Shown in pieces: positions 1 to 64,000 of a DNA stretch of 64,000 bases. Location of the stretch: positions 1,615,001 to 1,679,000 of the forward strand of contig NZ_CP048796.1 of assembly GCF_010748935.1 (NCBI RefSeq), read 5' to 3'. The stretch is from Providencia vermicola. GTDB taxonomy: Bacteria; Pseudomonadota; Gammaproteobacteria; Enterobacterales; Enterobacteriaceae. Numbering within the stretch: the stretch's first letter is position 1; each line of letters begins with the position of its first letter. A program made the translations under genes and the position numbers. The notes under the pieces were generated by a model. The model did not search any database, was not told the DNA's origin, and saw only the letters and a program-made list of their open reading frames with translations.

Positions 1-822
1 TTTGGGAGTGCCACCTTTTTAGCTGAACTGACGTTAGAGCAAGCAGTGCCATTAGCGCAGTATGTATCGGGTGAGAACGTCAAATACCAGTTACACATTA
101 ACGTTAGTGAAAAGCAGGTTGAAGATTTCAGCGCGGCTTTAATGGACACTGCGTCTGTGGGCTTGAACCTAAAAACGGACAACGTTCACTTTATTCAATC
201 GTTACCTATGGCGGTGATGGCGGCGACCGATTATGACCGGACTAACGCCACGACAAACTATATGTTTCGCCAACTCGGAGTGACATTCCCAGCACAAGTG
301 ACCACGGATAAAGCGGCTGATCGATTCGATAAGTTGCGTGTGAATTATTACGGTGAAACCGCGATAGCAGGCTCACAAATTCGTTTTTATCAGCGAGGCT
401 TCTTATGCGGTGGAGCATCAAACCCATTAGATATGAGTGTGCACGCCAATGAACAGTGGTTAAAAGCCTATATTGCTCAGCAGTGGTTTAGCTTGCTGTT
501 GGCAACACGCGGTGTTCCAGCGAATAAAGACGGTGAAGCACGAGCGTTAATGGTGATTGCTGGTGCGGTCACAAAGGCGATTAATAATGGCACGATTTTA
601 GCCGGGAAAACATTGACAGATGCGCAAAAACTCGCCATTGCGGACGCATCCGGTGATGACCTCGCATGGTATGACGTACAAGATAAAGGCTATTGGTATA
701 ACGCACAGATTGTTGAAAATACAGGAAAAAGTGGTCTGCCTGAGTATGTCATGAAATACGTATTGATTTATGGCAAAGGCGATTGGGTTCGCAAAGTCGA
801 AGGTTCTCATAATTTAGTCTAG
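1..822 (+). CDS. Phage tail sheath protein, DUF3383 family (5' partial)
   Basis: The reading frame is open from base 1, so this is the C-terminal part of a longer gene; the GTG at 46 is only an internal codon. The protein resembles the DUF3383 family that serves as contractile tail sheath in one lineage of myophages. Recognisable family blocks are the 'VNYYGET' to 'FYQRGFLCGG' stretch, 'ANEQWLKAYIAQQWF' and the 'GDDLAWYDVQDKGYW' segment near the C-terminus. It is followed 9 bp later by the tail tube gene, the usual sheath-tube order. The sheath assignment follows from family and gene order, not from a search. Confidence 0.75.
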   Translation, partial: FGSATFLAELTLEQAVPLAQYVSGENVKYQLHINVSEKQVEDFSAALMDTASVGLNLKTDNVHFIQSLPMAVMAATDYDRTNATTNYMFRQLGVTFPAQVTTDKAADRFDKLRVNYYGETAIAGSQIRFYQRGFLCGGASNPLDMSVHANEQWLKAYIAQQWFSLLLATRGVPANKDGEARALMVIAGAVTKAINNGTILAGKTLTDAQKLAIADASGDDLAWYDVQDKGYWYNAQIVENTGKSGLPEYVMKYVLIYGKGDWVRKVEGSHNLV

Positions 823-831
823 GAGTAGAAC

Positions 832-1284
832 ATGCATGATGTATCTGCAACCGGTTTGAGTTTTATTATTCAAGCCAACAAAACATTTCCCACAGGGATT
901 TTAATTACCGCCTTTGCTGACGATGCGGATCCGCTGGATTTACCCGCGGTCGATATCGCACAAACGGGCATGGATATTAACGGTAACTTGGTGAGTTGGT
1001 CCACTCCGACACCACAAACCGTCACAATTAACGTCGTAGCAGGTAGTGAAGAAGATCAGAATCTGTCTATTTTGCTCGAGGCTAATACCGCTAAAAAAGG
1101 GCGTCGACATGCTGGGGATATCATTACCTTTGTGGCGTCTTATGGTGATGGTTCAACGGTCACGGCGCGTAATGGCAAAATTACCAATGGGAGCCGTGGT
1201 AACTCAGCGGCTTCCGCAGGGCGTTTGAAATCCAAAGCCTATACCTTTGTGTTTCAGGATTTCGATAGCACGCGAGTACGTTAA
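832..1284 (+). CDS. Phage tail tube protein
   Basis: A 150-residue protein beginning MHDVSATGLSF, with a TAGGAGTAGAAC ribosome site just upstream. Size, Thr/Ser-rich beta character, the phrase 'TARNGKITNGSRGNSAASAGR' and the position directly after the DUF3383 sheath fit the tube protein (DUF3277-like) of this phage lineage. It would form the inner tube pushed through the cell envelope on sheath contraction. A strong terminator-like hairpin follows the stop codon, so transcription downstream may be reduced relative to this highly needed structural gene. Confidence 0.7.
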   Translation: MHDVSATGLSFIIQANKTFPTGILITAFADDADPLDLPAVDIAQTGMDINGNLVSWSTPTPQTVTINVVAGSEEDQNLSILLEANTAKKGRRHAGDIITFVASYGDGSTVTARNGKITNGSRGNSAASAGRLKSKAYTFVFQDFDSTRVR

Positions 1285-1299
1285 TTTATTTCAAATTAT

Positions 1300-1321
1300 G
1301 GCGGGGGATCCCGCCTTTTTT
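1300..1321 (+). terminator. Intra-operon hairpin with T-run after the tail tube gene
   Basis: A perfect 6-bp GC stem (GGCGGG at 1300-1305, CCCGCC at 1310-1315) with loop GGAT is followed directly by six T. It lies between the tube and chaperone genes, both on this strand, so it probably acts as a partial terminator or attenuator rather than an operon end. Confidence 0.75.
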
Positions 1322-1334
1322 ATTGGTGTTCACT

Positions 1335-1793
1335 ATGCTAATTAAGCCTAAAGAAGTTGCTATCAAAGATGTTGATGGTATTGAAAAATCATTTGTAATT
1401 AGTCGACTACCCGCTACGGTTGGGCGCGAAATCTTAGCTAAGTACCCGTTATCCAATGCACCTAAAATTGGTAATTACGAGGTCAGCAAAGAAGCCATGC
1501 TGAAGATGATGGCATACGTATGTGTGGTTATCGACGGTGAAGAAATACCGCTTAAAACACAAACGCTCATTGATAATCATGTGACTGACGGCGAATCCCT
1601 GATCCGCTTAGAGTTGGAAATGCTGAAATATAACACCAGTTTTTTCGGGAACGACGGGAGTCAAGGTTTCCTCCACTTCCTGCTCAGCAAGGTAAGCGGT
1701 TCACTCCCGTCGATTATAAAAACGCTGATGGGTTCTTTGCCGTCATCGTCAGTGAACGCCTCGCCACCTTCACAGAGCTCAAAACCTCAATAG
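1335..1793 (+). CDS. Phage tail assembly chaperone, zero-frame product (G-like)
   Basis: About 152 residues from the ATG at 1335; a TTG at 1323 is in frame but nothing supports it. The position between tube and tape measure, the length, and a second overlapping frame with protein-like sequence are those of the lambda G/GT type of tail assembly chaperone, which coats the tape measure before tube polymerisation. A slippery heptamer TTTTTTC lies at 1640-1646 in the right phase (T TTT TTC). Residues after about 104 become Ser/Pro-rich and look less protein-like than the -1 frame, consistent with the frameshifted product being the second functional form. Confidence 0.65.
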   Translation: MLIKPKEVAIKDVDGIEKSFVISRLPATVGREILAKYPLSNAPKIGNYEVSKEAMLKMMAYVCVVIDGEEIPLKTQTLIDNHVTDGESLIRLELEMLKYNTSFFGNDGSQGFLHFLLSKVSGSLPSIIKTLMGSLPSSSVNASPPSQSSKPQ

Positions 1794-1876
1794 ATTTAGA
1801 AGAAGCAATGGACCTATGGGAAATTGCCATTACTAACCGTTATAACGAAGCCCTTGCGGCTTCAAAGGATCGCTAA
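1646..1876 (+). CDS. Tail assembly chaperone, -1 frameshift extension (GT-like)
   Basis: In the -1 frame relative to the preceding gene, an open frame without its own start runs from the slippery site TTTTTTC (1640-1646) to a TAA at 1874-1876. It has good protein character ('GKRFTPVDYKNADGFFAVIV', then 'SIDLEEAMDLWEIAITNRYN'). Joined by -1 slippage it would give a fusion of about 180 residues (104 + 76). The stop overlaps the tape measure ATG (TAATG). The reading is seen in the sequence; frameshifting itself is inferred from analogy with lambda G/GT and many other tailed phages. Confidence 0.65.
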   Translation, partial: RERRESRFPPLPAQQGKRFTPVDYKNADGFFAVIVSERLATFTELKTSIDLEEAMDLWEIAITNRYNEALAASKDR

Positions 1877-4389
1877 TGTCATTAATGGATACCTTTGTGC
1901 AGGTCTTTGAGTTTGATACAAGGCAAGCGAATGAGGCATTTAAAAAAGTGCAACGTTCGACCGATGACATTATTGATGCCATGAAACAAACTCAACAGGC
2001 AGCGGAGCAAAGTTCACTGACCATTGGGAGTGTCATGGCTGAACTTTGGCGATCACTACAAAGCCTATCAACCGACCATAAAATCCATTTCACAACCAAT
2101 GCCAATGACGTCAGCGCTGAAATAAGTCAAATTATGGTTCGGTTGGATGCGGTGGGTTCATCATTAAGCGCCCTTGATGCGCTGCGTCAAAATACAGAAA
2201 CCGCGTGGTCATCCGCTGGGGAGGCATTAGGGCATTGGGGGCAATCGCTACAGACTGAAATCGCCCAACTTAAAAATGACCTTGGTACCTTATCCGTGGG
2301 TGACCAAAAAACGGCATTAGAACAAGTAAAAAACGCAGTCAGTGAGTTTATTCATGAGCTGCAAAAAATTCCGCTAACCACAGCCGATGGTGCCACAGAA
2401 GTTGAACGTGTGATGGCACATTTGCGCGAATCGGTACAGGGCTTATCCGTTGAGCATGCTATTGATTTTGTAGTTAATGCGAGCGAAGCCATTGCACAAA
2501 CTGATGCTATCAAAACACGGTTAGATACGGTTACGAATTCGATGGCTAACCTCGATACACAAAGAGCAATCTCTGATGAAGGTATGCGATCAACGAGTAT
2601 TGTTCTCAGTGACGTAGAGGCTCATTACCAGGCATTGCAACAAGAGTTGACTCTGCTGAATCAAGGTGTCACAGACCTGGCTAATACCGAGCATCAAGGC
2701 ATCACAGCTAAACGGCTCTCAAACGCGATTATTCAAGCATTGCAAGGTAATTACACGGAGTTGATTCACCTTGTGGATACGATGAAGGTGAAGGGAATCG
2801 AAGCGGCTAACAGCGAAATTAATGCTCAAAGAAATGTGCAACAAAACATTGATAGCACGCAAAGCAAATATCAGCGGTTGGGTAATACGGTCATGTCTTT
2901 TGTTAAAAAGGCATTTGCTGCGGAGAAGTTACTGGCGGGGGCGAAAGCCTTAGTAGAAGCCTCTATCACACGTTCGGCTGAAATAGAATCTCTCGATAAT
3001 CTAGGCAAAAAAATCAATGTAGCGGCAGTCGATGTGGATGCTTTCGCTGGTTCAATGGCCGAACTTGGTGGCTCGCGTGATGCAGCTCAAGCCGATTTAT
3101 CTGCGATGGCAAAATCGTTTGGATTTGCTAAAAACTCCATGGAAAAGGTGTTACAAACCGCGGATAAAGTGCAGGGCATGAAGTTTGATAAAGCGAAAGC
3201 GACGCTCTCTGCCTTGGGTGTCACGGACGATAAAACCGTTGAACTCATGATGAAAGGGCGTAAAGAGCTTGAGCACATGATGGAGGCTCAAAAAGAATAC
3301 TCCGGTATCAACAAAGATAGTATTGAGCAATCTATTAGGTTTAACAAAGCGATGCGAGGCTTTCAGCAATCGTCAGATATGCTGAAAAATAGCTTACTCG
3401 AAATGGTGATCCCGATTTTAGCCAAAGGGGTAGAGTGGATTAATCGGTTTGTCAGCTTCTGCAAAGAAAATCAAACATTCATCGTGGGTTTTTTTATTGC
3501 GATGGGCGCTGCTATTACAGCTTTTTATTTGCCTGCGATGTTATCGGCAGCAGCAACGACTTTGGCGTTTACATGGCCTATTTTAGCGTTAATTGCCGTT
3601 ATTGCCTTATTGGCAACAGCGTTCGCATTAGTTTATGACGATATCATGAACTTTATTGATGGCAACGATTCGATGATTGGTCGCTTGCTAGATAAATATC
3701 CCGCCTTAAAAATCGTCATTATGGCGTTATGGGAAGCGTTTAAAGCGCTTTTTGAATACCTCAAAGTTGCCGCCAAATTTGTGGCTGACATTGTTATTGA
3801 TGCGTATAACCTCATGAATGATGCCATGGATGAGTTCATCGGTTGGCTGGTGGCAAGTATTCAAGACGTTATCAATTGGGGGAAAGGGTTTGAAGGTATC
3901 TTTAATACGGTTTCTGATACCGTTGTGGGTATTTTCAAATGGCTTTGGAACCAAATTAAACAGTATTTAGGCTGGATTAATGACGGGTTGGATGCGATCA
4001 AAAATGGCTGGAAGACGGTTAAAGGTTGGTTTGGTTTTGATGATGATGCTGAAATAACGCAGACCGTTGAGCGCAAACTGTCAGTGAATGGCACGATTGA
4101 ATCTCAAATACCGGAGACCCCTAAACTTTCCGAGGATGATACGGCTTTTCTAGTCACAGGTCTGAGTCAGCACATTAACGGCATGTCAGCGAATACGATG
4201 AATTCGATGACCAGTCAGGCGATCAGTAATCAATCTAACATGACTAATGAAACTAACGTGTCTATTGGTGAGATTAAAGTGGAAACCCAAGCGACAGATG
4301 CTCAAGGTCTCGCAGTCGTCATGAAAGAGGCATTAACTCCCCACTTACAAGATTTAGGGCAGCAAAACAATACAGGGCTGAGTAAATGA
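1876..4389 (+). CDS. Phage tail tape measure protein
   Basis: The longest gene of the tail module (837 residues), placed after the chaperone pair as usual for the tape measure, which sets tail length and is ejected before DNA. The N-terminal half is helical and coiled-coil-like, rich in Ala, Gln and Asp. Around residues 535-600 lie hydrophobic segments ('FIVGFFIAMGAAITAFYL', 'WPILALIAVIALLATAFALV') typical of tape measure membrane segments. The start at 1876 overlaps the stop of the frameshifted chaperone, and the last codons overlap the next ATG by 4 bp (ATGA), indicating translational coupling. Confidence 0.85.
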   Translation: MSLMDTFVQVFEFDTRQANEAFKKVQRSTDDIIDAMKQTQQAAEQSSLTIGSVMAELWRSLQSLSTDHKIHFTTNANDVSAEISQIMVRLDAVGSSLSALDALRQNTETAWSSAGEALGHWGQSLQTEIAQLKNDLGTLSVGDQKTALEQVKNAVSEFIHELQKIPLTTADGATEVERVMAHLRESVQGLSVEHAIDFVVNASEAIAQTDAIKTRLDTVTNSMANLDTQRAISDEGMRSTSIVLSDVEAHYQALQQELTLLNQGVTDLANTEHQGITAKRLSNAIIQALQGNYTELIHLVDTMKVKGIEAANSEINAQRNVQQNIDSTQSKYQRLGNTVMSFVKKAFAAEKLLAGAKALVEASITRSAEIESLDNLGKKINVAAVDVDAFAGSMAELGGSRDAAQADLSAMAKSFGFAKNSMEKVLQTADKVQGMKFDKAKATLSALGVTDDKTVELMMKGRKELEHMMEAQKEYSGINKDSIEQSIRFNKAMRGFQQSSDMLKNSLLEMVIPILAKGVEWINRFVSFCKENQTFIVGFFIAMGAAITAFYLPAMLSAAATTLAFTWPILALIAVIALLATAFALVYDDIMNFIDGNDSMIGRLLDKYPALKIVIMALWEAFKALFEYLKVAAKFVADIVIDAYNLMNDAMDEFIGWLVASIQDVINWGKGFEGIFNTVSDTVVGIFKWLWNQIKQYLGWINDGLDAIKNGWKTVKGWFGFDDDAEITQTVERKLSVNGTIESQIPETPKLSEDDTAFLVTGLSQHINGMSANTMNSMTSQAISNQSNMTNETNVSIGEIKVETQATDAQGLAVVMKEALTPHLQDLGQQNNTGLSK

Positions 4390-4913
4390 TCACAGAAATT
4401 AAAATTTTCAACATTGATGACTTCACGGTGCTATTTGAGACGGCCAGCCCCATCCAAATTAATGTACGCGATGAACACAAAGCCACGCAGTTTACTGTTG
4501 AGTCTGGGGAAACGCGTAGCGATCACGTTGTGGTACAGCCAGTTGAAATTAGCATGAGTTTGATTTTAGTCGGTGAATTGAAAAATGCCTTTGAAATGAT
4601 GCAACAAGCCTATGATCAACATCAATTGGTTGGCATACAAACGCGAGTCAAAACGTATCAACCACTCTTGTTAGTGAGTTTTGATCACGATGAAAGTCCT
4701 GACATGACAGACGCGATCAAACTCTCATTGCGGTTTACAGAGTGGCGCAATATAGAGCCTGAATACGGGGCTCTGCCGCCCAGAAAAGTGGCTAAAAAAG
4801 CGCAGTCGAGCACCGTTAATCGCGGCAAGGTACAAACATCGACAATCCCTAAAAAAAAGAAAAAGTCTGTTATCGTCAAAGTCGTAGATGGTTCATTTAA
4901 TGCAGAGGAGTGA
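4386..4913 (+). CDS. Phage tail protein, Dit-like N-terminal domain family
   Basis: 175 residues, overlapping the tape measure stop by 4 bp. The N-terminal 130 residues ('QFTVESGETRSDHVVVQPVEISMSLIL') resemble the Dit-like N-terminal domain found in proteins following the tape measure in contractile phages of this type; they probably connect tube and baseplate hub. The C-terminal tail is Lys-rich, with a KKKKK run. Assignment to the family is from recalled similarity plus position; the exact baseplate role is inferred. Confidence 0.55.
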   Translation: MITEIKIFNIDDFTVLFETASPIQINVRDEHKATQFTVESGETRSDHVVVQPVEISMSLILVGELKNAFEMMQQAYDQHQLVGIQTRVKTYQPLLLVSFDHDESPDMTDAIKLSLRFTEWRNIEPEYGALPPRKVAKKAQSSTVNRGKVQTSTIPKKKKKSVIVKVVDGSFNAEE

Positions 4914-4915
4914 GC

Positions 4916-5209
4916 ATGCAAGAAATTCCATTAAGTGCGATACCCAATCAACGGATCAGAGTGACACTTGATGGCGATGATTGGGAATTTACGCTGAAGG
5001 CAGCGCGTGATGTGATGTGCTGTGATATCAAGTGTAATGATAGGGTTTTGTTACAAGGCTTGCGAGCGATGCCAAACCAATCCTTGATCCCCTACCGGTA
5101 TTTATCAAGTAAGAGCAATTTTGCGTTTATCACGAATAATGATGTATTACCTTGGTGGGAGCAATTTAATCAATCTCAATATCTGGTGTGGTGGAGGGAG
5201 GATGATTGA
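4916..5209 (+). CDS. Phage baseplate plug protein (DUF6983-like)
   Basis: About 97 residues. A GTG at 4910 is in frame, but the ATG at 4916 is preceded by AGGAG at a proper spacing and is preferred. The sequence ('IPNQRIRVTLDGDDWEFTL', 'YLVWWREDD') matches the small family known as the plug protein of the cyanophage Pam3-type baseplate. It sits immediately before the hub gene and its end overlaps the hub start by 8 bp. Confidence 0.6.
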   Translation: MQEIPLSAIPNQRIRVTLDGDDWEFTLKAARDVMCCDIKCNDRVLLQGLRAMPNQSLIPYRYLSSKSNFAFITNNDVLPWWEQFNQSQYLVWWREDD

Positions 5210-6017
5210 TTTACGCCGTATTCGATTAGGCATTGAAGTCAATGGTCGATTGCAATGGTATGAGGGGCTACGTGTTCGTGCAAGTGGCACCAAGTACGCT
5301 AACCCTTTACAGAATGAATGTACTGTCAATATCGATGGCCTCAATTCTGCAACACGTAATATGTTGTTGACCGAAACTAGCCCTTATACCAAAGCGAAGA
5401 AGCCACATCGATTAATTGTTGAGGCGGGTCGTGCCAGTACTGGTGTGTTTCGGATTTATGTAGGCGATATTGTCAGTGCCGAAATTGCCTCGCCACCTGA
5501 TGTCACACTCACATTAAAGGCCAAAACTAACAATGCAACGGCACGTGACATTGTTTCTTCATCGGGTAGCGCGATGAGCAAAATGAGTGAGTTAGCTAAA
5601 AATATTGCACAGGATTGTGGGGTGAGATTGGACTTTCAAGCGACCGATAAAAATATTGCTAACTGGTATTTTTGTGGGTCGGCACTCAAACAAGTGGAGC
5701 GATTGCAAGATGCCGGTAATGTGAAAGCATTTATTGATGATGACACCTTGTATGTGAAAGACCGCGACAAAGCTTTAAACGGCCGTTTACGTATTCTCAA
5801 TCAAAAGTCGGGCATGGTGGGTATTCCGAAAGCGACTGAAAAAGGTGTTGACGTCACTTATTTAATTGATGGTGAATCGTCATTAGGTGGCATGTTACGC
5901 CTGGAAAGCAAGTTTAATTCTGCGCTAAACGGTGACTATATTATTGAGCAATTAAAGTTCGACATTGCCTCTCACGACGACTCATTTTTTTACCAAGCGT
6001 CCTGCAAACGAGTGTAA
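5202..6017 (+). CDS. Phage baseplate hub protein (gp27/gpD-like)
   Basis: 271 residues from the ATG at 5202, which has a strong GGAGGG/GGAGG ribosome site inside the end of the plug gene. An upstream in-frame codon at 5121 would bury the start in the previous gene and is rejected. The N-terminal 'IRLGIEVNGRLQWYEGLRVRASGTKYANPLQNECTVNI' and the later 'DTLYVKDRD' segment are typical of hub proteins linking the tube to the spike. It is followed after 3 bp by the spike gene, supporting this role. Confidence 0.65.
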   Translation: MIDLRRIRLGIEVNGRLQWYEGLRVRASGTKYANPLQNECTVNIDGLNSATRNMLLTETSPYTKAKKPHRLIVEAGRASTGVFRIYVGDIVSAEIASPPDVTLTLKAKTNNATARDIVSSSGSAMSKMSELAKNIAQDCGVRLDFQATDKNIANWYFCGSALKQVERLQDAGNVKAFIDDDTLYVKDRDKALNGRLRILNQKSGMVGIPKATEKGVDVTYLIDGESSLGGMLRLESKFNSALNGDYIIEQLKFDIASHDDSFFYQASCKRV

Positions 6018-6020
6018 ACC

Positions 6021-6713
6021 ATGAACCAACCTAATAATGATATTGCTAGCGAAGGCAGCTTGGCAGGGCAATTTATGGCTGCGTTTCGTAGTCTATTGAT
6101 GAATATTGATGACATGCTTCCCGCCACAGTGGTGAGTTATGACGATAAAACTAACCGCGCTGTTATCAAACCATTAGTCATGATGGTGTCGACTGAAGGA
6201 CAAAAGATTGCTCGTGCAGCCGTTCCTAATATCCCCGTGTTTCGCTTTGGTGGCGGCGGTTTTTTTATTCGTATGCCGATTAAGGCGGGGGATTTTGGCT
6301 GGCTCAAAGCCAATGACCGCGATATTAGCTTAATCTTTCAGCGAGGAGGGTTGGAAGATGAACCGAATACGGCTCGCTTACATACCTTCAGCGATGCGAT
6401 GTTCTACCCCGATACGCTTAAAGGTTGGCTGATTGATGGTAAAAATACGGATGCATTGGTTATTCAATCTATGGATGGCTCGGTGTGTTTAGCACTGCAT
6501 GAGGGAAAAGTGGTGTTAGATTCCCCCATTCTTGAGGTCAATGTTCCTGAAACGACATTTAATGGCAACGTGACGATTAATGGTAACCAGCAAACCCATG
6601 GTAATAGTGAGTCAAGTGGTGGCACGTTGAAACATAATGGTAAAGATATCGGTTCAACGCATAAACATAGCGGCATTCAAAGTGGTAATAGCAATACAGG
6701 AGCGCCCATATGA
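6021..6713 (+). CDS. Gp138-type membrane-puncturing spike protein
   Basis: 230 residues. The N-terminal OB-like region ('MLPATVVSYDDKTNRAVIKP') and the middle part with 'GDFGWLKANDRDISLI' match the Gp138 N-terminal domain family of short myophage spikes. The C-terminal third is Asn/Gly-rich beta-helix-like sequence ending in 'HNGKDIGSTHKHSG', whose HxH pair resembles the metal-binding tip of contractile spikes. It would form the trimeric tip that pierces the outer membrane. The last bases overlap the next gene by 4 bp. Confidence 0.75.
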   Translation: MNQPNNDIASEGSLAGQFMAAFRSLLMNIDDMLPATVVSYDDKTNRAVIKPLVMMVSTEGQKIARAAVPNIPVFRFGGGGFFIRMPIKAGDFGWLKANDRDISLIFQRGGLEDEPNTARLHTFSDAMFYPDTLKGWLIDGKNTDALVIQSMDGSVCLALHEGKVVLDSPILEVNVPETTFNGNVTINGNQQTHGNSESSGGTLKHNGKDIGSTHKHSGIQSGNSNTGAPI

Positions 6714-7054
6714 TGACCTTTGATGTGAATAAAAACAATGATATTCATTTGGGAAATAGCGGCAATTTAGCTATCGCCAATGGTGAACGATCATTGAAAA
6801 ATCGCTGTGAACACTATGTCAAAGCGATACGCGGTGAAATGCTGCATAAGCTGGATAGGGGGATTCCTTATTGGAAAACGACATTTGGACGCCAGGCTGA
6901 TATTCCGCTCTTTGAATCCGCGTTTCGGGATCGTATGCGTGAACTCAATGATGTGATATCGGTCCTGTCTTTTTCGGCTTCATTGGCGGATAACACACTG
7001 AAATATACCGCTGTGATCCAAACGATTTATGGGGAGATAACACTCAATGGCTGA
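6710..7054 (+). CDS. Baseplate wedge protein, GPW/gp25-like
   Basis: 114 residues between spike and J protein, where contractile phages normally encode the W/gp25 sheath initiator. The size and the central 'EHYVKAIRGEMLHKLDRGIPYW' stretch fit this group, though sequence similarity is weak. Overlaps at both ends (4 bp with the spike, 8 bp with the J gene) show tight coupling in the tail operon. Confidence 0.5.
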   Translation: MMTFDVNKNNDIHLGNSGNLAIANGERSLKNRCEHYVKAIRGEMLHKLDRGIPYWKTTFGRQADIPLFESAFRDRMRELNDVISVLSFSASLADNTLKYTAVIQTIYGEITLNG

Positions 7055-8234
7055 TTATCAATTCATTACATCGCAAGGCGTTATTATTCCTGATACCAGC
7101 ACATTACGCGATGATGTTGAAAGCGAATTTAAAAGTGTGTTTGGCCAGGATCTGGATGTTTCGCCAGAAACACCACAGGGCGCACTGATCACCATGGAAG
7201 TTGAAAATCGGGATGCGATTGTGCGAAATAATGCCGAACTGGCTAACCAAATTAACCCTGATTTAGCCGGCGGTATTTTCCTTGATGCAATATGGGCGTT
7301 AATGGGTGGACAGCGTTTTGATGCGACACATTCTTTTTTATCTCAGGTGCAATTCACCGGTATTGCCGACACCATTATCCCGAAAGGTTCACAAGCTGCC
7401 TCGCTCAATGGTGATTTATTCGAAACCACTAAGACTTTAATTATCGGTCAAGATGGTTCCGTGACGGGGGATATGCGGTCCATTGAAACAGGGGCAATTG
7501 AATGCGGAGTGGGACAACTCAATAAAGTGGCCAGTTCGGTATTAGGCTGGGAAACCGTTCATAACCCGAGTACCGCAGTATTGGGGCGTAATGCGGAAAC
7601 CGATCTACAATCAAGGCGACGACGTAAGCAGACGTTAGCGAAAAACACCGTCAGTGTGGGGGAGGCGATCACTTCCGCACTTTACGCATTAGAAGGTGTG
7701 CGTTCGTTGGCGTATCGAGAAAATTACACTGACCAACCGATGGTTTTTGACGGTATCACTTTAGTTCCTCATAGCATTTATGTGTGTGTTGAAGGGGGCG
7801 ATAAAGAGGCGATTGCCCGTTCATTGTTACGCACAAAGACACTGGGTGCCGCTTTTAACGGTAGTGAAAAAGTTGAAGTATTGGAAGCTATCAGCGGTCA
7901 AACTTACCCAGTTAAATTCGATAGAGCCAAAGAAATTGTGCTGTTTTGCCGAGTAATGGTAAAAAAAGCGACGGTGGATGCACAAACAATTATCCCCGCC
8001 GCGGTTGAGGCGTGGGCAAATGGTGATATCGATGGTGAGGGGGGGTTAGTGGTTGGGCGAGATGTTTCTCCATTTGAAATTTCGGCAGGGATTAATGCTG
8101 TAGAACCTCGATTATTTATTACAGGTGTTGCACTTTCGAACGATGGTAAAACTTGGTCACCCAATAACTACGAAATCAAAATGAATGAGGTGGCAAGGCT
8201 CAAACGTAGTGCAGTACAAGTGGTGATCACATGA
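7047..8234 (+). CDS. Baseplate J/gp47 family protein
   Basis: 395 residues. The N-terminus 'ITSQGVIIPDTSTLRDDVESEFKSVFG' with 'PETPQGALI' and the 'NPDLAGGIFLDAIWALMGG' block are the standard signature of baseplate J proteins; 'RRRRKQTLAKNTVSVGEAIT' continues the family pattern. It forms the wedge that triggers sheath contraction. It overlaps the next gene by 4 bp. Confidence 0.85.
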   Translation: MADYQFITSQGVIIPDTSTLRDDVESEFKSVFGQDLDVSPETPQGALITMEVENRDAIVRNNAELANQINPDLAGGIFLDAIWALMGGQRFDATHSFLSQVQFTGIADTIIPKGSQAASLNGDLFETTKTLIIGQDGSVTGDMRSIETGAIECGVGQLNKVASSVLGWETVHNPSTAVLGRNAETDLQSRRRRKQTLAKNTVSVGEAITSALYALEGVRSLAYRENYTDQPMVFDGITLVPHSIYVCVEGGDKEAIARSLLRTKTLGAAFNGSEKVEVLEAISGQTYPVKFDRAKEIVLFCRVMVKKATVDAQTIIPAAVEAWANGDIDGEGGLVVGRDVSPFEISAGINAVEPRLFITGVALSNDGKTWSPNNYEIKMNEVARLKRSAVQVVIT

Positions 8235-8890
8235 TAAAAATCCAATCCTTCGATTTTCATTCTGATTTATTAAAAGCCATTCTTTGGCAATATGAGGATG
8301 CTGAGAATCTCAAGGCGTTAGCCAAATACAAAGCGGACTACTTTGATCAATCCACGATACAGTTTTGGCGTGATTGGTACCGTGATGTGTTTAATATCGA
8401 TACAGCAAATGAGTTCGGGCTTAACATCTGGGCGCGTATTCTTGATGTGCCATTGGGGATTGATGTTCCGCCCAGTGATAAAACCAAAATTGGCTTTGGT
8501 TTTGGCAAAAAGAAAGCCAATTTTAACGCTAACTTTCGGCGTAATGCCGATTACACCTTATCACTGACCGTCGACCAAAAACGCCTCATTGTGCGTATGC
8601 GCTATTTTAACCTTACGCAAAGCCCAACGGTGACCAATATTAACGAATTTCTTAAACGATTCTTTTGGCAAGCAGATAGCAAAGTGTTTGTGCTTGATCC
8701 GCTGGATATGACCTATCTGTATTACGTGTTTAATTTCAATCCTGACGAACATTTACGAGTACTTCTTGAAAACTTTGATCTCATGCCACGCCCATCGGGA
8801 GTTGGTGTCAAATATCGTATCGTGACGAAGAAAGCTTTCGGCCACGGCCAACATCGTAAAAACTTTCTAAGCAGTAATTTCGGAGCCTAA
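8231..8890 (+). CDS. DUF2612 phage baseplate protein (tail protein I-like)
   Basis: 219 residues. The N-terminal 'LLKAILWQYEDAENLKALAKYKADYFDQ' and 'IWARILDVPLGI' match DUF2612 proteins, which occupy the gpI position between J and fibre in this type of tail module. It probably joins the wedge to the fibre. It shares an ATGA overlap with the J gene and ends 5 bp before the fibre start. Confidence 0.7.
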   Translation: MIKIQSFDFHSDLLKAILWQYEDAENLKALAKYKADYFDQSTIQFWRDWYRDVFNIDTANEFGLNIWARILDVPLGIDVPPSDKTKIGFGFGKKKANFNANFRRNADYTLSLTVDQKRLIVRMRYFNLTQSPTVTNINEFLKRFFWQADSKVFVLDPLDMTYLYYVFNFNPDEHLRVLLENFDLMPRPSGVGVKYRIVTKKAFGHGQHRKNFLSSNFGA

Positions 8891-8895
8891 AACCC

Positions 8896-10398
8896 ATGAC
8901 AAAAATATTTAAAATCCCCTTTGCAACACAAGGGGATCGTAATGCTATTCCTGATGCAGTGCAGGGGGATGGTTCAGTTTCTTACACTCAAGGTTACAGC
9001 TATGACTATGAGCGTGATCAACAAACTGACCCTGCTGCTAAGGATATTGAACGTGAAAAAATGAATGCGTTGTTTCACGATATCACGGGAGCGATTGGTG
9101 AATTGCAAAGTTATGGCATTCCCCTATGGGCAGTGGAGGGGAAGCCCTACCCAATTCGTAGTGTTGTTTATCATAAAAATAAAACATGGCAATCCAAGAT
9201 TGAGAATAACAATGTTGAACCTGCCGCAGGGGCTGCATGGCAAGAGCTGAAAGCGGATTTAACGGCGGGAGATATTCAGGTTTATAACAAAACCGAATCG
9301 GACAAGCGGTTCCAACCATTAGGCAACTATCAAACCGCCGGCTACAGCTATTCGAAGGCAGAGTCAGATACGCATTTCCAACCGAAAGGAAACTACGCCC
9401 CAGCGGATAACTATGCCGTCAAAGGCGAAAGCTACACGAAAGCAGAAGGGGATACACGATACCAGCCAAAAGGCAGTTATCAGCCCTCGGGGGATTATGC
9501 CTTAAAAGGAAGCAGTTACACGAAAAGCGAATCCGATGGCAAATATCAACCAAAGGGCAGTTATCAAGCGGCAGGCTACAGTTATTCAAAAGCAGAATCT
9601 GACACTAGTTATCAACCCAAAGGCAATTATGCCCCTGCGGGGAATTATGCGCTTAAAGGTGACAGTTACACCAAAGCGGAAGGGGATGGGCGATATCAGC
9701 CAAAAGGCAGTTATCAGCCGTCAGGGGATTATGCGACAAATAGCACAGTAAACTCAAAATTTGACGCAGCGAACAGCAATGCAAATAACCGTGTGCCAAA
9801 TACGCGCAAAGTGAACAATAAGCCACTCAGTGCAGATATCACAATTACAGCGAGCGATGTCGGTGCTTACACGAAAGCGGAATCTGACACTAAGATAGCA
9901 GACGCTAAAAAAATGGGTACAGATGCGCAAGTCACAGCAAATGCGGCTAACACGAATGCTACAAACGCAAACAATAACGCAAATGGGCGCGTGCCAAATA
10001 CCCGTAAAGTGAATAATAAAGCGTTGAGTGCTGATATCTCATTGAATGCAGGGGATGTTGGGGCGTATACCAAGGCTGAAGTTGATAACAAAATTGGTGC
10101 AATGGGAGGAAAAAATACAGCGAGCAAGGCTGCTAGAGGTTGGTGGAAAGATGCTAGCACTGGAATTATTATTCAGTGGGGTTCCGATTTGACCCAAAAA
10201 GATACGCTTAAAAAATTTACGTTTCCCACACAATTTCCTAATGCGTGTTTTTCTGTTACGGCAACTATGAATAATGCCACAGGAAATGAAGCAATCAACG
10301 TTAGGGAATTCACTAAAGATTACTTTTCTGCAATCGGCATCAACGGTAGAGGGAGTTGGTGGGATTTCCATTTTACATGGATAGCAATAGGACATTAA
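8896..10398 (+). CDS. Phage tail fibre with internal repeats
   Basis: 500 residues. The N-terminal 130 residues should attach to the baseplate. Residues about 130-280 are tandem 'SYTKAESDTRYQPKGSYQ'-like units, arranged as a 78-residue higher-order repeat occurring twice. Two copies of an 'NTRKVNNKPLSADI'-type fibre element with 'DVGAYTKAE' follow. The C-terminus ('GWWKDASTGIIIQWGS' to 'FTWIAIGH') resembles the gp53-like receptor-binding tip domain. It would recognise the host surface, probably LPS. It is the last phage gene on this strand and ends shortly before a terminator. Confidence 0.85.
   Translation: MTKIFKIPFATQGDRNAIPDAVQGDGSVSYTQGYSYDYERDQQTDPAAKDIEREKMNALFHDITGAIGELQSYGIPLWAVEGKPYPIRSVVYHKNKTWQSKIENNNVEPAAGAAWQELKADLTAGDIQVYNKTESDKRFQPLGNYQTAGYSYSKAESDTHFQPKGNYAPADNYAVKGESYTKAEGDTRYQPKGSYQPSGDYALKGSSYTKSESDGKYQPKGSYQAAGYSYSKAESDTSYQPKGNYAPAGNYALKGDSYTKAEGDGRYQPKGSYQPSGDYATNSTVNSKFDAANSNANNRVPNTRKVNNKPLSADITITASDVGAYTKAESDTKIADAKKMGTDAQVTANAANTNATNANNNANGRVPNTRKVNNKALSADISLNAGDVGAYTKAEVDNKIGAMGGKNTASKAARGWWKDASTGIIIQWGSDLTQKDTLKKFTFPTQFPNACFSVTATMNNATGNEAINVREFTKDYFSAIGINGRGSWWDFHFTWIAIGH
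9350..9735 (+). repeat. 234-bp higher-order repeat in the tail fibre gene
   Basis: The segment beginning YSKAESDTHFQPKGNYAPAD is repeated 78 codons later as YSKAESDTSYQPKGNYAPAG, with diverged synonymous sites. Each copy is itself built from shorter YTKAE.D..YQPKG units. The second copy is not complete. Confidence 0.75.
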
Positions 10399-10419
10399 TA
10401 ATTAAGATAAATTGAGAAG

Positions 10420-10447
10420 TGGGTCTCTAACATAGAGACCCATTTAA
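10420..10447 (+). terminator. Terminator after the tail fibre
   Basis: A perfect 9-bp stem (TGGGTCTCT at 10420-10428, AGAGACCCA at 10434-10442, loop AACAT) is followed by TTT. It lies between two convergent genes and may work in both directions. Confidence 0.6.
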
Positions 10448-10497
10448 CAATGAAATAGCATGAAATTTACATGGTTAATTATTCTTTTAATAATGTG

Positions 10498-11508
10498 CTA
10501 TTTTCTAAGTATTTTTAAATAAGCGTATAAAATATACTGATAGAACGCTTGTAAATATTCTTTACAATATTTTAAGTGTTTAAATGCATATTTACGGTGT
10601 GTAATGTTTTGGGGGGTTATTAAACTTATATTTTTCCACGGCGATTTTTCTTTTGCATTCAAGAAGTAATTAACCTCATGGTAATACTTAGACCAGCTAT
10701 GCCAAGGTTTAGTTACTCCAATAAAATGGACTAATACAGGGGGAGAAACAATACGGATAGCTCTATTCTTATACTTATCGTTAAGGTTTATTTTGAGGTT
10801 AAAGTTAGTATCTAGCTTTAACCAATCACCATTAATCGCAATATTTAGTGCGTCTTGATCATAATACTTGATAACAGATAATAATTTATTATCTGTAAAA
10901 ACAGATATTGACTTTTCTGTTATCTGTCTGCGTTTCCATTCTTCAGTATTTATTAGCATCACACCAGAGTTAAAATATCCTTTTTTAATACCTTCAGCAT
11001 TAAATAATTCAGACATTTCTATTGAGAATGAATCATTCACATCCATGACAGCGGCGACTGGTGTAGACGTTAGATCTAATTTTTTTAGCTCTTTAATGCT
11101 TCCTGCACAAAAAACATCAGAATCCATGTATAAAATTCTGTCACATTTGTTATAGAAATAATCCGCTATAATGAGCCTAAAATAGATGGCATAAGACCAT
11201 TCTTTATTTGTTGGAAGGCTTCTCAAGGCATCTACATTTAAGGTGTATAGCGTTATGTTTGTATTGTAGAGATTTGTAATTTCTTTAAAAAGTTCAATAT
11301 CTCTATCACTCAAAATATCCGTGAATATGTGAAAATGAAAACTCATATCCTTGTTATTTAACAAAACTGAGCAAATGGAAACACCTGTTCCAAACAAAAA
11401 ATTTTTGTCGGCGCCATATGCAACATGAAGAGAGTCTGATGTATTTTCGTCTGAACTACTACCAAAAAATAACGCGTTGTTATTTACGGCATTTTCAAAG
11501 CAAATCAT
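10498..11508 (-). CDS. Glycosyltransferase family 8 (LPS glucosyl/galactosyltransferase-like)
   Basis: 336 residues, starting after a good AGGAAGATAA ribosome site. 'HVAYGADKNFLFGTGVSICSVLLNN' and the DxD motif in 'RILYMDSDVFCAGS' define GT8, the family of WaaI/WaaJ/WaaO-type enzymes that add hexoses to the LPS core from UDP-sugars; a C-terminal 'HFIGVTKPWHSW' block is also typical. The gene is AT-rich, convergent to the prophage fibre gene and far from any LPS cluster. I infer that it is cargo of the prophage changing the cell surface, but a stray chromosomal gene is possible. Confidence 0.75.
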   Translation of the reverse strand: MICFENAVNNNALFFGSSSDENTSDSLHVAYGADKNFLFGTGVSICSVLLNNKDMSFHFHIFTDILSDRDIELFKEITNLYNTNITLYTLNVDALRSLPTNKEWSYAIYFRLIIADYFYNKCDRILYMDSDVFCAGSIKELKKLDLTSTPVAAVMDVNDSFSIEMSELFNAEGIKKGYFNSGVMLINTEEWKRRQITEKSISVFTDNKLLSVIKYYDQDALNIAINGDWLKLDTNFNLKINLNDKYKNRAIRIVSPPVLVHFIGVTKPWHSWSKYYHEVNYFLNAKEKSPWKNISLITPQNITHRKYAFKHLKYCKEYLQAFYQYILYAYLKILRK

Positions 11509-12386
11509 TTATCTTCCTGATTTTTAGTCAATTGTCTACAATTGATGGGTTTTAGATTAAAACTATAGTATGTGGACAACCTATTAGGTTTACGTATGTA
11601 ACTATAATAGCAAACAATATAAAGAGCTAAAAACAAAAATTCACCATAACGCTAGCCTTCCATCACATTAAGCATTTTTTTACTGATTCAGGATAACCAT
11701 CATCCGTTTTTCCAAATATTCTCCGGTCTTAGCGTACATATGTCCCATAATCTCACAAGATAAATAGCTACGCTGTGCTGCCTATCAATATCTTCTCATT
11801 TGTGTGTTTTTTTGTTGATGGCTCCACCTGCAAAAGTGATTTCTAACACAAGAACGTCATAAGGACTATTAACGCCAACTTTCATTTCTGTAATTCGAAG
11901 AACGATCTCGACATTACTTTCTCTGCAATTATTTTTTATGCTGGCACCCATGAGTCATCTTGCTAGATCTCTTCCCATATTTGACCTATCTTCTCTTTTC
12001 CATCATCTGTTTTAGCGTCGTTGATAGTGAGTGATTGTGACGAACCTATCGCGATATGTAAGCTTAATAGCGCGAATTACTCACCGATTCTTTGCATTAT
12101 CTGTTCTTGTCGTGTATTACCCGTTTTATCGATTAGCTTGTGCTTGTGCTTTTTATCATAAAAGAGGGAGTATTTTGGGAAGGTCTAATAGCGTAGTGAT
12201 TATATCCATCTAATTAAGAATAATATAGTTTTTTTATGCAGTAGAATAATTGACATTTTAATTCAGAAATATATTGAAAGTTTTATATAGATGAATAAAC
12301 ACAATAAATGTTGATGTGAATTTGATCAGGGTTAAAGAATTAAGGATTGAAAACAATCCTTAATTCTAGTGTGCGAGCGCTTTATT
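11509..12386. other. Gene-poor 878-bp stretch with possible decayed coding traces
   Basis: No intact gene of normal size is seen. On the minus strand a 51-codon open frame at 11796-11951 ('VEIVLRITEMKVGVNSPYDV') has protein character. Fragments in other frames on the same strand ('RLWDICTLRPENIWKN' near 11700, 'DGYNHYAIRPSQNTPSF' near 12190) also look like coding sequence interrupted by stops. They suggest one or more decayed genes at the edge of the prophage. I cannot name a family. Confidence 0.3.
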
Positions 12387-12845
12387 TTATTTAACGATAA
12401 CTACACTAAATGATTCCCAATTTTTTGATTTTTCGTATTGGTAGTAGTAATACAAAACACCATTAATAACAAAGAATGAGGCGGTTCTAATTTGCATTCC
12501 AGTCGCGTTAAAGGTGAAATCATAGACATTTTCAAGGCTACCATTATCCTGAACTAAATAGAATTGAATCGTTTTCTCTTCTAAGTTATAACCGTAAATA
12601 TATTGCTTGTTCAGCGTTAAGTCTTGGACATATTGAAGGTTGCTGAGATAACTGTTTAATTTACCTTTATGAACAGGTGCGCTTGTATCAATAATTCCTT
12701 TATCATTTACACTATAAATAAAATACGCTTTTTCTTGAGGCGTATGACCTAAGAAGAAGACTTTTTTAGCAGCAGAATATACAAGCGTTGTCGGATAAAA
12801 TTGTTCAAATATACCGGCTTGGATACCTGATTGAATAAGTGCCAT
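12387..12845 (-). CDS. Hypothetical protein, possibly repeat/propeller-like
   Basis: 152 residues. The ATG at 12845 is preceded by AAGGA at 6 bp and preferred over an ATG 45 bp upstream. I do not recognise the family. The sequence is rich in Tyr and Phe with alternating short strands ('KKVFFLGHTPQEKAYFIYSV', 'KQYIYGYNLEEKTIQFYLVQ', 'GVLYYYYQYEKSKNW'), which could be three repeated beta blades. No signal peptide or membrane segment is seen. It is preceded by AT-rich DNA with a Fur-box-like palindrome at 12922-12940 and stands alone between the prophage edge and leuE. Confidence 0.6.
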   Translation of the reverse strand: MALIQSGIQAGIFEQFYPTTLVYSAAKKVFFLGHTPQEKAYFIYSVNDKGIIDTSAPVHKGKLNSYLSNLQYVQDLTLNKQYIYGYNLEEKTIQFYLVQDNGSLENVYDFTFNATGMQIRTASFFVINGVLYYYYQYEKSKNWESFSVVIVK

Positions 12846-13046
12846 ATCATATCCTTTATTTATTAGTTGAGTTAAATATTTCTTAAGCACATTTATAGTA
12901 TGAAAATAAAAGAAAATTAAAAATAATGATTATTATTAGCTTGTTTTAGCATTTGAAATTAATAAGCAAATAATGAGTTGAATTAAATATTCACAACTCA
13001 GAAAGATTGTGATAATAATAAGAAAAAAATCACAAAGGTCTTAATT

Positions 13047-13694
13047 ATGTTTGAAAGTTTTGGTGTTTTAAATTTTTGGACTTACATGGCAGGGCTGATC
13101 CTAATCATCATTGTTCCGGGGCCAAACTCTTTATATGTTTTAAAATCAAGCACTTCACATGGTACTCGTGCTGGGTATCGTGCAGCGTTAGGTGTGTTCA
13201 CGGGCGATGCGATATTGATCTTCCTTTCATTCATTGGTGTTGCCTCTGTCATAAAAGCCTCCCCCACGCTGTTTATGATCGTGCGTTATTTGGGGGCTGC
13301 TTACCTATTATACTTAGGGAGTAAAATTCTTTTTGTTACTTTTAAACAGAAAAAACTACCCAATACTGGTGATGATTCGGTCGTGGTCAAATCAGAAAAA
13401 ATCTTCACGAGAGCGCTGATCCTCAGTTTAACCAACCCAAAAGCCATTCTCTTTTATATTTCCTTTTTTATTCAGTTTATTGACTTTAGTTATGCACAAG
13501 CATGGGTACCTTACCTTGTGCTAGCGTCAATCCTTGAATTTGTTAGCTTTCTCTACCTAAGTTTATTAATTTTTAGTGGCTACCTCATTGCGCGTTTTTT
13601 ACGTGAAAAACAAGTGTTAGCTAAATTAGGAAATTGTGCAGTAGGCAGCTTTTTTATGGGATTTGCAGCGAAACTGGCAATTTTCAGTAACTAA
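13047..13694 (+). CDS. leuE: Leucine efflux protein LeuE (LysE family)
   Basis: 215 residues, close to E. coli LeuE throughout ('GVLNFWTYMAGLILIIIVPG', 'IVRYLGAAYLLYLGSKILF', 'ALILSLTNPKAILFY'). LysE-type exporters have about six membrane helices and pump amino acids (leucine and analogues for LeuE) out of the cytoplasm by proton antiport. It is a single gene with a long AT-rich upstream region and an imperfect terminator hairpin behind it. Confidence 0.85.
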   Translation: MFESFGVLNFWTYMAGLILIIIVPGPNSLYVLKSSTSHGTRAGYRAALGVFTGDAILIFLSFIGVASVIKASPTLFMIVRYLGAAYLLYLGSKILFVTFKQKKLPNTGDDSVVVKSEKIFTRALILSLTNPKAILFYISFFIQFIDFSYAQAWVPYLVLASILEFVSFLYLSLLIFSGYLIARFLREKQVLAKLGNCAVGSFFMGFAAKLAIFSN

Positions 13695-13751
13695 TCATAA
13701 TCTTTTTGAATAAAGTTTCATTGAATCAATGGGTTGTAATTATTATCTTTG

Positions 13752-13798
13752 ACGTTGCTGTTGCGCTAATAATAACGGCAACGTTCAGGTATTTTTTA
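13752..13798 (+). terminator. Probable leuE terminator
   Basis: An imperfect stem (ACGTTGCTGTT near 13752 pairing with AACGGCAACGT near 13775) is followed some bases later by a T6 run. Confidence 0.4.
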
Positions 13799-13889
13799 AC
13801 TCACCTAGGTATCTACATGATTCATCATCTGCATGCAAGCCAAGCTATTTGGGGTATAATCTATCAAAATAGACAGTGAAGAGGTTGGT

Positions 13890-14426
13890 GTGACGCAAGT
13901 AGAGATTGATGAGTACTGGATGAATCGCGCTTTAGAATTGGCGAAAAATGCCCAAGATGCAGGTGAAATACCTGTAGGTGCACTATTAGTTAAGGATAAC
14001 CAATTAGTTGCATCTGGATGGAACCGTTCAATTGAAAGTCATGACCCTACAGCTCACGCTGAAATTATCGCCTTACAGCAAGGTGGTAAGGCACTTAATA
14101 ATTATCGACTATTAGACACCACACTGTATGTGACTTTAGAACCCTGCATTATGTGTGCAGGTGCATTAGTGCATAGTCGAATAGGGCGCTTAGTTTATGG
14201 CGCCAAAGATTTTAAAACAGGGGCTTGTGGTTCATTTATTAATCTATTAGAACGCCCAGGATTAAATCATTATATTGATGTAACGGGTGGGGTACTCGAA
14301 GAAACCTGCTCTACGATGTTAAGTGCTTTTTTTAAAATGCGCAGAGCACAAAAGAAAGAACAAAAAAGAATGCTAAGTCAAATTCAATGTGAGTGTGTTG
14401 AAAATCGAAACAGCAAAAATGCCTGA
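13890..14426 (+). CDS. tadA: tRNA-specific adenosine deaminase TadA
   Basis: 178 residues from a GTG at 13890. It converts A34 of tRNA-Arg(ACG) to inosine so that one tRNA can read CGU, CGC and CGA; it is essential in E. coli. The zinc/catalytic motifs are visible: 'DPTAHAEII' (His and proton-shuttle Glu) and 'LEPCIMCAGA' (PCxxC). The N-terminus (EYWMNRALELAKNAQ) aligns with E. coli TadA at this start. The C-terminus has the usual basic 'MRRAQKKEQKR' helix followed by a short tail. It is convergent with mltF. Confidence 0.95.
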   Translation: MTQVEIDEYWMNRALELAKNAQDAGEIPVGALLVKDNQLVASGWNRSIESHDPTAHAEIIALQQGGKALNNYRLLDTTLYVTLEPCIMCAGALVHSRIGRLVYGAKDFKTGACGSFINLLERPGLNHYIDVTGGVLEETCSTMLSAFFKMRRAQKKEQKRMLSQIQCECVENRNSKNA

Positions 14427-14484
14427 ATAAACGAAAGCGATATCTAACAACACATTCCTTATCGACCAATCAGATAATCATTGA

Positions 14485-16176
14485 TTAATTCGTTACAGTA
14501 TCTTCTTTATCCTGCTCGCTTTTTTCTGGGTTGATGGAGAGGAGATATTGTCCTAAAGAGGGCTGGCCATTTGCAGGTGAAATGGCTGGCAGTTTGTATG
14601 CATTGTGGGGGGATTGTTTCTGTTTTAGGCTGACTTTCTCTTTCACATCACTTTGCGTGGTAGACGGCGGCACGTTATCGACGATGGTTTCCGGATCCCC
14701 TGACGTCTCAGTGCTTTCAGTTTTGTCATTGGGGCTGTGAGGGGAGACAAGCGGTGGAAATAAAATCAATGATTTTTCGGCAATAGCCAATGCACGTTGC
14801 TTCTTATCTTGATTTTGTAAATAGCCGACTAAGCTTTGATGGTAGCGACGAATGTTTTCAACATAGCGATAGGCTTCATGCCCTCGCGCATAACCATAGT
14901 TAAGCTGTGAATAATACTTTTTTTGAGTTAACAGAGGGAGTCTCGATTTTACATCTAACCAGCGGTCTGGGTCTCCACCTTGTAATTCAGTTAGTTTTCT
15001 GACATCTTGCATATGGCCATACCCCATATTATAGGCGGCCAGTGCAAACCAAATTCTATCATCATCGGCGATAGAAACTGGAAGGCGTTGCATTAAATAT
15101 TCTAAATATGCAGCTCCGCCTTTAATACTCTCTTCAGGATCTAATCTATCTGCAACGCCCATTGTTTCGGCGGTTGGTTTGGTGAGCATCATGAGCCCAC
15201 GAACCCCTGTTGGTGATGTCGCCAACGGATCCCAATGCGATTCTTGCCACGCAATAGCCGCTAATAGTTTCCAATCAAGCGCCGTAGCATATTTTTCAAA
15301 CAGTGGTTGATAAGTAGGAAGTTTTTTATTGATAGCATTGATAAATGACATGGTATCAAAGTAGTCAAATGAACCGACATGGCTAAAATATTTTTCATCG
15401 AGCCTTGCGAGCAAATCGGATTCATTGCTGGCATTAAAAAAATCAAGTAGAGCAGCGTTCAAGCTATCATCATTAAGGCGTTTCATGTACCAAGTGATGG
15501 CATGGTCATCGACTAAATCGAATCCGACCGCAATTTCAGGATGAATACGTTGTTGTAATGCAACAGAAATAGAGTCTTCTAGCGTATAGTCAATCAGCCC
15601 TTCCGCCACCATCTCTAATAGCTGGCTAGTTGTGTATTCGGTTGTTTCTTCCCAAACCAACTCAGGATGTTTTTCAGCCGCCATTTTGAGGGTACTAGCA
15701 TGAGCAGAACCTGCCATCACGACGAGCTTACCGTTAATATCCTCAAAACTTTTAGGGCGTGTAGAGCCTTTTCGGTAAACCAGTTGCTGTGTGACATTGA
15801 GATAGCTAGGCCCTGTTTTCATTTTTTTCAGCCTATCTTTATTATAGAGCAATCCAGCAACACCAATATCTGCATTGCCATTCTCAATATCATCGAAAAT
15901 TAGCTCAACGGTTGGTCGCAGGGTGATGTTCAATTTAACGCCGAGATAGTCGGCAAAGCTTTGAACAAGCTCATAATCAAAACCATGCAAGTTTGCTTCG
16001 TCATCTTGATAGATCAACGGAGAACTAATTGCACTCACTCGTAGCTCACCGCGAGAGATGATTTGGTTGAGCTGATTGTCTTGCGTATTGGGCCAACGGA
16101 GATTAAGTCCAATAATCATGGCCGCTAAAAGCGCAACAATCACAATGATTAAATAGTTAACCTTTATGTTATTCAA
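14485..16176 (-). CDS. mltF: Membrane-bound lytic murein transglycosylase F
   Basis: 563 residues. An N-terminal membrane anchor (residues about 7-25) precedes a periplasmic substrate-binding-like domain ('GELRVSAISSPLIYQDD', 'DYELVQSFADYLGVKL'). A C-terminal lysozyme-like domain carries the catalytic Glu in 'AAIAWQESHWDPLATSPTGV' and the 'ALAAYNMGYGHM' block. It cleaves peptidoglycan glycan strands to 1,6-anhydromuropeptides at the outer membrane side. It is longer than E. coli MltF (518 residues) because of a low-complexity Ser/Pro/Lys-rich tail of about 80 residues. It is divergent from purL, as in E. coli. Confidence 0.93.
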   Translation of the reverse strand: MNNIKVNYLIIVIVALLAAMIIGLNLRWPNTQDNQLNQIISRGELRVSAISSPLIYQDDEANLHGFDYELVQSFADYLGVKLNITLRPTVELIFDDIENGNADIGVAGLLYNKDRLKKMKTGPSYLNVTQQLVYRKGSTRPKSFEDINGKLVVMAGSAHASTLKMAAEKHPELVWEETTEYTTSQLLEMVAEGLIDYTLEDSISVALQQRIHPEIAVGFDLVDDHAITWYMKRLNDDSLNAALLDFFNASNESDLLARLDEKYFSHVGSFDYFDTMSFINAINKKLPTYQPLFEKYATALDWKLLAAIAWQESHWDPLATSPTGVRGLMMLTKPTAETMGVADRLDPEESIKGGAAYLEYLMQRLPVSIADDDRIWFALAAYNMGYGHMQDVRKLTELQGGDPDRWLDVKSRLPLLTQKKYYSQLNYGYARGHEAYRYVENIRRYHQSLVGYLQNQDKKQRALAIAEKSLILFPPLVSPHSPNDKTESTETSGDPETIVDNVPPSTTQSDVKEKVSLKQKQSPHNAYKLPAISPANGQPSLGQYLLSINPEKSEQDKEDTVTN

Positions 16177-16464
16177 GAAAATATCTCATATGTATACCCT
16201 CTGAACTTTTCATTGCTTTATCAATTGAGCAAATTAAGTTGCCATCCGAATATTTCATTATAGTGGCGCTAAGAAACTTTGCTGCCTACTTGTGGCTCGG
16301 AAAACCATGAGGGGTTTTATGCCGGTGTTGTTGTAAAAAAATAATTATAAGTAATGGTTATATTTCCAGTGTTTGGACATTTTGCTCAACAATTATGATC
16401 CGTGCAACCAATATTGTGCTATTTCATTCCTAATAATTTTTAACGGTTTGCTTTATTTTTAGTC

Positions 16465-16503
16465 ACGCAAACGGTTTCGTATTGATTCGCATTGCTCTAT
16501 AAT
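16465..16503 (+). promoter_or_regulatory. purL promoter with PurR operator
   Basis: ACGCAAACGGTTTCGT at 16465-16480 fits the PurR operator consensus (ANGCAANCGNTTNCNT). A perfect -10 TATAAT lies at 16498-16503, 17 bp behind, so PurR would cover the -35 region and repress when hypoxanthine or guanine is plentiful. Confidence 0.85.
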
Positions 16504-16558
16504 GTCTCCCAGTTCCCCTGCTTTTATGATCAGGGCTGGCGTTTAAATGAGAGAAATT

Positions 16559-19500
16559 ATGACTATGGAAATTTTGCGTGGTTCACCTGCTCTATCAGCA
16601 TTTCGTATTACTCGCCTTTTGGCGTTGTTTGCTGAAAAACAGCTTCCTGTTACGGATATTTATGCTGAATATATGCACTTCGCTGAACTATCAGCACCTT
16701 TGAGTGATAGCGAGCAAGGCAAATTGCGTAGTTTGCTAAAATATGGACCTTCTCTCGCGGAGCATGAGCCATTTGGCACACTGATATTAGTGACCCCACG
16801 CCCTGGTACCATTTCTCCTTGGTCATCCAAAGCGACTGACATTGCACATAATTGTGGTTTACCTCAAGTCGAAAGAATTGAACGTGGTCTCGCTTATTAT
16901 GTGCAGGCGGATGCTTTATCACAGGCACAATGGCAAGCCATTGCGGCACTGCTTCATGACCGCATGATGGAAACGGTTTTTAGCGACTTTGAGCAGGCTC
17001 AAGCGCTTTTTGTTCATCATCAACCACAGCCAATGAAAGTTATCGATATCATTCGCTTAGGGCGTTCAGCACTTGAAAAAGCGAATATCGAAATGGGGTT
17101 AGCGCTGGCTGATGATGAAATCGACTATTTGTTTGATGCATTTACAGGATTAAAACGTAACCCAACAGATGTTGAGTTATATATGTTTGCACAAGCAAAC
17201 TCAGAACACTGCCGCCATAAAATTTTTAATGCTGACTGGATCATTGATGGTGAAAAACAGCCGAAATCGCTGTTTAAAATGATTAAAAACACCTTCGAGA
17301 CAACACCTGATTATGTTTTATCGGCTTATAAAGATAATGCCGCAGTGATGGAAGGCTCTTCTGTCGGGCGTTTCTTCCCTGAACCAGAAGGTCGCACTTA
17401 TCGTTATCATCAAGAAGATGCTCATATTTTGATGAAAGTGGAAACGCATAACCACCCAACAGCAATTTCACCGTGGCCAGGTGCTGCAACAGGCTCTGGT
17501 GGTGAAATTCGTGATGAAGGTGCAACAGGCCGTGGGGCAAAACCAAAAGCAGGGTTAGTGGGTTTCTCCGTGTCTAACCTCCGTATCCCGGGATTTGAGC
17601 AGCCTTGGGAAGAAGATTTCGGTAAACCAGAACGCATTGTTACTGCGCTCGATATTATGCTTGAAGGGCCTCTAGGGGGGGCCGCATTTAATAATGAATT
17701 TGGCCGCCCAGCGCTTTTAGGCTATTTCCGTACCTATGAAGAAAAGGTCAATAGCCACAACGGTGAAGAGCTACGAGGCTACCATAAACCGATTATGCTA
17801 GCGGGGGGGATTGGTAATATTCGCGCTGATCATGTCCAAAAAGGGGAGATCCCAGTTGGTGCAAAACTGATTGTGCTTGGTGGCCCATCAATGAACATTG
17901 GGCTTGGCGGTGGTGCAGCCTCTTCAATGGCCTCGGGTCAATCCGATGCGGATCTGGATTTTGCGTCAGTACAGCGTGATAACCCTGAAATGGAGCGTCG
18001 CTGCCAAGAAGTGATCGATAATTGCTGGCAGTTAGGTGATAACAACCCAATTCTCTTTATTCATGACGTTGGTGCGGGTGGTTTATCTAATGCAATGCCT
18101 GAACTCGTGAGTGATGGTGGCCGAGGTGGTTGTTTTGAATTACGCAAAATTCTTAATGATGAACCGGGCATGAGTCCATTAGAAGTCTGGTGTAATGAAT
18201 CACAAGAACGTTATGTATTAGCGGTAGCCCCTGAACAAATGCCCCTATTTACCGCCATTTGTGAACGTGAGCGTGCTCCTTTTGCTGTGATTGGTGAAGC
18301 CACTGAGCAGCGTGAGCTCGTGTTGAAAGATGAGCATTTTAATAATCAGCCTATCGATATGCCTCTGGATGTGCTACTCGGTAAAACCCCTAAAATGCTG
18401 CGAAATGTCGACACATTAAAAGCACAACCCGATGCGCTAGATAGAACATCGATTAATTTAAATGAAGCGGTTAAGCGCGTTTTACACCTGCCTGCTGTGG
18501 CAGAAAAGACCTTTTTAATCACCATTGGTGACCGTAGCGTAACGGGAATGGTTGCGCGTGACCAAATGGTTGGGCCATGGCAGATCCCTGTCGCCGATTG
18601 TGCCGTGACGACTGCTAGCCTAGATAGTTATTATGGCGAAGCGATGTCTATTGGTGAGAGAACACCTATTGCATTACTGGATTTTGCCGCTTCTGCTCGC
18701 ATGGCGGTTGGTGAAGCGTTAACGAATATCGCTTGTGCGTATGTGCAAGACCTTAAACGTGTGAAACTGTCTGCTAACTGGATGTCGGCAGCCGGTCACC
18801 CTGGTGAAGATGCAGGTTTATATCAAGCGGTTAAGGCGGTTGGTGAAGAATTATGTCCTGCTCTGGGATTAACGATTCCAGTAGGTAAAGACTCAATGTC
18901 AATGAAAACGCGCTGGCACGAAAATGGGGCAGAGCGTGAGATGACTTCACCATTGTCATTGATTATTAGTGCATTTGGTCGCGTTGAAGATGTGCGTTTG
19001 ACCGTGACCCCAGAATTAAAACAACAGCCTGATTCTGCATTGATGCTGATTGACCTTGGGCAAGGACATAATGCTCTAGGTGGTTCTGCACTTGCTCAAG
19101 TTTATCGCCAGTTGGGCAATAAAGCGCCCGATGTTCGTGATCCTAAACTGCTGTCAGGCTTCTTTACGGCTATCCAAAGCTTATTATCAGAGCAAAAGCT
19201 ATTAGCTTATCACGACCGTTCTGATGGTGGTTTGTTTGTCACATTAGCGGAAATGGCCTTTGCTGGTCACTGCGGTATTAACGTGGATATCAGTGAATTT
19301 GATGAGGATATTTTAGCCGCATTGTTTAATGAAGAGTTAGGTGCGGTGATCCAAATTAAACAACAAGATAGACCGTATGTTGAAGCTTGCTTTGCGGATG
19401 CTGGCTTGGGTGAGTGCCTACATTATTTAGGCACAGTAACGCAAGAGGATGCGTTAGTGATTAATAGCCGTGACACGGTAGTTTATCATGAATCACGTAG

Positions 19501-20452
19501 TACATTACGCGAATGGTGGGCGGAAACGACATGGCAGATGCAACGCTTACGTGATAACGAAGATTGCGCCGATGAGGAACATAAGGCTAAGTTAGACTCT
19601 CAAGACCCAGGTTTGAATACGCACCTGACCTTTGACATTGCTGATGACATTGCCGCGCCTTACATTATGTCTGGTGTTCGTCCTAAAGTTGCTGTTTTAC
19701 GTGAGCAAGGGGTGAACTCTCATGTTGAAATGGCAGCGGCATTTGACCGTGCTGGTTTTGATGCTGTCGATGTGCATATGAGTGATTTGTTAGCGGGCAA
19801 TCTATCATTAGCAGGTTTCCAAACACTGGTTGCATGCGGTGGTTTTTCATACGGTGATGTATTAGGTGCTGGAGAGGGCTGGGCGAAGTCGATTCTGTTT
19901 AACCCTCAAGTACGTGACGAATTTACCGCTTTCTTTGAGCGCCAAGATACCTTATCTCTCGGTGTGTGTAATGGATGCCAAATGATGTCTAACCTGTATG
20001 AGTTAATTCCAGGGGCAGAGTTCTGGCCACGGTTTGTTCGCAATCGTTCTGAGCGTTTTGAAGCTCGCTTTAGTTTAGTTGAAGTGGCGAAGAGCCCATC
20101 ATTATTGCTGCAAGATATGGTTGGCTCACGTATGCCTATCGCGGTCTCTCATGGTGAAGGGTTCGTTGAAGCAAGACAGCCTACTCATATTCAGCAACTG
20201 GAAAACAAGGGATTAGTCGCGTTACGTTTTGTGAATAACTACGGGCAAGTGACTGAGCAATATCCGGCGAACCCAAATGGCTCTGTAAATGGGATCACGT
20301 CTGTAACCTCAATGGATGGCCGAGCGACGATTATGATGCCTCATCCGGAGCGTGTATTCCGTACTGTGAGTCATTCGTGGCATCCTGATAATTGGGGTGA
20401 AGATGGCCCATGGATGCGTATTTTCCGTAATGCACGTAAACAATTAGGTTAA
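16559..20452 (+). CDS. purL: Phosphoribosylformylglycinamidine synthase
   Basis: 1297 residues from the ATG at 16559 ([12 protein letters not shown]); E. coli PurL starts [11 protein letters not shown], so the ATG at 16547 is less likely and 16565 is an alternative. It catalyses the fourth step of purine synthesis, FGAR + glutamine + ATP to FGAM. The large single-chain type is seen: N-terminal PurS-like part, two ATP-binding synthase halves ('[29 protein letters not shown]', then '[20 protein letters not shown]') and a C-terminal glutaminase with the catalytic Cys in '[10 protein letters not shown]' and 'PHPERV'. It is controlled by the PurR box upstream. Confidence 0.97.
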
Positions 20453-20472
20453 CTCGATTAAATATAAAGTGG

Positions 20473-20495
20473 ATAGCCCCGTCTGACGGGGCTAT
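20473..20495 (+). terminator. Hairpin downstream of purL (copy 1)
   Basis: A perfect inverted repeat, ATAGCCCCGTC-T-GACGGGGCTAT, starts 20 bp after the purL stop, but no T-run follows. The same hairpin with one substitution is repeated at 20637. Confidence 0.55.
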
Positions 20496-20507
20496 GAGGT
20501 TGTTGAC

Positions 20508-20574
20508 AAAGCGGGATAAAAGCGTGGTTTTTCCCGCTTTGTGTTATCAGTCGAAAATCAATAAATTGATTTTC
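20508..20574. repeat. Two further inverted repeats between purL and the methyltransferase
   Basis: AAAGCGGGA at 20508-20516 pairs with TCCCGCTTT at 20532-20540, and GAAAATCAAT at 20553-20562 pairs with ATTGATTTTC at 20565-20574. A third, weaker TGCCGC/GCGGCA pair follows near 20603-20632. Confidence 0.6.
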
Positions 20575-20636
20575 CTCGTTTATTTTCAAAACCGATTCGA
20601 CTTGCCGCCAAATATAATAGGTTTAGCGGCAGTCTG

Positions 20637-20666
20637 ATAGCCCCGTCTGATGGGGCTATTTTTTTG
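20637..20666 (+). terminator. Terminator hairpin (copy 2) with T7 run
   Basis: ATAGCCCC at 20637-20644 pairs with GGGGCTAT at 20652-20659 and is followed by a T7 run. It is a near copy of the hairpin at 20473-20495 and probably the real end of the purL transcript. Confidence 0.75.
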
Positions 20667-20677
20667 TTTGCCGCGAA

Positions 20678-21709
20678 TTAGATTGGAACAGTTTCAATGA
20701 TGCTGATATGACTGTTTGTTGGGATGATTTGGGTGATCCTTAGACCCGCTTGCGAAAATAATTCCATAAATTCGTTTTTTGTCCGTTCGTTACTGTCATG
20801 AATCACACTCAAACATATAAGTTCTAACTCTTTTCCAAAATGAGGCGCATTATCTTCAGGGATAACAGCATCCATGATCAGTAATTTTGAGGTGGGCTTC
20901 ATTGCGTTGCGAATAGTTTTAAATATCTCAACAAGTTTATCATCGGGCCAATCATGAGTGATGTATTTCAACAAATAGATATCGGCCTCTGGACACTGCT
21001 CAAAAAAAGAACCCGATTGCAATTTCCAGCGAGTATTATCGTTTAATTTGGACAAAATATTTTTTTCAAGCACATGCTTTTTATCAAATAAAATCCCTTT
21101 CAATGAGGGATTACGGGCTAATACTTCAAGAAGTAGGTTGCCTAAGCCGCCGGCAATATCGGCAACAATAATATTTTGGGGAAAGGTATAGTTTTGTAGG
21201 ATAAATTCATTTTCAATCTTTGATAAAGAAGCCTGCCCTTCATCAAAACCATCCGGTTGTGAAGCCTTTTTTTCCCAGTACTCAAAGAATGTAGCGCCGA
21301 ATAGCTCTTCAAATGGCTTTCTTCCATAAGCGAATTGTGCAAACCTTGCACTGGTTAACCAAAAGGTTTTATCTGTCAGCCAGAGGATTGCGGGACGTAA
21401 TGAGTAGGGGTGATCCGAGCATAAAAATGCGGCTTCTGGAGTGAGCGCGTAATGGGTTCCCCCTTGGCAGGTAAAAATGTTACGTGTCGCAAGTACTCGC
21501 AGGATTTTTTTAATTATTTTTGCATCCACATTCATGCTATCGGCTAACTGATGAATGGTTTTTGCTCCCTGTGTTAAATGGTCTGCGATATTTAACTGCA
21601 CAGCAGCACGTAGCGCAGCTTGGAAGACAAAACCGATAGTTTGTTCCAGCACATGCAGCGCGGGCTGCATATCAATGGTTTCTATCCTATTGTTTGATTG
21701 TACGTTCAT
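20678..21709 (-). CDS. SAM-dependent O-methyltransferase (plant-type OMT fold)
   Basis: 343 residues. The ATG at 21709 has AGGA at 7 bp and is preferred over the in-frame ATG at 21721. The N-terminal 100 residues form a dimerisation/winged-helix-like part ('ALHVLEQTIGFVFQAALRAA', 'MNVDAKIIKKILRVLATRNI'). The C-terminal part is a Rossmann methyltransferase with the SAM loop 'VADIAGGLGNLLLEVLARNP', the acidic 'YLLKYITHDWPDDK' and 'KLLIMDAVIPED'. This is the family of small-molecule O-methyltransferases (catechol, hydroxyneurosporene and antibiotic types). No pathway genes are adjacent, so the substrate is unknown. It sits between purL and glmY, where E. coli has no gene, and is probably acquired. 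Confidence 0.8.
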   Translation of the reverse strand: MNVQSNNRIETIDMQPALHVLEQTIGFVFQAALRAAVQLNIADHLTQGAKTIHQLADSMNVDAKIIKKILRVLATRNIFTCQGGTHYALTPEAAFLCSDHPYSLRPAILWLTDKTFWLTSARFAQFAYGRKPFEELFGATFFEYWEKKASQPDGFDEGQASLSKIENEFILQNYTFPQNIIVADIAGGLGNLLLEVLARNPSLKGILFDKKHVLEKNILSKLNDNTRWKLQSGSFFEQCPEADIYLLKYITHDWPDDKLVEIFKTIRNAMKPTSKLLIMDAVIPEDNAPHFGKELELICLSVIHDSNERTKNEFMELFSQAGLRITQIIPTNSHISIIETVPI

Positions 21710-21944
21710 AAATTTCCTCATTGAGTTTTCGAAGGCTAAAAAAGATCACCTTAACTTAAGTATTGTTGATGTTTTTAGATTGGTGAAATTTCCCGTTAAA
21801 AATAACAAGTTAATAAATATCAATATAGTTAGTCATTTTGTTGTTGTTTTTTCTTTTTGATACTTACAGCTAATACTTTTATTAAGTAATTTTATTAATG
21901 ATTTTGTGGTTTTAGGGGTAGGCAATCAGGCGTATTTACGGATG

Positions 21945-22058
21945 TGTATAAATTTAGCGACAAACCCACTATTAGACTGTCGCTAATTGGCGACATTTAA
22001 ATTATTGAAATTAAAGGATAATTTATATCCGGGTGATAGGTGTCTTTAATAAGAGACA
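21945..22058 (+). promoter_or_regulatory. Three GlrR binding sites upstream of glmY
   Basis: Three 18-bp sites of the form TGTC-N10-GACA lie 134-247 bp before the predicted glmY start. TGTCGCTAATTGGCGACA (21978-21995) and TGTCTTTAATAAGAGACA (22041-22058) are perfect; TGTATAAATTTAGCGACA (21945-21962) has one mismatch in a half-site. In E. coli GlrR binds three such sites upstream of glmY to activate sigma-54 transcription. Confidence 0.85.
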
Positions 22059-22163
22059 ATTTGTGATAATGGGTGATAGGTTTAGGGCCAGAAAAAGAAA
22101 TTAATTGTGAGATTTTAAATAAAAACCCTTAATTTTCAATTAAATAAAAAATATATTGAAAAG

Positions 22164-22180
22164 TTGGCACGATGTATGCA
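22164..22180 (+). promoter_or_regulatory. Sigma-54 promoter of glmY
   Basis: TTGGCACGATGTATGCA is a good -24/-12 element (TGGCAC-N5-ATGCA against the TGGCAC-N5-TTGCA consensus). The conserved GC of the -12 box at 22178-22179 predicts a start at about 22191-22192, exactly where the GlmY-like sequence begins. The GlrR sites lie upstream at enhancer distance. Confidence 0.88.
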
Positions 22181-22191
22181 TAATAATATTC

Positions 22192-22440
22192 AGTTGCTCA
22201 TTCAACATTATTATGTCGGTCCACAATAAGGTGGGAACATACCACATAAAGCAAGAATGATGCCAAAGTAAGGTGCCTACCGTCCAACAGCACAGATATT
22301 CGTCTTTAGACCTTATCAAACACCGGACGACACGTGGAGTGAGGCACCACCTATATGATTATAGAGAGATAATCATATATCACATCAGTAAATCGCTGGC
22401 GGAATAGAGTTGAACACTTTATTCCGCCTTCCTGTTTTTA
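22192..22440 (+). ncRNA. glmY: Small RNA GlmY (3' end uncertain)
   Basis: The synteny (between purL and glrK) is that of GlmY. The start AGTTGCTCATTC resembles the E. coli 5' end AGTGGCTCATTC. The 'TTATGTC' to 'ACATAAAGC' stem and the 'GATGCCAAAGTAAGGTGCC' segment match the conserved stem-loop region as I recall it. GlmY sequesters RapZ, which protects GlmZ and raises GlmS (glucosamine-6-phosphate) synthesis. After the conserved part come a stem GGTGCCT/AGGCACC, a 10-bp AT stem (22352-22377) and GGCGGAATA/TATTCCGCC (22398-22428) followed by a T-rich stretch. That makes this transcript longer than the 184 nt of E. coli if all belong to it. Confidence 0.8.
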
Positions 22441-22450
22441 TCCCCAAATT

Positions 22451-22487
22451 CATTCTTTTCATATTCATTCTTTTCATATTCATTCTT
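22451..22487. repeat. 15-bp tandem repeat upstream of glrK
   Basis: Two perfect copies of CATTCTTTTCATATT (22451-22465, 22466-22480) and a partial third copy lie between the glmY end and glrK. Confidence 0.85.
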
Positions 22488-22626
22488 GTTTTCAAATAGA
22501 TTGGCACATTGCTTGCTGTGACTAGCGGGATCATCCTTTTTTGAAGTGGAAAACTGAACTGTCGTAATCAGGTTCACCTAATGTACTCAGTTCTGCTACC
22601 ATGGAACCACGTTTAATAGGTGTGAG

Positions 22627-24066
22627 ATGAATGCATTGAGTAAATGGCGTCTATTTCCGCGCTCCCTGCGCCAATTGGTTGTCATGGCATTTTGGTTAGT
22701 GCTATTACCGCTATTGGTATTGGCTTATCAGGCTTATCAAAGTTTGGAGCAATTAAGTAACCAAGCGGCTCAAATTAATAAAACAACACTTTTGGATACT
22801 CGCCGTAGTGAGGCTATGGGGGGATTAGCTTTAGAAATGGAAAGAAGCTACCGTCAGTATTGTGTATTAAAAGATGCCTCTTTACATTCGCTTTATTTAA
22901 AACAATTCTCTGATTATCAACAAATGTTCGAACGGCAGAAAACAATACTGCCTAAAGAAACAGATACTTCAGCGCTTTCTCAAGCATTGAGTGAGCTAAA
23001 AACAGTGGTTTGTGAAAATAGTGAGCCACCAAAAGAAGTCACGACCGCATTAAGCCAATTTTCTGAACAAAATAATGTATTGATACAAGAAACGCGTGAT
23101 GTCATTTTTAGTCGAGGCGAGCAGCTACAAAAAGCGATTGCAAATAAAGGGCAACTCTTTGGTTGGCAAAGTCTGATCCTATTTCTATTAAGCGTTTTAT
23201 TGGTTGCGCTATTTACACGGATGATTATTGGACCTGTGAAAGGGATTGAGCGAATGATCAATCGGTTAGGCACGGGAAGGACCTTAACAAATAATCTTAA
23301 GCAATTCAAAGGACCCCGTGAGCTACGGTCTTTAGCGCAGCGTATTATCTGGTTAAGTGAACGCTTGGCTTGGCTAGAGTCACAGCGACATGAATTTTTA
23401 CGGCATATTTCTCATGAACTTAAAACACCATTAGCCAGTATGCGTGAAGGCACAGAATTACTTGCGGATGAAGTGGCAGGGCCACTCACCGCTTCACAAA
23501 AAGAAGTCGTCGAAATTTTAGATCATAGTAGTAAGCATCTTCAGCAACTTATTGAACAGCTTCTCGATTATAATCGCAAGTTGGCTGATAGTCCGCCAGA
23601 AGCACAGCATGTCGACTTACAAAAATTGATTGAAGACATTGTTATGGCTCATAATTTACCAGCGAGAGCGAAAAATATTCAAACAGATATCCGTTTACGA
23701 ATTGATCATTGCCTTGCTGAACCAACGTTACTTGGACGTGTTATTGATAATATCTACTCCAATGCGGTGCACTATGGCAGTGAATCAGGTAATATTTGGA
23801 TCACAAGCCGCAGAATAGATAATAAGCTTGTCATTGAAGTTGCTAATACTGGCACGCCTATTCCTGAATCAGAGCAAAGTATGATTTTTGAACCTTTCTA
23901 TCAAGGGTCACTGGTGAGAAAAGGGGCCGTCAAAGGAAGTGGTCTAGGATTAAGTATTGCGCAAGATTGTATTAAGCAAATGGGGGGTGAATTGTCACTT
24001 GTTCCCCATAAATTAGCAGATGTCTGCTTTAGAATTGAACTGCCTTTAACTGCAGAGAATGAATAA
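22627..24066 (+). CDS. glrK: Two-component sensor histidine kinase GlrK (QseE)
   Basis: 479 residues. Membrane helices at about 16-34 and 179-198 enclose a periplasmic sensor part. A HAMP linker follows, then the H-box with the phosphorylated His263 ('HEFLRHISHELKTPLASMRE') and the ATPase domain with the N-box 'VIDNIYSNAVHYG' and 'GSGLGLSIAQDCI'. It phosphorylates GlrR in response to cell-envelope signals. It is first in the glrK-qseG-glrR operon and directly downstream of glmY, the main target. Confidence 0.93.
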   Translation: MNALSKWRLFPRSLRQLVVMAFWLVLLPLLVLAYQAYQSLEQLSNQAAQINKTTLLDTRRSEAMGGLALEMERSYRQYCVLKDASLHSLYLKQFSDYQQMFERQKTILPKETDTSALSQALSELKTVVCENSEPPKEVTTALSQFSEQNNVLIQETRDVIFSRGEQLQKAIANKGQLFGWQSLILFLLSVLLVALFTRMIIGPVKGIERMINRLGTGRTLTNNLKQFKGPRELRSLAQRIIWLSERLAWLESQRHEFLRHISHELKTPLASMREGTELLADEVAGPLTASQKEVVEILDHSSKHLQQLIEQLLDYNRKLADSPPEAQHVDLQKLIEDIVMAHNLPARAKNIQTDIRLRIDHCLAEPTLLGRVIDNIYSNAVHYGSESGNIWITSRRIDNKLVIEVANTGTPIPESEQSMIFEPFYQGSLVRKGAVKGSGLGLSIAQDCIKQMGGELSLVPHKLADVCFRIELPLTAENE

Positions 24067-24068
24067 TA

Positions 24069-24920
24069 ATGGCAAATAGGTCTACAGATGTTTTGACAGC
24101 ACTGCATTTGACAATGCTGTCAAAGCGATACATCGAATTAACGAAAAAAACAACGACATTTATCCAAAAGCGAAAAACGGTACAGTTAGGCGCATTATTA
24201 TTGTCATTAATTTTGACAGGGTGTGCGACTAAAAGTGGACAATCGCCATTAGATACATTGGCGCAAGTTGTGGTACCCGAGGTCAAAGTCACAGACTACC
24301 GTTATGCTGATTGCCATGGAATTTGGGATAATCAGCAGCAGAGTGCGCGTGAAAATGCCCTTTTTTGGCTGAGGATGATGGATTGTGCCGATCGTCTTGA
24401 TCCGAAAACAGCCCGCGCACAAGCCTTACAACTGTCTATTGATAATTGGTCGAATGCATTTCAACAAAGTATTCTTATGGGAGCAGCAGAGCCCTCGATT
24501 GCTGAGCGACGTAAAATGGTCGATAGCATGAATACCTTTAGCCTTAACTTCCCGACGGCAATTCGTCCGTTACTTCAGCTCTGGCGTGAGCAGCAAGTAC
24601 AAATTATCAATCTCGCGGAAGCCAATTCTCGTTTTAAGCGCTTACAGCAAGAAACAGATAATAAGCTTGATCGTATGAAAGAGGAGAATGCTCGACTACT
24701 CTTTGAGTTGGACACGACATCACGCAAATTAGAGAATTTGACAGATATTGAAAGACAGCTCTCTTCCCGCAAGCAAAATACCAATGAAACAGAAAAAGAG
24801 GTAGAAGCAGTTGATAAAAATCAGGCCAAAGAAGCGGTTAAAGTAGAGAAGCCTGTTACTGAGAGCGAAAATTCAACCACAAATAATCAATTGGAGAGTG
24901 AGCGTAATGACCAGCCGTAA
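24069..24920 (+). CDS. qseG: Outer-membrane lipoprotein QseG
   Basis: 283 residues. A hydrophobic segment ends in the lipobox 'LILTGC', so the mature protein is a lipoprotein. 'FWLRMMDCADRLDPKTARAQ' and 'TTSRKLENLTDIERQLSSRK' match E. coli QseG. In E. coli QseG interacts with the GlrK sensor domain and is needed for its activity. The N-terminal region before the hydrophobic segment is unusually long from this ATG; an in-frame ATG at 24114 could be the true start. The C-terminal tail is charged and low-complexity. The end overlaps glrR by 14 bp. Confidence 0.88.
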   Translation: MANRSTDVLTALHLTMLSKRYIELTKKTTTFIQKRKTVQLGALLLSLILTGCATKSGQSPLDTLAQVVVPEVKVTDYRYADCHGIWDNQQQSARENALFWLRMMDCADRLDPKTARAQALQLSIDNWSNAFQQSILMGAAEPSIAERRKMVDSMNTFSLNFPTAIRPLLQLWREQQVQIINLAEANSRFKRLQQETDNKLDRMKEENARLLFELDTTSRKLENLTDIERQLSSRKQNTNETEKEVEAVDKNQAKEAVKVEKPVTESENSTTNNQLESERNDQP

Positions 24921-26247
24921 ATCAGCAAATCTATTGTTGGTGGATGATGATCCTAGCCTGCTGAAATTACTTGGTATGCGCTTAAGCAGCGAAGGGTTTA
25001 AAGTCATAACAGCTGAAAGCGGAATGGAAGCGTTAAAGCTACTACAAAAAGAAAAAGTTGATTTAGTCATTAGCGACTTGCGAATGGATGAAATGGACGG
25101 CATGGCGCTGTTTGATGAAGTTCAAAAACACCATCCTAACTTACCTGTGATCATCTTAACTGCCCATGGCTCTATACCTGATGCCGTTGCAGCAACCCAA
25201 CGGGGGGTATTTAGTTTTCTCACTAAGCCTGTTGATAAAGATGCATTGTATAAAGCGATTGATGACGCACTGGCATTGTCTTCAACACCGATCAGTGATG
25301 AAGAGTGGAGCGAGGGGATTGTGACACGTAGCCCGTTGATGATTCGGCTGCTAGAACAAGCCCATATGGTGGCACAATCGGATGTCAGCGTATTAATTAA
25401 TGGGCAAAGTGGTACAGGTAAAGAAGTCCTCGCGCAAGCCATTCACAAGGCCAGTCCTCGGGCGAATAAGCCATTCATTGCTATCAACTGTGGCGCTTTA
25501 CCTGAACAGTTATTAGAGTCAGAACTCTTTGGTCATGCAAAAGGGGCATTTACAGGTGCTGTGAGTAGCCGTGAAGGGCTATTTTTTGCAGCGAGTGGTG
25601 GCACCTTATTTCTTGATGAAATAGGTGATATGCCAATGCCTTTACAGGTGAAATTACTGCGTGTGTTACAAGAGCGTAAAGTACGGCCATTAGGGAGTAA
25701 CCGTGACTTAGACATCGATGTGCGGATTATTTCTGCTACCCATCGTAATTTGCCTAAAGCCATGGAAAAAAATGAATTTCGGGAAGACCTCTATTATCGT
25801 TTGAATGTCGTGAACTTACGGATACCTGCACTGAACGAAAGAGCAGAAGATATCCCTATTTTGGCGAATCATTTATTACGTGAATCGGCATCAAGGCATA
25901 AACCGTTTGTACGTAGTTTTTCCACCGAGGCAATGAAATGCTTAATGTCAGCCAGCTGGCCGGGTAACGTGCGTCAATTAGTTAACGTAATCGAACAATG
26001 TGTTGCGTTGACGACAACACCTGTTATTAGTGAAGCATTAGTGAGCCAAGCTTTACAAGGTGAAAATACGGCATTGCCAACCTTTGTTGAAGCGCGTAAC
26101 CAATTCGAATTGAACTATTTACGCAAGTTACTGCAAATGACGAAAGGTAATGTCACTCAAGCGGCTCGTATGGCGGGAAGAAACCGTACAGAGTTTTATA
26201 AGTTATTGGCTCGTCACGATTTAGAAGCGAATGACTTCAAAGAATAA
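24907..26247 (+). CDS. glrR: Sigma-54-dependent response regulator GlrR (QseF)
   Basis: 446 residues from the ATG at 24907, matching the E. coli start; a GTG at 24898 is in frame. It has a receiver domain with phospho-acceptor Asp57 ('VDLVISDLRMDEMDG'), a central AAA+ domain with 'GQSGTGKE', the sigma-54 contact loop 'GAFTGA' and 'LDEIGD', and a C-terminal Fis-type helix-turn-helix ('NVTQAARMAGRNRTEFYKLL'). It activates glmY from the three sites at 21945-22058. Confidence 0.95.
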   Translation: MTSRKSANLLLVDDDPSLLKLLGMRLSSEGFKVITAESGMEALKLLQKEKVDLVISDLRMDEMDGMALFDEVQKHHPNLPVIILTAHGSIPDAVAATQRGVFSFLTKPVDKDALYKAIDDALALSSTPISDEEWSEGIVTRSPLMIRLLEQAHMVAQSDVSVLINGQSGTGKEVLAQAIHKASPRANKPFIAINCGALPEQLLESELFGHAKGAFTGAVSSREGLFFAASGGTLFLDEIGDMPMPLQVKLLRVLQERKVRPLGSNRDLDIDVRIISATHRNLPKAMEKNEFREDLYYRLNVVNLRIPALNERAEDIPILANHLLRESASRHKPFVRSFSTEAMKCLMSASWPGNVRQLVNVIEQCVALTTTPVISEALVSQALQGENTALPTFVEARNQFELNYLRKLLQMTKGNVTQAARMAGRNRTEFYKLLARHDLEANDFKE

Positions 26248-26365
26248 TGAATAACATAGTCTACATTTATCCTGTTAAGTGACTCAAGACATAGTCGCCG
26301 TAAACGAGTCACGGCTAAGAGTGAATGAAGGTATCAATATAAATGCTCGGGAGAATAAATACCTT

Positions 26366-27988
26366 ATGAGCCGTAAGCTTAATATTTCATTAGCTCAATT
26401 AAATTGGTTAGTGGGTGATATTGAAGGTAACTGCGATCGTATGTTGCAGGTTTTTGAGAAACAAAAAGATATTGCTGACATTGTGATGTTCTCTGAGCTA
26501 TCACTCACGGGATACCCCCCAGAGGATCTGCTATTTCGCTCCGATTTTAACCAGCGCTGTTTAGTGCAATTAGAACGTTTACAAAATGCGAGTACTGAAA
26601 CCGCCATTATTGTTGGTCATCCATGGAATGAAGCGGGTCAAATGTATAATGCACTCTCTTTTTTCTATCAAGGAAAGTTATTAACGCGTTATTTTAAGCA
26701 AGAATTACCAAATTATGGTGTCTTTGATGAACCGCGTTATTTTTCTGCGGGCAATAAATCCGCTGTTATCGATTTTAAAGGTTATCGCATAGGCTTACTC
26801 ATTTGTGAAGATATTTGGTTCGATGCCCCTGTTGATGCCATTAAACAAGCTGGCGCCGAGTTATTATTAACGATTAACGCATCTCCGTATGATCGTCATA
26901 AAGAACATATTCGTAGTGATTTGCTGGTCGCTCATTGCCAACGCACACAGCTGCCAATTGTCTATTTGAACCAAGTTGGCGGTCAGGATGAACTGATTTT
27001 TGACGGCGCGTCTAAGGTTTTGGCCAGTAATGGTGATATGACTCATCAACTCATGGAATTCGAAGAACAAGTGGTGAACTGCCAGTTCAACGAACTCAGC
27101 ATCGTGCCTATGGAAAAGTTACCTCCTGTATTGTCGCCTGTTGCTCAGGTTTATCAAGCACTCGTTATGGCAACTCGTGACTATATTAATAAAAATGGTT
27201 TTAATGGCGCGATACTTGGCTTATCGGGCGGGATCGATTCAGGTCTTACCGTTGCGATTGCAGTAGATGCAATTGGTCAGGAGCGTGTTCAAGCCGTCAT
27301 GATGCCATTTCGTTACACGTCAGAAATGAGCATTCATGATGCGAAAGAGCAAGCTGAACTGTTGGGAGTTGAATTTGATATTGTGTCAATTGAGCCTATG
27401 TTTGATGCTTTTATGGCACAGCTTCAACCAATGTTTGAAGGAACGCAAGTCGATACCACAGAAGAAAACTTACAAGCGCGTTGTCGTGCAGTTATTTTGA
27501 TGGCAATGTCAAATAAACGTCGCCGTTTAGTGCTGACAACCAGTAATAAGAGTGAATCTGCTGTTGGTTATTCGACTTTATATGGTGATATGGCGGGTGG
27601 TTTTGATGTGCTAAAAGATGTGCCAAAAACATTAGTTTTCGAGCTAGCACAATACCGTAATACCGTGTCTCCAGCGATCCCACAACGCGTGATCGATAGA
27701 CCACCTTCAGCGGAATTAGCGCCGGGGCAACTCGACCAAGATAGCTTACCACCTTATGATATTTTAGATGCATTGCTGGAAGGCTATGTAGAAAAAGATT
27801 ATTCTGTCGCACAACTGATTGAACAAGGTTTTGATGAGGCGATTGTGCGTCGCGTTGTGCGCCTTGTCGATATTAATGAATATAAACGCCGCCAAGCACC
27901 TGTTGGGCCTCGCATTACGGTGCGTAACTTCGGGAAAGATCGTCGTTATCCAATCACGTCGGGTTTTGGCCGTAAAAATTGGTCATAA
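26366..27988 (+). CDS. nadE: Glutamine-dependent NAD+ synthetase
   Basis: 540 residues from the ATG at 26366, where the conserved sequence (MSRKLNISLAQLN) begins; an in-frame GTG at 26279 lies in an unconserved leader. An N-terminal carbon-nitrogen hydrolase domain ('SELSLTGYPPEDLL', catalytic Cys in 'LLICEDIWFD') releases ammonia from glutamine. The C-terminal synthetase with the P-loop 'LGLSGGIDSGLT' uses it to amidate deamido-NAD. E. coli has the shorter ammonia-dependent NadE at a different place, so this is the two-domain type, inserted between glrR and glnB. Confidence 0.92.
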   Translation: MSRKLNISLAQLNWLVGDIEGNCDRMLQVFEKQKDIADIVMFSELSLTGYPPEDLLFRSDFNQRCLVQLERLQNASTETAIIVGHPWNEAGQMYNALSFFYQGKLLTRYFKQELPNYGVFDEPRYFSAGNKSAVIDFKGYRIGLLICEDIWFDAPVDAIKQAGAELLLTINASPYDRHKEHIRSDLLVAHCQRTQLPIVYLNQVGGQDELIFDGASKVLASNGDMTHQLMEFEEQVVNCQFNELSIVPMEKLPPVLSPVAQVYQALVMATRDYINKNGFNGAILGLSGGIDSGLTVAIAVDAIGQERVQAVMMPFRYTSEMSIHDAKEQAELLGVEFDIVSIEPMFDAFMAQLQPMFEGTQVDTTEENLQARCRAVILMAMSNKRRRLVLTTSNKSESAVGYSTLYGDMAGGFDVLKDVPKTLVFELAQYRNTVSPAIPQRVIDRPPSAELAPGQLDQDSLPPYDILDALLEGYVEKDYSVAQLIEQGFDEAIVRRVVRLVDINEYKRRQAPVGPRITVRNFGKDRRYPITSGFGRKNWS

Positions 27989-28339
<351 letters not shown>

Positions 28340-28784
28340 CCCGCAACCCTCATCTTATTTTGTGTCATCACCTTGTGCTCTTCTTTTGCGGGCCCTAGTG
28401 ACATACTTGTGTATGTTCTTAGGGATCCGCACCATCAATATCCAGCGGAAGCATTATATTTTTCAGGCGTTGTAACGCTCTCGAAGCCCTATTATCGTTG
28501 TATCAATCCCTCATTGTGTAACTCCTGATTTCTGCCATTGAGCTGGTTTTGTGTGTGCTCGCACAGCTCTTTTTTATGGCTATTTAGCGATACATCACCC
28601 CTGTTTTATCGAAGCCAACGCTCAGGAAAATAATGGTAGAGGGGATTGAGTGTGGGGAAGGGAAGGTTAATCTGTCAAGCAGTAAAAGATATCGCTGGTT
28701 TGATAAAAGGCGGTAATGGCATAAACACAGGAATGGGATTAGAACAGTGTTTAATATGCGAAACCATTACCGCTAAATTTTAAA
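28340..28784. other. Intergenic region between glnB and hmp
   Basis: 445 bp between convergent genes. Apart from the terminator at 28540-28575 and a loose CCCGCAA/TTGCGGG pairing at 28340-28392, I see no gene or RNA in it. Confidence 0.5.
28540..28575 (+). terminator. Probable terminator downstream of glnB
   Basis: GAGCTG at 28540-28545 pairs with CAGCTC at 28564-28569 and is followed by T6. Confidence 0.6.
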
Positions 28785-29984
28785 TTAGTTTAAGGATAGG
28801 ACTTTGTGAGGGCCAAAACACTCATAATGAATATTATCTTCAGATATCCCCATTTCAATCAATTGCTTACCAATGTATTGCATAAAACCAACGGGGCCAC
28901 AAAAATAGAAGTGCATATTCGGCTCTACAAGCCACTCTTTTACTTGTGAAAGATCCATCAATCCACTGAATTGATAGTCGAAACCTTGCTTATCTTCTGA
29001 ACGAGGCTGATTAAACCATACCGCAGAGTGACTGTTTTGATGATGAGTTAAATGCTTGTTAACTTCATGCTGGAACGCATGAACCGCACCATTTTCCGCT
29101 GCGTGTAGCCAATTGATTTGTGCCTCATGGCCTTCTTTTGTTAACTGATTGAGCATACTCAACATTGGTGTTAAGCCGACCCCCGCAGAAATTAGCGTGA
29201 CCGGGGTTTTATTATCAATATCAATGAAGAAATCGCCACATGGTGGCGCTAAGTAAACAATATCACCTTCATTGAGATTTTGATGGATATGGTTAGAAAC
29301 AATACCTTTATCTTCTCGTTTTACAGCAATACGATAGCTGCGACCATTTGGTGCGGTCGTGAGTGAATATTGGCGGATCTCTTGATTGGCCAAACTATCA
29401 TCATTGATATAGAGGGTAATATATTGCCCTGGACGATAATCAGCGACAGGTTGACCATCGACAGGTAAAAATTCAAAACTCGTGATGACATCACTTTGTG
29501 CTTGTTTAGCAGCAACTCGGAATTCACGTAAGCCTTCCCAACCACCGACTTTATCGGCATTTTTGCGATAAATCTCCGCTTCACGGTGGATAAAAATATC
29601 AGCGAGAACACCATAGGCTTTACCCCACGCATCAAGGACTTCTTGGCCTGGGCTGAGTAATTCATCAATGGCGGCCAGTAAGTTTTCGCCAACAATTGGG
29701 TAATGTTCAGGTTTGATGTTTAAACTTGCATGTTTTTGCGCGATTTTTTCTACCGCAGAAATTAACGCTTCTGGGGTTTCAATGTGTGTTGCATAAGCAC
29801 AAACAGCATTAAATAACGCCTCGCGCTGTGAACCGTTACTTTGATGCGTCATGTTAAAAATATCTTTTAGCTCAGGATGTTGCTTGAACATTCTTTCATA
29901 GAAGTGAGCCGTTAATTTTGGTCCTGTCGCAGCAATGGCTGGAATGGTTGATTTAACAATGGCGATAGTTTGGCTGTCTAGCAT
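28785..29984 (-). CDS. hmp: Flavohemoprotein, nitric oxide dioxygenase Hmp
   Basis: 399 residues. The N-terminal globin domain (about 1-140; proximal His in '[11 protein letters not shown]') is followed by an FAD-binding ferredoxin-reductase domain ('[11 protein letters not shown]', '[10 protein letters not shown]') and an NAD-binding domain ('[16 protein letters not shown]', '[11 protein letters not shown]'). It converts NO with O2 to nitrate in the cytoplasm. It is divergent from glyA, as in E. coli. NsrR-like half-sites lie just upstream of its start. Confidence 0.96.
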
Positions 29985-30012
29985 ACAGGTTCTCCTGAAA
30001 TAATTTCATTAG

Positions 30013-30038
30013 AAGATGAATTTTTATAACATGCATTT
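30013..30038 (-). promoter_or_regulatory. Possible NsrR half-sites upstream of hmp
   Basis: AAGATGAATTT (30013-30023) and AACATGCATTT (30028-30038) resemble the 11-bp NsrR half-site AANATGCATTT, the second perfectly. They lie 29-54 bp upstream of the hmp start codon. They are direct copies, not the classical inverted pair, so the call is tentative. Confidence 0.4.
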
Positions 30039-30214
30039 TCAATACAACTTATAACTTTTAATACACAATGTAAATAGGTCTATTACAAAAAGAGTTGAAA
30101 AATAGAGGCTTTATAAAATCAGATAGAAAAAAACAGTATTTAATGTTTTTACAGTGTGAATATGACTGATTTTATCTCGATACAACCGAACTCTTTTTAG
30201 GGCAATTAAAATAT

Positions 30215-30230
30215 ATGCAAACGTTTGCGT
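30215..30230 (+). promoter_or_regulatory. PurR operator upstream of glyA
   Basis: ATGCAAACGTTTGCGT is a near-perfect palindromic PurR box, about 107 bp before the glyA start. In E. coli glyA is a PurR regulon member because serine hydroxymethyltransferase supplies one-carbon units for purines. Confidence 0.88.
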
Positions 30231-30336
30231 ATATTTTTTCTTTAGGGCTATCACCCTGAAGAAAAAGAGTTTACACTGTGTGCTATTGCGATAGTTTTGT
30301 TATCAACTTATTGAATGGCTGAGGCAGGAGAAGCGA

Positions 30337-31590
30337 ATGTTAAAGCGTGAAATGAATATTGCAGATTATGATCCACAACTGTGGGAAGCAATGGAGAAAG
30401 AAGTTCAACGTCAAGAAGAACATATTGAATTAATTGCTTCAGAAAACTATACCAGTCCACGAGTTATGCAGGCTCAAGGATCTCAGCTAACAAATAAATA
30501 TGCCGAAGGTTATCCGGGTAAGCGTTATTATGGTGGGTGTGAGTATGTTGACGTGGTTGAGCAGCTAGCAATCGACCGTGCAAAAGCGCTATTTGGTGCG
30601 GACTATGCAAACGTACAGCCTCACTCAGGTTCACAGGCTAACGCAGCTGTTTATATGGCGTTACTGCAACCCGGTGATACCGTATTAGGTATGAACTTGG
30701 CGCACGGTGGTCACTTAACGCATGGCTCACCAGTTAACTTCTCCGGTAAGCTGTATAACATCGTTCCTTATGGTATCGATGAAAGCGGTAAAATCGACTA
30801 TGAAGACATCAAAGCACAAGCTCAGAAACATAAGCCAAAAATGATCATCGGTGGTTTCTCTGCTTATTCAGGCATTGTTGATTGGGCTAAAATGCGTGAA
30901 ATCGCAGATAGCATCAATGCTTACCTATTTGTTGATATGGCTCACGTAGCGGGTCTAATTGCAGCAGGTGTGTATCCTAACCCTGTTCCTCATGCACACA
31001 TCGTAACGACAACAACACACAAAACCTTGGCGGGTCCACGTGGTGGCTTAATCTTAGCGAAGGGTGGTGATGAAGAGCTGTATAAAAAACTAAACTCCGC
31101 AGTATTCCCTGGTTCTCAAGGTGGTCCGCTAATGCATGTGATTGCGGGTAAAGCGGTAGCACTGAAAGAAGCGATGGAGCCTGAATTTAAAACGTATCAA
31201 CAGCAAGTTGCTAAAAATGCGAAGGCAATGGTAGAAATTTTCCAGCAACGCGGCTATAAAGTAGTGTCTGGCGGTACTGAAAATCACCTATTCTTAGTTG
31301 ATTTGGTTGATAAAGATATCACAGGTAAAGATGCAGACGCAGCATTGGGTCGTGCGAATATCACGGTGAACAAAAACAGTGTTCCTAACGATCCTAAGAG
31401 TCCATTTGTTACCTCTGGTATTCGTGTAGGTACACCAGCCATTACGCGCCGTGGTTTTAATGAAGCGGATGCGCGTGAGCTGGCGGGCTGGATGTGTGAT
31501 GTTCTGGATAACCTCAATGATGAAGCGACCATTGAAAGTACCAAACAAAAAGTATTGAATATTTGCGCAAAATACCCAGTTTACGCATAA
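30337..31590 (+). CDS. glyA: Serine hydroxymethyltransferase
   Basis: 417 residues, the same length as E. coli GlyA and alike from [12 protein letters not shown] on. This PLP enzyme interconverts serine and glycine with transfer of a one-carbon unit to tetrahydrofolate. The PLP lysine is in '[14 protein letters not shown]'; '[34 protein letters not shown]' forms the substrate pocket. It is a single transcription unit, with a PurR box upstream and a strong terminator behind. Confidence 0.97.
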
Positions 31591-31613
31591 AATTAAATTA
31601 ATTTAATTTTTTA

Positions 31614-31649
31614 AACCCGCTTCTACACGTTGGTAAAAGCGGGTTTTTT
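31614..31649 (+). terminator. glyA terminator
   Basis: AACCCGCTT (31614-31622) pairs with AAGCGGGTT (31637-31645), leading into a T6 run. Confidence 0.88.
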
Positions 31650-31670
31650 GCATTGAAAAAAGGAGGAATA

Positions 31671-32822
31671 ATGGTAATCCCATCAACTCGCTGGCTGGCG
31701 ATTGATTATTTTACCTATTTTTTCGCTTACAGTATTTTTCTACCATTCTGGCCTATATGGTTACAGGGGGAGGGAATTGATGCTGAAATGAGCGGGATAC
31801 TGTTGGGGGTTGGACTCGCTGCACGTTTCCTTGGTGCAATGTTCATTACACCGATGGTAAAGGATCCATCAAGCCTCATTAATGCATTAAGAATATTGGC
31901 GGCATTATCGTTGTTATTCTCTATCGCTTTTGCGTTTGGTTCCCATTGGGCATGGCTATTTTTTGTCATGGTTGGATTTAATTTATTTTTTGCACCATTG
32001 GTGCCACTCGGTGACTCATTAGCGGGAACATGGCAAAAACAATTTCCATTCGATTATGGACAAATTAGGCTTTGGGGCTCCATTGCTTTTATTATTGGCT
32101 CGATAGTTATGGGCTATTTTGCTGATATATTAGGTCATAAATCAATTATGGCGGCCTTAATTATTAGCTGTTTAGCGTTATTACTCACGACGATGTTAAA
32201 ACCCGCCATCATGCCTAAAGGCGCCCCGATGGTTGCAGATGAAGATAAGGTGTCTTTTAAGCAACTTATTGCCGATAAAAATGTCGTTAAGTTTTTAATT
32301 TGCGTCACCTTACTGCAAGGTGCTCACGCAGCATACTATGGTTATGCTTCGTTATTTTGGAAAGAGGCTGGCTACTCAGATGTTGTGATAGGTCGATTAT
32401 GGGCGCTTGGCGTTGTGGCTGAAGTGATTGTTTTTATGTTGAGCAAGAAGTTATTTCGCCGCTGGAGCTCGCGTAACTTACTTTTACTCTCTGCTGTGAG
32501 TGGAATTATCCGTTGGGGACTCATGGGGGCTTTCACTTCATTACCTATTCTCATTATCGTTCAAATATTGCACAGCGGTACTTTCACGGTATGTCATTTG
32601 GCGGCAATGCGTTTTATTAGTGCGCGCAAAGAGAATGAAATTATTCCATTACAAGGTGTTTATTCGGCATTAGCCACGGGGGGAGGGTTAGCGATTATCA
32701 CTGTCATGGTGGGGGCTATTTATGAACGGGTTCCCGATCAGCATGGCATTGTCTTTTATTTAATGGCTCTTTTGGCAATTCCAGCTTTGTTTATACGACC
32801 AAAAATCGCTGCACACTCATAG
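31671..32822 (+). CDS. hcaT: MFS transporter HcaT (3-phenylpropionate family)
   Basis: 383 residues from the ATG at 31671 with a strong GGAGGAAT ribosome site; an in-frame codon at 31653 lies inside the glyA terminator region. Twelve membrane helices and the family phrases 'RWLAIDYFTYFFAYSIFLPF', 'LLQGAHAAYYGYASLFW' and 'QILHSGTFTVCHLAAMRFI' match E. coli HcaT, a putative 3-phenylpropionate importer. The neighbouring hca catabolic genes of E. coli are absent here, so the substrate may differ. Confidence 0.85.
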   Translation: MVIPSTRWLAIDYFTYFFAYSIFLPFWPIWLQGEGIDAEMSGILLGVGLAARFLGAMFITPMVKDPSSLINALRILAALSLLFSIAFAFGSHWAWLFFVMVGFNLFFAPLVPLGDSLAGTWQKQFPFDYGQIRLWGSIAFIIGSIVMGYFADILGHKSIMAALIISCLALLLTTMLKPAIMPKGAPMVADEDKVSFKQLIADKNVVKFLICVTLLQGAHAAYYGYASLFWKEAGYSDVVIGRLWALGVVAEVIVFMLSKKLFRRWSSRNLLLLSAVSGIIRWGLMGAFTSLPILIIVQILHSGTFTVCHLAAMRFISARKENEIIPLQGVYSALATGGGLAIITVMVGAIYERVPDQHGIVFYLMALLAIPALFIRPKIAAHS

Positions 32823-33016
32823 AATCATACACTTAGGTATATTCGAGCCATATTGATAACAGAATATACTGTGATGAGAAAGTATCTGTGCATGAACTCA
32901 CTGCTCAGGATGCTAGGGCCATTATACCGTCGACTAATCAACACGAGTGCGATTTGGGGATGATGAGAGGAAAGGCAAGAAAATAGTGAGTATGACTTTA
33001 GACTTTGTTATAAATG

Positions 33017-33047
33017 AAAGACGTTGAGCGATGCTCAACGTCTTTTT
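33017..33047. terminator. Terminator between hcaT and suhB
   Basis: A perfect 13-bp stem (AAAGACGTTGAGC / GCTCAACGTCTTT, loop GAT) runs into T5 on the + strand and is A-rich on the other side, so it may serve both convergent genes. Confidence 0.8.
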
Positions 33048-33068
33048 CATCATGATACGACAACGCGA

Positions 33069-33872
33069 TCAACGTTTTAATGCTTCTGACAGCTCTTCAC
33101 GCATAACAGACAAAATATCTTTCACGATGCGTGGGCTACCCGCAACAATGTTACCTGAAGCTAAATAGTTATGGTTACCTACGAAGTCAGTCATGATGCC
33201 GCCTGCTTCACGCATAATTAGCTCACCACCCAAGAAATCCCAAGGTTTCAAACCAATTTCATAGTAGGCATCAACACGGCCAGCGGCGACATAGCATAAG
33301 TCTAAGGCTGCTGAACCTGTACGGCGGAAGTCAGCACAGCTATCAAACATTTTGCTCATGATATTCATGAACACAACGGAATGTTGTTTTTGTTTGAAAG
33401 GGAAACCAGTAGCAACGATTGCCCCATCTAATTCGCGAGCATCAGCACCACGCAGACGATAACCGTTTAATTGTGCACCTTGGCCACGAACAGCGCTAAA
33501 TAACTCATTACGCATTGGATCGTAAACCACTGCAACTTCAGTACGGCCTTTAACACGAACAGCGATAGATACAGAAAAATGTGGGAAGCGTTTGGTGAAG
33601 TTTGTCGTACCATCCAGTGGATCAATTACCCATTGAATATCATCTTCTTTACCGAGTAATTCACCACTCTCTTCAGTAATGATGGTGTGCTCTGGGTATG
33701 ATTTACGGATGATCTCGATAATGAAATGTTCAGCTTCACGATCGACATTGGTAACGAAGTCATTGGAACCTTTTTGTGAAATCTGGACATTGTCAGGCGT
33801 TTCATAGCTTTTAGCTATATGATTACCAGCCTTACGTGCTGCACGTATGGCGATATTAAGCATCGGATGCAT
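33069..33872 (-). CDS. suhB: Inositol-1-monophosphatase / antitermination factor SuhB
   Basis: 267 residues from the ATG at 33872 (MHPMLNIAIRAARKAG), the same start and length as in E. coli; an upstream in-frame ATG adds 26 unconserved residues. Metal-dependent phosphatase motifs are seen: 'ITEESGE', 'WVIDPLDGTTNF' and 'WDFLGGELIMREAGG'. SuhB also takes part in the rRNA antitermination complex with NusA and other Nus factors. It is divergent from trmJ. Confidence 0.96.
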   Translation of the reverse strand: MHPMLNIAIRAARKAGNHIAKSYETPDNVQISQKGSNDFVTNVDREAEHFIIEIIRKSYPEHTIITEESGELLGKEDDIQWVIDPLDGTTNFTKRFPHFSVSIAVRVKGRTEVAVVYDPMRNELFSAVRGQGAQLNGYRLRGADARELDGAIVATGFPFKQKQHSVVFMNIMSKMFDSCADFRRTGSAALDLCYVAAGRVDAYYEIGLKPWDFLGGELIMREAGGIMTDFVGNHNYLASGNIVAGSPRIVKDILSVMREELSEALKR

Positions 33873-33996
33873 GGGCTTTTTCCACTGGAATGTTAAAGAA
33901 CGAAAAACATTGAGTGGGCGGATTATATAGATGTTCGTCACAATAAGCAATTTTGTGTTAAACTCTTGCGATTATTTTTTGAAAAACGACTAAATC

Positions 33997-34728
33997 ATGT
34001 TAGACAATATCCGCATTATTCTTGTTGAGACCTCACACACAGGCAATATGGGCTCTACAGCCCGCGCTATGAAAACGATGGGGTTATCCAATCTTTATCT
34101 TGTTAATCCTCAAGTACAACCTGATTCACATGCCATTGCGCTCTCTGCGGGGGCCAGTGATGTCATTGGCCAGGCAACAATTGTCAATTCGTTAGATGAA
34201 GCATTAGAAGGGTGTCAGTTAGTGATTGGCACTAGTGCACGCTCACGGACACTCTCTTGGCCGATGGTTGCGCCACGTGAATGTGGAGAAAAATCAGTTG
34301 AGCAAGCGAAAACGGCGCCTGTTGCCATTATTTTTGGTCGTGAGCGTATCGGGTTGACCAATGAAGAATTGCAGAAATGTCAGTACCATCTCTATATTCC
34401 AACCAACCCCGAATACGGTTCTCTCAATCTGGCGATGGCAGTGCAGTTAGTCAGTTATGAAATTAGAATGGCATATTTAGCCTTAGATGAAAAAAATGCG
34501 GTTAACTCAGATTCGTCTGAGGTAGAATATCCCCCTGCACAAGATATAGAACGTTTTTATGTGCATCTTGAAAGCGTATTGAATGAGTCTGGGTTCATTC
34601 GTAAGGCACATCCGGGATTAATTATGAATAAATTAAGACGGTTATTTACCCGTGCTCATATTGAAACCCAAGAGCTACATATTTTACGTGGTATCCTGAC
34701 GTCGATGGAAAAATGGGCTAAAAAATGA
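33997..34728 (+). CDS. trmJ: tRNA (cytidine/uridine-2'-O-)-methyltransferase TrmJ
   Basis: 243 residues. SPOUT-family motifs are visible: N-terminal '[22 protein letters not shown]' and the SAM-binding knot '[16 protein letters not shown]', '[15 protein letters not shown]'. It methylates ribose at position 32 of several tRNAs. Position just upstream of iscR is as in E. coli. Confidence 0.95.
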
Positions 34729-34746
34729 GTGGTTACTCCGTGCAGA

Positions 34747-34815
34747 ATACTTGAGTAAATTAGTCAGGTAAATAGTTGACTAAATTAGTCGGGAATGTCA
34801 CAATTGGCCTATATT
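34747..34815 (+). promoter_or_regulatory. isc promoter region with two IscR type-1 sites
   Basis: Two 25-bp sites in direct succession, 34747-34771 and 34772-34796, follow the type-1 pattern ATA-SYYGACT-RWWWY-AGTC. The second (core TTGACTAAATTAGTCGG) is nearly perfect; the first has GAG for GAC. A -10 TATATT lies at 34810-34815. [2Fe-2S]-IscR would repress the operon here when cluster supply is adequate. Confidence 0.88.
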
Positions 34816-34834
34816 TTACCACGGAGTATATGTT

Positions 34835-35332
34835 ATGAGACTCACTTCCAAAGGACGTTATGCAGTAACGGCGATGCTAGATGTCGCATTACACTCTCAG
34901 ACAGGGCCTGTGCCCCTAGCTGATATTTCTGAGCGTCAGGGAATTTCCCTCTCTTATCTTGAACAGCTTTTCGCTCGCTTACGTAAAAACGAGCTCGTGT
35001 CGAGTGTTCGTGGTCCAGGTGGTGGTTACCTACTTGGCCGAGATGCCGATCAAATTTTTGTTGCTCAAGTCATTGCTGCGGTTGATGAATCTGTTGATGC
35101 GACGCGTTGCCAAGGTAACAAAGAAGGTTGCCAAAATGGTGATCGTTGCCTGACTCATGCGCTATGGCGCGATTTAAGTGACAGAATTACGAGCTTCCTT
35201 AGTAGCATTAGCCTTGATGAGCTGGTTAAGAATCAGGAAGTGATGGATGTTGCCGATAGACAAGATAATGAAAAACGTCGTGCAACATTAGGTGGACTTT
35301 CACCTGAAACAATTATTAATGTCCGTGCTTAA
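34835..35332 (+). CDS. iscR: Iron-sulfur cluster regulator IscR
   Basis: 165 residues, Rrf2 family. The N-terminal winged helix ('[20 protein letters not shown]', '[20 protein letters not shown]') binds DNA. The [2Fe-2S] ligands are Cys92, Cys99, Cys105 and His108 ('[18 protein letters not shown]'), with one more residue between the first two cysteines than in E. coli. It represses its own operon when holding a cluster and acts as apo-protein on other genes. First gene of the isc operon. Confidence 0.97.
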
Positions 35333-35450
35333 TTATACAATATTTTAATAAATTGCAGTTAGATACATAACGTGGTGGCGTTTCAACCATTAAGCACCGC
35401 AAGTATCATTGGAAAATGAAGACAACGTTGTCTTTTGGAGTAAGTGAGCA

Positions 35451-36665
35451 ATGAAATTACCGATTTATCTTGATTATTCAGCAACAACACCGGTAGATCC
35501 CCGTGTTGCTGAAAAAATGATGCAATGTCTAACAATGGACGGCATTTTTGGTAACCCCGCTTCGCGTTCCCACCGTTTCGGTTGGCAAGCAGAAGAGGCC
35601 GTTGATATTGCACGTAATCAAATCGCTGAATTGGTGAATGCCGATCCACGCGAAATTGTCTTTACTTCTGGCGCAACAGAATCTGATAATTTGGCGATCA
35701 AAGGTGCTGCTAATTTCTATCAAAAGAAAGGCAAGCACATTGTTACTTGTAAAACGGAGCATAAAGCCGTTTTAGATACTTGCCGCCAATTAGAACGCGA
35801 AGGTTTTGAGGTGACATACCTCGCTCCGCAAAAAAATGGTTTGATTGATCTGAAAGAGCTAGAAGCTGCTTTACGTGACGACACCATTCTTGTTTCTATT
35901 ATGCATGTGAATAATGAAATCGGTGTTGTACAAGATATCGCGGCTATTGGTGAAATGTGCCGTAGTCGCAACATTATTTTCCATGTCGATGCAACTCAAA
36001 GTGTCGGAAAACTGCCTATCGACTTATCAGCTCTGAAAGTTGATTTGATGTCATTCTCTGCACATAAACTGTACGGCCCTATGGGGATCGGTGCTCTTTA
36101 TGTACGTCGTAAACCACGTGTTCGCCTTGAAGCTCAACAGCATGGTGGTGGTCATGAGCGCGGTATGCGTTCAGGTACATTGCCTGTTCACCAAATCGTC
36201 GGTATGGGTGAAGCTTATCGCATCGCGAAAGAAGAAATGGCCGAGGAATCTGCACGGTTACGTGAATTACGTTTACGCTTGTGGAATGGGATTAAAGATA
36301 TTGAAGAAGTGCACCTTAATGGTGACTTAGAGAACGGCGCGCCACATATTCTGAATGTCAGCTTCAACTATGTTGAAGGTGAATCGCTGATGATGTCTCT
36401 CAAAGATTTGGCTGTATCTTCAGGTTCTGCATGTACCTCTGCAAGCCTTGAACCTTCTTATGTTTTACGTGCACTGGGAATGAATGATGAACTTGCACAT
36501 AGTTCAATTCGTTTTTCTTTAGGGCGCTTTACAACAGAAGAAGAAATTGACTATGCAATCAAACAGATTCATGGCGCAATTGGCCACTTACGTGAACTGT
36601 CTCCTTTATGGGAAATGTTCAAAGACGGCGTAGATCTTAACAGCATCGAATGGTCTCACCATTAA
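35451..36665 (+). CDS. iscS: Cysteine desulfurase IscS
   Basis: 404 residues, the same length as E. coli IscS. PLP enzyme: '[14 protein letters not shown]' and the PLP lysine in '[13 protein letters not shown]'. The mobile loop with the persulfide cysteine (C328 by E. coli numbering) is in '[17 protein letters not shown]'. It takes sulfur from cysteine and passes it to IscU and to tRNA thiolation enzymes. GGAGTAAGTGAGCA precedes the start. It follows iscR after 118 bp, as is usual. Confidence 0.98.
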
Positions 36666-36689
36666 TCAGACAGTTTCAGGAGCTTAAAA

Positions 36690-37076
36690 ATGGCATATAG
36701 CGAAAAAGTAATCGATCATTATGAAAATCCACGTAATGTGGGTTCATTTGATAATAGCGATCCAAGTGTGGGTAGCGGTATGGTTGGTGCGCCTGCTTGT
36801 GGTGACGTGATGAAACTGCAAATTAAAGTCAATGATGATGGCATCATTGAAGATGCACGTTTCAAAACCTACGGTTGTGGTTCAGCCATAGCTTCAAGCT
36901 CACTCGTGACTGAGTGGATGAAGGGCAAAAGCCTAGACGAAGCAGAAGCGATTAAAAATACCGCTATCGCGGAAGAGTTAGAATTGCCACCAGTGAAAAT
37001 TCACTGCTCAATTCTAGCGGAAGATGCAATTAAAGCAGCCATTGCGGATTATAAAAGCAAACGCCAAGGCAAATAA
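36690..37076 (+). CDS. iscU: Fe-S cluster scaffold IscU
   Basis: 128 residues. The three scaffold cysteines are Cys37 ('GAPACGD'), Cys63 ('TYGCGSA') and Cys106 ('KIHCSILAED'), with the HscA recognition motif 'LPPVK' just before the last. It assembles [2Fe-2S] clusters with sulfur from IscS and releases them through HscA/HscB. Confidence 0.98.
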   Translation: MAYSEKVIDHYENPRNVGSFDNSDPSVGSGMVGAPACGDVMKLQIKVNDDGIIEDARFKTYGCGSAIASSSLVTEWMKGKSLDEAEAIKNTAIAEELELPPVKIHCSILAEDAIKAAIADYKSKRQGK

Positions 37077-37226
37077 TGCTTAAATTCCGGCCTCTAGGTT
37101 GTAGAAACATAGATAAATAAAATCTGTGCGACAGAACCATTGGTCGGTATAATAATGATGATTTTGAAGGCGGATGCTGCGATTAAGTGGGTATCTGCCT
37201 TGTTTGTTTCTATAGTGAGGTTCGCA

Positions 37227-37550
37227 ATGTCTATTTCTCTAACAGAAAGTGCTGCGCAACGTATTCAAGCTTTTCTTGCAAGCCGTGGTAAAGGCGAAGG
37301 TTTACGCCTTGGTGTGAGAACATCCGGTTGTTCAGGAATGGCTTATATTCTCGAATTTGCAGATATTATCAATGAAGAAGACACTGTGTTCGAAGATAAG
37401 GGTGTCAAAGTGATCGTTGATGGCAAAAGTATCGTCTATTTAGATGGCACTGAGCTGGATTTTGTCAAAGAAGGTTTAAACGAAGGCTTTAAATTTAATA
37501 ACCCTAATGTCAGCAGTGAATGCGGCTGTGGGGAAAGCTTTCACGTATAA
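37227..37550 (+). CDS. iscA: A-type Fe-S carrier IscA
   Basis: 107 residues from the ATG at 37227, which has GTGAGG upstream and gives the E. coli length; the in-frame upstream start at 37140 is not conserved. The metal-binding cysteines are Cys35 ('[10 protein letters not shown]') and Cys99/Cys101 ('[10 protein letters not shown]'). It transfers clusters to apo-proteins. Confidence 0.97.
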
Positions 37551-37657
37551 CGTCTTTCTATAGACAATATTCTTAACCAATGCGCTTTTCGTGAGCTACA
37601 CGATAGGTAGGTGCTGTTAAACGACATTGGTATTCTAGTTCGAGAAACTAAGCACTT

Positions 37658-38179
37658 ATGGATTATTTTACTCTTTTTGGGTTAACACCCAGCTATGCGA
37701 TAGACAATGAACAACTAGCTCAATGTTTTCAATCGCTACAGCGTCAATATCATCCAGATCGCTTTGCAACCTGTACTGAACAGGAAAAAATGCAAGCGCT
37801 TCAGCAGGCTGCAACCATAAATGCGGCTTACCAAGCCCTTCGTCATCCACTAAAACGTGCAGAATATCTGTTGTTATTACAAGGTATTGATATTAATAAC
37901 GAACAACATACTATGCATGATACTGCATTTTTAATGGAACAACTTGAGCTACGCGAAGAACTAGACAATATCGAGCGCCACAGTGAGGCGAACGATTTAC
38001 TCACTGAGTTTATGGCTAAAGTAAAACAGATGCAAAAAACGCGCTCTCTTGTGATGGTTGAACAACTTGATCGTGAGCAGTGGGAACAGGCGGCTGACAC
38101 AGTACGAAAATTACGTTTTCTCGATAAACTGCAACAACAGGCAGAACAGCTCGAAGAACGTTTACTGGATGATTTTTAA
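37658..38179 (+). CDS. hscB: J-type co-chaperone HscB
   Basis: 173 residues. The J domain has the HPD motif in '[12 protein letters not shown]', and a C-terminal three-helix domain ('[19 protein letters not shown]', '[20 protein letters not shown]') binds IscU. It delivers IscU to HscA and stimulates its ATPase. It is 11 bp from hscA. Confidence 0.96.
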
Positions 38180-38190
38180 GAGAAACGATT

Positions 38191-40041
38191 ATGGCTTTAC
38201 TGCAAATCAGCGAACCGGGTATGACGGCTGCACCTCACCAACGTAAGTTAGCAGCGGGTATTGATCTCGGCACAACTCACTCTTTGATAGCGACTGTGCG
38301 TAGCGGTGAGGCGGCGGCTTTGCCTGATCACGAAGGACGCTATTTATTACCTTCTGTTGTTAATTATCAGGCTGATAATAAACAGGTCGGCTGGGCAGCG
38401 AAACAATTAGCTGAACGCGATCCTGTAAATACCATCATCTCCGTCAAACGGATGGTGGGGCGTTCATTGGCCGATATTCAACAGCGTTATCCTGAGCTAC
38501 CTTATAATTTTACGGCAAGTGAAAATGGTTTACCGTTTATTCAAACCGCTGCGGGGCAAGTTGATCCGATTCAAGTCTCTGCTGACATTTTAAAAACGCT
38601 AGCGAAGAGGGCAGAAGCAACGTTGGGGGGGGAAATGGACGGTGTGGTGATCACTGTTCCTGCTTACTTTGATGATGCCCAGCGCCAAGGTACAAAGGAT
38701 GCAGCCCGTCTTGCAGGATTGCATGTCCTGCGTTTGTTAAATGAGCCTACGGCTGCCGCTATTGCTTATGGTCTTGATTCAGGACAAGAAGGGGTTATTG
38801 CCGTTTATGATTTAGGCGGAGGAACATTTGACGTTTCTATCTTACGCCTGAGTCGTGGTGTTTTTGAAGTGTTAGCGACAGGTGGCGACACAGCCTTGGG
38901 TGGTGATGATTTTGACCATGTGCTAGCACAGTGGATTGCAGAGCAAGCAGGCTTAGTCACTCAAGGTAACCACCATTTAACCCGTCAGTTATTAAATGTC
39001 GCTACAGACGCTAAAATTGCCCTCAGTGAGGCAAATACAGCATCAATTAACTTGCCACAATGGCAAGGTGAAATTCAACGTGATGTCTTTGAGCAACTGA
39101 TCCAAAACCACGTAAAACGTACACTGATGGCGTGTCGTCGTGCCTTGAAAGATGCACAAGTAGAGCCAGAAGATGTACTTAATGTGGTGATGGTTGGTGG
39201 TTCGACGCGTGTGCCTCTCGTCAGAAATAAAGTGGGCGAGTTCTTTGGCAAACAGCCCCTTACCTCGATTGATCCAGATAAAGTGGTTGCAATAGGAGCG
39301 GCTATTCAAGCGGATATTTTGGTCGGAAACAAACCGGATAGCGACATGCTATTATTGGATGTGATCCCTCTATCTCTAGGCCTTGAAACAATGGGCGGAC
39401 TGGTAGAAAAAATTATTCCCCGTAATACCACGATACCTGTAGCACGAGCTCAAGAATTTACCACGTTTAAAGACGGGCAAACGGCGATGTCGGTTCATGT
39501 CGTTCAAGGTGAGCGTGAGATGGTTGCTGATTGTCGTTCATTAGCCCGCTTTACATTACGTGATATTCCTCCGATGCCAGCGGGGGGCGCACATATTCGT
39601 GTCACCTTCCAAGTTGACGCGGATGGTTTATTAAGCGTGAGTGCCATGGAAAAATCGACAGGCGTTGCAGCTTCGATTCAAGTCAAACCATCATATGGTC
39701 TCACGGATACTGAAATTTCAAGCATGATTAAAGATTCAATGACTAACGCGCAAGATGATCTTAGTGCGCGCCGCTTAGCGGAGCAAAAAGTTGAAGCTGC
39801 AAGAGTCCTTGAAAGTTTGACAAGTGCATTAGCACAAGATGCCAATCTATTGACTCCAGAAGAAGAGTCAGCGATTGATAATGCAGTCAATGTTTTAATT
39901 GAAGCGGTAGAAGGTACAGACCCTACCGCTATTGAGAATGCCATTAAACAACTGGATAAGCAATCACAGGAGTTTGCTGCGCGTCGAATGGATGCTTCTA
40001 TTCGTCAAGCGTTATCAGGCCAATCTGTGGATGAGATATAA
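38191..40041 (+). CDS. hscA: Hsp70-type chaperone HscA
   Basis: 616 residues. The ATPase domain is clear ('[20 protein letters not shown]', '[20 protein letters not shown]', '[15 protein letters not shown]'), followed by a substrate-binding domain ('[17 protein letters not shown]') and a helical lid. It is specialised for IscU and drives cluster release. The phosphate loop reads GTTHSL where E. coli has GTTNSL, a small change. It ends 2 bp before fdx. Confidence 0.97.
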
Positions 40042-40043
40042 TT

Positions 40044-40379
40044 ATGCCTAAAATAGTTTTTTTACCTCATACAGAGTTATGTCCGGAAGGTGCGGTTGTT
40101 GATGCACAACAGGGCGAGTCGATTTTAAATGTTGCATTGCGTTCAGGTATTGAACTTGAGCATGCATGCGAGAAATCATGTGCTTGTACTACATGTCATT
40201 GTATTGTTCGTGAAGGATTTGATTCCCTAGAAGAAAGCAGTGAATTAGAAGATGACATGCTTGATAAAGCGTGGGGATTAGAGCCAGAAAGTCGCTTAAG
40301 CTGTCAAGCGCTCGTTGCTGACGAAGATTTGGTTGTTGAGATCCCAAAATATACAATTAATCACGCTCGTGAACATTGA
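40044..40379 (+). CDS. fdx: [2Fe-2S] ferredoxin Fdx
   Basis: 111 residues, adrenodoxin-type. Cluster ligands are in '[16 protein letters not shown]' (CX5CX2C) with the fourth Cys in 'SRLSCQALV'. It gives electrons for cluster assembly on IscU. Confidence 0.97.
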
Positions 40380-40412
40380 TACTGATACAATCAACTGTGT
40401 GGGGAAACGAAG

Positions 40413-40613
40413 ATGAGCCTTAAATGGTCTAATAGCCGAGAAATCGGCGAAGCATTGTATGATGCGTATCCGGATTTGGATCCAAAAACAGTACGTTTCA
40501 CAGATATGCACCAATGGATTTGTGAATTAGAAGATTTTGATGATGACCCACAAAAATCTAATGAAAAAATCTTAGAAGCCATTTTGTTAGTTTGGCTAGA
40601 TGAGTTTGAATAA
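40413..40613 (+). CDS. iscX: Fe-S assembly modulator IscX
   Basis: 66 residues, acidic ('[20 protein letters not shown]'), with the standard start [17 protein letters not shown]. It binds iron and IscS and modulates cluster assembly. It is the last gene of the isc operon proper; a terminator follows. Confidence 0.96.
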
Positions 40614-40632
40614 TGGCCAAATTGAATCGATG

Positions 40633-40656
40633 AACCGGGCGAACAGTCCGGTTTTT
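40633..40656 (+). terminator. Terminator after iscX
   Basis: AACCGG (40633-40638) pairs with CCGGTT (40648-40653) and is followed by T. Confidence 0.7.
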
Positions 40657-40770
40657 ATTTATGAGCACTATCTTGATACCTATTTAGCCTCTAATAAGTT
40701 AAGTTACTTTTATCAGCTATAGAAATAGATAAAAGCTGCCTGTAAAAAAACAGATAAAGTGGGAGAAACA

Positions 40771-42066
40771 ATGACAAAACAGATTATGCCAGTAATGATT
40801 TCATTTGAAGCCGCAGCTCCTTGTTGGGGTGAAGGTGCACTGATCAGTTCTGGTGATAAAGGAATCACTATTCATTTAAAACATCCAGGCAAGCTTTGTG
40901 CAGTACAAAGCGCAGGACGTAAATTGGATAGCCAAGGTATTCGTAATGTTTCTTTGACAGGTGAAGGTTGGGATCTGGAAAAAAGTTGGGCATTTTGGCA
41001 AGGTTTCCGTGCACCAAAAGGGGCGAGAACAATTGAATGGCCAATTTTGCCAGAAGCTGAACGCCAAGAGTTAGAAAGTCGTATCCGTACGATTGATTGG
41101 GTGCGTGATGTGATTAACGCGCCAGCTGAAGAGCTAGGTCCTGAGCAATTAGCGCAACGTGCTATTGATTTACTATGCCACATCGGAGCTGAAGAAATCA
41201 GCTATCGCATTATTAAAGGCGAAGACCTACTTGAGCAAGGTTATGCAGGTATCCATACTGTCGGTCGTGGCTCAAACCGCTCTCCGGCCTTATTAGCACT
41301 GGATTACAACCCAACTGGTAATGCGAATGCACCTGTTTTTGCTTGTCTTGTTGGTAAAGGCATTACCTTTGATTCAGGTGGTTACAGTATTAAACCTTCT
41401 GCATCAATGAATTCAATGAAGGCAGATATGGGCGGTGCTGCAACATTGGTTGGTTCATTGGCACTGGCGATTAATCGTGGTTTGAAAAAACGCGTCAAGT
41501 TATTCCTCTGTTTGGCGGATAACATGGTCAGTAGTAACGCGTTTAAATTAGGTGATATCATTCGTTACCGTAATGGTAAGTCAGTGGAAGTGATGAATAC
41601 AGATGCCGAAGGCCGTCTGGTTTTAGCTGATGGTTTGATTGATGCATGTAAAGAAAAACCCTCTTTAATTATTGATGCCGCCACGTTAACCGGCGCAGCA
41701 AAAACAGCGGTGGGTAACGACTATCATTCCGTACTCAGCTTTGACGATAAATTAGTGGCTGACTTAATGGATTCTTCCGATGCAGAACATGAGTTGTTCT
41801 GGCGTCTGCCATTAGCCGAATTCCACCGTCAGCAGCTGCCATCAAGCTTTGCTGATTTGAATAATATCGCAGCACCATCTAATACGGCGGGGGCGAGTAC
41901 CGCAGCGGCATTTTTATCTCATTTTGTTGAAAACTACCGCCAAAATTGGCTACATATCGATTGTTCAGCCACTTATCGCAAATCTCCGGTTAGTCTGTGG
42001 GCTGAAGGTGCCACGGGAATTGGAGTGAGAACAATTGCGAACTTGCTGATGAAAAAAGCAGGCTAA
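40771..42066 (+). CDS. pepB: Peptidase B (leucyl aminopeptidase family M17)
   Basis: 431 residues from the ATG at 40771, with GGGAG about 7 bp before; a GTG at 40759 is in frame. The two-metal active site is visible: '[17 protein letters not shown]', '[13 protein letters not shown]' and '[14 protein letters not shown]'. It releases N-terminal residues from peptides in the cytoplasm. It follows the isc operon as in E. coli but has its own upstream region. Confidence 0.95.
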
Positions 42067-42084
42067 AAGGTTATTCGTTTTCTT

Positions 42085-42124
42085 AACAGGCACGAAAGGG
42101 GCGACTTTTCGTGCCTGTTTTTTT
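42085..42124 (+). terminator. pepB terminator
   Basis: A perfect 13-bp stem (AACAGGCACGAAA / TTTCGTGCCTGTT) is followed by T5. Confidence 0.9.
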
Positions 42125-42154
42125 ATTATAGTTACAATTATTTTTACATAGGGC

Positions 42155-42616
42155 ATGAGCATGTCGCAGCAATATGAATCGAATAAACCTTTAAGCGCCG
42201 ATAATGATATTGAATTTACTGAGTTAATTATCCCTGAAGGGGCCTCATTAAAACTCAGTGTGCTTGAAACAGAACCTGAAGCATTGACGGAAGCTTTAAT
42301 CGAATGCTTTAAGCAACACAAAGTAGTCCGTCGTGCCTTTTTAGTTTCTGCCCAAGCTGATGATGATACTGACGAAGCCATACTTATGGTGGCATTGGAG
42401 TTTGTACCCGGAACTGAAAATATCGATGAGATTATTCATCAAGCGGGGACTTTAGCTTGTGAGTATTTAAATGATAATGAGTCTATTGATTTTTGTTTAG
42501 TTAACGAAGCTGAAAAAGGGATTAGCCATTTTATCACTGAACATGTTCAACCTTTCTACCAGCGTAAGTTAGGTAGTTGGCTACGCGATACTATCCCGAT
42601 TAAAAATACCAAGTAA
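42155..42616 (+). CDS. sseB: SseB-like protein, C-terminal domain only
   Basis: 153 residues. The C-terminal part ('NEAEKGISHFITEHVQPFYQRKLGSWLRD') clearly matches the end of E. coli SseB (enhanced serine sensitivity protein), and the locus directly after pepB is the sseB position. E. coli SseB is about 258 residues; the N-terminal SseB domain is missing here and replaced by a short acidic leader ('QQYESNKPLSADNDIEFTEL'). No upstream remnant of that domain is seen between pepB and this start. The function of SseB is poorly known. Confidence 0.75.
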   Translation: MSMSQQYESNKPLSADNDIEFTELIIPEGASLKLSVLETEPEALTEALIECFKQHKVVRRAFLVSAQADDDTDEAILMVALEFVPGTENIDEIIHQAGTLACEYLNDNESIDFCLVNEAEKGISHFITEHVQPFYQRKLGSWLRDTIPIKNTK

Positions 42617-43094
42617 GTTTCCGCAGTGGGCTAGATAATGGCTCACTGTGCTTTTGGCCCGCCGTTGTTCTTTCTTATCTAATCACTATTTCCTCTAGCC
42701 CAAATAGCAGGGCGATATTTTGAGCACGTGTTCGAATTCTTCTGTTTTTCAGAGTAACTTTCACGGCGAAGTAGCTGAGTCGCTAATGACCCTTTCTGCG
42801 CTTAAGTGATACGGTTATCGTGCAATGACAAGCAGTAGGGGCACACTGTTTCTGCTAATTAGAAATAGTTAAATGACATCAATATGGCTAGATCACGAGA
42901 TGATACTTTGAGCTATGCTAACGGCGTAAATACTTTATGATGAGTTTGTTTGTGATGAGTCACGTTATCGCTTGAAATAGGACGAGTGTAGGGTCATTTC
43001 AAATGTGATGCCCTTTCTAAGGCAATAATCCATTGCACCTAAAAATAAATATCTACGATGATTTTTATAGGTTTATTTTAGATAAGGCTCAATA
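42617..43094. other. Intergenic region between sseB and rpn
   Basis: 478 bp. A weak CAGTG/CACTG hairpin near 42624-42650 could end sseB transcription. I see no gene, tRNA or clear repeat. Confidence 0.5.
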
Positions 43095-44033
43095 ATGAAA
43101 AAAGTACAACGACACTCAGCTCATGATGCGGCATTTAAAGGTTTTATGGCGCAAATAGAGAATGCTAAAGATTTTTTCCATTTTCATTTACCTGCTCACA
43201 TCCATGCGCTCTGTGATTTTGAAACACTCGCGTTAACCAATTCTTCTTTCATCGATAAACAGCTGCGTTCACGGTTATCTGACGTATTATATTCGGTCCA
43301 AACCGCAGAGGGTGATGGGTATATTTATTTACTTGTTGAGCATCAATCGTCACCTGATAAATTGATGGCTTGGCGATTAATGCATTATGCATTTTTAGCT
43401 ATGAATCAACATTTACAACAAGGTCATAAACACTTACCGCTCGTGGTGCCTGTTTTATTCTACCACGGAGATTGCTCGCCTTATCCATATTCACAACGAT
43501 GGACAGATTGTTTTCCATTAGCGGATGTGGCGAAGGATTTATATACCCGCTCTTTTCCCTTGGTTGATGTCACAGTCATTGATGATAATGAACTTGTTAA
43601 TTACCGTAAGGTTGCCATCATGGAATTAGCCATGAAACATAAACATTTACGGGATGAAAGTGAACACGTGATCTCCTTATTGGCTCAGGCGCTCAATAAT
43701 CACTATAATACTGATAGCGATGTTATTACTATTCTCAATTATTTATTTTTTACGATGGATGCAGCAAATGTTGAGAAAATAGTCCAACAATTGAGTGAAA
43801 AAACTGAAAAGCATCAAGAGGTTATTATGAGTATCGCACAACGTTTGCAAGAGAAAGGTGCCAAAGTGGGCTGGGCAAAAGGGCACCAGAAAGGATTGGA
43901 AGAGGGCCTTGAAAAAGGAAAGCATGAGGCAAACCTAGCGACAGCAAGAACGCTTTTAAAAAACGGTATTAGTCTTGAGTTAATTATGGAAAGCACCGGG
44001 CTAAGCCGAGAAGAACTTATTTCTCTTCAATAA
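43095..44033 (+). CDS. Rpn family recombination-promoting nuclease (full-length, RpnL)
   Basis: 312 residues, PD-(D/E)XK nuclease of the Rpn/Transposase_31 family ('SAHDAAFKGFMAQIENAKDF'). The likely catalytic residues are Asp63 ('RSRLSDVLYS') and Glu82-x-Gln84 ('YLLVEHQSS'). A helical middle part follows, then a C-terminal segment with a short KGLEEGLEKG repeat and 'LLKNGISLELIMESTGLSREEL'. Rpn proteins are DNA endonucleases; some act as toxins and in phage defence, restrained by a small C-terminal protein made from inside the same gene. The internal start is visible here (43827). The gene is alone between sseB and yfhM and is followed by a duplicate of its own 3' end. Confidence 0.88.
   Translation: MKKVQRHSAHDAAFKGFMAQIENAKDFFHFHLPAHIHALCDFETLALTNSSFIDKQLRSRLSDVLYSVQTAEGDGYIYLLVEHQSSPDKLMAWRLMHYAFLAMNQHLQQGHKHLPLVVPVLFYHGDCSPYPYSQRWTDCFPLADVAKDLYTRSFPLVDVTVIDDNELVNYRKVAIMELAMKHKHLRDESEHVISLLAQALNNHYNTDSDVITILNYLFFTMDAANVEKIVQQLSEKTEKHQEVIMSIAQRLQEKGAKVGWAKGHQKGLEEGLEKGKHEANLATARTLLKNGISLELIMESTGLSREELISLQ
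43827..44033 (+). CDS. Predicted nested RpnS antitoxin within rpn
   Basis: An in-frame ATG at 43827 (MSIAQRLQEKGAKVG) is preceded by AAGAGG at 43816-43821 with a 5-bp spacer, a better ribosome site than many real genes have. It gives a 68-residue protein identical to the Rpn C-terminus. For E. coli Rpn proteins such internally translated C-terminal proteins (RpnS) have been described as direct inhibitors of the toxic full-length form. Production here is inferred from the site and the family. Confidence 0.6.
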   Translation: MSIAQRLQEKGAKVGWAKGHQKGLEEGLEKGKHEANLATARTLLKNGISLELIMESTGLSREELISLQ

Positions 44034-44154
44034 TATGATAAGTTCCCCGTTTTGTTGATGCGAAAGGCGCTCTTTTCTTGAATTATTGCTCTTAAACGTT
44101 GAGAAAATAATCCAACAATTGAGTGAAAAAACTGAAAAGCATCAAGAGGTTATT

Positions 44155-44457
44155 ATGAGTATTGCACAACGTTTGCAAGAGAAAGGTGCCAAAGTGGGCT
44201 GGGCAAAAGGGCACCAGAAAGGATTGGAAGAGGGCCTTGAAAAAGGCATTGAAAAAGGCATTGAAAAAGGCCTTGAAAAAGGTATTGAAAAAGGCATTGA
44301 AAAAGGCCTTGAAAAAGGTATTGAAAAAGGCATTAAAAAAGGAAAGCATGAGGCAAACCTAGCGACAGCAAGAACGCTTTTAAAAAACGGTATTAGTCTT
44401 GAGTTAATTATGGAAAGTACTGGACTAAGCCGAGAAGAACTTATTTCTCTTCAATAA
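44155..44457 (+). CDS. Stand-alone RpnS-like protein with expanded 4-residue repeat
   Basis: 100 residues from the ATG at 44155, with the same AAGAGG-TTATT-ATG start as the nested gene. It is identical to the 68-residue RpnS at both ends, but the EKGL unit is expanded into nine consecutive EKG(I/L) units, adding 32 residues. In characterised RpnS proteins a dimer-forming helix carries four-residue repeats of variable number, so this is a plausible antitoxin variant with a longer helix. Expression needs a transcript reading through from rpn or an own promoter. Confidence 0.55.
   Translation: MSIAQRLQEKGAKVGWAKGHQKGLEEGLEKGIEKGIEKGLEKGIEKGIEKGLEKGIEKGIKKGKHEANLATARTLLKNGISLELIMESTGLSREELISLQ
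44235..44342 (+). repeat. 12-bp tandem repeat array (9 units)
   Basis: Nine units of (C/T)(A/C)TTGAAAAAGG encode repeated IEKG/LEKG. Unit types recur in a roughly 36-bp order (CATT, CCTT, TATT), suggesting expansion in blocks of three units. The parental copy has one unit at 43907-43918. Confidence 0.95.
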
Positions 44458-44512
44458 TATGATAAGTTCCCCGTTTTGTTGATGCGAAAGGCGCTCTTTT
44501 CTTGAATTATTG

Positions 44513-44797
44513 TCTTCGCATATTATAAGTCGTCGCAATATTTTCTATTGATATATTTGCTCATTATTTTTATACCCGCTATTGCCTATTTCACCCGCCG
44601 TATTGCCCCAAATAGTAAGATTTTTTCCGTTTTGTCTTATAGGTGCTCACCGCACAATCTGTTAAATTATATAATTGATTGATACAAACTATTTTAGTTT
44701 TCGCCTATTTTATCATCAGGTCAAAATTTTTATTGCTCTCATTGAGTTAGATGAGAGTGAAAGCTCAATATATTAACTATTAAAGGAAGAATCGGTC
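44513..44797. other. Intergenic region upstream of yfhM
   Basis: 285 AT-rich bp between the rpn duplication and yfhM. It contains no open frame of note; it should hold the yfhM promoter, and an AAGGAAG ribosome site lies about 8 bp before the ATG. Confidence 0.5.
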
Positions 44798-47700
44798 ATG
44801 AATCAACATTTTAGTTGGGCTTCATTGGCGGGTCTAAAGACAAAAAAACGTTATATTGCAGCGGCATTAGCTTCTGTCATTGCACTAACGGGTTGTGATA
44901 ACACAGACGACACAAGCAAAAAAGATACAAATATTGCAGCAGAAAACAAATCAACGGTAGAAAATCCAACGAAGACTGCACCACTTGCAACGGAAAATAA
45001 ATCTGCAACGAAATTATCTAAAGAAGAGATGATCAAGCGTTATGCAGGTAAAGAGTTAACGATTCTTGATGCCTCTGAGTTACAGCTAGATGGCGCGAGT
45101 GCAATTGTCGTTACTTTCTCTGTTCCCCTAGAGCAAAACCAAGATTTTAGCCAATTTTTAAATTTAGTTGATGTTAAATCAGGTAAGTTAGATGGCGCTT
45201 GGGAGCTATCTGATAATCAAATGGAGTTGCGCTTTCGCCATATACCGCCATCAAGAGAGCTAAATCTTACGGTCAATACGGGGATCAAAGCGGTCAATGA
45301 ACGGACAATAACTCAACCATTTGAGAAAAAATTACAAACGGCACAAATTATCCCGACAGTTGGGTTTGCAAGTAAAGGCTCCTTATTACCTAGCAAAGTT
45401 GCACAAGGCTTGCCAGTTATCGCATTGAATGTCGATAAAGTGGATGTGAACTTTTTCCGCATTGATGAAAAACAATTGCCACAATTTTTGGCAATGTGGC
45501 AATACCGTAGTAATTATGAATATTGGTATTCAGAAGAGTTCCTCAATAAAACCGAACTTGCCTACACAGGGCGTTTTGACCTAAATCCAACCAAAAATAC
45601 TCGTGAAACGGTTTTATTGCCGCTGAAAGAGATTAAAGAACTCCAGCAAGATGGTGTTTATTTAGCGATTATGCAAAAAGCAGGTAGCTATAGTTATCAA
45701 TTCCCTGCAACCGTATTTACGCTCAGTGATATTGGCGTGTCATTGCATAGCTATCAAGATCAGGTTGATGTATTTACACAATCACTGGCAAAAGGTTCTG
45801 CACTAAAAGGCGTGGAATTACGTATTCTTGATGAAAAAGGGCAATTAGTTAATAAAGCCACTACTGATGGTGATGGGCATGCCAAATTAGATAAGTTAGC
45901 GGGTGGGAAACTATTGTTAGCGACCCTTGATGGTCAAACAAGTATGATTGACCTGACACAGCCAGCACTAGACTTATCCGAGTTTGATATTTCAGGTCCA
46001 GTTGGTTATGCAAAACAGTTCTTTGTGTTTGGCCCTAGAGATTTGTATCGCCCAGGTGAATTGTTATTGGTGAATGGTTTATTACGTGATGGTGATGGCC
46101 AGCCAATTAAGGCTCAGCCAGTTAAAGTCGATGTTTTAAAAACCGATGGGCAAGTCGTTAGAAGTTTTGTGTGGCAGCCTGAACAAGATCACAATGGGTT
46201 ATACCAGTATCAATACGAAATTCCAAAATCCGCTGAAACAGGCGGCTGGTCTTTACGCTTTGATTTAGGTGATGGTTCACCGTTGCGTTACTATAAATTC
46301 AACGTTGAAGATTTCATGCCTGAGCGCATGGCATTGGAGATGAGTGCTCAAGAAAAACCTATTCTGAATAATGAGCCTGTTGAGTTTGATATTCAGGGGC
46401 GTTATTTATATGGCGCACCAGCCGCAGGTAATGAACTTCAAGGACAAATTTTTATTCGACCTGACCGTGAAGCGGTAGCAAAACTACCCGGTTTTGAATT
46501 TGGTTTTGAAAATGAGGAAGGGCTACAACGTAAGCTGGATGAGTTTGATTTAACATTAAATGATAGTGGTGAAACCGTTATCGCTGTACCCCAGAGTAAT
46601 TGGGAATCTTTGCGTTCACCAATTAAAGTTATTGCACAAGCGAGTTTATTGGAAGCGGGGGGGCGCCCTGTGACTCGCCGAGCAGAACAGGCGGTATGGC
46701 CGGCGAAAGCAATGGTTGGTATTCGTCCATTATTTAATAAAAAAGAAATTTATGATTATCGGACTGACCGTTACACACAGCGCTATAACGTCGATGAAAA
46801 CTCTCTTGCTGAATTTGAACTGGTATTTGCTGACGCGGCAGGTAATAAGCTTGCGGCCGAAAATTTAACCGCTCGTTTAGTCTATGAACGCCGTGATTAT
46901 TTCTGGAGCTGGTCAGAAAGTGGTGGCTGGACATCAAATTATGATCAAAAAGATTTGATGATGGCGAATGAAAACATCAAGATTGAAAAAGATGGTACTG
47001 CGAAAGTGTCTTTCCCAGTTGATTGGGGTTCTTTCCGTCTTGAAGTGATTAATGAAGATAATAAATTAGTTAGCAGCCTACAATTTTGGGCGGGTTATTC
47101 ATGGCAAGATAATGCGGGTGGTAATGGGGCTATACGCCCTGATCAAGTAAAACTAAGCTTAAATAAACCTGCATATTTACCTGGAGAAAAAGCAAAAGTT
47201 CGAGTGGAATCTCCTAAAGCGGGCAAAGGCTATATTTTGCTTGAATCCAGTAGTGGTCCGCTATGGTGGCAAGAGATTGACGTCCCTGAAAAAGGGATGG
47301 AAATTGAAGTGCCTGTTAATAAAGAATGGGCACGCCATGATCTTTATATCACTGCGGTAGTTGTACGCCCAGGGGATGATTCGAAAGAGGCGACAGTAAA
47401 ACGCGCTATCGGTGTACTCCATCTACCATTGGCGGATGAGAATCGTAAAATTGGCTTATCACTGACCGCACCCACAAAGATGCGACCTAATCAAGATCTT
47501 ACCGTTAAAGTGAAAGCAACCGCGCAAGATGGTAAACCATTACCTGAAAAAGTGAATGTGTTGTTGTCCGCGGTAGATACGGGTGTCTTGAACATTACTG
47601 ATTTTAAAACCCCTAATCCGTATGAAGCCTTCTTTGGGCGCAAACGTTATGGCGTAGACCAATACGATGTATATGGTCACTTGATTGAGGGGCAGGGCAA

Positions 47701-49846
47701 ACTTGCTAATCTGCGCTTTGGTGGTGATAGTGAAGAAGCCGCGTTAGAGCGTGGAGGAATGAAGCCGCTAACAGAAGTGCAAATCATTGCGGAACAAGCT
47801 CAACCTGTGACACTGGATAAAAATGGTGAAGGTGAAATCACATTACCAATCCCTGATTTTAATGGGGAATTACGCGTGATGGCACAAGCTTGGAATGACA
47901 AAGATTTTGGTCATGCCGACAGTAAAGTTGTGGTTGCCGCACCATTGATTACACAAATGTCGATGCCACGTTTTATGGCTGGTGGTGATAAATCTTACTT
48001 TGCACTGGATCTGACTAACACAACTGATAATACACAAAATGTCACGGTGACCTTTAAAGCCTCGGGTATGGTGAAATTAGATGGGGCGACCTCGAAAGAA
48101 CTCTCTTTAGTGAAAGGCAAACGAACAACAGTTACCTTACCTGTTCGTGCTGATTACGGTTATGGGGAAGGTCAAGTGTCGATGACAATCAATGGTATTA
48201 ACATCCCCGGCGAGTCATTGAAAGAATACAGTAATAGTTGGAAAGTCGGAGTACGTCCTGCTCAACCAGCAGAAACTCTTTCTTATGCGATTGCGATTGA
48301 GCCCGGTGAACAATGGACATTACCAACGGAAGAGTTGCGCGGTTTATCACCGGATACGCTTGAAGGGCAGGTACTGTTGACGAGTCGTCCTCCACTGCAA
48401 ATCGCACGTTATATTCGTGAGTTATTTGCATATCCATATGGCTGCCTTGAGCAGACGATCAGCGGACTATATCCTTCACTGTACTCCTCGCAAGCGGAAT
48501 TAACGAAGCTGGGTGTGAAATCACAAACGGATGATGATCGTCGGAAAGCCATTGAAATCGGTATTCCGCACTTATTAAGCATGCAGCGTCCTGATGGAAG
48601 TTTCTCGTTGTGGGATCGGAATGGCCGCGAAGAGTATTGGCTGACGGCTTACGCAACAGATTTTTTAAATAGAGCTCATCAACGAGGCTATTCAGTACCT
48701 CAAGATGCGTTAGTGAATGCAAATAGCCGTTTGTTAAGCTACTTACAAGATGGTAATCAAATCAATTATCCATATACCAATAATCCGGATGCATCGCGCT
48801 TTGCTGCTCAAGCTTATGCAGGCTTGGTATTGGCCACACAGCAGAAAGCTCCTTTAGGAGCCTTGCGCCAATTGTACTCTAGGACCAATGAATCCAATAG
48901 TGGGTTACCGCTAGTGCAGTTAGGGATCGCATTGAATCTCATGGGAGATAAGGCACGTGGTGACAGCGCCATTATCGATGGATTGAAAAAACAGCGTAGT
49001 CGTTACAGTTATGATGGTGACTATGGTTCAACGATCCGTGACGATGCAATGATAGTGGCTTTATTAAATGAACATCAATTAATGCCGAAATCGCGTGATC
49101 AAAAACTACAGATATTGTCCAATAACCTAGTTTCACAACAGTACTTCTCAACTCAAGAGAGTAATGCGTTGTATCTAGCGGGTCGTTATTATGTGAATGA
49201 TTCCGAAACGCCATGGAAAGCGGTTATCAATGGTCAAGAGCCACCAATGACATCGGACAAACCGGTCAATGAGTTCTTGAGCAAACAACAGCTACAAACA
49301 GGCTACAGCATTGAAAATGCGGGTACCAATACATTGTATAGCCGTTTGAATGTGGTGGGATACCCGATGTATACACCAACGCCGAGTTCCAATGTATTAA
49401 GTGTGAAACGTACCTATTTAGATTTACAAGGCCAACCAATTACACTTGACCGTTTAAGATCGGGCGAAATGGTAGTTGTGAAGTTGGAAGTAAACGCTTC
49501 ACAGATGGTTCCTGATGCATTAGTCGTTGATTTATTGCCAGCAGGTTTAGAACTAGAAAACCAAAATTTGGCAAACAGCAGTGCAAATCTCAGCGAAACA
49601 GCGCCAAACTTACAAGAAGTGATCGATGATATGCAGCAAGCACAAATCAGTCATATGGAATATCGTGACGACCGTTTTGTCGCTGCCGTTGAGGTACAGC
49701 AGTATAAACCAACCACTTTAGTGTATTTAGCTAGAGCGGTGACGCCGGGTGTATACAACATTCCTGTTCCACAGGTGGAATCCATGTATGTGCCTGAATG
49801 GCGAGCTGTCGGTAATGCTAGTGGTCAATTAGAAATCGTTCGTTAA
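44798..49846 (+). CDS. yfhM: Alpha-2-macroglobulin family lipoprotein YfhM
   Basis: 1682 residues. An N-terminal signal with the lipobox 'ALTGC' is followed by an Asn/Thr/Lys-rich linker. Macroglobulin-like domains follow, and the thioester motif 'YGCLEQ' is intact (Cys1216), so the protein can trap proteases covalently in the periplasm. A C-terminal domain ends 'PEWRAVGNASGQLEIVR'. It is paired with pbpC, as is general for this family: it may guard the wall when the envelope is breached while PBP1C repairs it. Confidence 0.94.
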   Translation: MNQHFSWASLAGLKTKKRYIAAALASVIALTGCDNTDDTSKKDTNIAAENKSTVENPTKTAPLATENKSATKLSKEEMIKRYAGKELTILDASELQLDGASAIVVTFSVPLEQNQDFSQFLNLVDVKSGKLDGAWELSDNQMELRFRHIPPSRELNLTVNTGIKAVNERTITQPFEKKLQTAQIIPTVGFASKGSLLPSKVAQGLPVIALNVDKVDVNFFRIDEKQLPQFLAMWQYRSNYEYWYSEEFLNKTELAYTGRFDLNPTKNTRETVLLPLKEIKELQQDGVYLAIMQKAGSYSYQFPATVFTLSDIGVSLHSYQDQVDVFTQSLAKGSALKGVELRILDEKGQLVNKATTDGDGHAKLDKLAGGKLLLATLDGQTSMIDLTQPALDLSEFDISGPVGYAKQFFVFGPRDLYRPGELLLVNGLLRDGDGQPIKAQPVKVDVLKTDGQVVRSFVWQPEQDHNGLYQYQYEIPKSAETGGWSLRFDLGDGSPLRYYKFNVEDFMPERMALEMSAQEKPILNNEPVEFDIQGRYLYGAPAAGNELQGQIFIRPDREAVAKLPGFEFGFENEEGLQRKLDEFDLTLNDSGETVIAVPQSNWESLRSPIKVIAQASLLEAGGRPVTRRAEQAVWPAKAMVGIRPLFNKKEIYDYRTDRYTQRYNVDENSLAEFELVFADAAGNKLAAENLTARLVYERRDYFWSWSESGGWTSNYDQKDLMMANENIKIEKDGTAKVSFPVDWGSFRLEVINEDNKLVSSLQFWAGYSWQDNAGGNGAIRPDQVKLSLNKPAYLPGEKAKVRVESPKAGKGYILLESSSGPLWWQEIDVPEKGMEIEVPVNKEWARHDLYITAVVVRPGDDSKEATVKRAIGVLHLPLADENRKIGLSLTAPTKMRPNQDLTVKVKATAQDGKPLPEKVNVLLSAVDTGVLNITDFKTPNPYEAFFGRKRYGVDQYDVYGHLIEGQGKLANLRFGGDSEEAALERGGMKPLTEVQIIAEQAQPVTLDKNGEGEITLPIPDFNGELRVMAQAWNDKDFGHADSKVVVAAPLITQMSMPRFMAGGDKSYFALDLTNTTDNTQNVTVTFKASGMVKLDGATSKELSLVKGKRTTVTLPVRADYGYGEGQVSMTINGINIPGESLKEYSNSWKVGVRPAQPAETLSYAIAIEPGEQWTLPTEELRGLSPDTLEGQVLLTSRPPLQIARYIRELFAYPYGCLEQTISGLYPSLYSSQAELTKLGVKSQTDDDRRKAIEIGIPHLLSMQRPDGSFSLWDRNGREEYWLTAYATDFLNRAHQRGYSVPQDALVNANSRLLSYLQDGNQINYPYTNNPDASRFAAQAYAGLVLATQQKAPLGALRQLYSRTNESNSGLPLVQLGIALNLMGDKARGDSAIIDGLKKQRSRYSYDGDYGSTIRDDAMIVALLNEHQLMPKSRDQKLQILSNNLVSQQYFSTQESNALYLAGRYYVNDSETPWKAVINGQEPPMTSDKPVNEFLSKQQLQTGYSIENAGTNTLYSRLNVVGYPMYTPTPSSNVLSVKRTYLDLQGQPITLDRLRSGEMVVVKLEVNASQMVPDALVVDLLPAGLELENQNLANSSANLSETAPNLQEVIDDMQQAQISHMEYRDDRFVAAVEVQQYKPTTLVYLARAVTPGVYNIPVPQVESMYVPEWRAVGNASGQLEIVR

Positions 49847-49857
49847 TCTTTGCTAAA

Positions 49858-49890
49858 CCCTTATACTGTGTAGTGCTAGTCGTATAAGGG
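49858..49890. terminator. Inverted repeat between yfhM and pbpC
   Basis: CCCTTATAC (49858-49866) pairs with GTATAAGGG (49882-49890), followed by CTATTTCTTT. It is perhaps a weak terminator or attenuator inside the yfhM-pbpC pair. Confidence 0.45.
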
Positions 49891-49915
49891 CTATTTCTTT
49901 GCGGTAGATCCATTT

Positions 49916-52237
49916 ATGAAAAAAGGGTTACGACGCACTGGGATGACATTGATCGTCTTGGTGATTTTTTTGCCTCTGCTATTTTTATTGCTTGATAGGT
50001 TATGGCCATTACCCATCAAGCAAATTGAAATGGCACGTACCGTAGTGGCCGAAGATGGCACACCACTTTGGCGTTTTGCTGACAGAGAAGGCATTTGGCG
50101 CTATCCCGTAAAATTAGATGAAGTATCACCTGAATTTATTGAAGCACTCCTCACCTATGAAGATCGCCATTTTTATCAACATCCGGGCGTTAACCCTTTT
50201 TCGTTGCTGAGGGCATTATGGCAGGATGTGAGTTCAGGGCGTATCGTATCAGGGGGAAGTACGATTTCTATGCAGGTTGCTCGGTTAATTGACCCTCATG
50301 ACCGAACAATAACAGGTAAACTCAAACAACTCTGGCGTACCGCACAGCTTGAATACCATTATTCAAAAGATGAAATCTTGGAAATGTACCTGAATCGAGC
50401 CCCTTACGGGGGAACTATTGAAGGAATTGGTGCTGCAAGTTGGGTGTATTTAAATAAATCGCCAGATAAACTGACGTCAGGTGAGGCGGCGCTCTTTGCG
50501 GTATTGCCACAAGCGCCAAGCAGACTGAGACCTGACCGTTATCCCCAAAGAGCGCAAGCTGCACGCGATAAAGTCCTTGATAGGCTCGCTGAATATCAGG
50601 TTTGGTCGGCAGATAAAGTTGCTGATATTAAACAGGAACAAATCTGGTTAGCTCCGCGTAAAAATCCTCATTTAGCGCCTTTATTAGCGCGTCGCGTCGT
50701 CAAAGATGTTCAAGATTCAATTATTGAAACCACAATTGATGCAGGGTTACAGCGTCAGTTAGAGGATATGGCGATTAATTGGAAAAACCAGCTGCCTAAG
50801 CAAACTTCATTAGGATTATTGGTTGTTGATCATACTGATATGAGTGTGAAAGCTTATCTTGGGTCAATTGATTTTACAGATAATAGCCGTTTTGGTCATG
50901 TTGATATGATCACGGCTTGGCGTTCGCCGGGGTCGACACTTAAACCCTTTTTATATGCACTCGCAATGGATGATGGATTGATCCATGCCGAATCACTGTT
51001 ACAAGATGTACCACGTCGTTTTGATGATTATCGACCAGGTAATTTTGATAGTGGTTTTAATGGTCCTGTGAGCGTCAGTGATGCATTAGTGCGTTCACTG
51101 AATTTGCCGGTAGTGCAAGTACTTGATGCTTATGGGAGTAAACGTTTTACGGCCAAGTTACGTAATGTTGGGACAGAATTACGTTTTCCTTTAGCAAGTG
51201 AACCCAATTTATCACTCATTTTAGGTGGAACGGCTGCACGTATGGATGAGCTAGTAGCAGCTTACAGCGCTTTTGCTCGCCAAGGAAAAGTTTCACCACT
51301 GCGCTATCGACCCAGTGAAGTGATACGCGATCGCCAGCTTATCTCACCGGGAGCTGCGTGGATTGTGCGACGTATTATGGGGGGAGAGGCGCGCCCTGTG
51401 CCAGACAGTAGTTTAAGCGCACAAGTGAATTTAGCATGGAAAACCGGCACCAGTTATGGCTATCGTGATGCATGGGCGATAGGGGTCAATCCGCGTTATA
51501 CCATTGGTGTATGGGTTGGGCGGCCAGATGGTACACCTGTTGCAGGGCAATTTGGCTACGCAACGGCTATTCCGATAATGAATCAGGTGAATAATTTATT
51601 GTTAGCTCGTTTATATCAATCAACCCAATTGATACCGAAAGATACTAAGCCCGCAAGCGTTAGCCAAGCGGTGATTTGTTGGCCGAGTGGCACCGCGTTG
51701 CCAAAAGAGGATAGCAATTGCCGGCAACGTCGCTTAAGTTGGATTTTGGACAAGACGATCCCACCAACACTCATTGCGAAAGGACAGGAGTCATTATTAG
51801 GGCTACGCCAGAAAATATGGGTCAATACTCAAGGTTTACAGGTTGCGCCAGATTGCCCTAACGCAATAGAAAAAGAGATCTATTTGTGGCCGATTACATT
51901 AGAGTCATGGCTACCGTCGGGTGAGAAACGTGCTAACCGGTTACCTCGTATTGATCCCCAATGTCCACCAATGAGGAGTGAAATGCCGCCACTGTTGATT
52001 TCGGGCGTGCGTGAAGGTGAAATTCTACAGCGGTTACCAGGTAAAAGTAGTTTAGATGTACGCTTAGTGACGCAAGGTGGGCAAGGACAACAATGGTGGT
52101 TTTTAAATGGCGAGCAAATAAAAGAAACAGGACACAATGGCAGCGTTTTACTGACTTTTGATAAATCAGGAAACTACCAAATTTCTGTTTTAGACATGGG
52201 GGGACAAGTGACCTCAGTCAGTTTTAAAGTGAAGTAA
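49916..52237 (+). CDS. pbpC: Penicillin-binding protein 1C
   Basis: 773 residues. After an N-terminal membrane anchor (about 8-28) comes the glycosyltransferase domain ('TYEDRHFYQHPGVNPF', 'GGSTISMQVARL'). The transpeptidase domain has the serine in 'SPGSTLKPF' (S340-x-x-K343), 'SLN' and 'KTGTS'. A C-terminal PBP1C-type beta domain with several cysteines follows. It polymerises peptidoglycan in the periplasm. The gene follows yfhM by 69 bp. Confidence 0.95.
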   Translation: MKKGLRRTGMTLIVLVIFLPLLFLLLDRLWPLPIKQIEMARTVVAEDGTPLWRFADREGIWRYPVKLDEVSPEFIEALLTYEDRHFYQHPGVNPFSLLRALWQDVSSGRIVSGGSTISMQVARLIDPHDRTITGKLKQLWRTAQLEYHYSKDEILEMYLNRAPYGGTIEGIGAASWVYLNKSPDKLTSGEAALFAVLPQAPSRLRPDRYPQRAQAARDKVLDRLAEYQVWSADKVADIKQEQIWLAPRKNPHLAPLLARRVVKDVQDSIIETTIDAGLQRQLEDMAINWKNQLPKQTSLGLLVVDHTDMSVKAYLGSIDFTDNSRFGHVDMITAWRSPGSTLKPFLYALAMDDGLIHAESLLQDVPRRFDDYRPGNFDSGFNGPVSVSDALVRSLNLPVVQVLDAYGSKRFTAKLRNVGTELRFPLASEPNLSLILGGTAARMDELVAAYSAFARQGKVSPLRYRPSEVIRDRQLISPGAAWIVRRIMGGEARPVPDSSLSAQVNLAWKTGTSYGYRDAWAIGVNPRYTIGVWVGRPDGTPVAGQFGYATAIPIMNQVNNLLLARLYQSTQLIPKDTKPASVSQAVICWPSGTALPKEDSNCRQRRLSWILDKTIPPTLIAKGQESLLGLRQKIWVNTQGLQVAPDCPNAIEKEIYLWPITLESWLPSGEKRANRLPRIDPQCPPMRSEMPPLLISGVREGEILQRLPGKSSLDVRLVTQGGQGQQWWFLNGEQIKETGHNGSVLLTFDKSGNYQISVLDMGGQVTSVSFKVK

Positions 52238-52481
52238 CGAATAAAAAGTGTTACTTAGTCAAAAAAATAGTCTTTTTTGCTATAAAAAGTTTAACAAAAT
52301 GTTGATGTAACTGTAGGAAATTGTAATCGTAGCCCCTATAATCAACGCCTTGTTTCTGTTACTGGGTAGCAGAAGATTAACACTATAAAAAACAACAACT
52401 GACACATACTTTTCGTTTTTGAATTACTTGAAAAAGTTAAGAACGCTGGGTAAAAGTCACGATATCGCTAAGAGGTTATTT

Positions 52482-52907
52482 ATGACGGTTCAACGTACAT
52501 TTTCTATTATTAAACCAAACGCAGTAAAGAAAAATGCTATTGGTGCAATCTATCATCGTTTTGAAAGCGCTGGTTTTTCAATCGTTGCCGCCAAAATGCT
52601 GCATTTGACTCGTGAGCAAGCTGAAGGTTTCTACGCAGAGCACAAAGGTCGTCCTTTCTTTGAAGGTCTGGTTGAATTCATGACTTCAGGTCCAATTATG
52701 CTGCAAGTTCTGGAAGGTGAAAATGCGGTTCAGCGTCACCGTGACCTGATGGGTGCAACTAACCCAGATAACGCATTAGCAGGAACGTTACGTGCTGACT
52801 ATGCGGATAGTTTCACTGAAAACGCAGTTCATGGTTCTGACTCTGTTGAGTCGGCAAATCGTGAAATCGCGTATTTCTTTACTGAAGATGAAATCTGCCC
52901 TCGCTAA
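52482..52907 (+). CDS. ndk: Nucleoside diphosphate kinase
   Basis: 141 residues from the ATG at 52482 ([18 protein letters not shown]) with an AAGAGG ribosome site; an in-frame upstream start at 52419 is not conserved. The phosphorylated active-site His is in '[13 protein letters not shown]'. It balances NTP and dNTP pools by phosphate transfer from ATP. Confidence 0.97.
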
Positions 52908-52958
52908 TTAACAAACTAATGCATTAGCATTATTCTAATAAAGTTTGTACAATGCGAC

Positions 52959-52995
52959 GCCCTGTTAATATAATTGTTAACAGGGCTTATTTTAT
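52959..52995 (+). terminator. ndk terminator
   Basis: GCCCTGTTAA (52959-52968) pairs with TTAACAGGGC (52977-52986), followed by a T-rich stretch. Confidence 0.8.
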
Positions 52996-53056
52996 TATGA
53001 ACGTTGTGCTATTCACATAGCACTCGCCGAAAGTGTAACAACGAGGCAACTTAAAC

Positions 53057-54238
53057 ATGTCCGATATGACAACAAGTGCACAATGTGCAACTTCCTCCGC
53101 TATTTCTGTCACACCAGAAAAAAACACACAAAAAATTAATCTCCTCGATTTGAATCGTAAACAAATGCGTGATTTTTTTGCGCAAATGGGTGAAAAACCA
53201 TTCCGTGCCGATCAAGTCATGAAATGGATATATCACTACTGTTATGACGATTTCGATCAAATGACAGATATAAACAAAGCATTGAGAGCGAAACTCAAGG
53301 AAGTCGCTGAAATTCGTGCTCCTGAAGTCGCTGAAGAACAGCGTTCAGCTGATGGTACGATAAAATGGGCGATAACAGTAGGTGACCAGCAAGTTGAAAC
53401 GGTTTATATTCCAGAAGATGACCGCGCAACATTATGTGTCTCTTCACAAGTGGGTTGTGCGTTAGAATGTAAATTCTGTTCTACAGCGCAGCAAGGATTT
53501 AACCGTAACTTACGTGTTTCTGAAATTATCGGGCAAGTTTGGCGTGCGGCAAAAATAATCGGTTCATTAAAATCCAGCGGACGCCGTCCTATTACTAACG
53601 TCGTCATGATGGGAATGGGGGAACCGTTATTAAATCTGAATAACGTCGTCCCAGCGATGGAAATCATGATGGATGATTTCGGCTTTGGTTTATCGAAGCG
53701 GCGTGTCACCTTATCGACTTCTGGGGTTGTACCAGCACTCGATAAGTTAGGTGATATGATTGATGTGGCGTTAGCGATTTCATTACATGCTCCGACGGAT
53801 GATATCCGTGATGACATTGTACCGATTAATAAAAAGTACAATATTGAAACCTTCCTTAGCAGCGTAAGACGTTATTTGTCTAAATCAAATGCGAATGGTG
53901 GTCGTGTCACGGTGGAATATGTGATGCTGGATCATGTCAATGACAGTATTGAACAAGCGCATCAATTAGCGGAATGTTTAAAAGATACGCCAAGTAAAAT
54001 TAACTTGATCCCTTGGAATCCGTTCCCAGGCGCACCTTATGGTCGTAGTTCGAACAGCCGTATCGATCGTTTTTCAAAAGTGTTGATGGAATATGGCTTT
54101 ACGACGATAGTGCGTAAAACTCGTGGTGACGATATTGATGCCGCTTGTGGTCAGCTGGCGGGAGAGGTCATTGACCGTACTAAACGGACATTGAAAAAGC
54201 GCATGGCTGGGGAACCTATCAAGGTGAAAGCAGTCTGA
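53057..54238 (+). CDS. rlmN: Dual-specificity RNA methyltransferase RlmN
   Basis: 393 residues, radical SAM. The cluster motif CX3CX2C is in '[16 protein letters not shown]'. It makes 2-methyladenosine at A2503 of 23S rRNA and A37 of some tRNAs; the second methyl-carrying Cys is expected in '[11 protein letters not shown]'. The N-terminal 25 residues are Thr/Ser-rich and less conserved. It heads the rlmN-rodZ-ispG-hisS-yfgM-bamB-der run. Confidence 0.96.
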
Positions 54239-54308
54239 GTTATAGATAATATCTAAATATTTGGTCTAATTATCATTTAGGTCATTTATGGATAGGCAAA
54301 ATGACCCT

Positions 54309-54336
54309 CATCACCTACAATGATTTGTAGGTGATG
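54309..54336. repeat. Perfect inverted repeat between rlmN and rodZ
   Basis: CATCACCTACAA and TTGTAGGTGATG form a 12-bp perfect palindrome with loop TGAT. There is no T-run, so it is not an ordinary terminator. Confidence 0.75.
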
Positions 54337-54429
54337 ATATTAATAAAATTGTCACGTTAGGATTATTACGAGTAAAGCTAAGGAAAATAGCTTTATATTT
54401 CATTCACTCGAACACAGTGTTGCTAGCAA

Positions 54430-55371
54430 ATGACTATCGATAACAATACCGAACAAACTCCAATTACAGTAGGAAAACTACTCTCTCAAGCGCGTGAGCG
54501 AATGGGATTAACGCAAGAATCGGTCGCGGAGCGTCTGTGTCTTAAAGTTAGTACGGTAAGAGAAATCGATGAAGATGTAAAACCTGCTGGTGTCGAACCC
54601 ACCTTTTTACGTGGTTATATGCGTTTATACGCACGTATGGTGAATGTGCCAGAAAGTGAATTAAATGCGCTACTTAGAAATGATGAGCCGATTGCAACAT
54701 CAACGGTTTCATCTATGCAAAGTTACTCATTAGGTAAAAAACGTAAGAAGCGTGAAGGTTGGTTGATGAAGCTAACTTGGTTAATTGTCATTGTATTAAT
54801 TGCAATGGTCGGCGTTTGGTGGTGGCAAGATCACCAAAAACAACAAAGTGAATTTGTCACAATGGCTAATCAAAATGATTTGCTATTATCCCAACAAAAT
54901 AGCAGTGAAAATCAAGTGGAAGTGACGAGTAACGCCACGGAAACGCCTCCTGCAACAGAGACGCCAACGAATTCTGCGGTCGATCTCACCTCAATTCAGC
55001 CAAACGATAATCAAACAACCGAATCACAACCGGTTAAAACTGTGCCACTGCCAAATTCACCAAGCGCAACAGTGAACATTGATCGTACCCAATCAATTGA
55101 AGAACCTGCAACGGCACCTGTCGTTCAAGATGCACTCGCGATGAGTTTTAAAGGCTCATGTTGGTTGGAGGTTCGCGATGCGAATAATAAAGTCTTGTAT
55201 AGTGGTATCAAGAACAATGGTGATACCTTGGATTTACAAGGCAAATTGCCTTACCGCTTAAATATTGGAGCTCCCGCAAACGTTGATATCAAATTCAATG
55301 GCAATGCGGTTGACTTAAGCCGTTTTATTAAAGCGAATCGTTCTGCTAAGTTAAAAATACCAGAAGCATAA
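54430..55371 (+). CDS. rodZ: Cytoskeleton protein RodZ
   Basis: 313 residues. The N-terminal cytoplasmic helix-turn-helix domain ('GKLLSQARERMGLTQESVAE', residues 15-80) binds MreB, and one membrane helix lies at about 113-132. A Thr/Pro/Gln-rich periplasmic linker leads to the C-terminal beta domain ('MSFKGSCWLEVRDANNKVLY'). It links MreB to the elongasome and cell shape. Confidence 0.95.
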   Translation: MTIDNNTEQTPITVGKLLSQARERMGLTQESVAERLCLKVSTVREIDEDVKPAGVEPTFLRGYMRLYARMVNVPESELNALLRNDEPIATSTVSSMQSYSLGKKRKKREGWLMKLTWLIVIVLIAMVGVWWWQDHQKQQSEFVTMANQNDLLLSQQNSSENQVEVTSNATETPPATETPTNSAVDLTSIQPNDNQTTESQPVKTVPLPNSPSATVNIDRTQSIEEPATAPVVQDALAMSFKGSCWLEVRDANNKVLYSGIKNNGDTLDLQGKLPYRLNIGAPANVDIKFNGNAVDLSRFIKANRSAKLKIPEA

Positions 55372-55524
55372 AGTCACAAATTAAGAAGACGCAAACTGTA
55401 TCCTAAAACTAGAATTGTGATAGTTTGCAGTTTGCGTTTTTGTGTATAGTGGTCATCGCAGCAATGATTATCCACTACACAACAGTGTTTAAGAGCACAT
55501 GGATGTCCAGAGAGTAAAATTAAA

Positions 55525-56646
55525 ATGCATAATGAATCACCGATAAAAAGACGTAAATCCACCCGAATTTATGTAGGTAATGTGCCTATTGGCGATGGGG
55601 CACCTATCGCTGTCCAATCTATGACCAATACGCGCACGACGGATGTTGAAGCAACAGTGCGGCAAATCCAATCATTAGAGCGTGTAGGCGTGGATATCGT
55701 ACGGGTATCTGTACCTACGATGGATGCAGCAGAAGCCTTTAAACTCATTAAGCAGCGTGTGAATGTGCCATTGGTTGCTGATATTCACTTTGACTATCGT
55801 ATCGCGATGAAAGTCGCGGAATATGGTGTTGACTGCCTACGAATTAACCCAGGTAATATCGGTAGTGAAGAGCGTATTCGCCAAGTTGTGGATAGCGCTC
55901 GCTATCACAACATTCCTATCCGTATTGGGGTCAATGGCGGGTCACTGGAAAAAGATATTCAAGAAAAATACGGTGAGCCAACACCTGAAGCGCTAGTTGA
56001 ATCAGCGATGCGACATGTCGATATCTTGGATAGATTGAATTTCGATCAGTTCAAGGTCAGTGTTAAAGCATCGGATGTTTTTCTTGCCGTCGGCTCTTAC
56101 CGTTTATTAGCACAAAAAATTGACCAACCACTGCACTTAGGTATTACCGAAGCTGGTGGGGCACGCTCTGGTTCTGTTAAATCAGCAATTGGCCTTGGCA
56201 TGTTGTTGGCTGAAGGTATTGGCGATACATTGCGTATTTCGTTAGCGGCGGATCCAATTGAAGAAGTTAAAGTCGGTTTCGATATTCTAAAATCATTACG
56301 GATTCGTTCTCGTGGCATCAACTTTATTGCTTGTCCAACGTGTTCTCGTCAAGAATTTGATGTGATTGGCACAGTCAATGCCCTAGAGCAACGTCTTGAA
56401 GATATCATCACCCCAATGGATGTATCCATTATTGGTTGTGTCGTCAATGGTCCCGGTGAAGCTGAGGTTTCCACCTTAGGGGTGGCTGGTGCGAAAACCA
56501 AAAGTGGCTTCTATGAAGATGGTGTTCGTCAAAAAGAGCGTTTTGATAATGACAATATTATTGATCAGCTAGAGGCGAAAATTCGAGCAAAAGCAGCCAT
56601 GCTTGATGAAAATAACCGCATACAGATAAACCAAATAGAAAAATGA
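55525..56646 (+). CDS. ispG: 4-hydroxy-3-methylbut-2-enyl diphosphate synthase IspG
   Basis: 373 residues. It makes HMBPP in the methylerythritol phosphate pathway of isoprenoid synthesis, with a [4Fe-4S] cluster. The cluster cysteines lie in '[12 protein letters not shown]' and '[15 protein letters not shown]'. It depends on cluster supply such as that from the isc operon in this window. Confidence 0.97.
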
Positions 56647-56655
56647 TTGTCAAAT

Positions 56656-56686
56656 AACTGGCTCTAATGGGCCAGTTTTTGTTTTT
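56656..56686 (+). terminator. Terminator after ispG
   Basis: AACTGGC (56656-56662) pairs with GCCAGTT (56671-56677), followed by T-rich sequence. Confidence 0.8.
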
Positions 56687-56860
56687 ATGGTATTTTGGCG
56701 AGCACTCAACGGCACTATTTTGAGTGAAAAGGACAGGGGCAACCCTAAAAAGAGCAGAATATTCCCGATTGAAGAGGAATATTATGGTTTGTTGATTGAA
56801 CCTAATGACATTTCGCTTTTATAATCGAGGCTATTCGATTCCGAAAAATAGAGACATAAC

Positions 56861-58153
56861 GTGGCAAAAAATATCCAGGCCGTTCGTGGCATGAATGACT
56901 ACCTGCCGGCAGACACTCGAGTCTGGCAGAAAATTGAAGCAGTTCTCAAAAATATTTTACAGGGTTATAGTTTTAGTGAAATTCGTACCCCGATTGTAGA
57001 GCACACCCCGCTATTTAGTAGAGCGATTGGTGAAGTGACGGATGTGGTTGAAAAAGAGATGTACACCTTTATCGACCGTCATGACACAGACAAAACTGAG
57101 GTTAGCCTCACTTTACGCCCTGAAAATACTGCTGGCTGCGTCCGTGCAGGTATTGAGCATGGTTTGCTGTACAATCAGGAACAGCGCTTATGGTATCTAG
57201 GGCCAATGTTTCGTCATGAACGTCCGCAAAAAGGTCGTTATCGCCAATTTCACCAACTAGGTGCCGAAGTGTTTGGTCTTGCGGGGCCAGATATTGATGC
57301 TGAGCTGATCATGATGACAGCACGCTGGTGGCGTGCATTAGGTATCAGTGAATATGTGACGTTAGAGTTAAACTCAATCGGTTCTTTAGAAGCTCGTGCA
57401 AATTATCGTGAAGCATTAGTGGCTTTCCTTGAGCAGCATAAAGAAAAGCTCGATGAAGATTGTCAACGCCGTATGTACACCAATCCATTGCGCGTACTTG
57501 ACTCAAAAAATCAAGAAGTACAGGCATTATTAAATGATGCACCTGAGCTGTTTGATTATTTAGATGATGAATCTCGTGAGCACTTTGATGGCCTGTGCAA
57601 ATTGTTAGATGCGGCTGGTATTCAATACCGAGTGAATCAACGTTTAGTGCGTGGTCTGGATTACTATAACCGTACTGTGTTTGAATGGGTGACAACCGCT
57701 CTTGGCTCACAAGGTACGGTGTGTGCAGGTGGCCGCTATGATGGCCTAGTTGGTCAACTCGGTGGTAAGCCAACACCAGCAGTTGGTTTTGCGATGGGTA
57801 TGGAGCGTATGGTGCTCTTGGTTAAAGATTTGAACCCTAACTTCACTGCTGATGATTCTGTCACTGACGTGTATTTAGCTTCATTTGGCGATAATAGCCA
57901 ACAAGCAGCATTGTTATTAGCTGAACAAGTACGTGATGCGTTGCCAAACATACGTGTGATGACCAATCACGGTGGCGGCAACTTTAAGAAACAATTAGCA
58001 CGTGCAGATAAGCAAGGTGCAAGAATTGCGCTGATTTTAGGTGAAGATGAAATTGCTAATCAGCAAGTTAGTGTGAAACACTTACTGACTGGTGAGCAAG
58101 AAACCGTATCGCAGCAGCAATTAGCACAGCGTTTAGCTGAACTGTTAGGTTAA
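56861..58153 (+). CDS. hisS: Histidyl-tRNA synthetase
   Basis: 430 residues from a GTG at 56861 ([16 protein letters not shown]). Class II synthetase: motif 2 '[21 protein letters not shown]', histidine loops '[15 protein letters not shown]', 'AGGRYDGL' and 'GFAMGMERM'. The usual 'LRPEGT' block reads 'LRPENT' (Asn89), and the preceding loop ('[12 protein letters not shown]') is longer than in E. coli ('DRNGDSL'). Confidence 0.97.
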
Positions 58154-58163
58154 GGAGAAACTA

Positions 58164-58787
58164 ATGGAAGTTTACACAACTGAAAACGAACAAGTTGATG
58201 CTATCAAACGCTTTTTTGCTAATAATGGCGTGGCGTTAATCATTGGACTTGTTGTCGGTATTGGGGCTGTTCTAGGATGGAATTATTGGCAGTCTCACAA
58301 GAGCAATGTGTTACAAGAAAGCGCTCAAAAATTTGAAAATGTCAGTACACAACTGCATTCAGGTTCAGCTCAAGGTATTGAAGCTGCACAAAAATTCGCT
58401 GCTGAAACAAATGATGTATACAGTGCGATGATTGGGTTAGAACTTGCTCAAGTTGCTGTTGATAAAGGTGATTTAGCGTTAGCAGAAAAATCATTATCAG
58501 ATGCTTTAACCAAAGCAAAAACCGATGATATGCTGGATCTCATCAACTTTCGTTTAGCGCGAGTACAGCTAGCACAAGGTAAAGCTGATGCCGCGATAGC
58601 GTCAGTGGGTAATATTAAAGCTAAATCATGGCAAGCAGCAGCACAAGATATTCGTGGAGACGCTTTACTCCATAAGGGCGACAATGCAGGCGCAAAAGCT
58701 GCATATACTCAAGGGCTGGAAAGTGATGGCTCACAAGCAATTAGAAGCCTTCTTACCCTTAAACTGAACAACGTATCTGTACTCTAA
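58164..58787 (+). CDS. yfgM: SecYEG-associated TPR protein YfgM
   Basis: 207 residues. The N-terminus is cytoplasmic with one membrane helix at about 24-44 ('GVALIIGLVVGIGAVLGWNYW') and a periplasmic TPR-like helical domain. In E. coli it binds PpiD and the SecYEG translocon. It starts 10 bp after hisS and is co-transcribed with it. Confidence 0.93.
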   Translation: MEVYTTENEQVDAIKRFFANNGVALIIGLVVGIGAVLGWNYWQSHKSNVLQESAQKFENVSTQLHSGSAQGIEAAQKFAAETNDVYSAMIGLELAQVAVDKGDLALAEKSLSDALTKAKTDDMLDLINFRLARVQLAQGKADAAIASVGNIKAKSWQAAAQDIRGDALLHKGDNAGAKAAYTQGLESDGSQAIRSLLTLKLNNVSVL

Positions 58788-58919
58788 GTAATTTGCGTCG
58801 CATCTAGGCAACAAGTGCAAGCATCCGAGCAAGAAATTTGTTCGGATGACTGAATGCCGATAATGATGTGACTTGGAATATGGTGAGTATAATTTATAAG
58901 AAGAAAGGAAACGATTATT

Positions 58920-60092
58920 ATGCAGTTGCGGAAAACACTTTTGATTGGCCTAGTCGCTTCAGCTTTACTTGCAGGTTGTTCCAGCGAAACTGATTCTATC
59001 GTTATGGCGCCACTTCCTCAGGTTGAAAACCAATTTACACCTTCGATAGTTTGGGATAAATCAGTCGGAAATGGTGTTGAACAGTTTTATTCTGATCTGT
59101 CACCTGTTTGGGATGGCAGTGCAATTTATGCCGCTGATCGCAAAGGGCTAGTTAAGGCGTTTGAGCTTGATAGCGGTAAAGAAATCTGGTCAGTCGACCT
59201 TTCTAAGCGTACAGGTTTTCTTTCTGCTAACTTATCCGCACTGTTATCGGGTGGGTTAACGGTTTCTGGTGACCATATTTATATTGGAACCGAGCGTGGA
59301 ACCGTCATCGCATTAAATAAAGAAGATGGTTCAGTCGTTTGGGATGTGGAAGTTGCGGGGGAAGCGCTTTCTCGTCCAGTCGCAAGTAATGGCCTCGTCA
59401 TGGTTCATACTAGTAACGGTATGCTCCAAGCACTTGATGAAAATAATGGTGAAATCAAGTGGACAGTGAATATGGATACACCATCCTTGTCACTAAGAGG
59501 GGAATCAGCTCCGAGTGTCGCTTACGGTGCGGCCATTGTGGGTGGGGATAATGGCCGTGTTAGTGCGGTATTATTGTCTCAAGGCCAACTCATTTGGCAG
59601 CAACGTATTTCCCAGGTGACAAGTTCAACAGAGATTGGGCGTTTAGACGATGTGGATATGACGCCAATTATTGATGATGGTACTATTTATGCGATTGCGT
59701 ATAACGGTACATTAGCAGCACTTGATATGCGTTCTGGGCAAATAAAATGGAAACGCGATTTAGGCTCCGTCAATAACATGGTCTTATCTGGTGAGAATTT
59801 ATACCTTGTCGATCAAAATGACCGTGTATTATCAGTACGTAAGAGTGATGGTGTGACCTTATGGACCCAAGAGGGTTTGCTTAATCGTGGCTTAAGTGCC
59901 CCAGAAATGTACAATGGGTATATTGTTGTGGGTGATAAAGAAGGTTACTTGCATTGGTTAGATATGAGCACTGGCGGTTTTGTGGCGCAAAATAAAATCA
60001 ATAGCTCAGGTATTCATAGTCGCCCAGTTGTTGCTGGTGATAAGCTCATGGTTCAGGCAAGAAACGGGACAGTTTATCTGTTAACGCGTTAA
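58920..60092 (+). CDS. bamB: Outer-membrane assembly lipoprotein BamB
   Basis: 390 residues. A signal peptide with lipobox 'LLAGC' precedes an eight-bladed PQQ-like beta propeller ('IYIGTERGTVIALNKEDGSVVWDVEV' and similar blades). It helps BamA fold beta-barrel proteins at the outer membrane. A GAAAGGAAAC ribosome site lies before the start. Confidence 0.95.
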   Translation: MQLRKTLLIGLVASALLAGCSSETDSIVMAPLPQVENQFTPSIVWDKSVGNGVEQFYSDLSPVWDGSAIYAADRKGLVKAFELDSGKEIWSVDLSKRTGFLSANLSALLSGGLTVSGDHIYIGTERGTVIALNKEDGSVVWDVEVAGEALSRPVASNGLVMVHTSNGMLQALDENNGEIKWTVNMDTPSLSLRGESAPSVAYGAAIVGGDNGRVSAVLLSQGQLIWQQRISQVTSSTEIGRLDDVDMTPIIDDGTIYAIAYNGTLAALDMRSGQIKWKRDLGSVNNMVLSGENLYLVDQNDRVLSVRKSDGVTLWTQEGLLNRGLSAPEMYNGYIVVGDKEGYLHWLDMSTGGFVAQNKINSSGIHSRPVVAGDKLMVQARNGTVYLLTR

Positions 60093-60126
60093 TTTTCTGA
60101 CAAGCAGCAAATTTCTCGATAAAATC

Positions 60127-60161
60127 AACAGCTCCTAATATTGGGAGCTGTTTCGTTTTTT
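60127..60161 (+). terminator. bamB terminator
   Basis: AACAGCTCC (60127-60135) pairs with GGAGCTGTT (60144-60152), followed by TCGTTTTTT. Confidence 0.82.
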
Positions 60162-60230
60162 GTTTTCTAGGTCAGTTTCACTGAAAACACCGAATTCTTT
60201 TAGTTAATTAAAGTAGTGAGGCATCAAATA

Positions 60231-61703
60231 ATGATACCCGTCGTAGCGCTGGTTGGGCGTCCAAACGTAGGAAAATCCACGTTATTTAATCGATTAACCC
60301 GTACCCGTGATGCACTGGTAGCGGATTTTCCTGGGCTGACTCGTGATCGCAAATATGGTCGTGCTGAAGTTGAAGGGCATGAATTTATTATTATCGACAC
60401 TGGTGGTATCGATGGTACTGAAGAAGGCGTCGAAACACACATGGCTGCACAGTCACTGCAAGCGATTGAAGAAGCCGATGTGGTTCTCTTTATGGTCGAT
60501 GCACGCGCAGGACTTATGCCAGCAGATGAAGGTATTGCTAAGCACTTACGTAGTCGAAAGAAAAAAACCTATCTGGTGGCGAATAAGACCGATGGTATCG
60601 ATGCTGATAGTGCCATTGGTGATTTTTATTCACTCGGCCTAGGTGAAATACATTCTATTGCGGCGTCACATGGCCGTGGTGTAACCCAACTCATTGAAAA
60701 ATCATTAAAGCCTTTTATTGAGATAGAAGAAGAAATTGAGCTAACCGAGGAAGAAGAAAATGCCGCTTACTGGGCTGCACAAGAAGCGGAAGCTGAATTT
60801 GACGAAGATGAAGATGATTTTGATCCAACCACATTACCGATTAAATTAGCCATTGTTGGTCGACCAAATGTTGGCAAATCAACACTCACTAATCGTATTT
60901 TAGGTGAAGAGCGGGTTGTCGTATTCGATATGCCAGGCACAACGCGTGATAGTATCTATATCCCAATGGAACGTGATGGGCGCGAATATGTCCTGATTGA
61001 TACGGCGGGCGTACGTAAGCGTGGTAAAGTCACTGAAACGGTTGAAAAATTCTCAGTTATCAAAACATTACAAGCCATTGAAGATGCTAACGTCGTCTTA
61101 CTCGTGATTGATGCTCGTGAAGGTATTTCTGACCAAGATCTATCATTATTAGGCTTTATTCTTAATGCAGGCCGTTCATTGGTGATTGCGGTCAATAAAT
61201 GGGATGGTATGAAGCCTGAAGACCGCGAACATGTGAAAGACATGTTAGAGCTGCGTCTCGGCTTTGTCGATTTTGCGCGCATCCACTTTATCTCCGCGTT
61301 ACATGGTAGTGGTGTGGGTAATTTATTTGAATCTGTGCAAGAAGCTTATGAATCAGCAACACGTCGTGTAGGTACTGCACTGCTGACGCGGATAATGAAA
61401 ATGGCAGAAGATGAGCATCAACCGCCTCTTATTCGTGGTCGTCGTGTGAAAATGAAATACGCGCATGCGGGGGGGCATAATCCTCCTATTGTGGTCATTC
61501 ATGGTAACCAAGTCTCTGATTTACCTGATAGCTATAAACGTTACCTAATGAATTATTTTCGTCGTTCATTACAGGTCATGGGGACACCGATTCGTATTCA
61601 ATTCAAAGAAGGGGAAAACCCTTATGCGAATAAAAAGAACCAGTTAACAGCAACACAATTGCGTAAACGTAAACGTTTAATGCAACATCTGAAAAAACGT
61701 TAA
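60231..61703 (+). CDS. der: Ribosome-biogenesis GTPase Der
   Basis: 490 residues from the ATG at 60231 ([18 protein letters not shown]), the E. coli length; an in-frame GTG at 60216 is weaker. Two tandem GTPase domains each have 'GRPNVGKST', with an acidic linker ('[13 protein letters not shown]') between them and a C-terminal KH-like domain. It is needed for 50S subunit maturation. Confidence 0.97.
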
Positions 61704-61737
61704 TCCTAGAAGTCGCACATATTTGTGATACTTCGAG

Positions 61738-61772
61738 AAAGCCGTGACAATTTACTCTGTTACGGCTTTTTA
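61738..61772 (+). terminator. der terminator
   Basis: AAAGCCGTGACA (61738-61749) pairs, with one mismatch, with TGTTACGGCTTT (61758-61769), running into T. Confidence 0.8.
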
Positions 61773-61851
61773 ATAACTATTTGTTATTCGTTGTGGTGAG
61801 CTAACGTGTATCGATTCCAGCTCCCAATTATGCAGATTACAGAGGGTAACC

Positions 61852-62724
61852 ATGCAAACTAAATCTTCTACACGTCTAAATAAGTACATCAGTGAGAGTG
61901 GTATTTGCTCAAGGCGTGATGCGGATCGTTACATCGAACAAGGAAATGTGTTTATCAATGGCAAGAGAGCGACCATTGGTGATCAAGTTTTTAGTGGTGA
62001 TGTTGTCAAAGTGAACGGACAACTGATTGAGCCTAGAAATGAAGAAGATTTAGTGTTAATTGCGCTGAATAAACCAGTAGGCATCGTGAGTACTACTGAA
62101 AGCGGTGAAAGAGACAATATTGTTGATTATGTGAATCACAGTAAACGTATTTTCCCGATAGGTCGGCTCGACAAAGATTCCCAAGGGCTGATTTTTCTCA
62201 CTAACCACGGTGACTTAGTGAATAAAATTTTGCGCGCGGGCAACGAGCACGAGAAAGAATATATTGTGACCGTTAATAAACCCATTACCGATGATTTTAT
62301 TCGTGGTATGGGCGCGGGGGTACCGATTTTAGGTACTATGACGAAAAAGTGTAAAGTAAAGAAAGAAGCTCCTTTTGTCTTTCGAATTACGCTGATTCAA
62401 GGATTAAACCGCCAAATCCGTCGTATGTGTGAATATTTCGGTTTTGAGGTCACAAAGCTTGAACGCGTACGGATTATGAATGTGAATCTTTCAGGGATCC
62501 CATTAGGTGAATGGCGTGATTTAACGGATGATGAGTTGATTAAGTTATTTGATATGATTGAAAAATCAGATTCAATGGCTCAGGCTAAGAAACCGGCTAA
62601 AGCGAAATCAGTGGCGACAAAACGGGTAAGTAAACCGAGTGCAGGTAACAAACCAAAGGCAACGACAGATACTGCATCTCGTAAACGTTTTACTCAACCG
62701 GGTCGTAAGAAGAAAAAACGTTAA
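61852..62724 (+). CDS. rluF: 23S rRNA pseudouridine2604 synthase RluF
   Basis: 290 residues, close to E. coli RluF. An S4 RNA-binding domain ('[20 protein letters not shown]') precedes the pseudouridine synthase domain with the catalytic Asp in '[15 protein letters not shown]'. The C-terminal tail of about 50 residues is Lys/Ala-rich and basic, ending 'GRKKKKR'. It modifies U2604 of 23S rRNA and also tRNA-Tyr U35. Confidence 0.93.
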
Positions 62725-62802
62725 ATTTTTATCTCATAAAGTCAGCCGTATTATATGGCTGACAAACTTTGTCAGTGTTTGACCGTTGTTGCATTGATAT
62801 TC

Positions 62803-63951
62803 TTAAATGTAGATCCCAACGCCTTCCCAGCTTTTACGTGTAATATCCACCACCTTATGATCAAAGAGTTGTGTTGCTGTTCTTAGCGTCGCTTGGGCAA
62901 ACTCATTAAATGTTGTTCTGGTCGTGAGTGTTTTATCAAACATCGTACGGATCCAAATTTGTCCCGCTCGCTCCCATGAATAACCCCCTAACATGGTCGC
63001 TAATAGGTAAAAGGCTTTATTAGGTATGCCTGAGTTAATATGAACGCCGCCATTATCTTGGAAAATCGATAAGTTTCGATAGTTTCGCATATGCCCAACT
63101 TGTGGATCTCGATTATTTTCGGATAGGCGATATGCAGTGCCTGGTGCTGACATAGAGCGTAAGGCAGGTGCTTTTTGTTTATCAATGAACAAGTTTTCAC
63201 CCAGTAGCCAGTTAGATTGAGTCGCGGTTTCATTGGCTGCATATTGCTTGACCATGATCCCGACCACATCGGCGACAGATTCATTTAATGCCCCTGACTG
63301 GAAGACATAGTCAAAGTCTGTCGTGAAGGTAATAAAGCCATGGGTTAACTCATGAGCAATAATATCAATATCATTGTAAAACGGACCAAAATAGAGATTA
63401 TCGCCGTCACCGAAATAGATGGCCTGTGAGTTCCAGAATGCATTAGGGTAATTTTTATCAAAATGAATGACGGCATTAATTTGTGAATCGCAGCCAAAAA
63501 TTTTATTAATATTCAGTTTTTCTTTAAAAAATGATCTCACATGGCCAATGGAATCATACACAGTTTGTTCTGCTGTTGATGGCTTTATAGGGTCGCCTTC
63601 CTTCATAACGATCTGATAATCTTCATGAGGCATATGAAGTTCATAGGGACTTGGATAACTTTCATCTAATGAGAGGTCGGAACGTGAACAAATAGGTAGA
63701 TTTGAATGGACATGATTGGGTAAAAACTCTCTTTCCTGTGCATCTCTGATAATACGTTCATAATTGGTGCCAGGGCGTGCTGAACAAGCAAATAACTGTT
63801 TTAGATGCTCTTTATCTTCTGTTGAATAGGCGGTGCTCATCAGTTCATTGATATGAAATAACGTAGATTTTAATTTTTTACATTTCGACTCCTGATAGAG
63901 ATGTGCAATAAGGTACGGAGGAAGATAGGAACGACCAAGAATATGACTCAT
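62803..63951 (-). CDS. M4 family metallopeptidase, protealysin-like
   Basis: 382 residues. The ATG at 63951 has GGAG at 7 bp and is preferred over the in-frame ATG at 63987. The short N-terminal propeptide has the 'PPYLIAHLY' motif of protealysin-type precursors and no signal peptide. The thermolysin-like domain shows 'DIIAHELTHGF' (HExxH), 'GALNESVADVVGI' (third zinc ligand Glu) and the active-site His in 'NGGVHINSGIPNKAFY'. Protealysins of Serratia and Proteus relatives are linked with invasion of eukaryotic cells. The inhibitor gene (emfourin) often found directly downstream is not present: rluF ends 78 bp away. Confidence 0.9.
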   Translation of the reverse strand: MSHILGRSYLPPYLIAHLYQESKCKKLKSTLFHINELMSTAYSTEDKEHLKQLFACSARPGTNYERIIRDAQEREFLPNHVHSNLPICSRSDLSLDESYPSPYELHMPHEDYQIVMKEGDPIKPSTAEQTVYDSIGHVRSFFKEKLNINKIFGCDSQINAVIHFDKNYPNAFWNSQAIYFGDGDNLYFGPFYNDIDIIAHELTHGFITFTTDFDYVFQSGALNESVADVVGIMVKQYAANETATQSNWLLGENLFIDKQKAPALRSMSAPGTAYRLSENNRDPQVGHMRNYRNLSIFQDNGGVHINSGIPNKAFYLLATMLGGYSWERAGQIWIRTMFDKTLTTRTTFNEFAQATLRTATQLFDHKVVDITRKSWEGVGIYI

Positions 63952-64000
63952 AAACAGACTCCATTTTGTGTGTGAAAATGGAATCATAAGATAATGAGCT

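Follow-up and report, generated by a model that had tools for sequence, protein, structure and literature searches.

A stand-alone rpnS gene of the ypaA type, intact and predicted to encode a protein, was found directly behind the rpn gene of Providencia vermicola in the stretch of DNA analyzed here (64,000 nucleotides, referred to below as the window). Copies of this kind recur behind rpn genes of related genomes, most of them with a repeat number that differs from that of the neighboring gene, and judged from these sequences the spare copy most likely serves as an antitoxin for another length class rather than as a second dose of the nested antitoxin. The tandem layout of rpn and stand-alone rpnS was published in 2023 (Zhong et al., PMC10327210), and the window locus is a further case of it; added here are a survey of its recurrence and the repeat mismatch in most of the spare copies examined.

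The rpn locus and its nested antitoxin

The P. vermicola genome consists of 4,432,495 bases in 2 contigs, and the gene order on the chromosome is sseB-rpn-yfhM. The sseB gene (42155-42616) was recognized by a match to the SseB_C domain, while yfhM is the name that we take to belong to the 1682-aa open reading frame starting at 44798. Full-length RpnL, a PD-(D/E)XK-type nuclease/toxin of 312 aa, is encoded by rpn at 43095..44033 on the + strand. Its residues 9-209 matched PF04754 with E=1.7e-71 (240 bits, the cut-off being 21), and the protein scored over the model cut-off of TIGR01784 and under that of the RpnA equivalog model. Residues D11, D63, E82 and Q84 were present and showed no variation across a 10-sequence alignment (A1); the RpnA mutants D11A, D63A, E82A and Q84K are reported to have lost activity (PMC5350276).

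The nested rpnS (43827..44033, + strand) was read from the translated frame as a protein of 68 aa with one 4-residue repeat unit, its ATG standing 5 nt behind an SD-like AAGAGG (43816..43821, + strand). The start methionine, M245 of RpnL, was likewise unvarying in alignment A1. Residues 29-66 of nested RpnS matched PDB entry 7th0 (RpnA, 49 residues) with E=0.007, an entry that we infer to be the RpnA-S structure of PMC10327210. With its internal start and ribosome site the predicted gene has the nested toxin-antitoxin layout of Rpn systems, and the original prediction of an Rpn family gene with a nested RpnS was confirmed by the PF04754 match, the ATG at 43827 and the 68-aa frame. One other PF04754 gene (L063) was present in the genome; the survey described below returned no downstream copy for it.

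The stand-alone copy and its repeat array

Self-comparison of the window placed a duplicated unit, made up of the rpn 3' end and its 3' flank, at 43766..44088, with a second copy at 44094..44512 (both on the + strand). The 153-nt stretch 43766-43918 is repeated at 44094-44246 with 98% identity, and 43851-44088 is repeated in register at 44275-44512; the duplication is far above chance expectation. The earlier claim of a near-identical duplicate of the rpn 3' end stood, and its extent was revised: the second copy starts about 60 nt ahead of its start codon and continues for about 55 nt past its stop codon, beyond 44457, where the duplicate had been taken to end.

The stand-alone rpnS occupies 44155..44457 (+ strand) and encodes 100 aa, with its own ATG 5 nt behind an SD-like AAGAGG (44144..44149, + strand). 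Nine 12-nt units, each of 4 residues, were counted in it against one in the rpn tail, and a tandem-repeat scan resolved the expanded array at 44233..44342 (+ strand) as 9.2 copies of GGCATTGAAAAA. In all of these respects the separate RpnS cassette was found as it had been described. When the array was excluded, the two RpnS frames (row L064) showed 4 synonymous and 0 nonsynonymous differences. The product matched the C-terminal part of TIGR01784, partially and under the model cut-off; Pfam returned only a sub-threshold, repeat-driven match to Yae1_N, and DUF4351 (PF14261), by which separate RpnS is annotated in some species according to PMC10327210, had no match at E<=0.001 in the frame 44086-44457. 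As a predicted homologue of the rpn tail with its own start and ribosome-binding site and without the nuclease domain, the gene falls into the ypaA type. A perfect 15-nt tandem repeat of 2.7 copies was also seen elsewhere in the window, at 22448-22487.

An assembly artefact is unlikely, because the two copies differ in sequence, the genome assembly has 2 contigs, and a related tandem copy stands at the same locus in a relative (G009). In that relative, rpn and its spare copy are likewise found at sseB-yfhM, with one unit in the spare copy versus three in rpn; another relative (G001) has a single-copy rpn at this place without a spare copy. The 3' flanks of the copies are nearly identical both in the window and in G009. 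The 3' ends of the duplications differ between the two genomes, and G009 retains some diverged nuclease sequence between rpn and the spare copy (L065, at roughly 2572-2763 in the reversed locus). Given this remnant, the source of the G009 spare copy may have been a larger duplicate.

Published systems with the same layout

In the account of Zhong et al. (PMC10327210), RpnS is translated from inside rpn and blocks RpnL, and the 4-residue repeats of Rpn proteins sit in the first, dimerising helix of RpnS. When E. coli RpnC-S was given one extra repeat, RpnC was no longer inhibited, and vice versa; the only protein in which this length rule for RpnS-RpnL pairing was tested is E. coli RpnC. Separate downstream RpnS genes are known from the same work, namely ypaA behind rpnE and a copy behind rpnC, and the ypaA product (separate RpnE-S) is made in E. 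coli, where it was detected by tagging. Loss through deletion or fusion is also reported there, as is the lability of the repeats. The abstract, Results and Discussion of PMC10327210 hold no comparison of repeat number between rpn and the separate copy, and among the matches listed no further publication on separate RpnS genes was recognized by title or by the start of the abstract.

The ypaA/rpnE pair of E. coli resembles the window locus in having a separate, ATG-started RpnS gene directly behind rpn and akin to its tail, and in K-12 the pair is also unequal in repeats (rpnE 0 versus ypaA 1). It differs in that RpnE is only distantly related to the window RpnL (41% identical), in the gap from stop codon to ATG (12 nt in rpnE/ypaA versus 121 nt in the window), and in the spare tract, which has one unit in K-12 ypaA versus nine here; moreover, the ypaA product was detected by tagging, whereas that of the window copy is predicted. 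The nested RpnL/RpnS system shares with the window the PF04754 nuclease domain, the internal start and the 4-residue repeats, and the window goes beyond it in having a further RpnS, of greater length, located outside rpn. Specificity is likewise set by the number of 4-residue repeats in EcoR124I/II, whose TAEL repeats are named in PMC10327210, but only as an analogy, since the repeats set DNA spacing there and protein pairing in Rpn.

Recurrence of downstream copies

The survey began with 189 loci, which gave 183 rpn segments and 146 unique segments with a tail; the 143 of these with a stop codon and at least 350 nt of downstream sequence are the surveyed rpn genes. A downstream match to the gene's own tail at E<=0.01 was obtained at 38 of the 143 loci. 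An anchor test was applied to the 43 downstream segments; the 32 that passed it, from 29 loci, are referred to as scored copies, and 11 were set aside as weak, as remnants or for poor anchors. A search of related genomes for rpn loci with tandem 3' copies, which had been proposed as a check, thus returned scored copies behind 29 of 143 surveyed genes, a proportion that is distinct from a population frequency, since resemblance to rpn or to its tail was the basis on which the loci were collected. Scored loci were distributed over Providencia (7), Moellerella (1, with two copies), Photorhabdus (17, two of which carry two scored copies each), Xenorhabdus (3) and a further genus (1). Two downstream RpnS-like segments of unequal repeat number were observed at L140 (Moellerella) and at L197, L199 and L202 (Photorhabdus); the second segment of L199 failed the anchor test.

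Query P0003 was also run against phage and plasmid records. At E<=0.001 none of the 50,697 phage records matched, and phage-borne RpnS was not found in them. Matches were present in 84 of 72,556 plasmid records, the best 30 of the 84 being mostly full Rpn genes, and the window region 42600-44800 had no near match among the plasmid records.

Repeat number in rpn and in the spare copy

The length of the scored copy differed from that of the neighboring RpnL tail in 31 of 32 cases and was equal in 1. The difference was a non-zero multiple of 4 residues in 27 of the 32 and another amount in 4, and the +8 units of the window were the largest difference among them. In E. coli, 18 rpnE loci, selected from listings for diversity and hence a non-random set, were read: 11 have ypaA, 6 are single-copy and 1 is broken by an IS2-like element. 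Eight distinct combinations of rpnE/ypaA units were present (0/1, 5/1, 3/1, 5/2, 1/2, 1/4, 8/4 and 6/2), with 0 of 8 equal. The separate rpnC-S of some E. coli strains is like the window copy in layout, in its similar C-terminal part and in having a tract different from that of its neighbor; at the E. coli rpnC loci with a downstream copy, chosen in the same way, the tract differed in 8 of 8, in sequence as well as length, whereas the window units are of one type. The rpnC gene of L129 contains an internal stop. At L133 the stand-alone copy carries RQEV-type repeats such as are found at the end of RpnC in other strains; its own RpnC has mostly IEKG-type repeats, a contrast that possibly reflects exchange between the rpnC tail and the stand-alone copy.

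These counts bear on whether the spare copy is a redundant antitoxin that adds to the dose of nested RpnS and restrains the adjacent RpnL despite the length difference. The start, the ribosome site and the C-terminal part are common to both RpnS proteins, no terminator-like site was found between the copies, and the ypaA protein is reported to be made in E. coli (PMC10327210), all of which would suit such a role. Simple redundancy is nevertheless unlikely, because repeat number is unequal in nearly all scored copies and in every E. coli rpnE/ypaA combination, and because a single extra repeat abolished the inhibition of RpnC (PMC10327210). A need for the spare copy to match its neighbor is difficult to reconcile with such a mismatch. 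Mixed dimers, an earlier suggestion for the second copy, are accordingly improbable with the adjacent RpnL, as is its extra neutralisation, if the extra-repeat rule reported for RpnC holds here.

The mismatch was rejected as a sign of special selection. Random re-pairing (39 pairs in three groups, with some distances from poor anchors such as that of L195, score -2) gave 3.2 equal pairs expected versus 1 observed (P=0.13). Where the flanks shared 96% identity or more, the RpnL tails of two different rpn genes were equal in 6 of 36 comparisons, which are non-independent through shared members and through rpn genes taken from one genome, and RpnL-spare pairs were equal at 1 of 14 loci, each locus being counted once. 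From these comparisons the repeat tract is very labile, and since RpnL tails differ about as readily as RpnL-spare pairs, drift of a labile repeat would suffice to produce the mismatch. No nine-unit RpnL tract was seen among the tails listed.

Retention of the coding frame

An ATG or GTG start was present in 32 of 32 scored copies, a count favored by the scoring itself, which needed an intact start-region anchor. SD-like sites were found in 27 of the 32, SD-like tetramers occurring in 8% of random 13-mers. A spare copy free of constraint would be expected to show a pN/pS of at least 0.5. With the repeats excluded, pN/pS was 0.15 (bootstrap 0.07-0.35) in 15 close pairs and 0.41 (0.28-0.54) in all 32 pairs, the latter being compatible with neutrality; over the whole frame, 16 close pairs gave 0.16, and a set of 39 pairs to which 7 E. 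coli rpnE alleles contributed gave 0.34. The close-pair value suggests retention as a protein, and the all-pair value is non-deciding. A low pN/pS could also be produced by a cassette recently copied from another rpn tail.

At one Providencia locus the full rpn is present in G010 (L091), and at the same locus G011 (L073) has a gap in the nuclease sequence. A different gap, which reaches roughly as far as the internal -10 site and has nearly shared break points, is found in G007, G023 and G015 (L077, L083 and L095). The gaps in all four genomes are taken as deletions. Their RpnS frame is intact throughout and the repeat numbers vary; RpnS thus stands in these genomes without an intact toxin gene alongside.

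The spare copy might instead be a bystander, that is, a functionless recent tandem duplicate altered by slippage at the 12-nt repeat. The ease with which RpnL tails change repeat number, the 11 of 43 downstream segments that were weak, remnants or anchor failures, and the all-pair pN/pS are consistent with this explanation, while the low close-pair pN/pS, the start codon in every scored copy (although these were chosen for intact anchors) and the intact RpnS frames where nuclease sequence is absent argue against it. On balance we regard it as rather unlikely.

A promoter-like site within rpn

The coding sequence of rpn contains a promoter-like site, TTGGCT-N18-TATAAT, at 43680..43709 (+ strand; 10 of 12 in score), 117 nt ahead of the nested start and outside the duplicated unit. 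The promoter scan by itself was rejected as proof (5 sites found versus a mean of 6.9 in shuffles), as was the score of the window gene's site (p=0.25 among its own synonymous shuffles). In the 143 surveyed rpn genes, whose counts are non-independent in that the loci are related, p<0.05 against synonymous shuffles was reached in 20, and the best site scored 11 of 12 in 21 versus 1.5% of synonymous shuffles. Among the 77 genes with a score of 9 or more, 60 have a -10 whose end lies 117 nt ahead of the nested start. Tyr-Asn is encoded at the site in 66 of 143 loci (77 are without it), and the codons are TATAAT in 64 of these 66 versus 36.8 expected from gene codon usage. The conserved position and the codon bias support a sigma-70-like promoter candidate inside rpn. 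This accords with the report that transcription also starts internally in rpn genes of E. coli (PMC10327210). A scan of 42600-44800 showed no terminator-like hairpin. Because the promoter-like site is outside the duplicated unit and no such hairpin was detected, the spare rpnS may, most simply, be the second cistron of the antitoxin transcript.

Possible exchange between spare copies and rpn tails

In E. coli the single-copy rpnE alleles, 6 of 6, ended in a C-terminus of the ypaA type, their tracts numbering 0, 0, 0, 1, 2 and 2 units. Of the three tracts known from spare copies there, KLEG and KLEGLQEG were also found at the RpnE tail of other strains; in none of the E. coli loci read did the third, of four units, make up an entire RpnE tract. 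The tail data fit an interchange between cassette and rpn tail, with the single-copy alleles as putative fusions or ancestors. Of two earlier suggestions for the second copy, neutralisation of imported Rpn toxins may apply, and a donor role in rewriting the rpn tail, likewise possible, gains comparative support from these E. coli alleles.

Exchange of this sort could be all that the second copy provides, as a reserve tail from which the rpn 3' end is rewritten by deletion or conversion and whose protein is irrelevant. The ypaA-type tails of all the single-copy alleles read, the rpnE-ypaA fusion described in PMC10327210, and the near-identical 3' flanks of the copies in the window and in G009 favor a DNA donor. 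A donor, however, needs neither a conserved start and ribosome site nor the constraint seen in close pairs, and we consider a role as donor only quite improbable.

Proposed role of the spare copy

The reading that we prefer, tentatively and at somewhat less than an even chance, is that the spare copy is a length-variant antitoxin, kept for another length class and exchangeable with the rpn tail. It builds on the layout, the frame, the ribosome site, the repeat mismatch, the recurrence in relatives and the low close-pair pN/pS. The stand-alone rpnS would have arisen by tandem duplication of the rpn 3' end and would probably be co-transcribed with nested rpnS from a promoter within rpn. Once translated, spare RpnS would have a first (dimerisation) helix longer by eight 4-residue units. 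Because RpnS-RpnL pairing depends on repeat number, the adjacent RpnL would most likely not be neutralised by it, provided that binding specificity in Providencia is of the same kind. Spare RpnS would pair with RpnL forms that have, or acquire, its repeat length, and the spare sequence and the rpn tail would be swapped through recombination between the two copies.

In a more speculative form, which we think doubtful, the spare copy would be part of a length-coded layer of immunity: spare RpnS would block RpnL of equal repeat number and not the resident toxin, and recombination would swap the coded length. Its targets might, with the same reserve, be RpnL from other strains, RpnL from plasmids, or a future switched copy of the resident gene.

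If repeat number sets pairing, most of the separate RpnS proteins examined would be unfit for the adjacent toxin, even though constraint is apparent in close pairs. This leaves two possibilities: a length rule of limited generality, or spare RpnS proteins that target Rpn toxins other than the neighboring one. The natural rpnE/ypaA alleles of E. coli make this puzzle directly testable.
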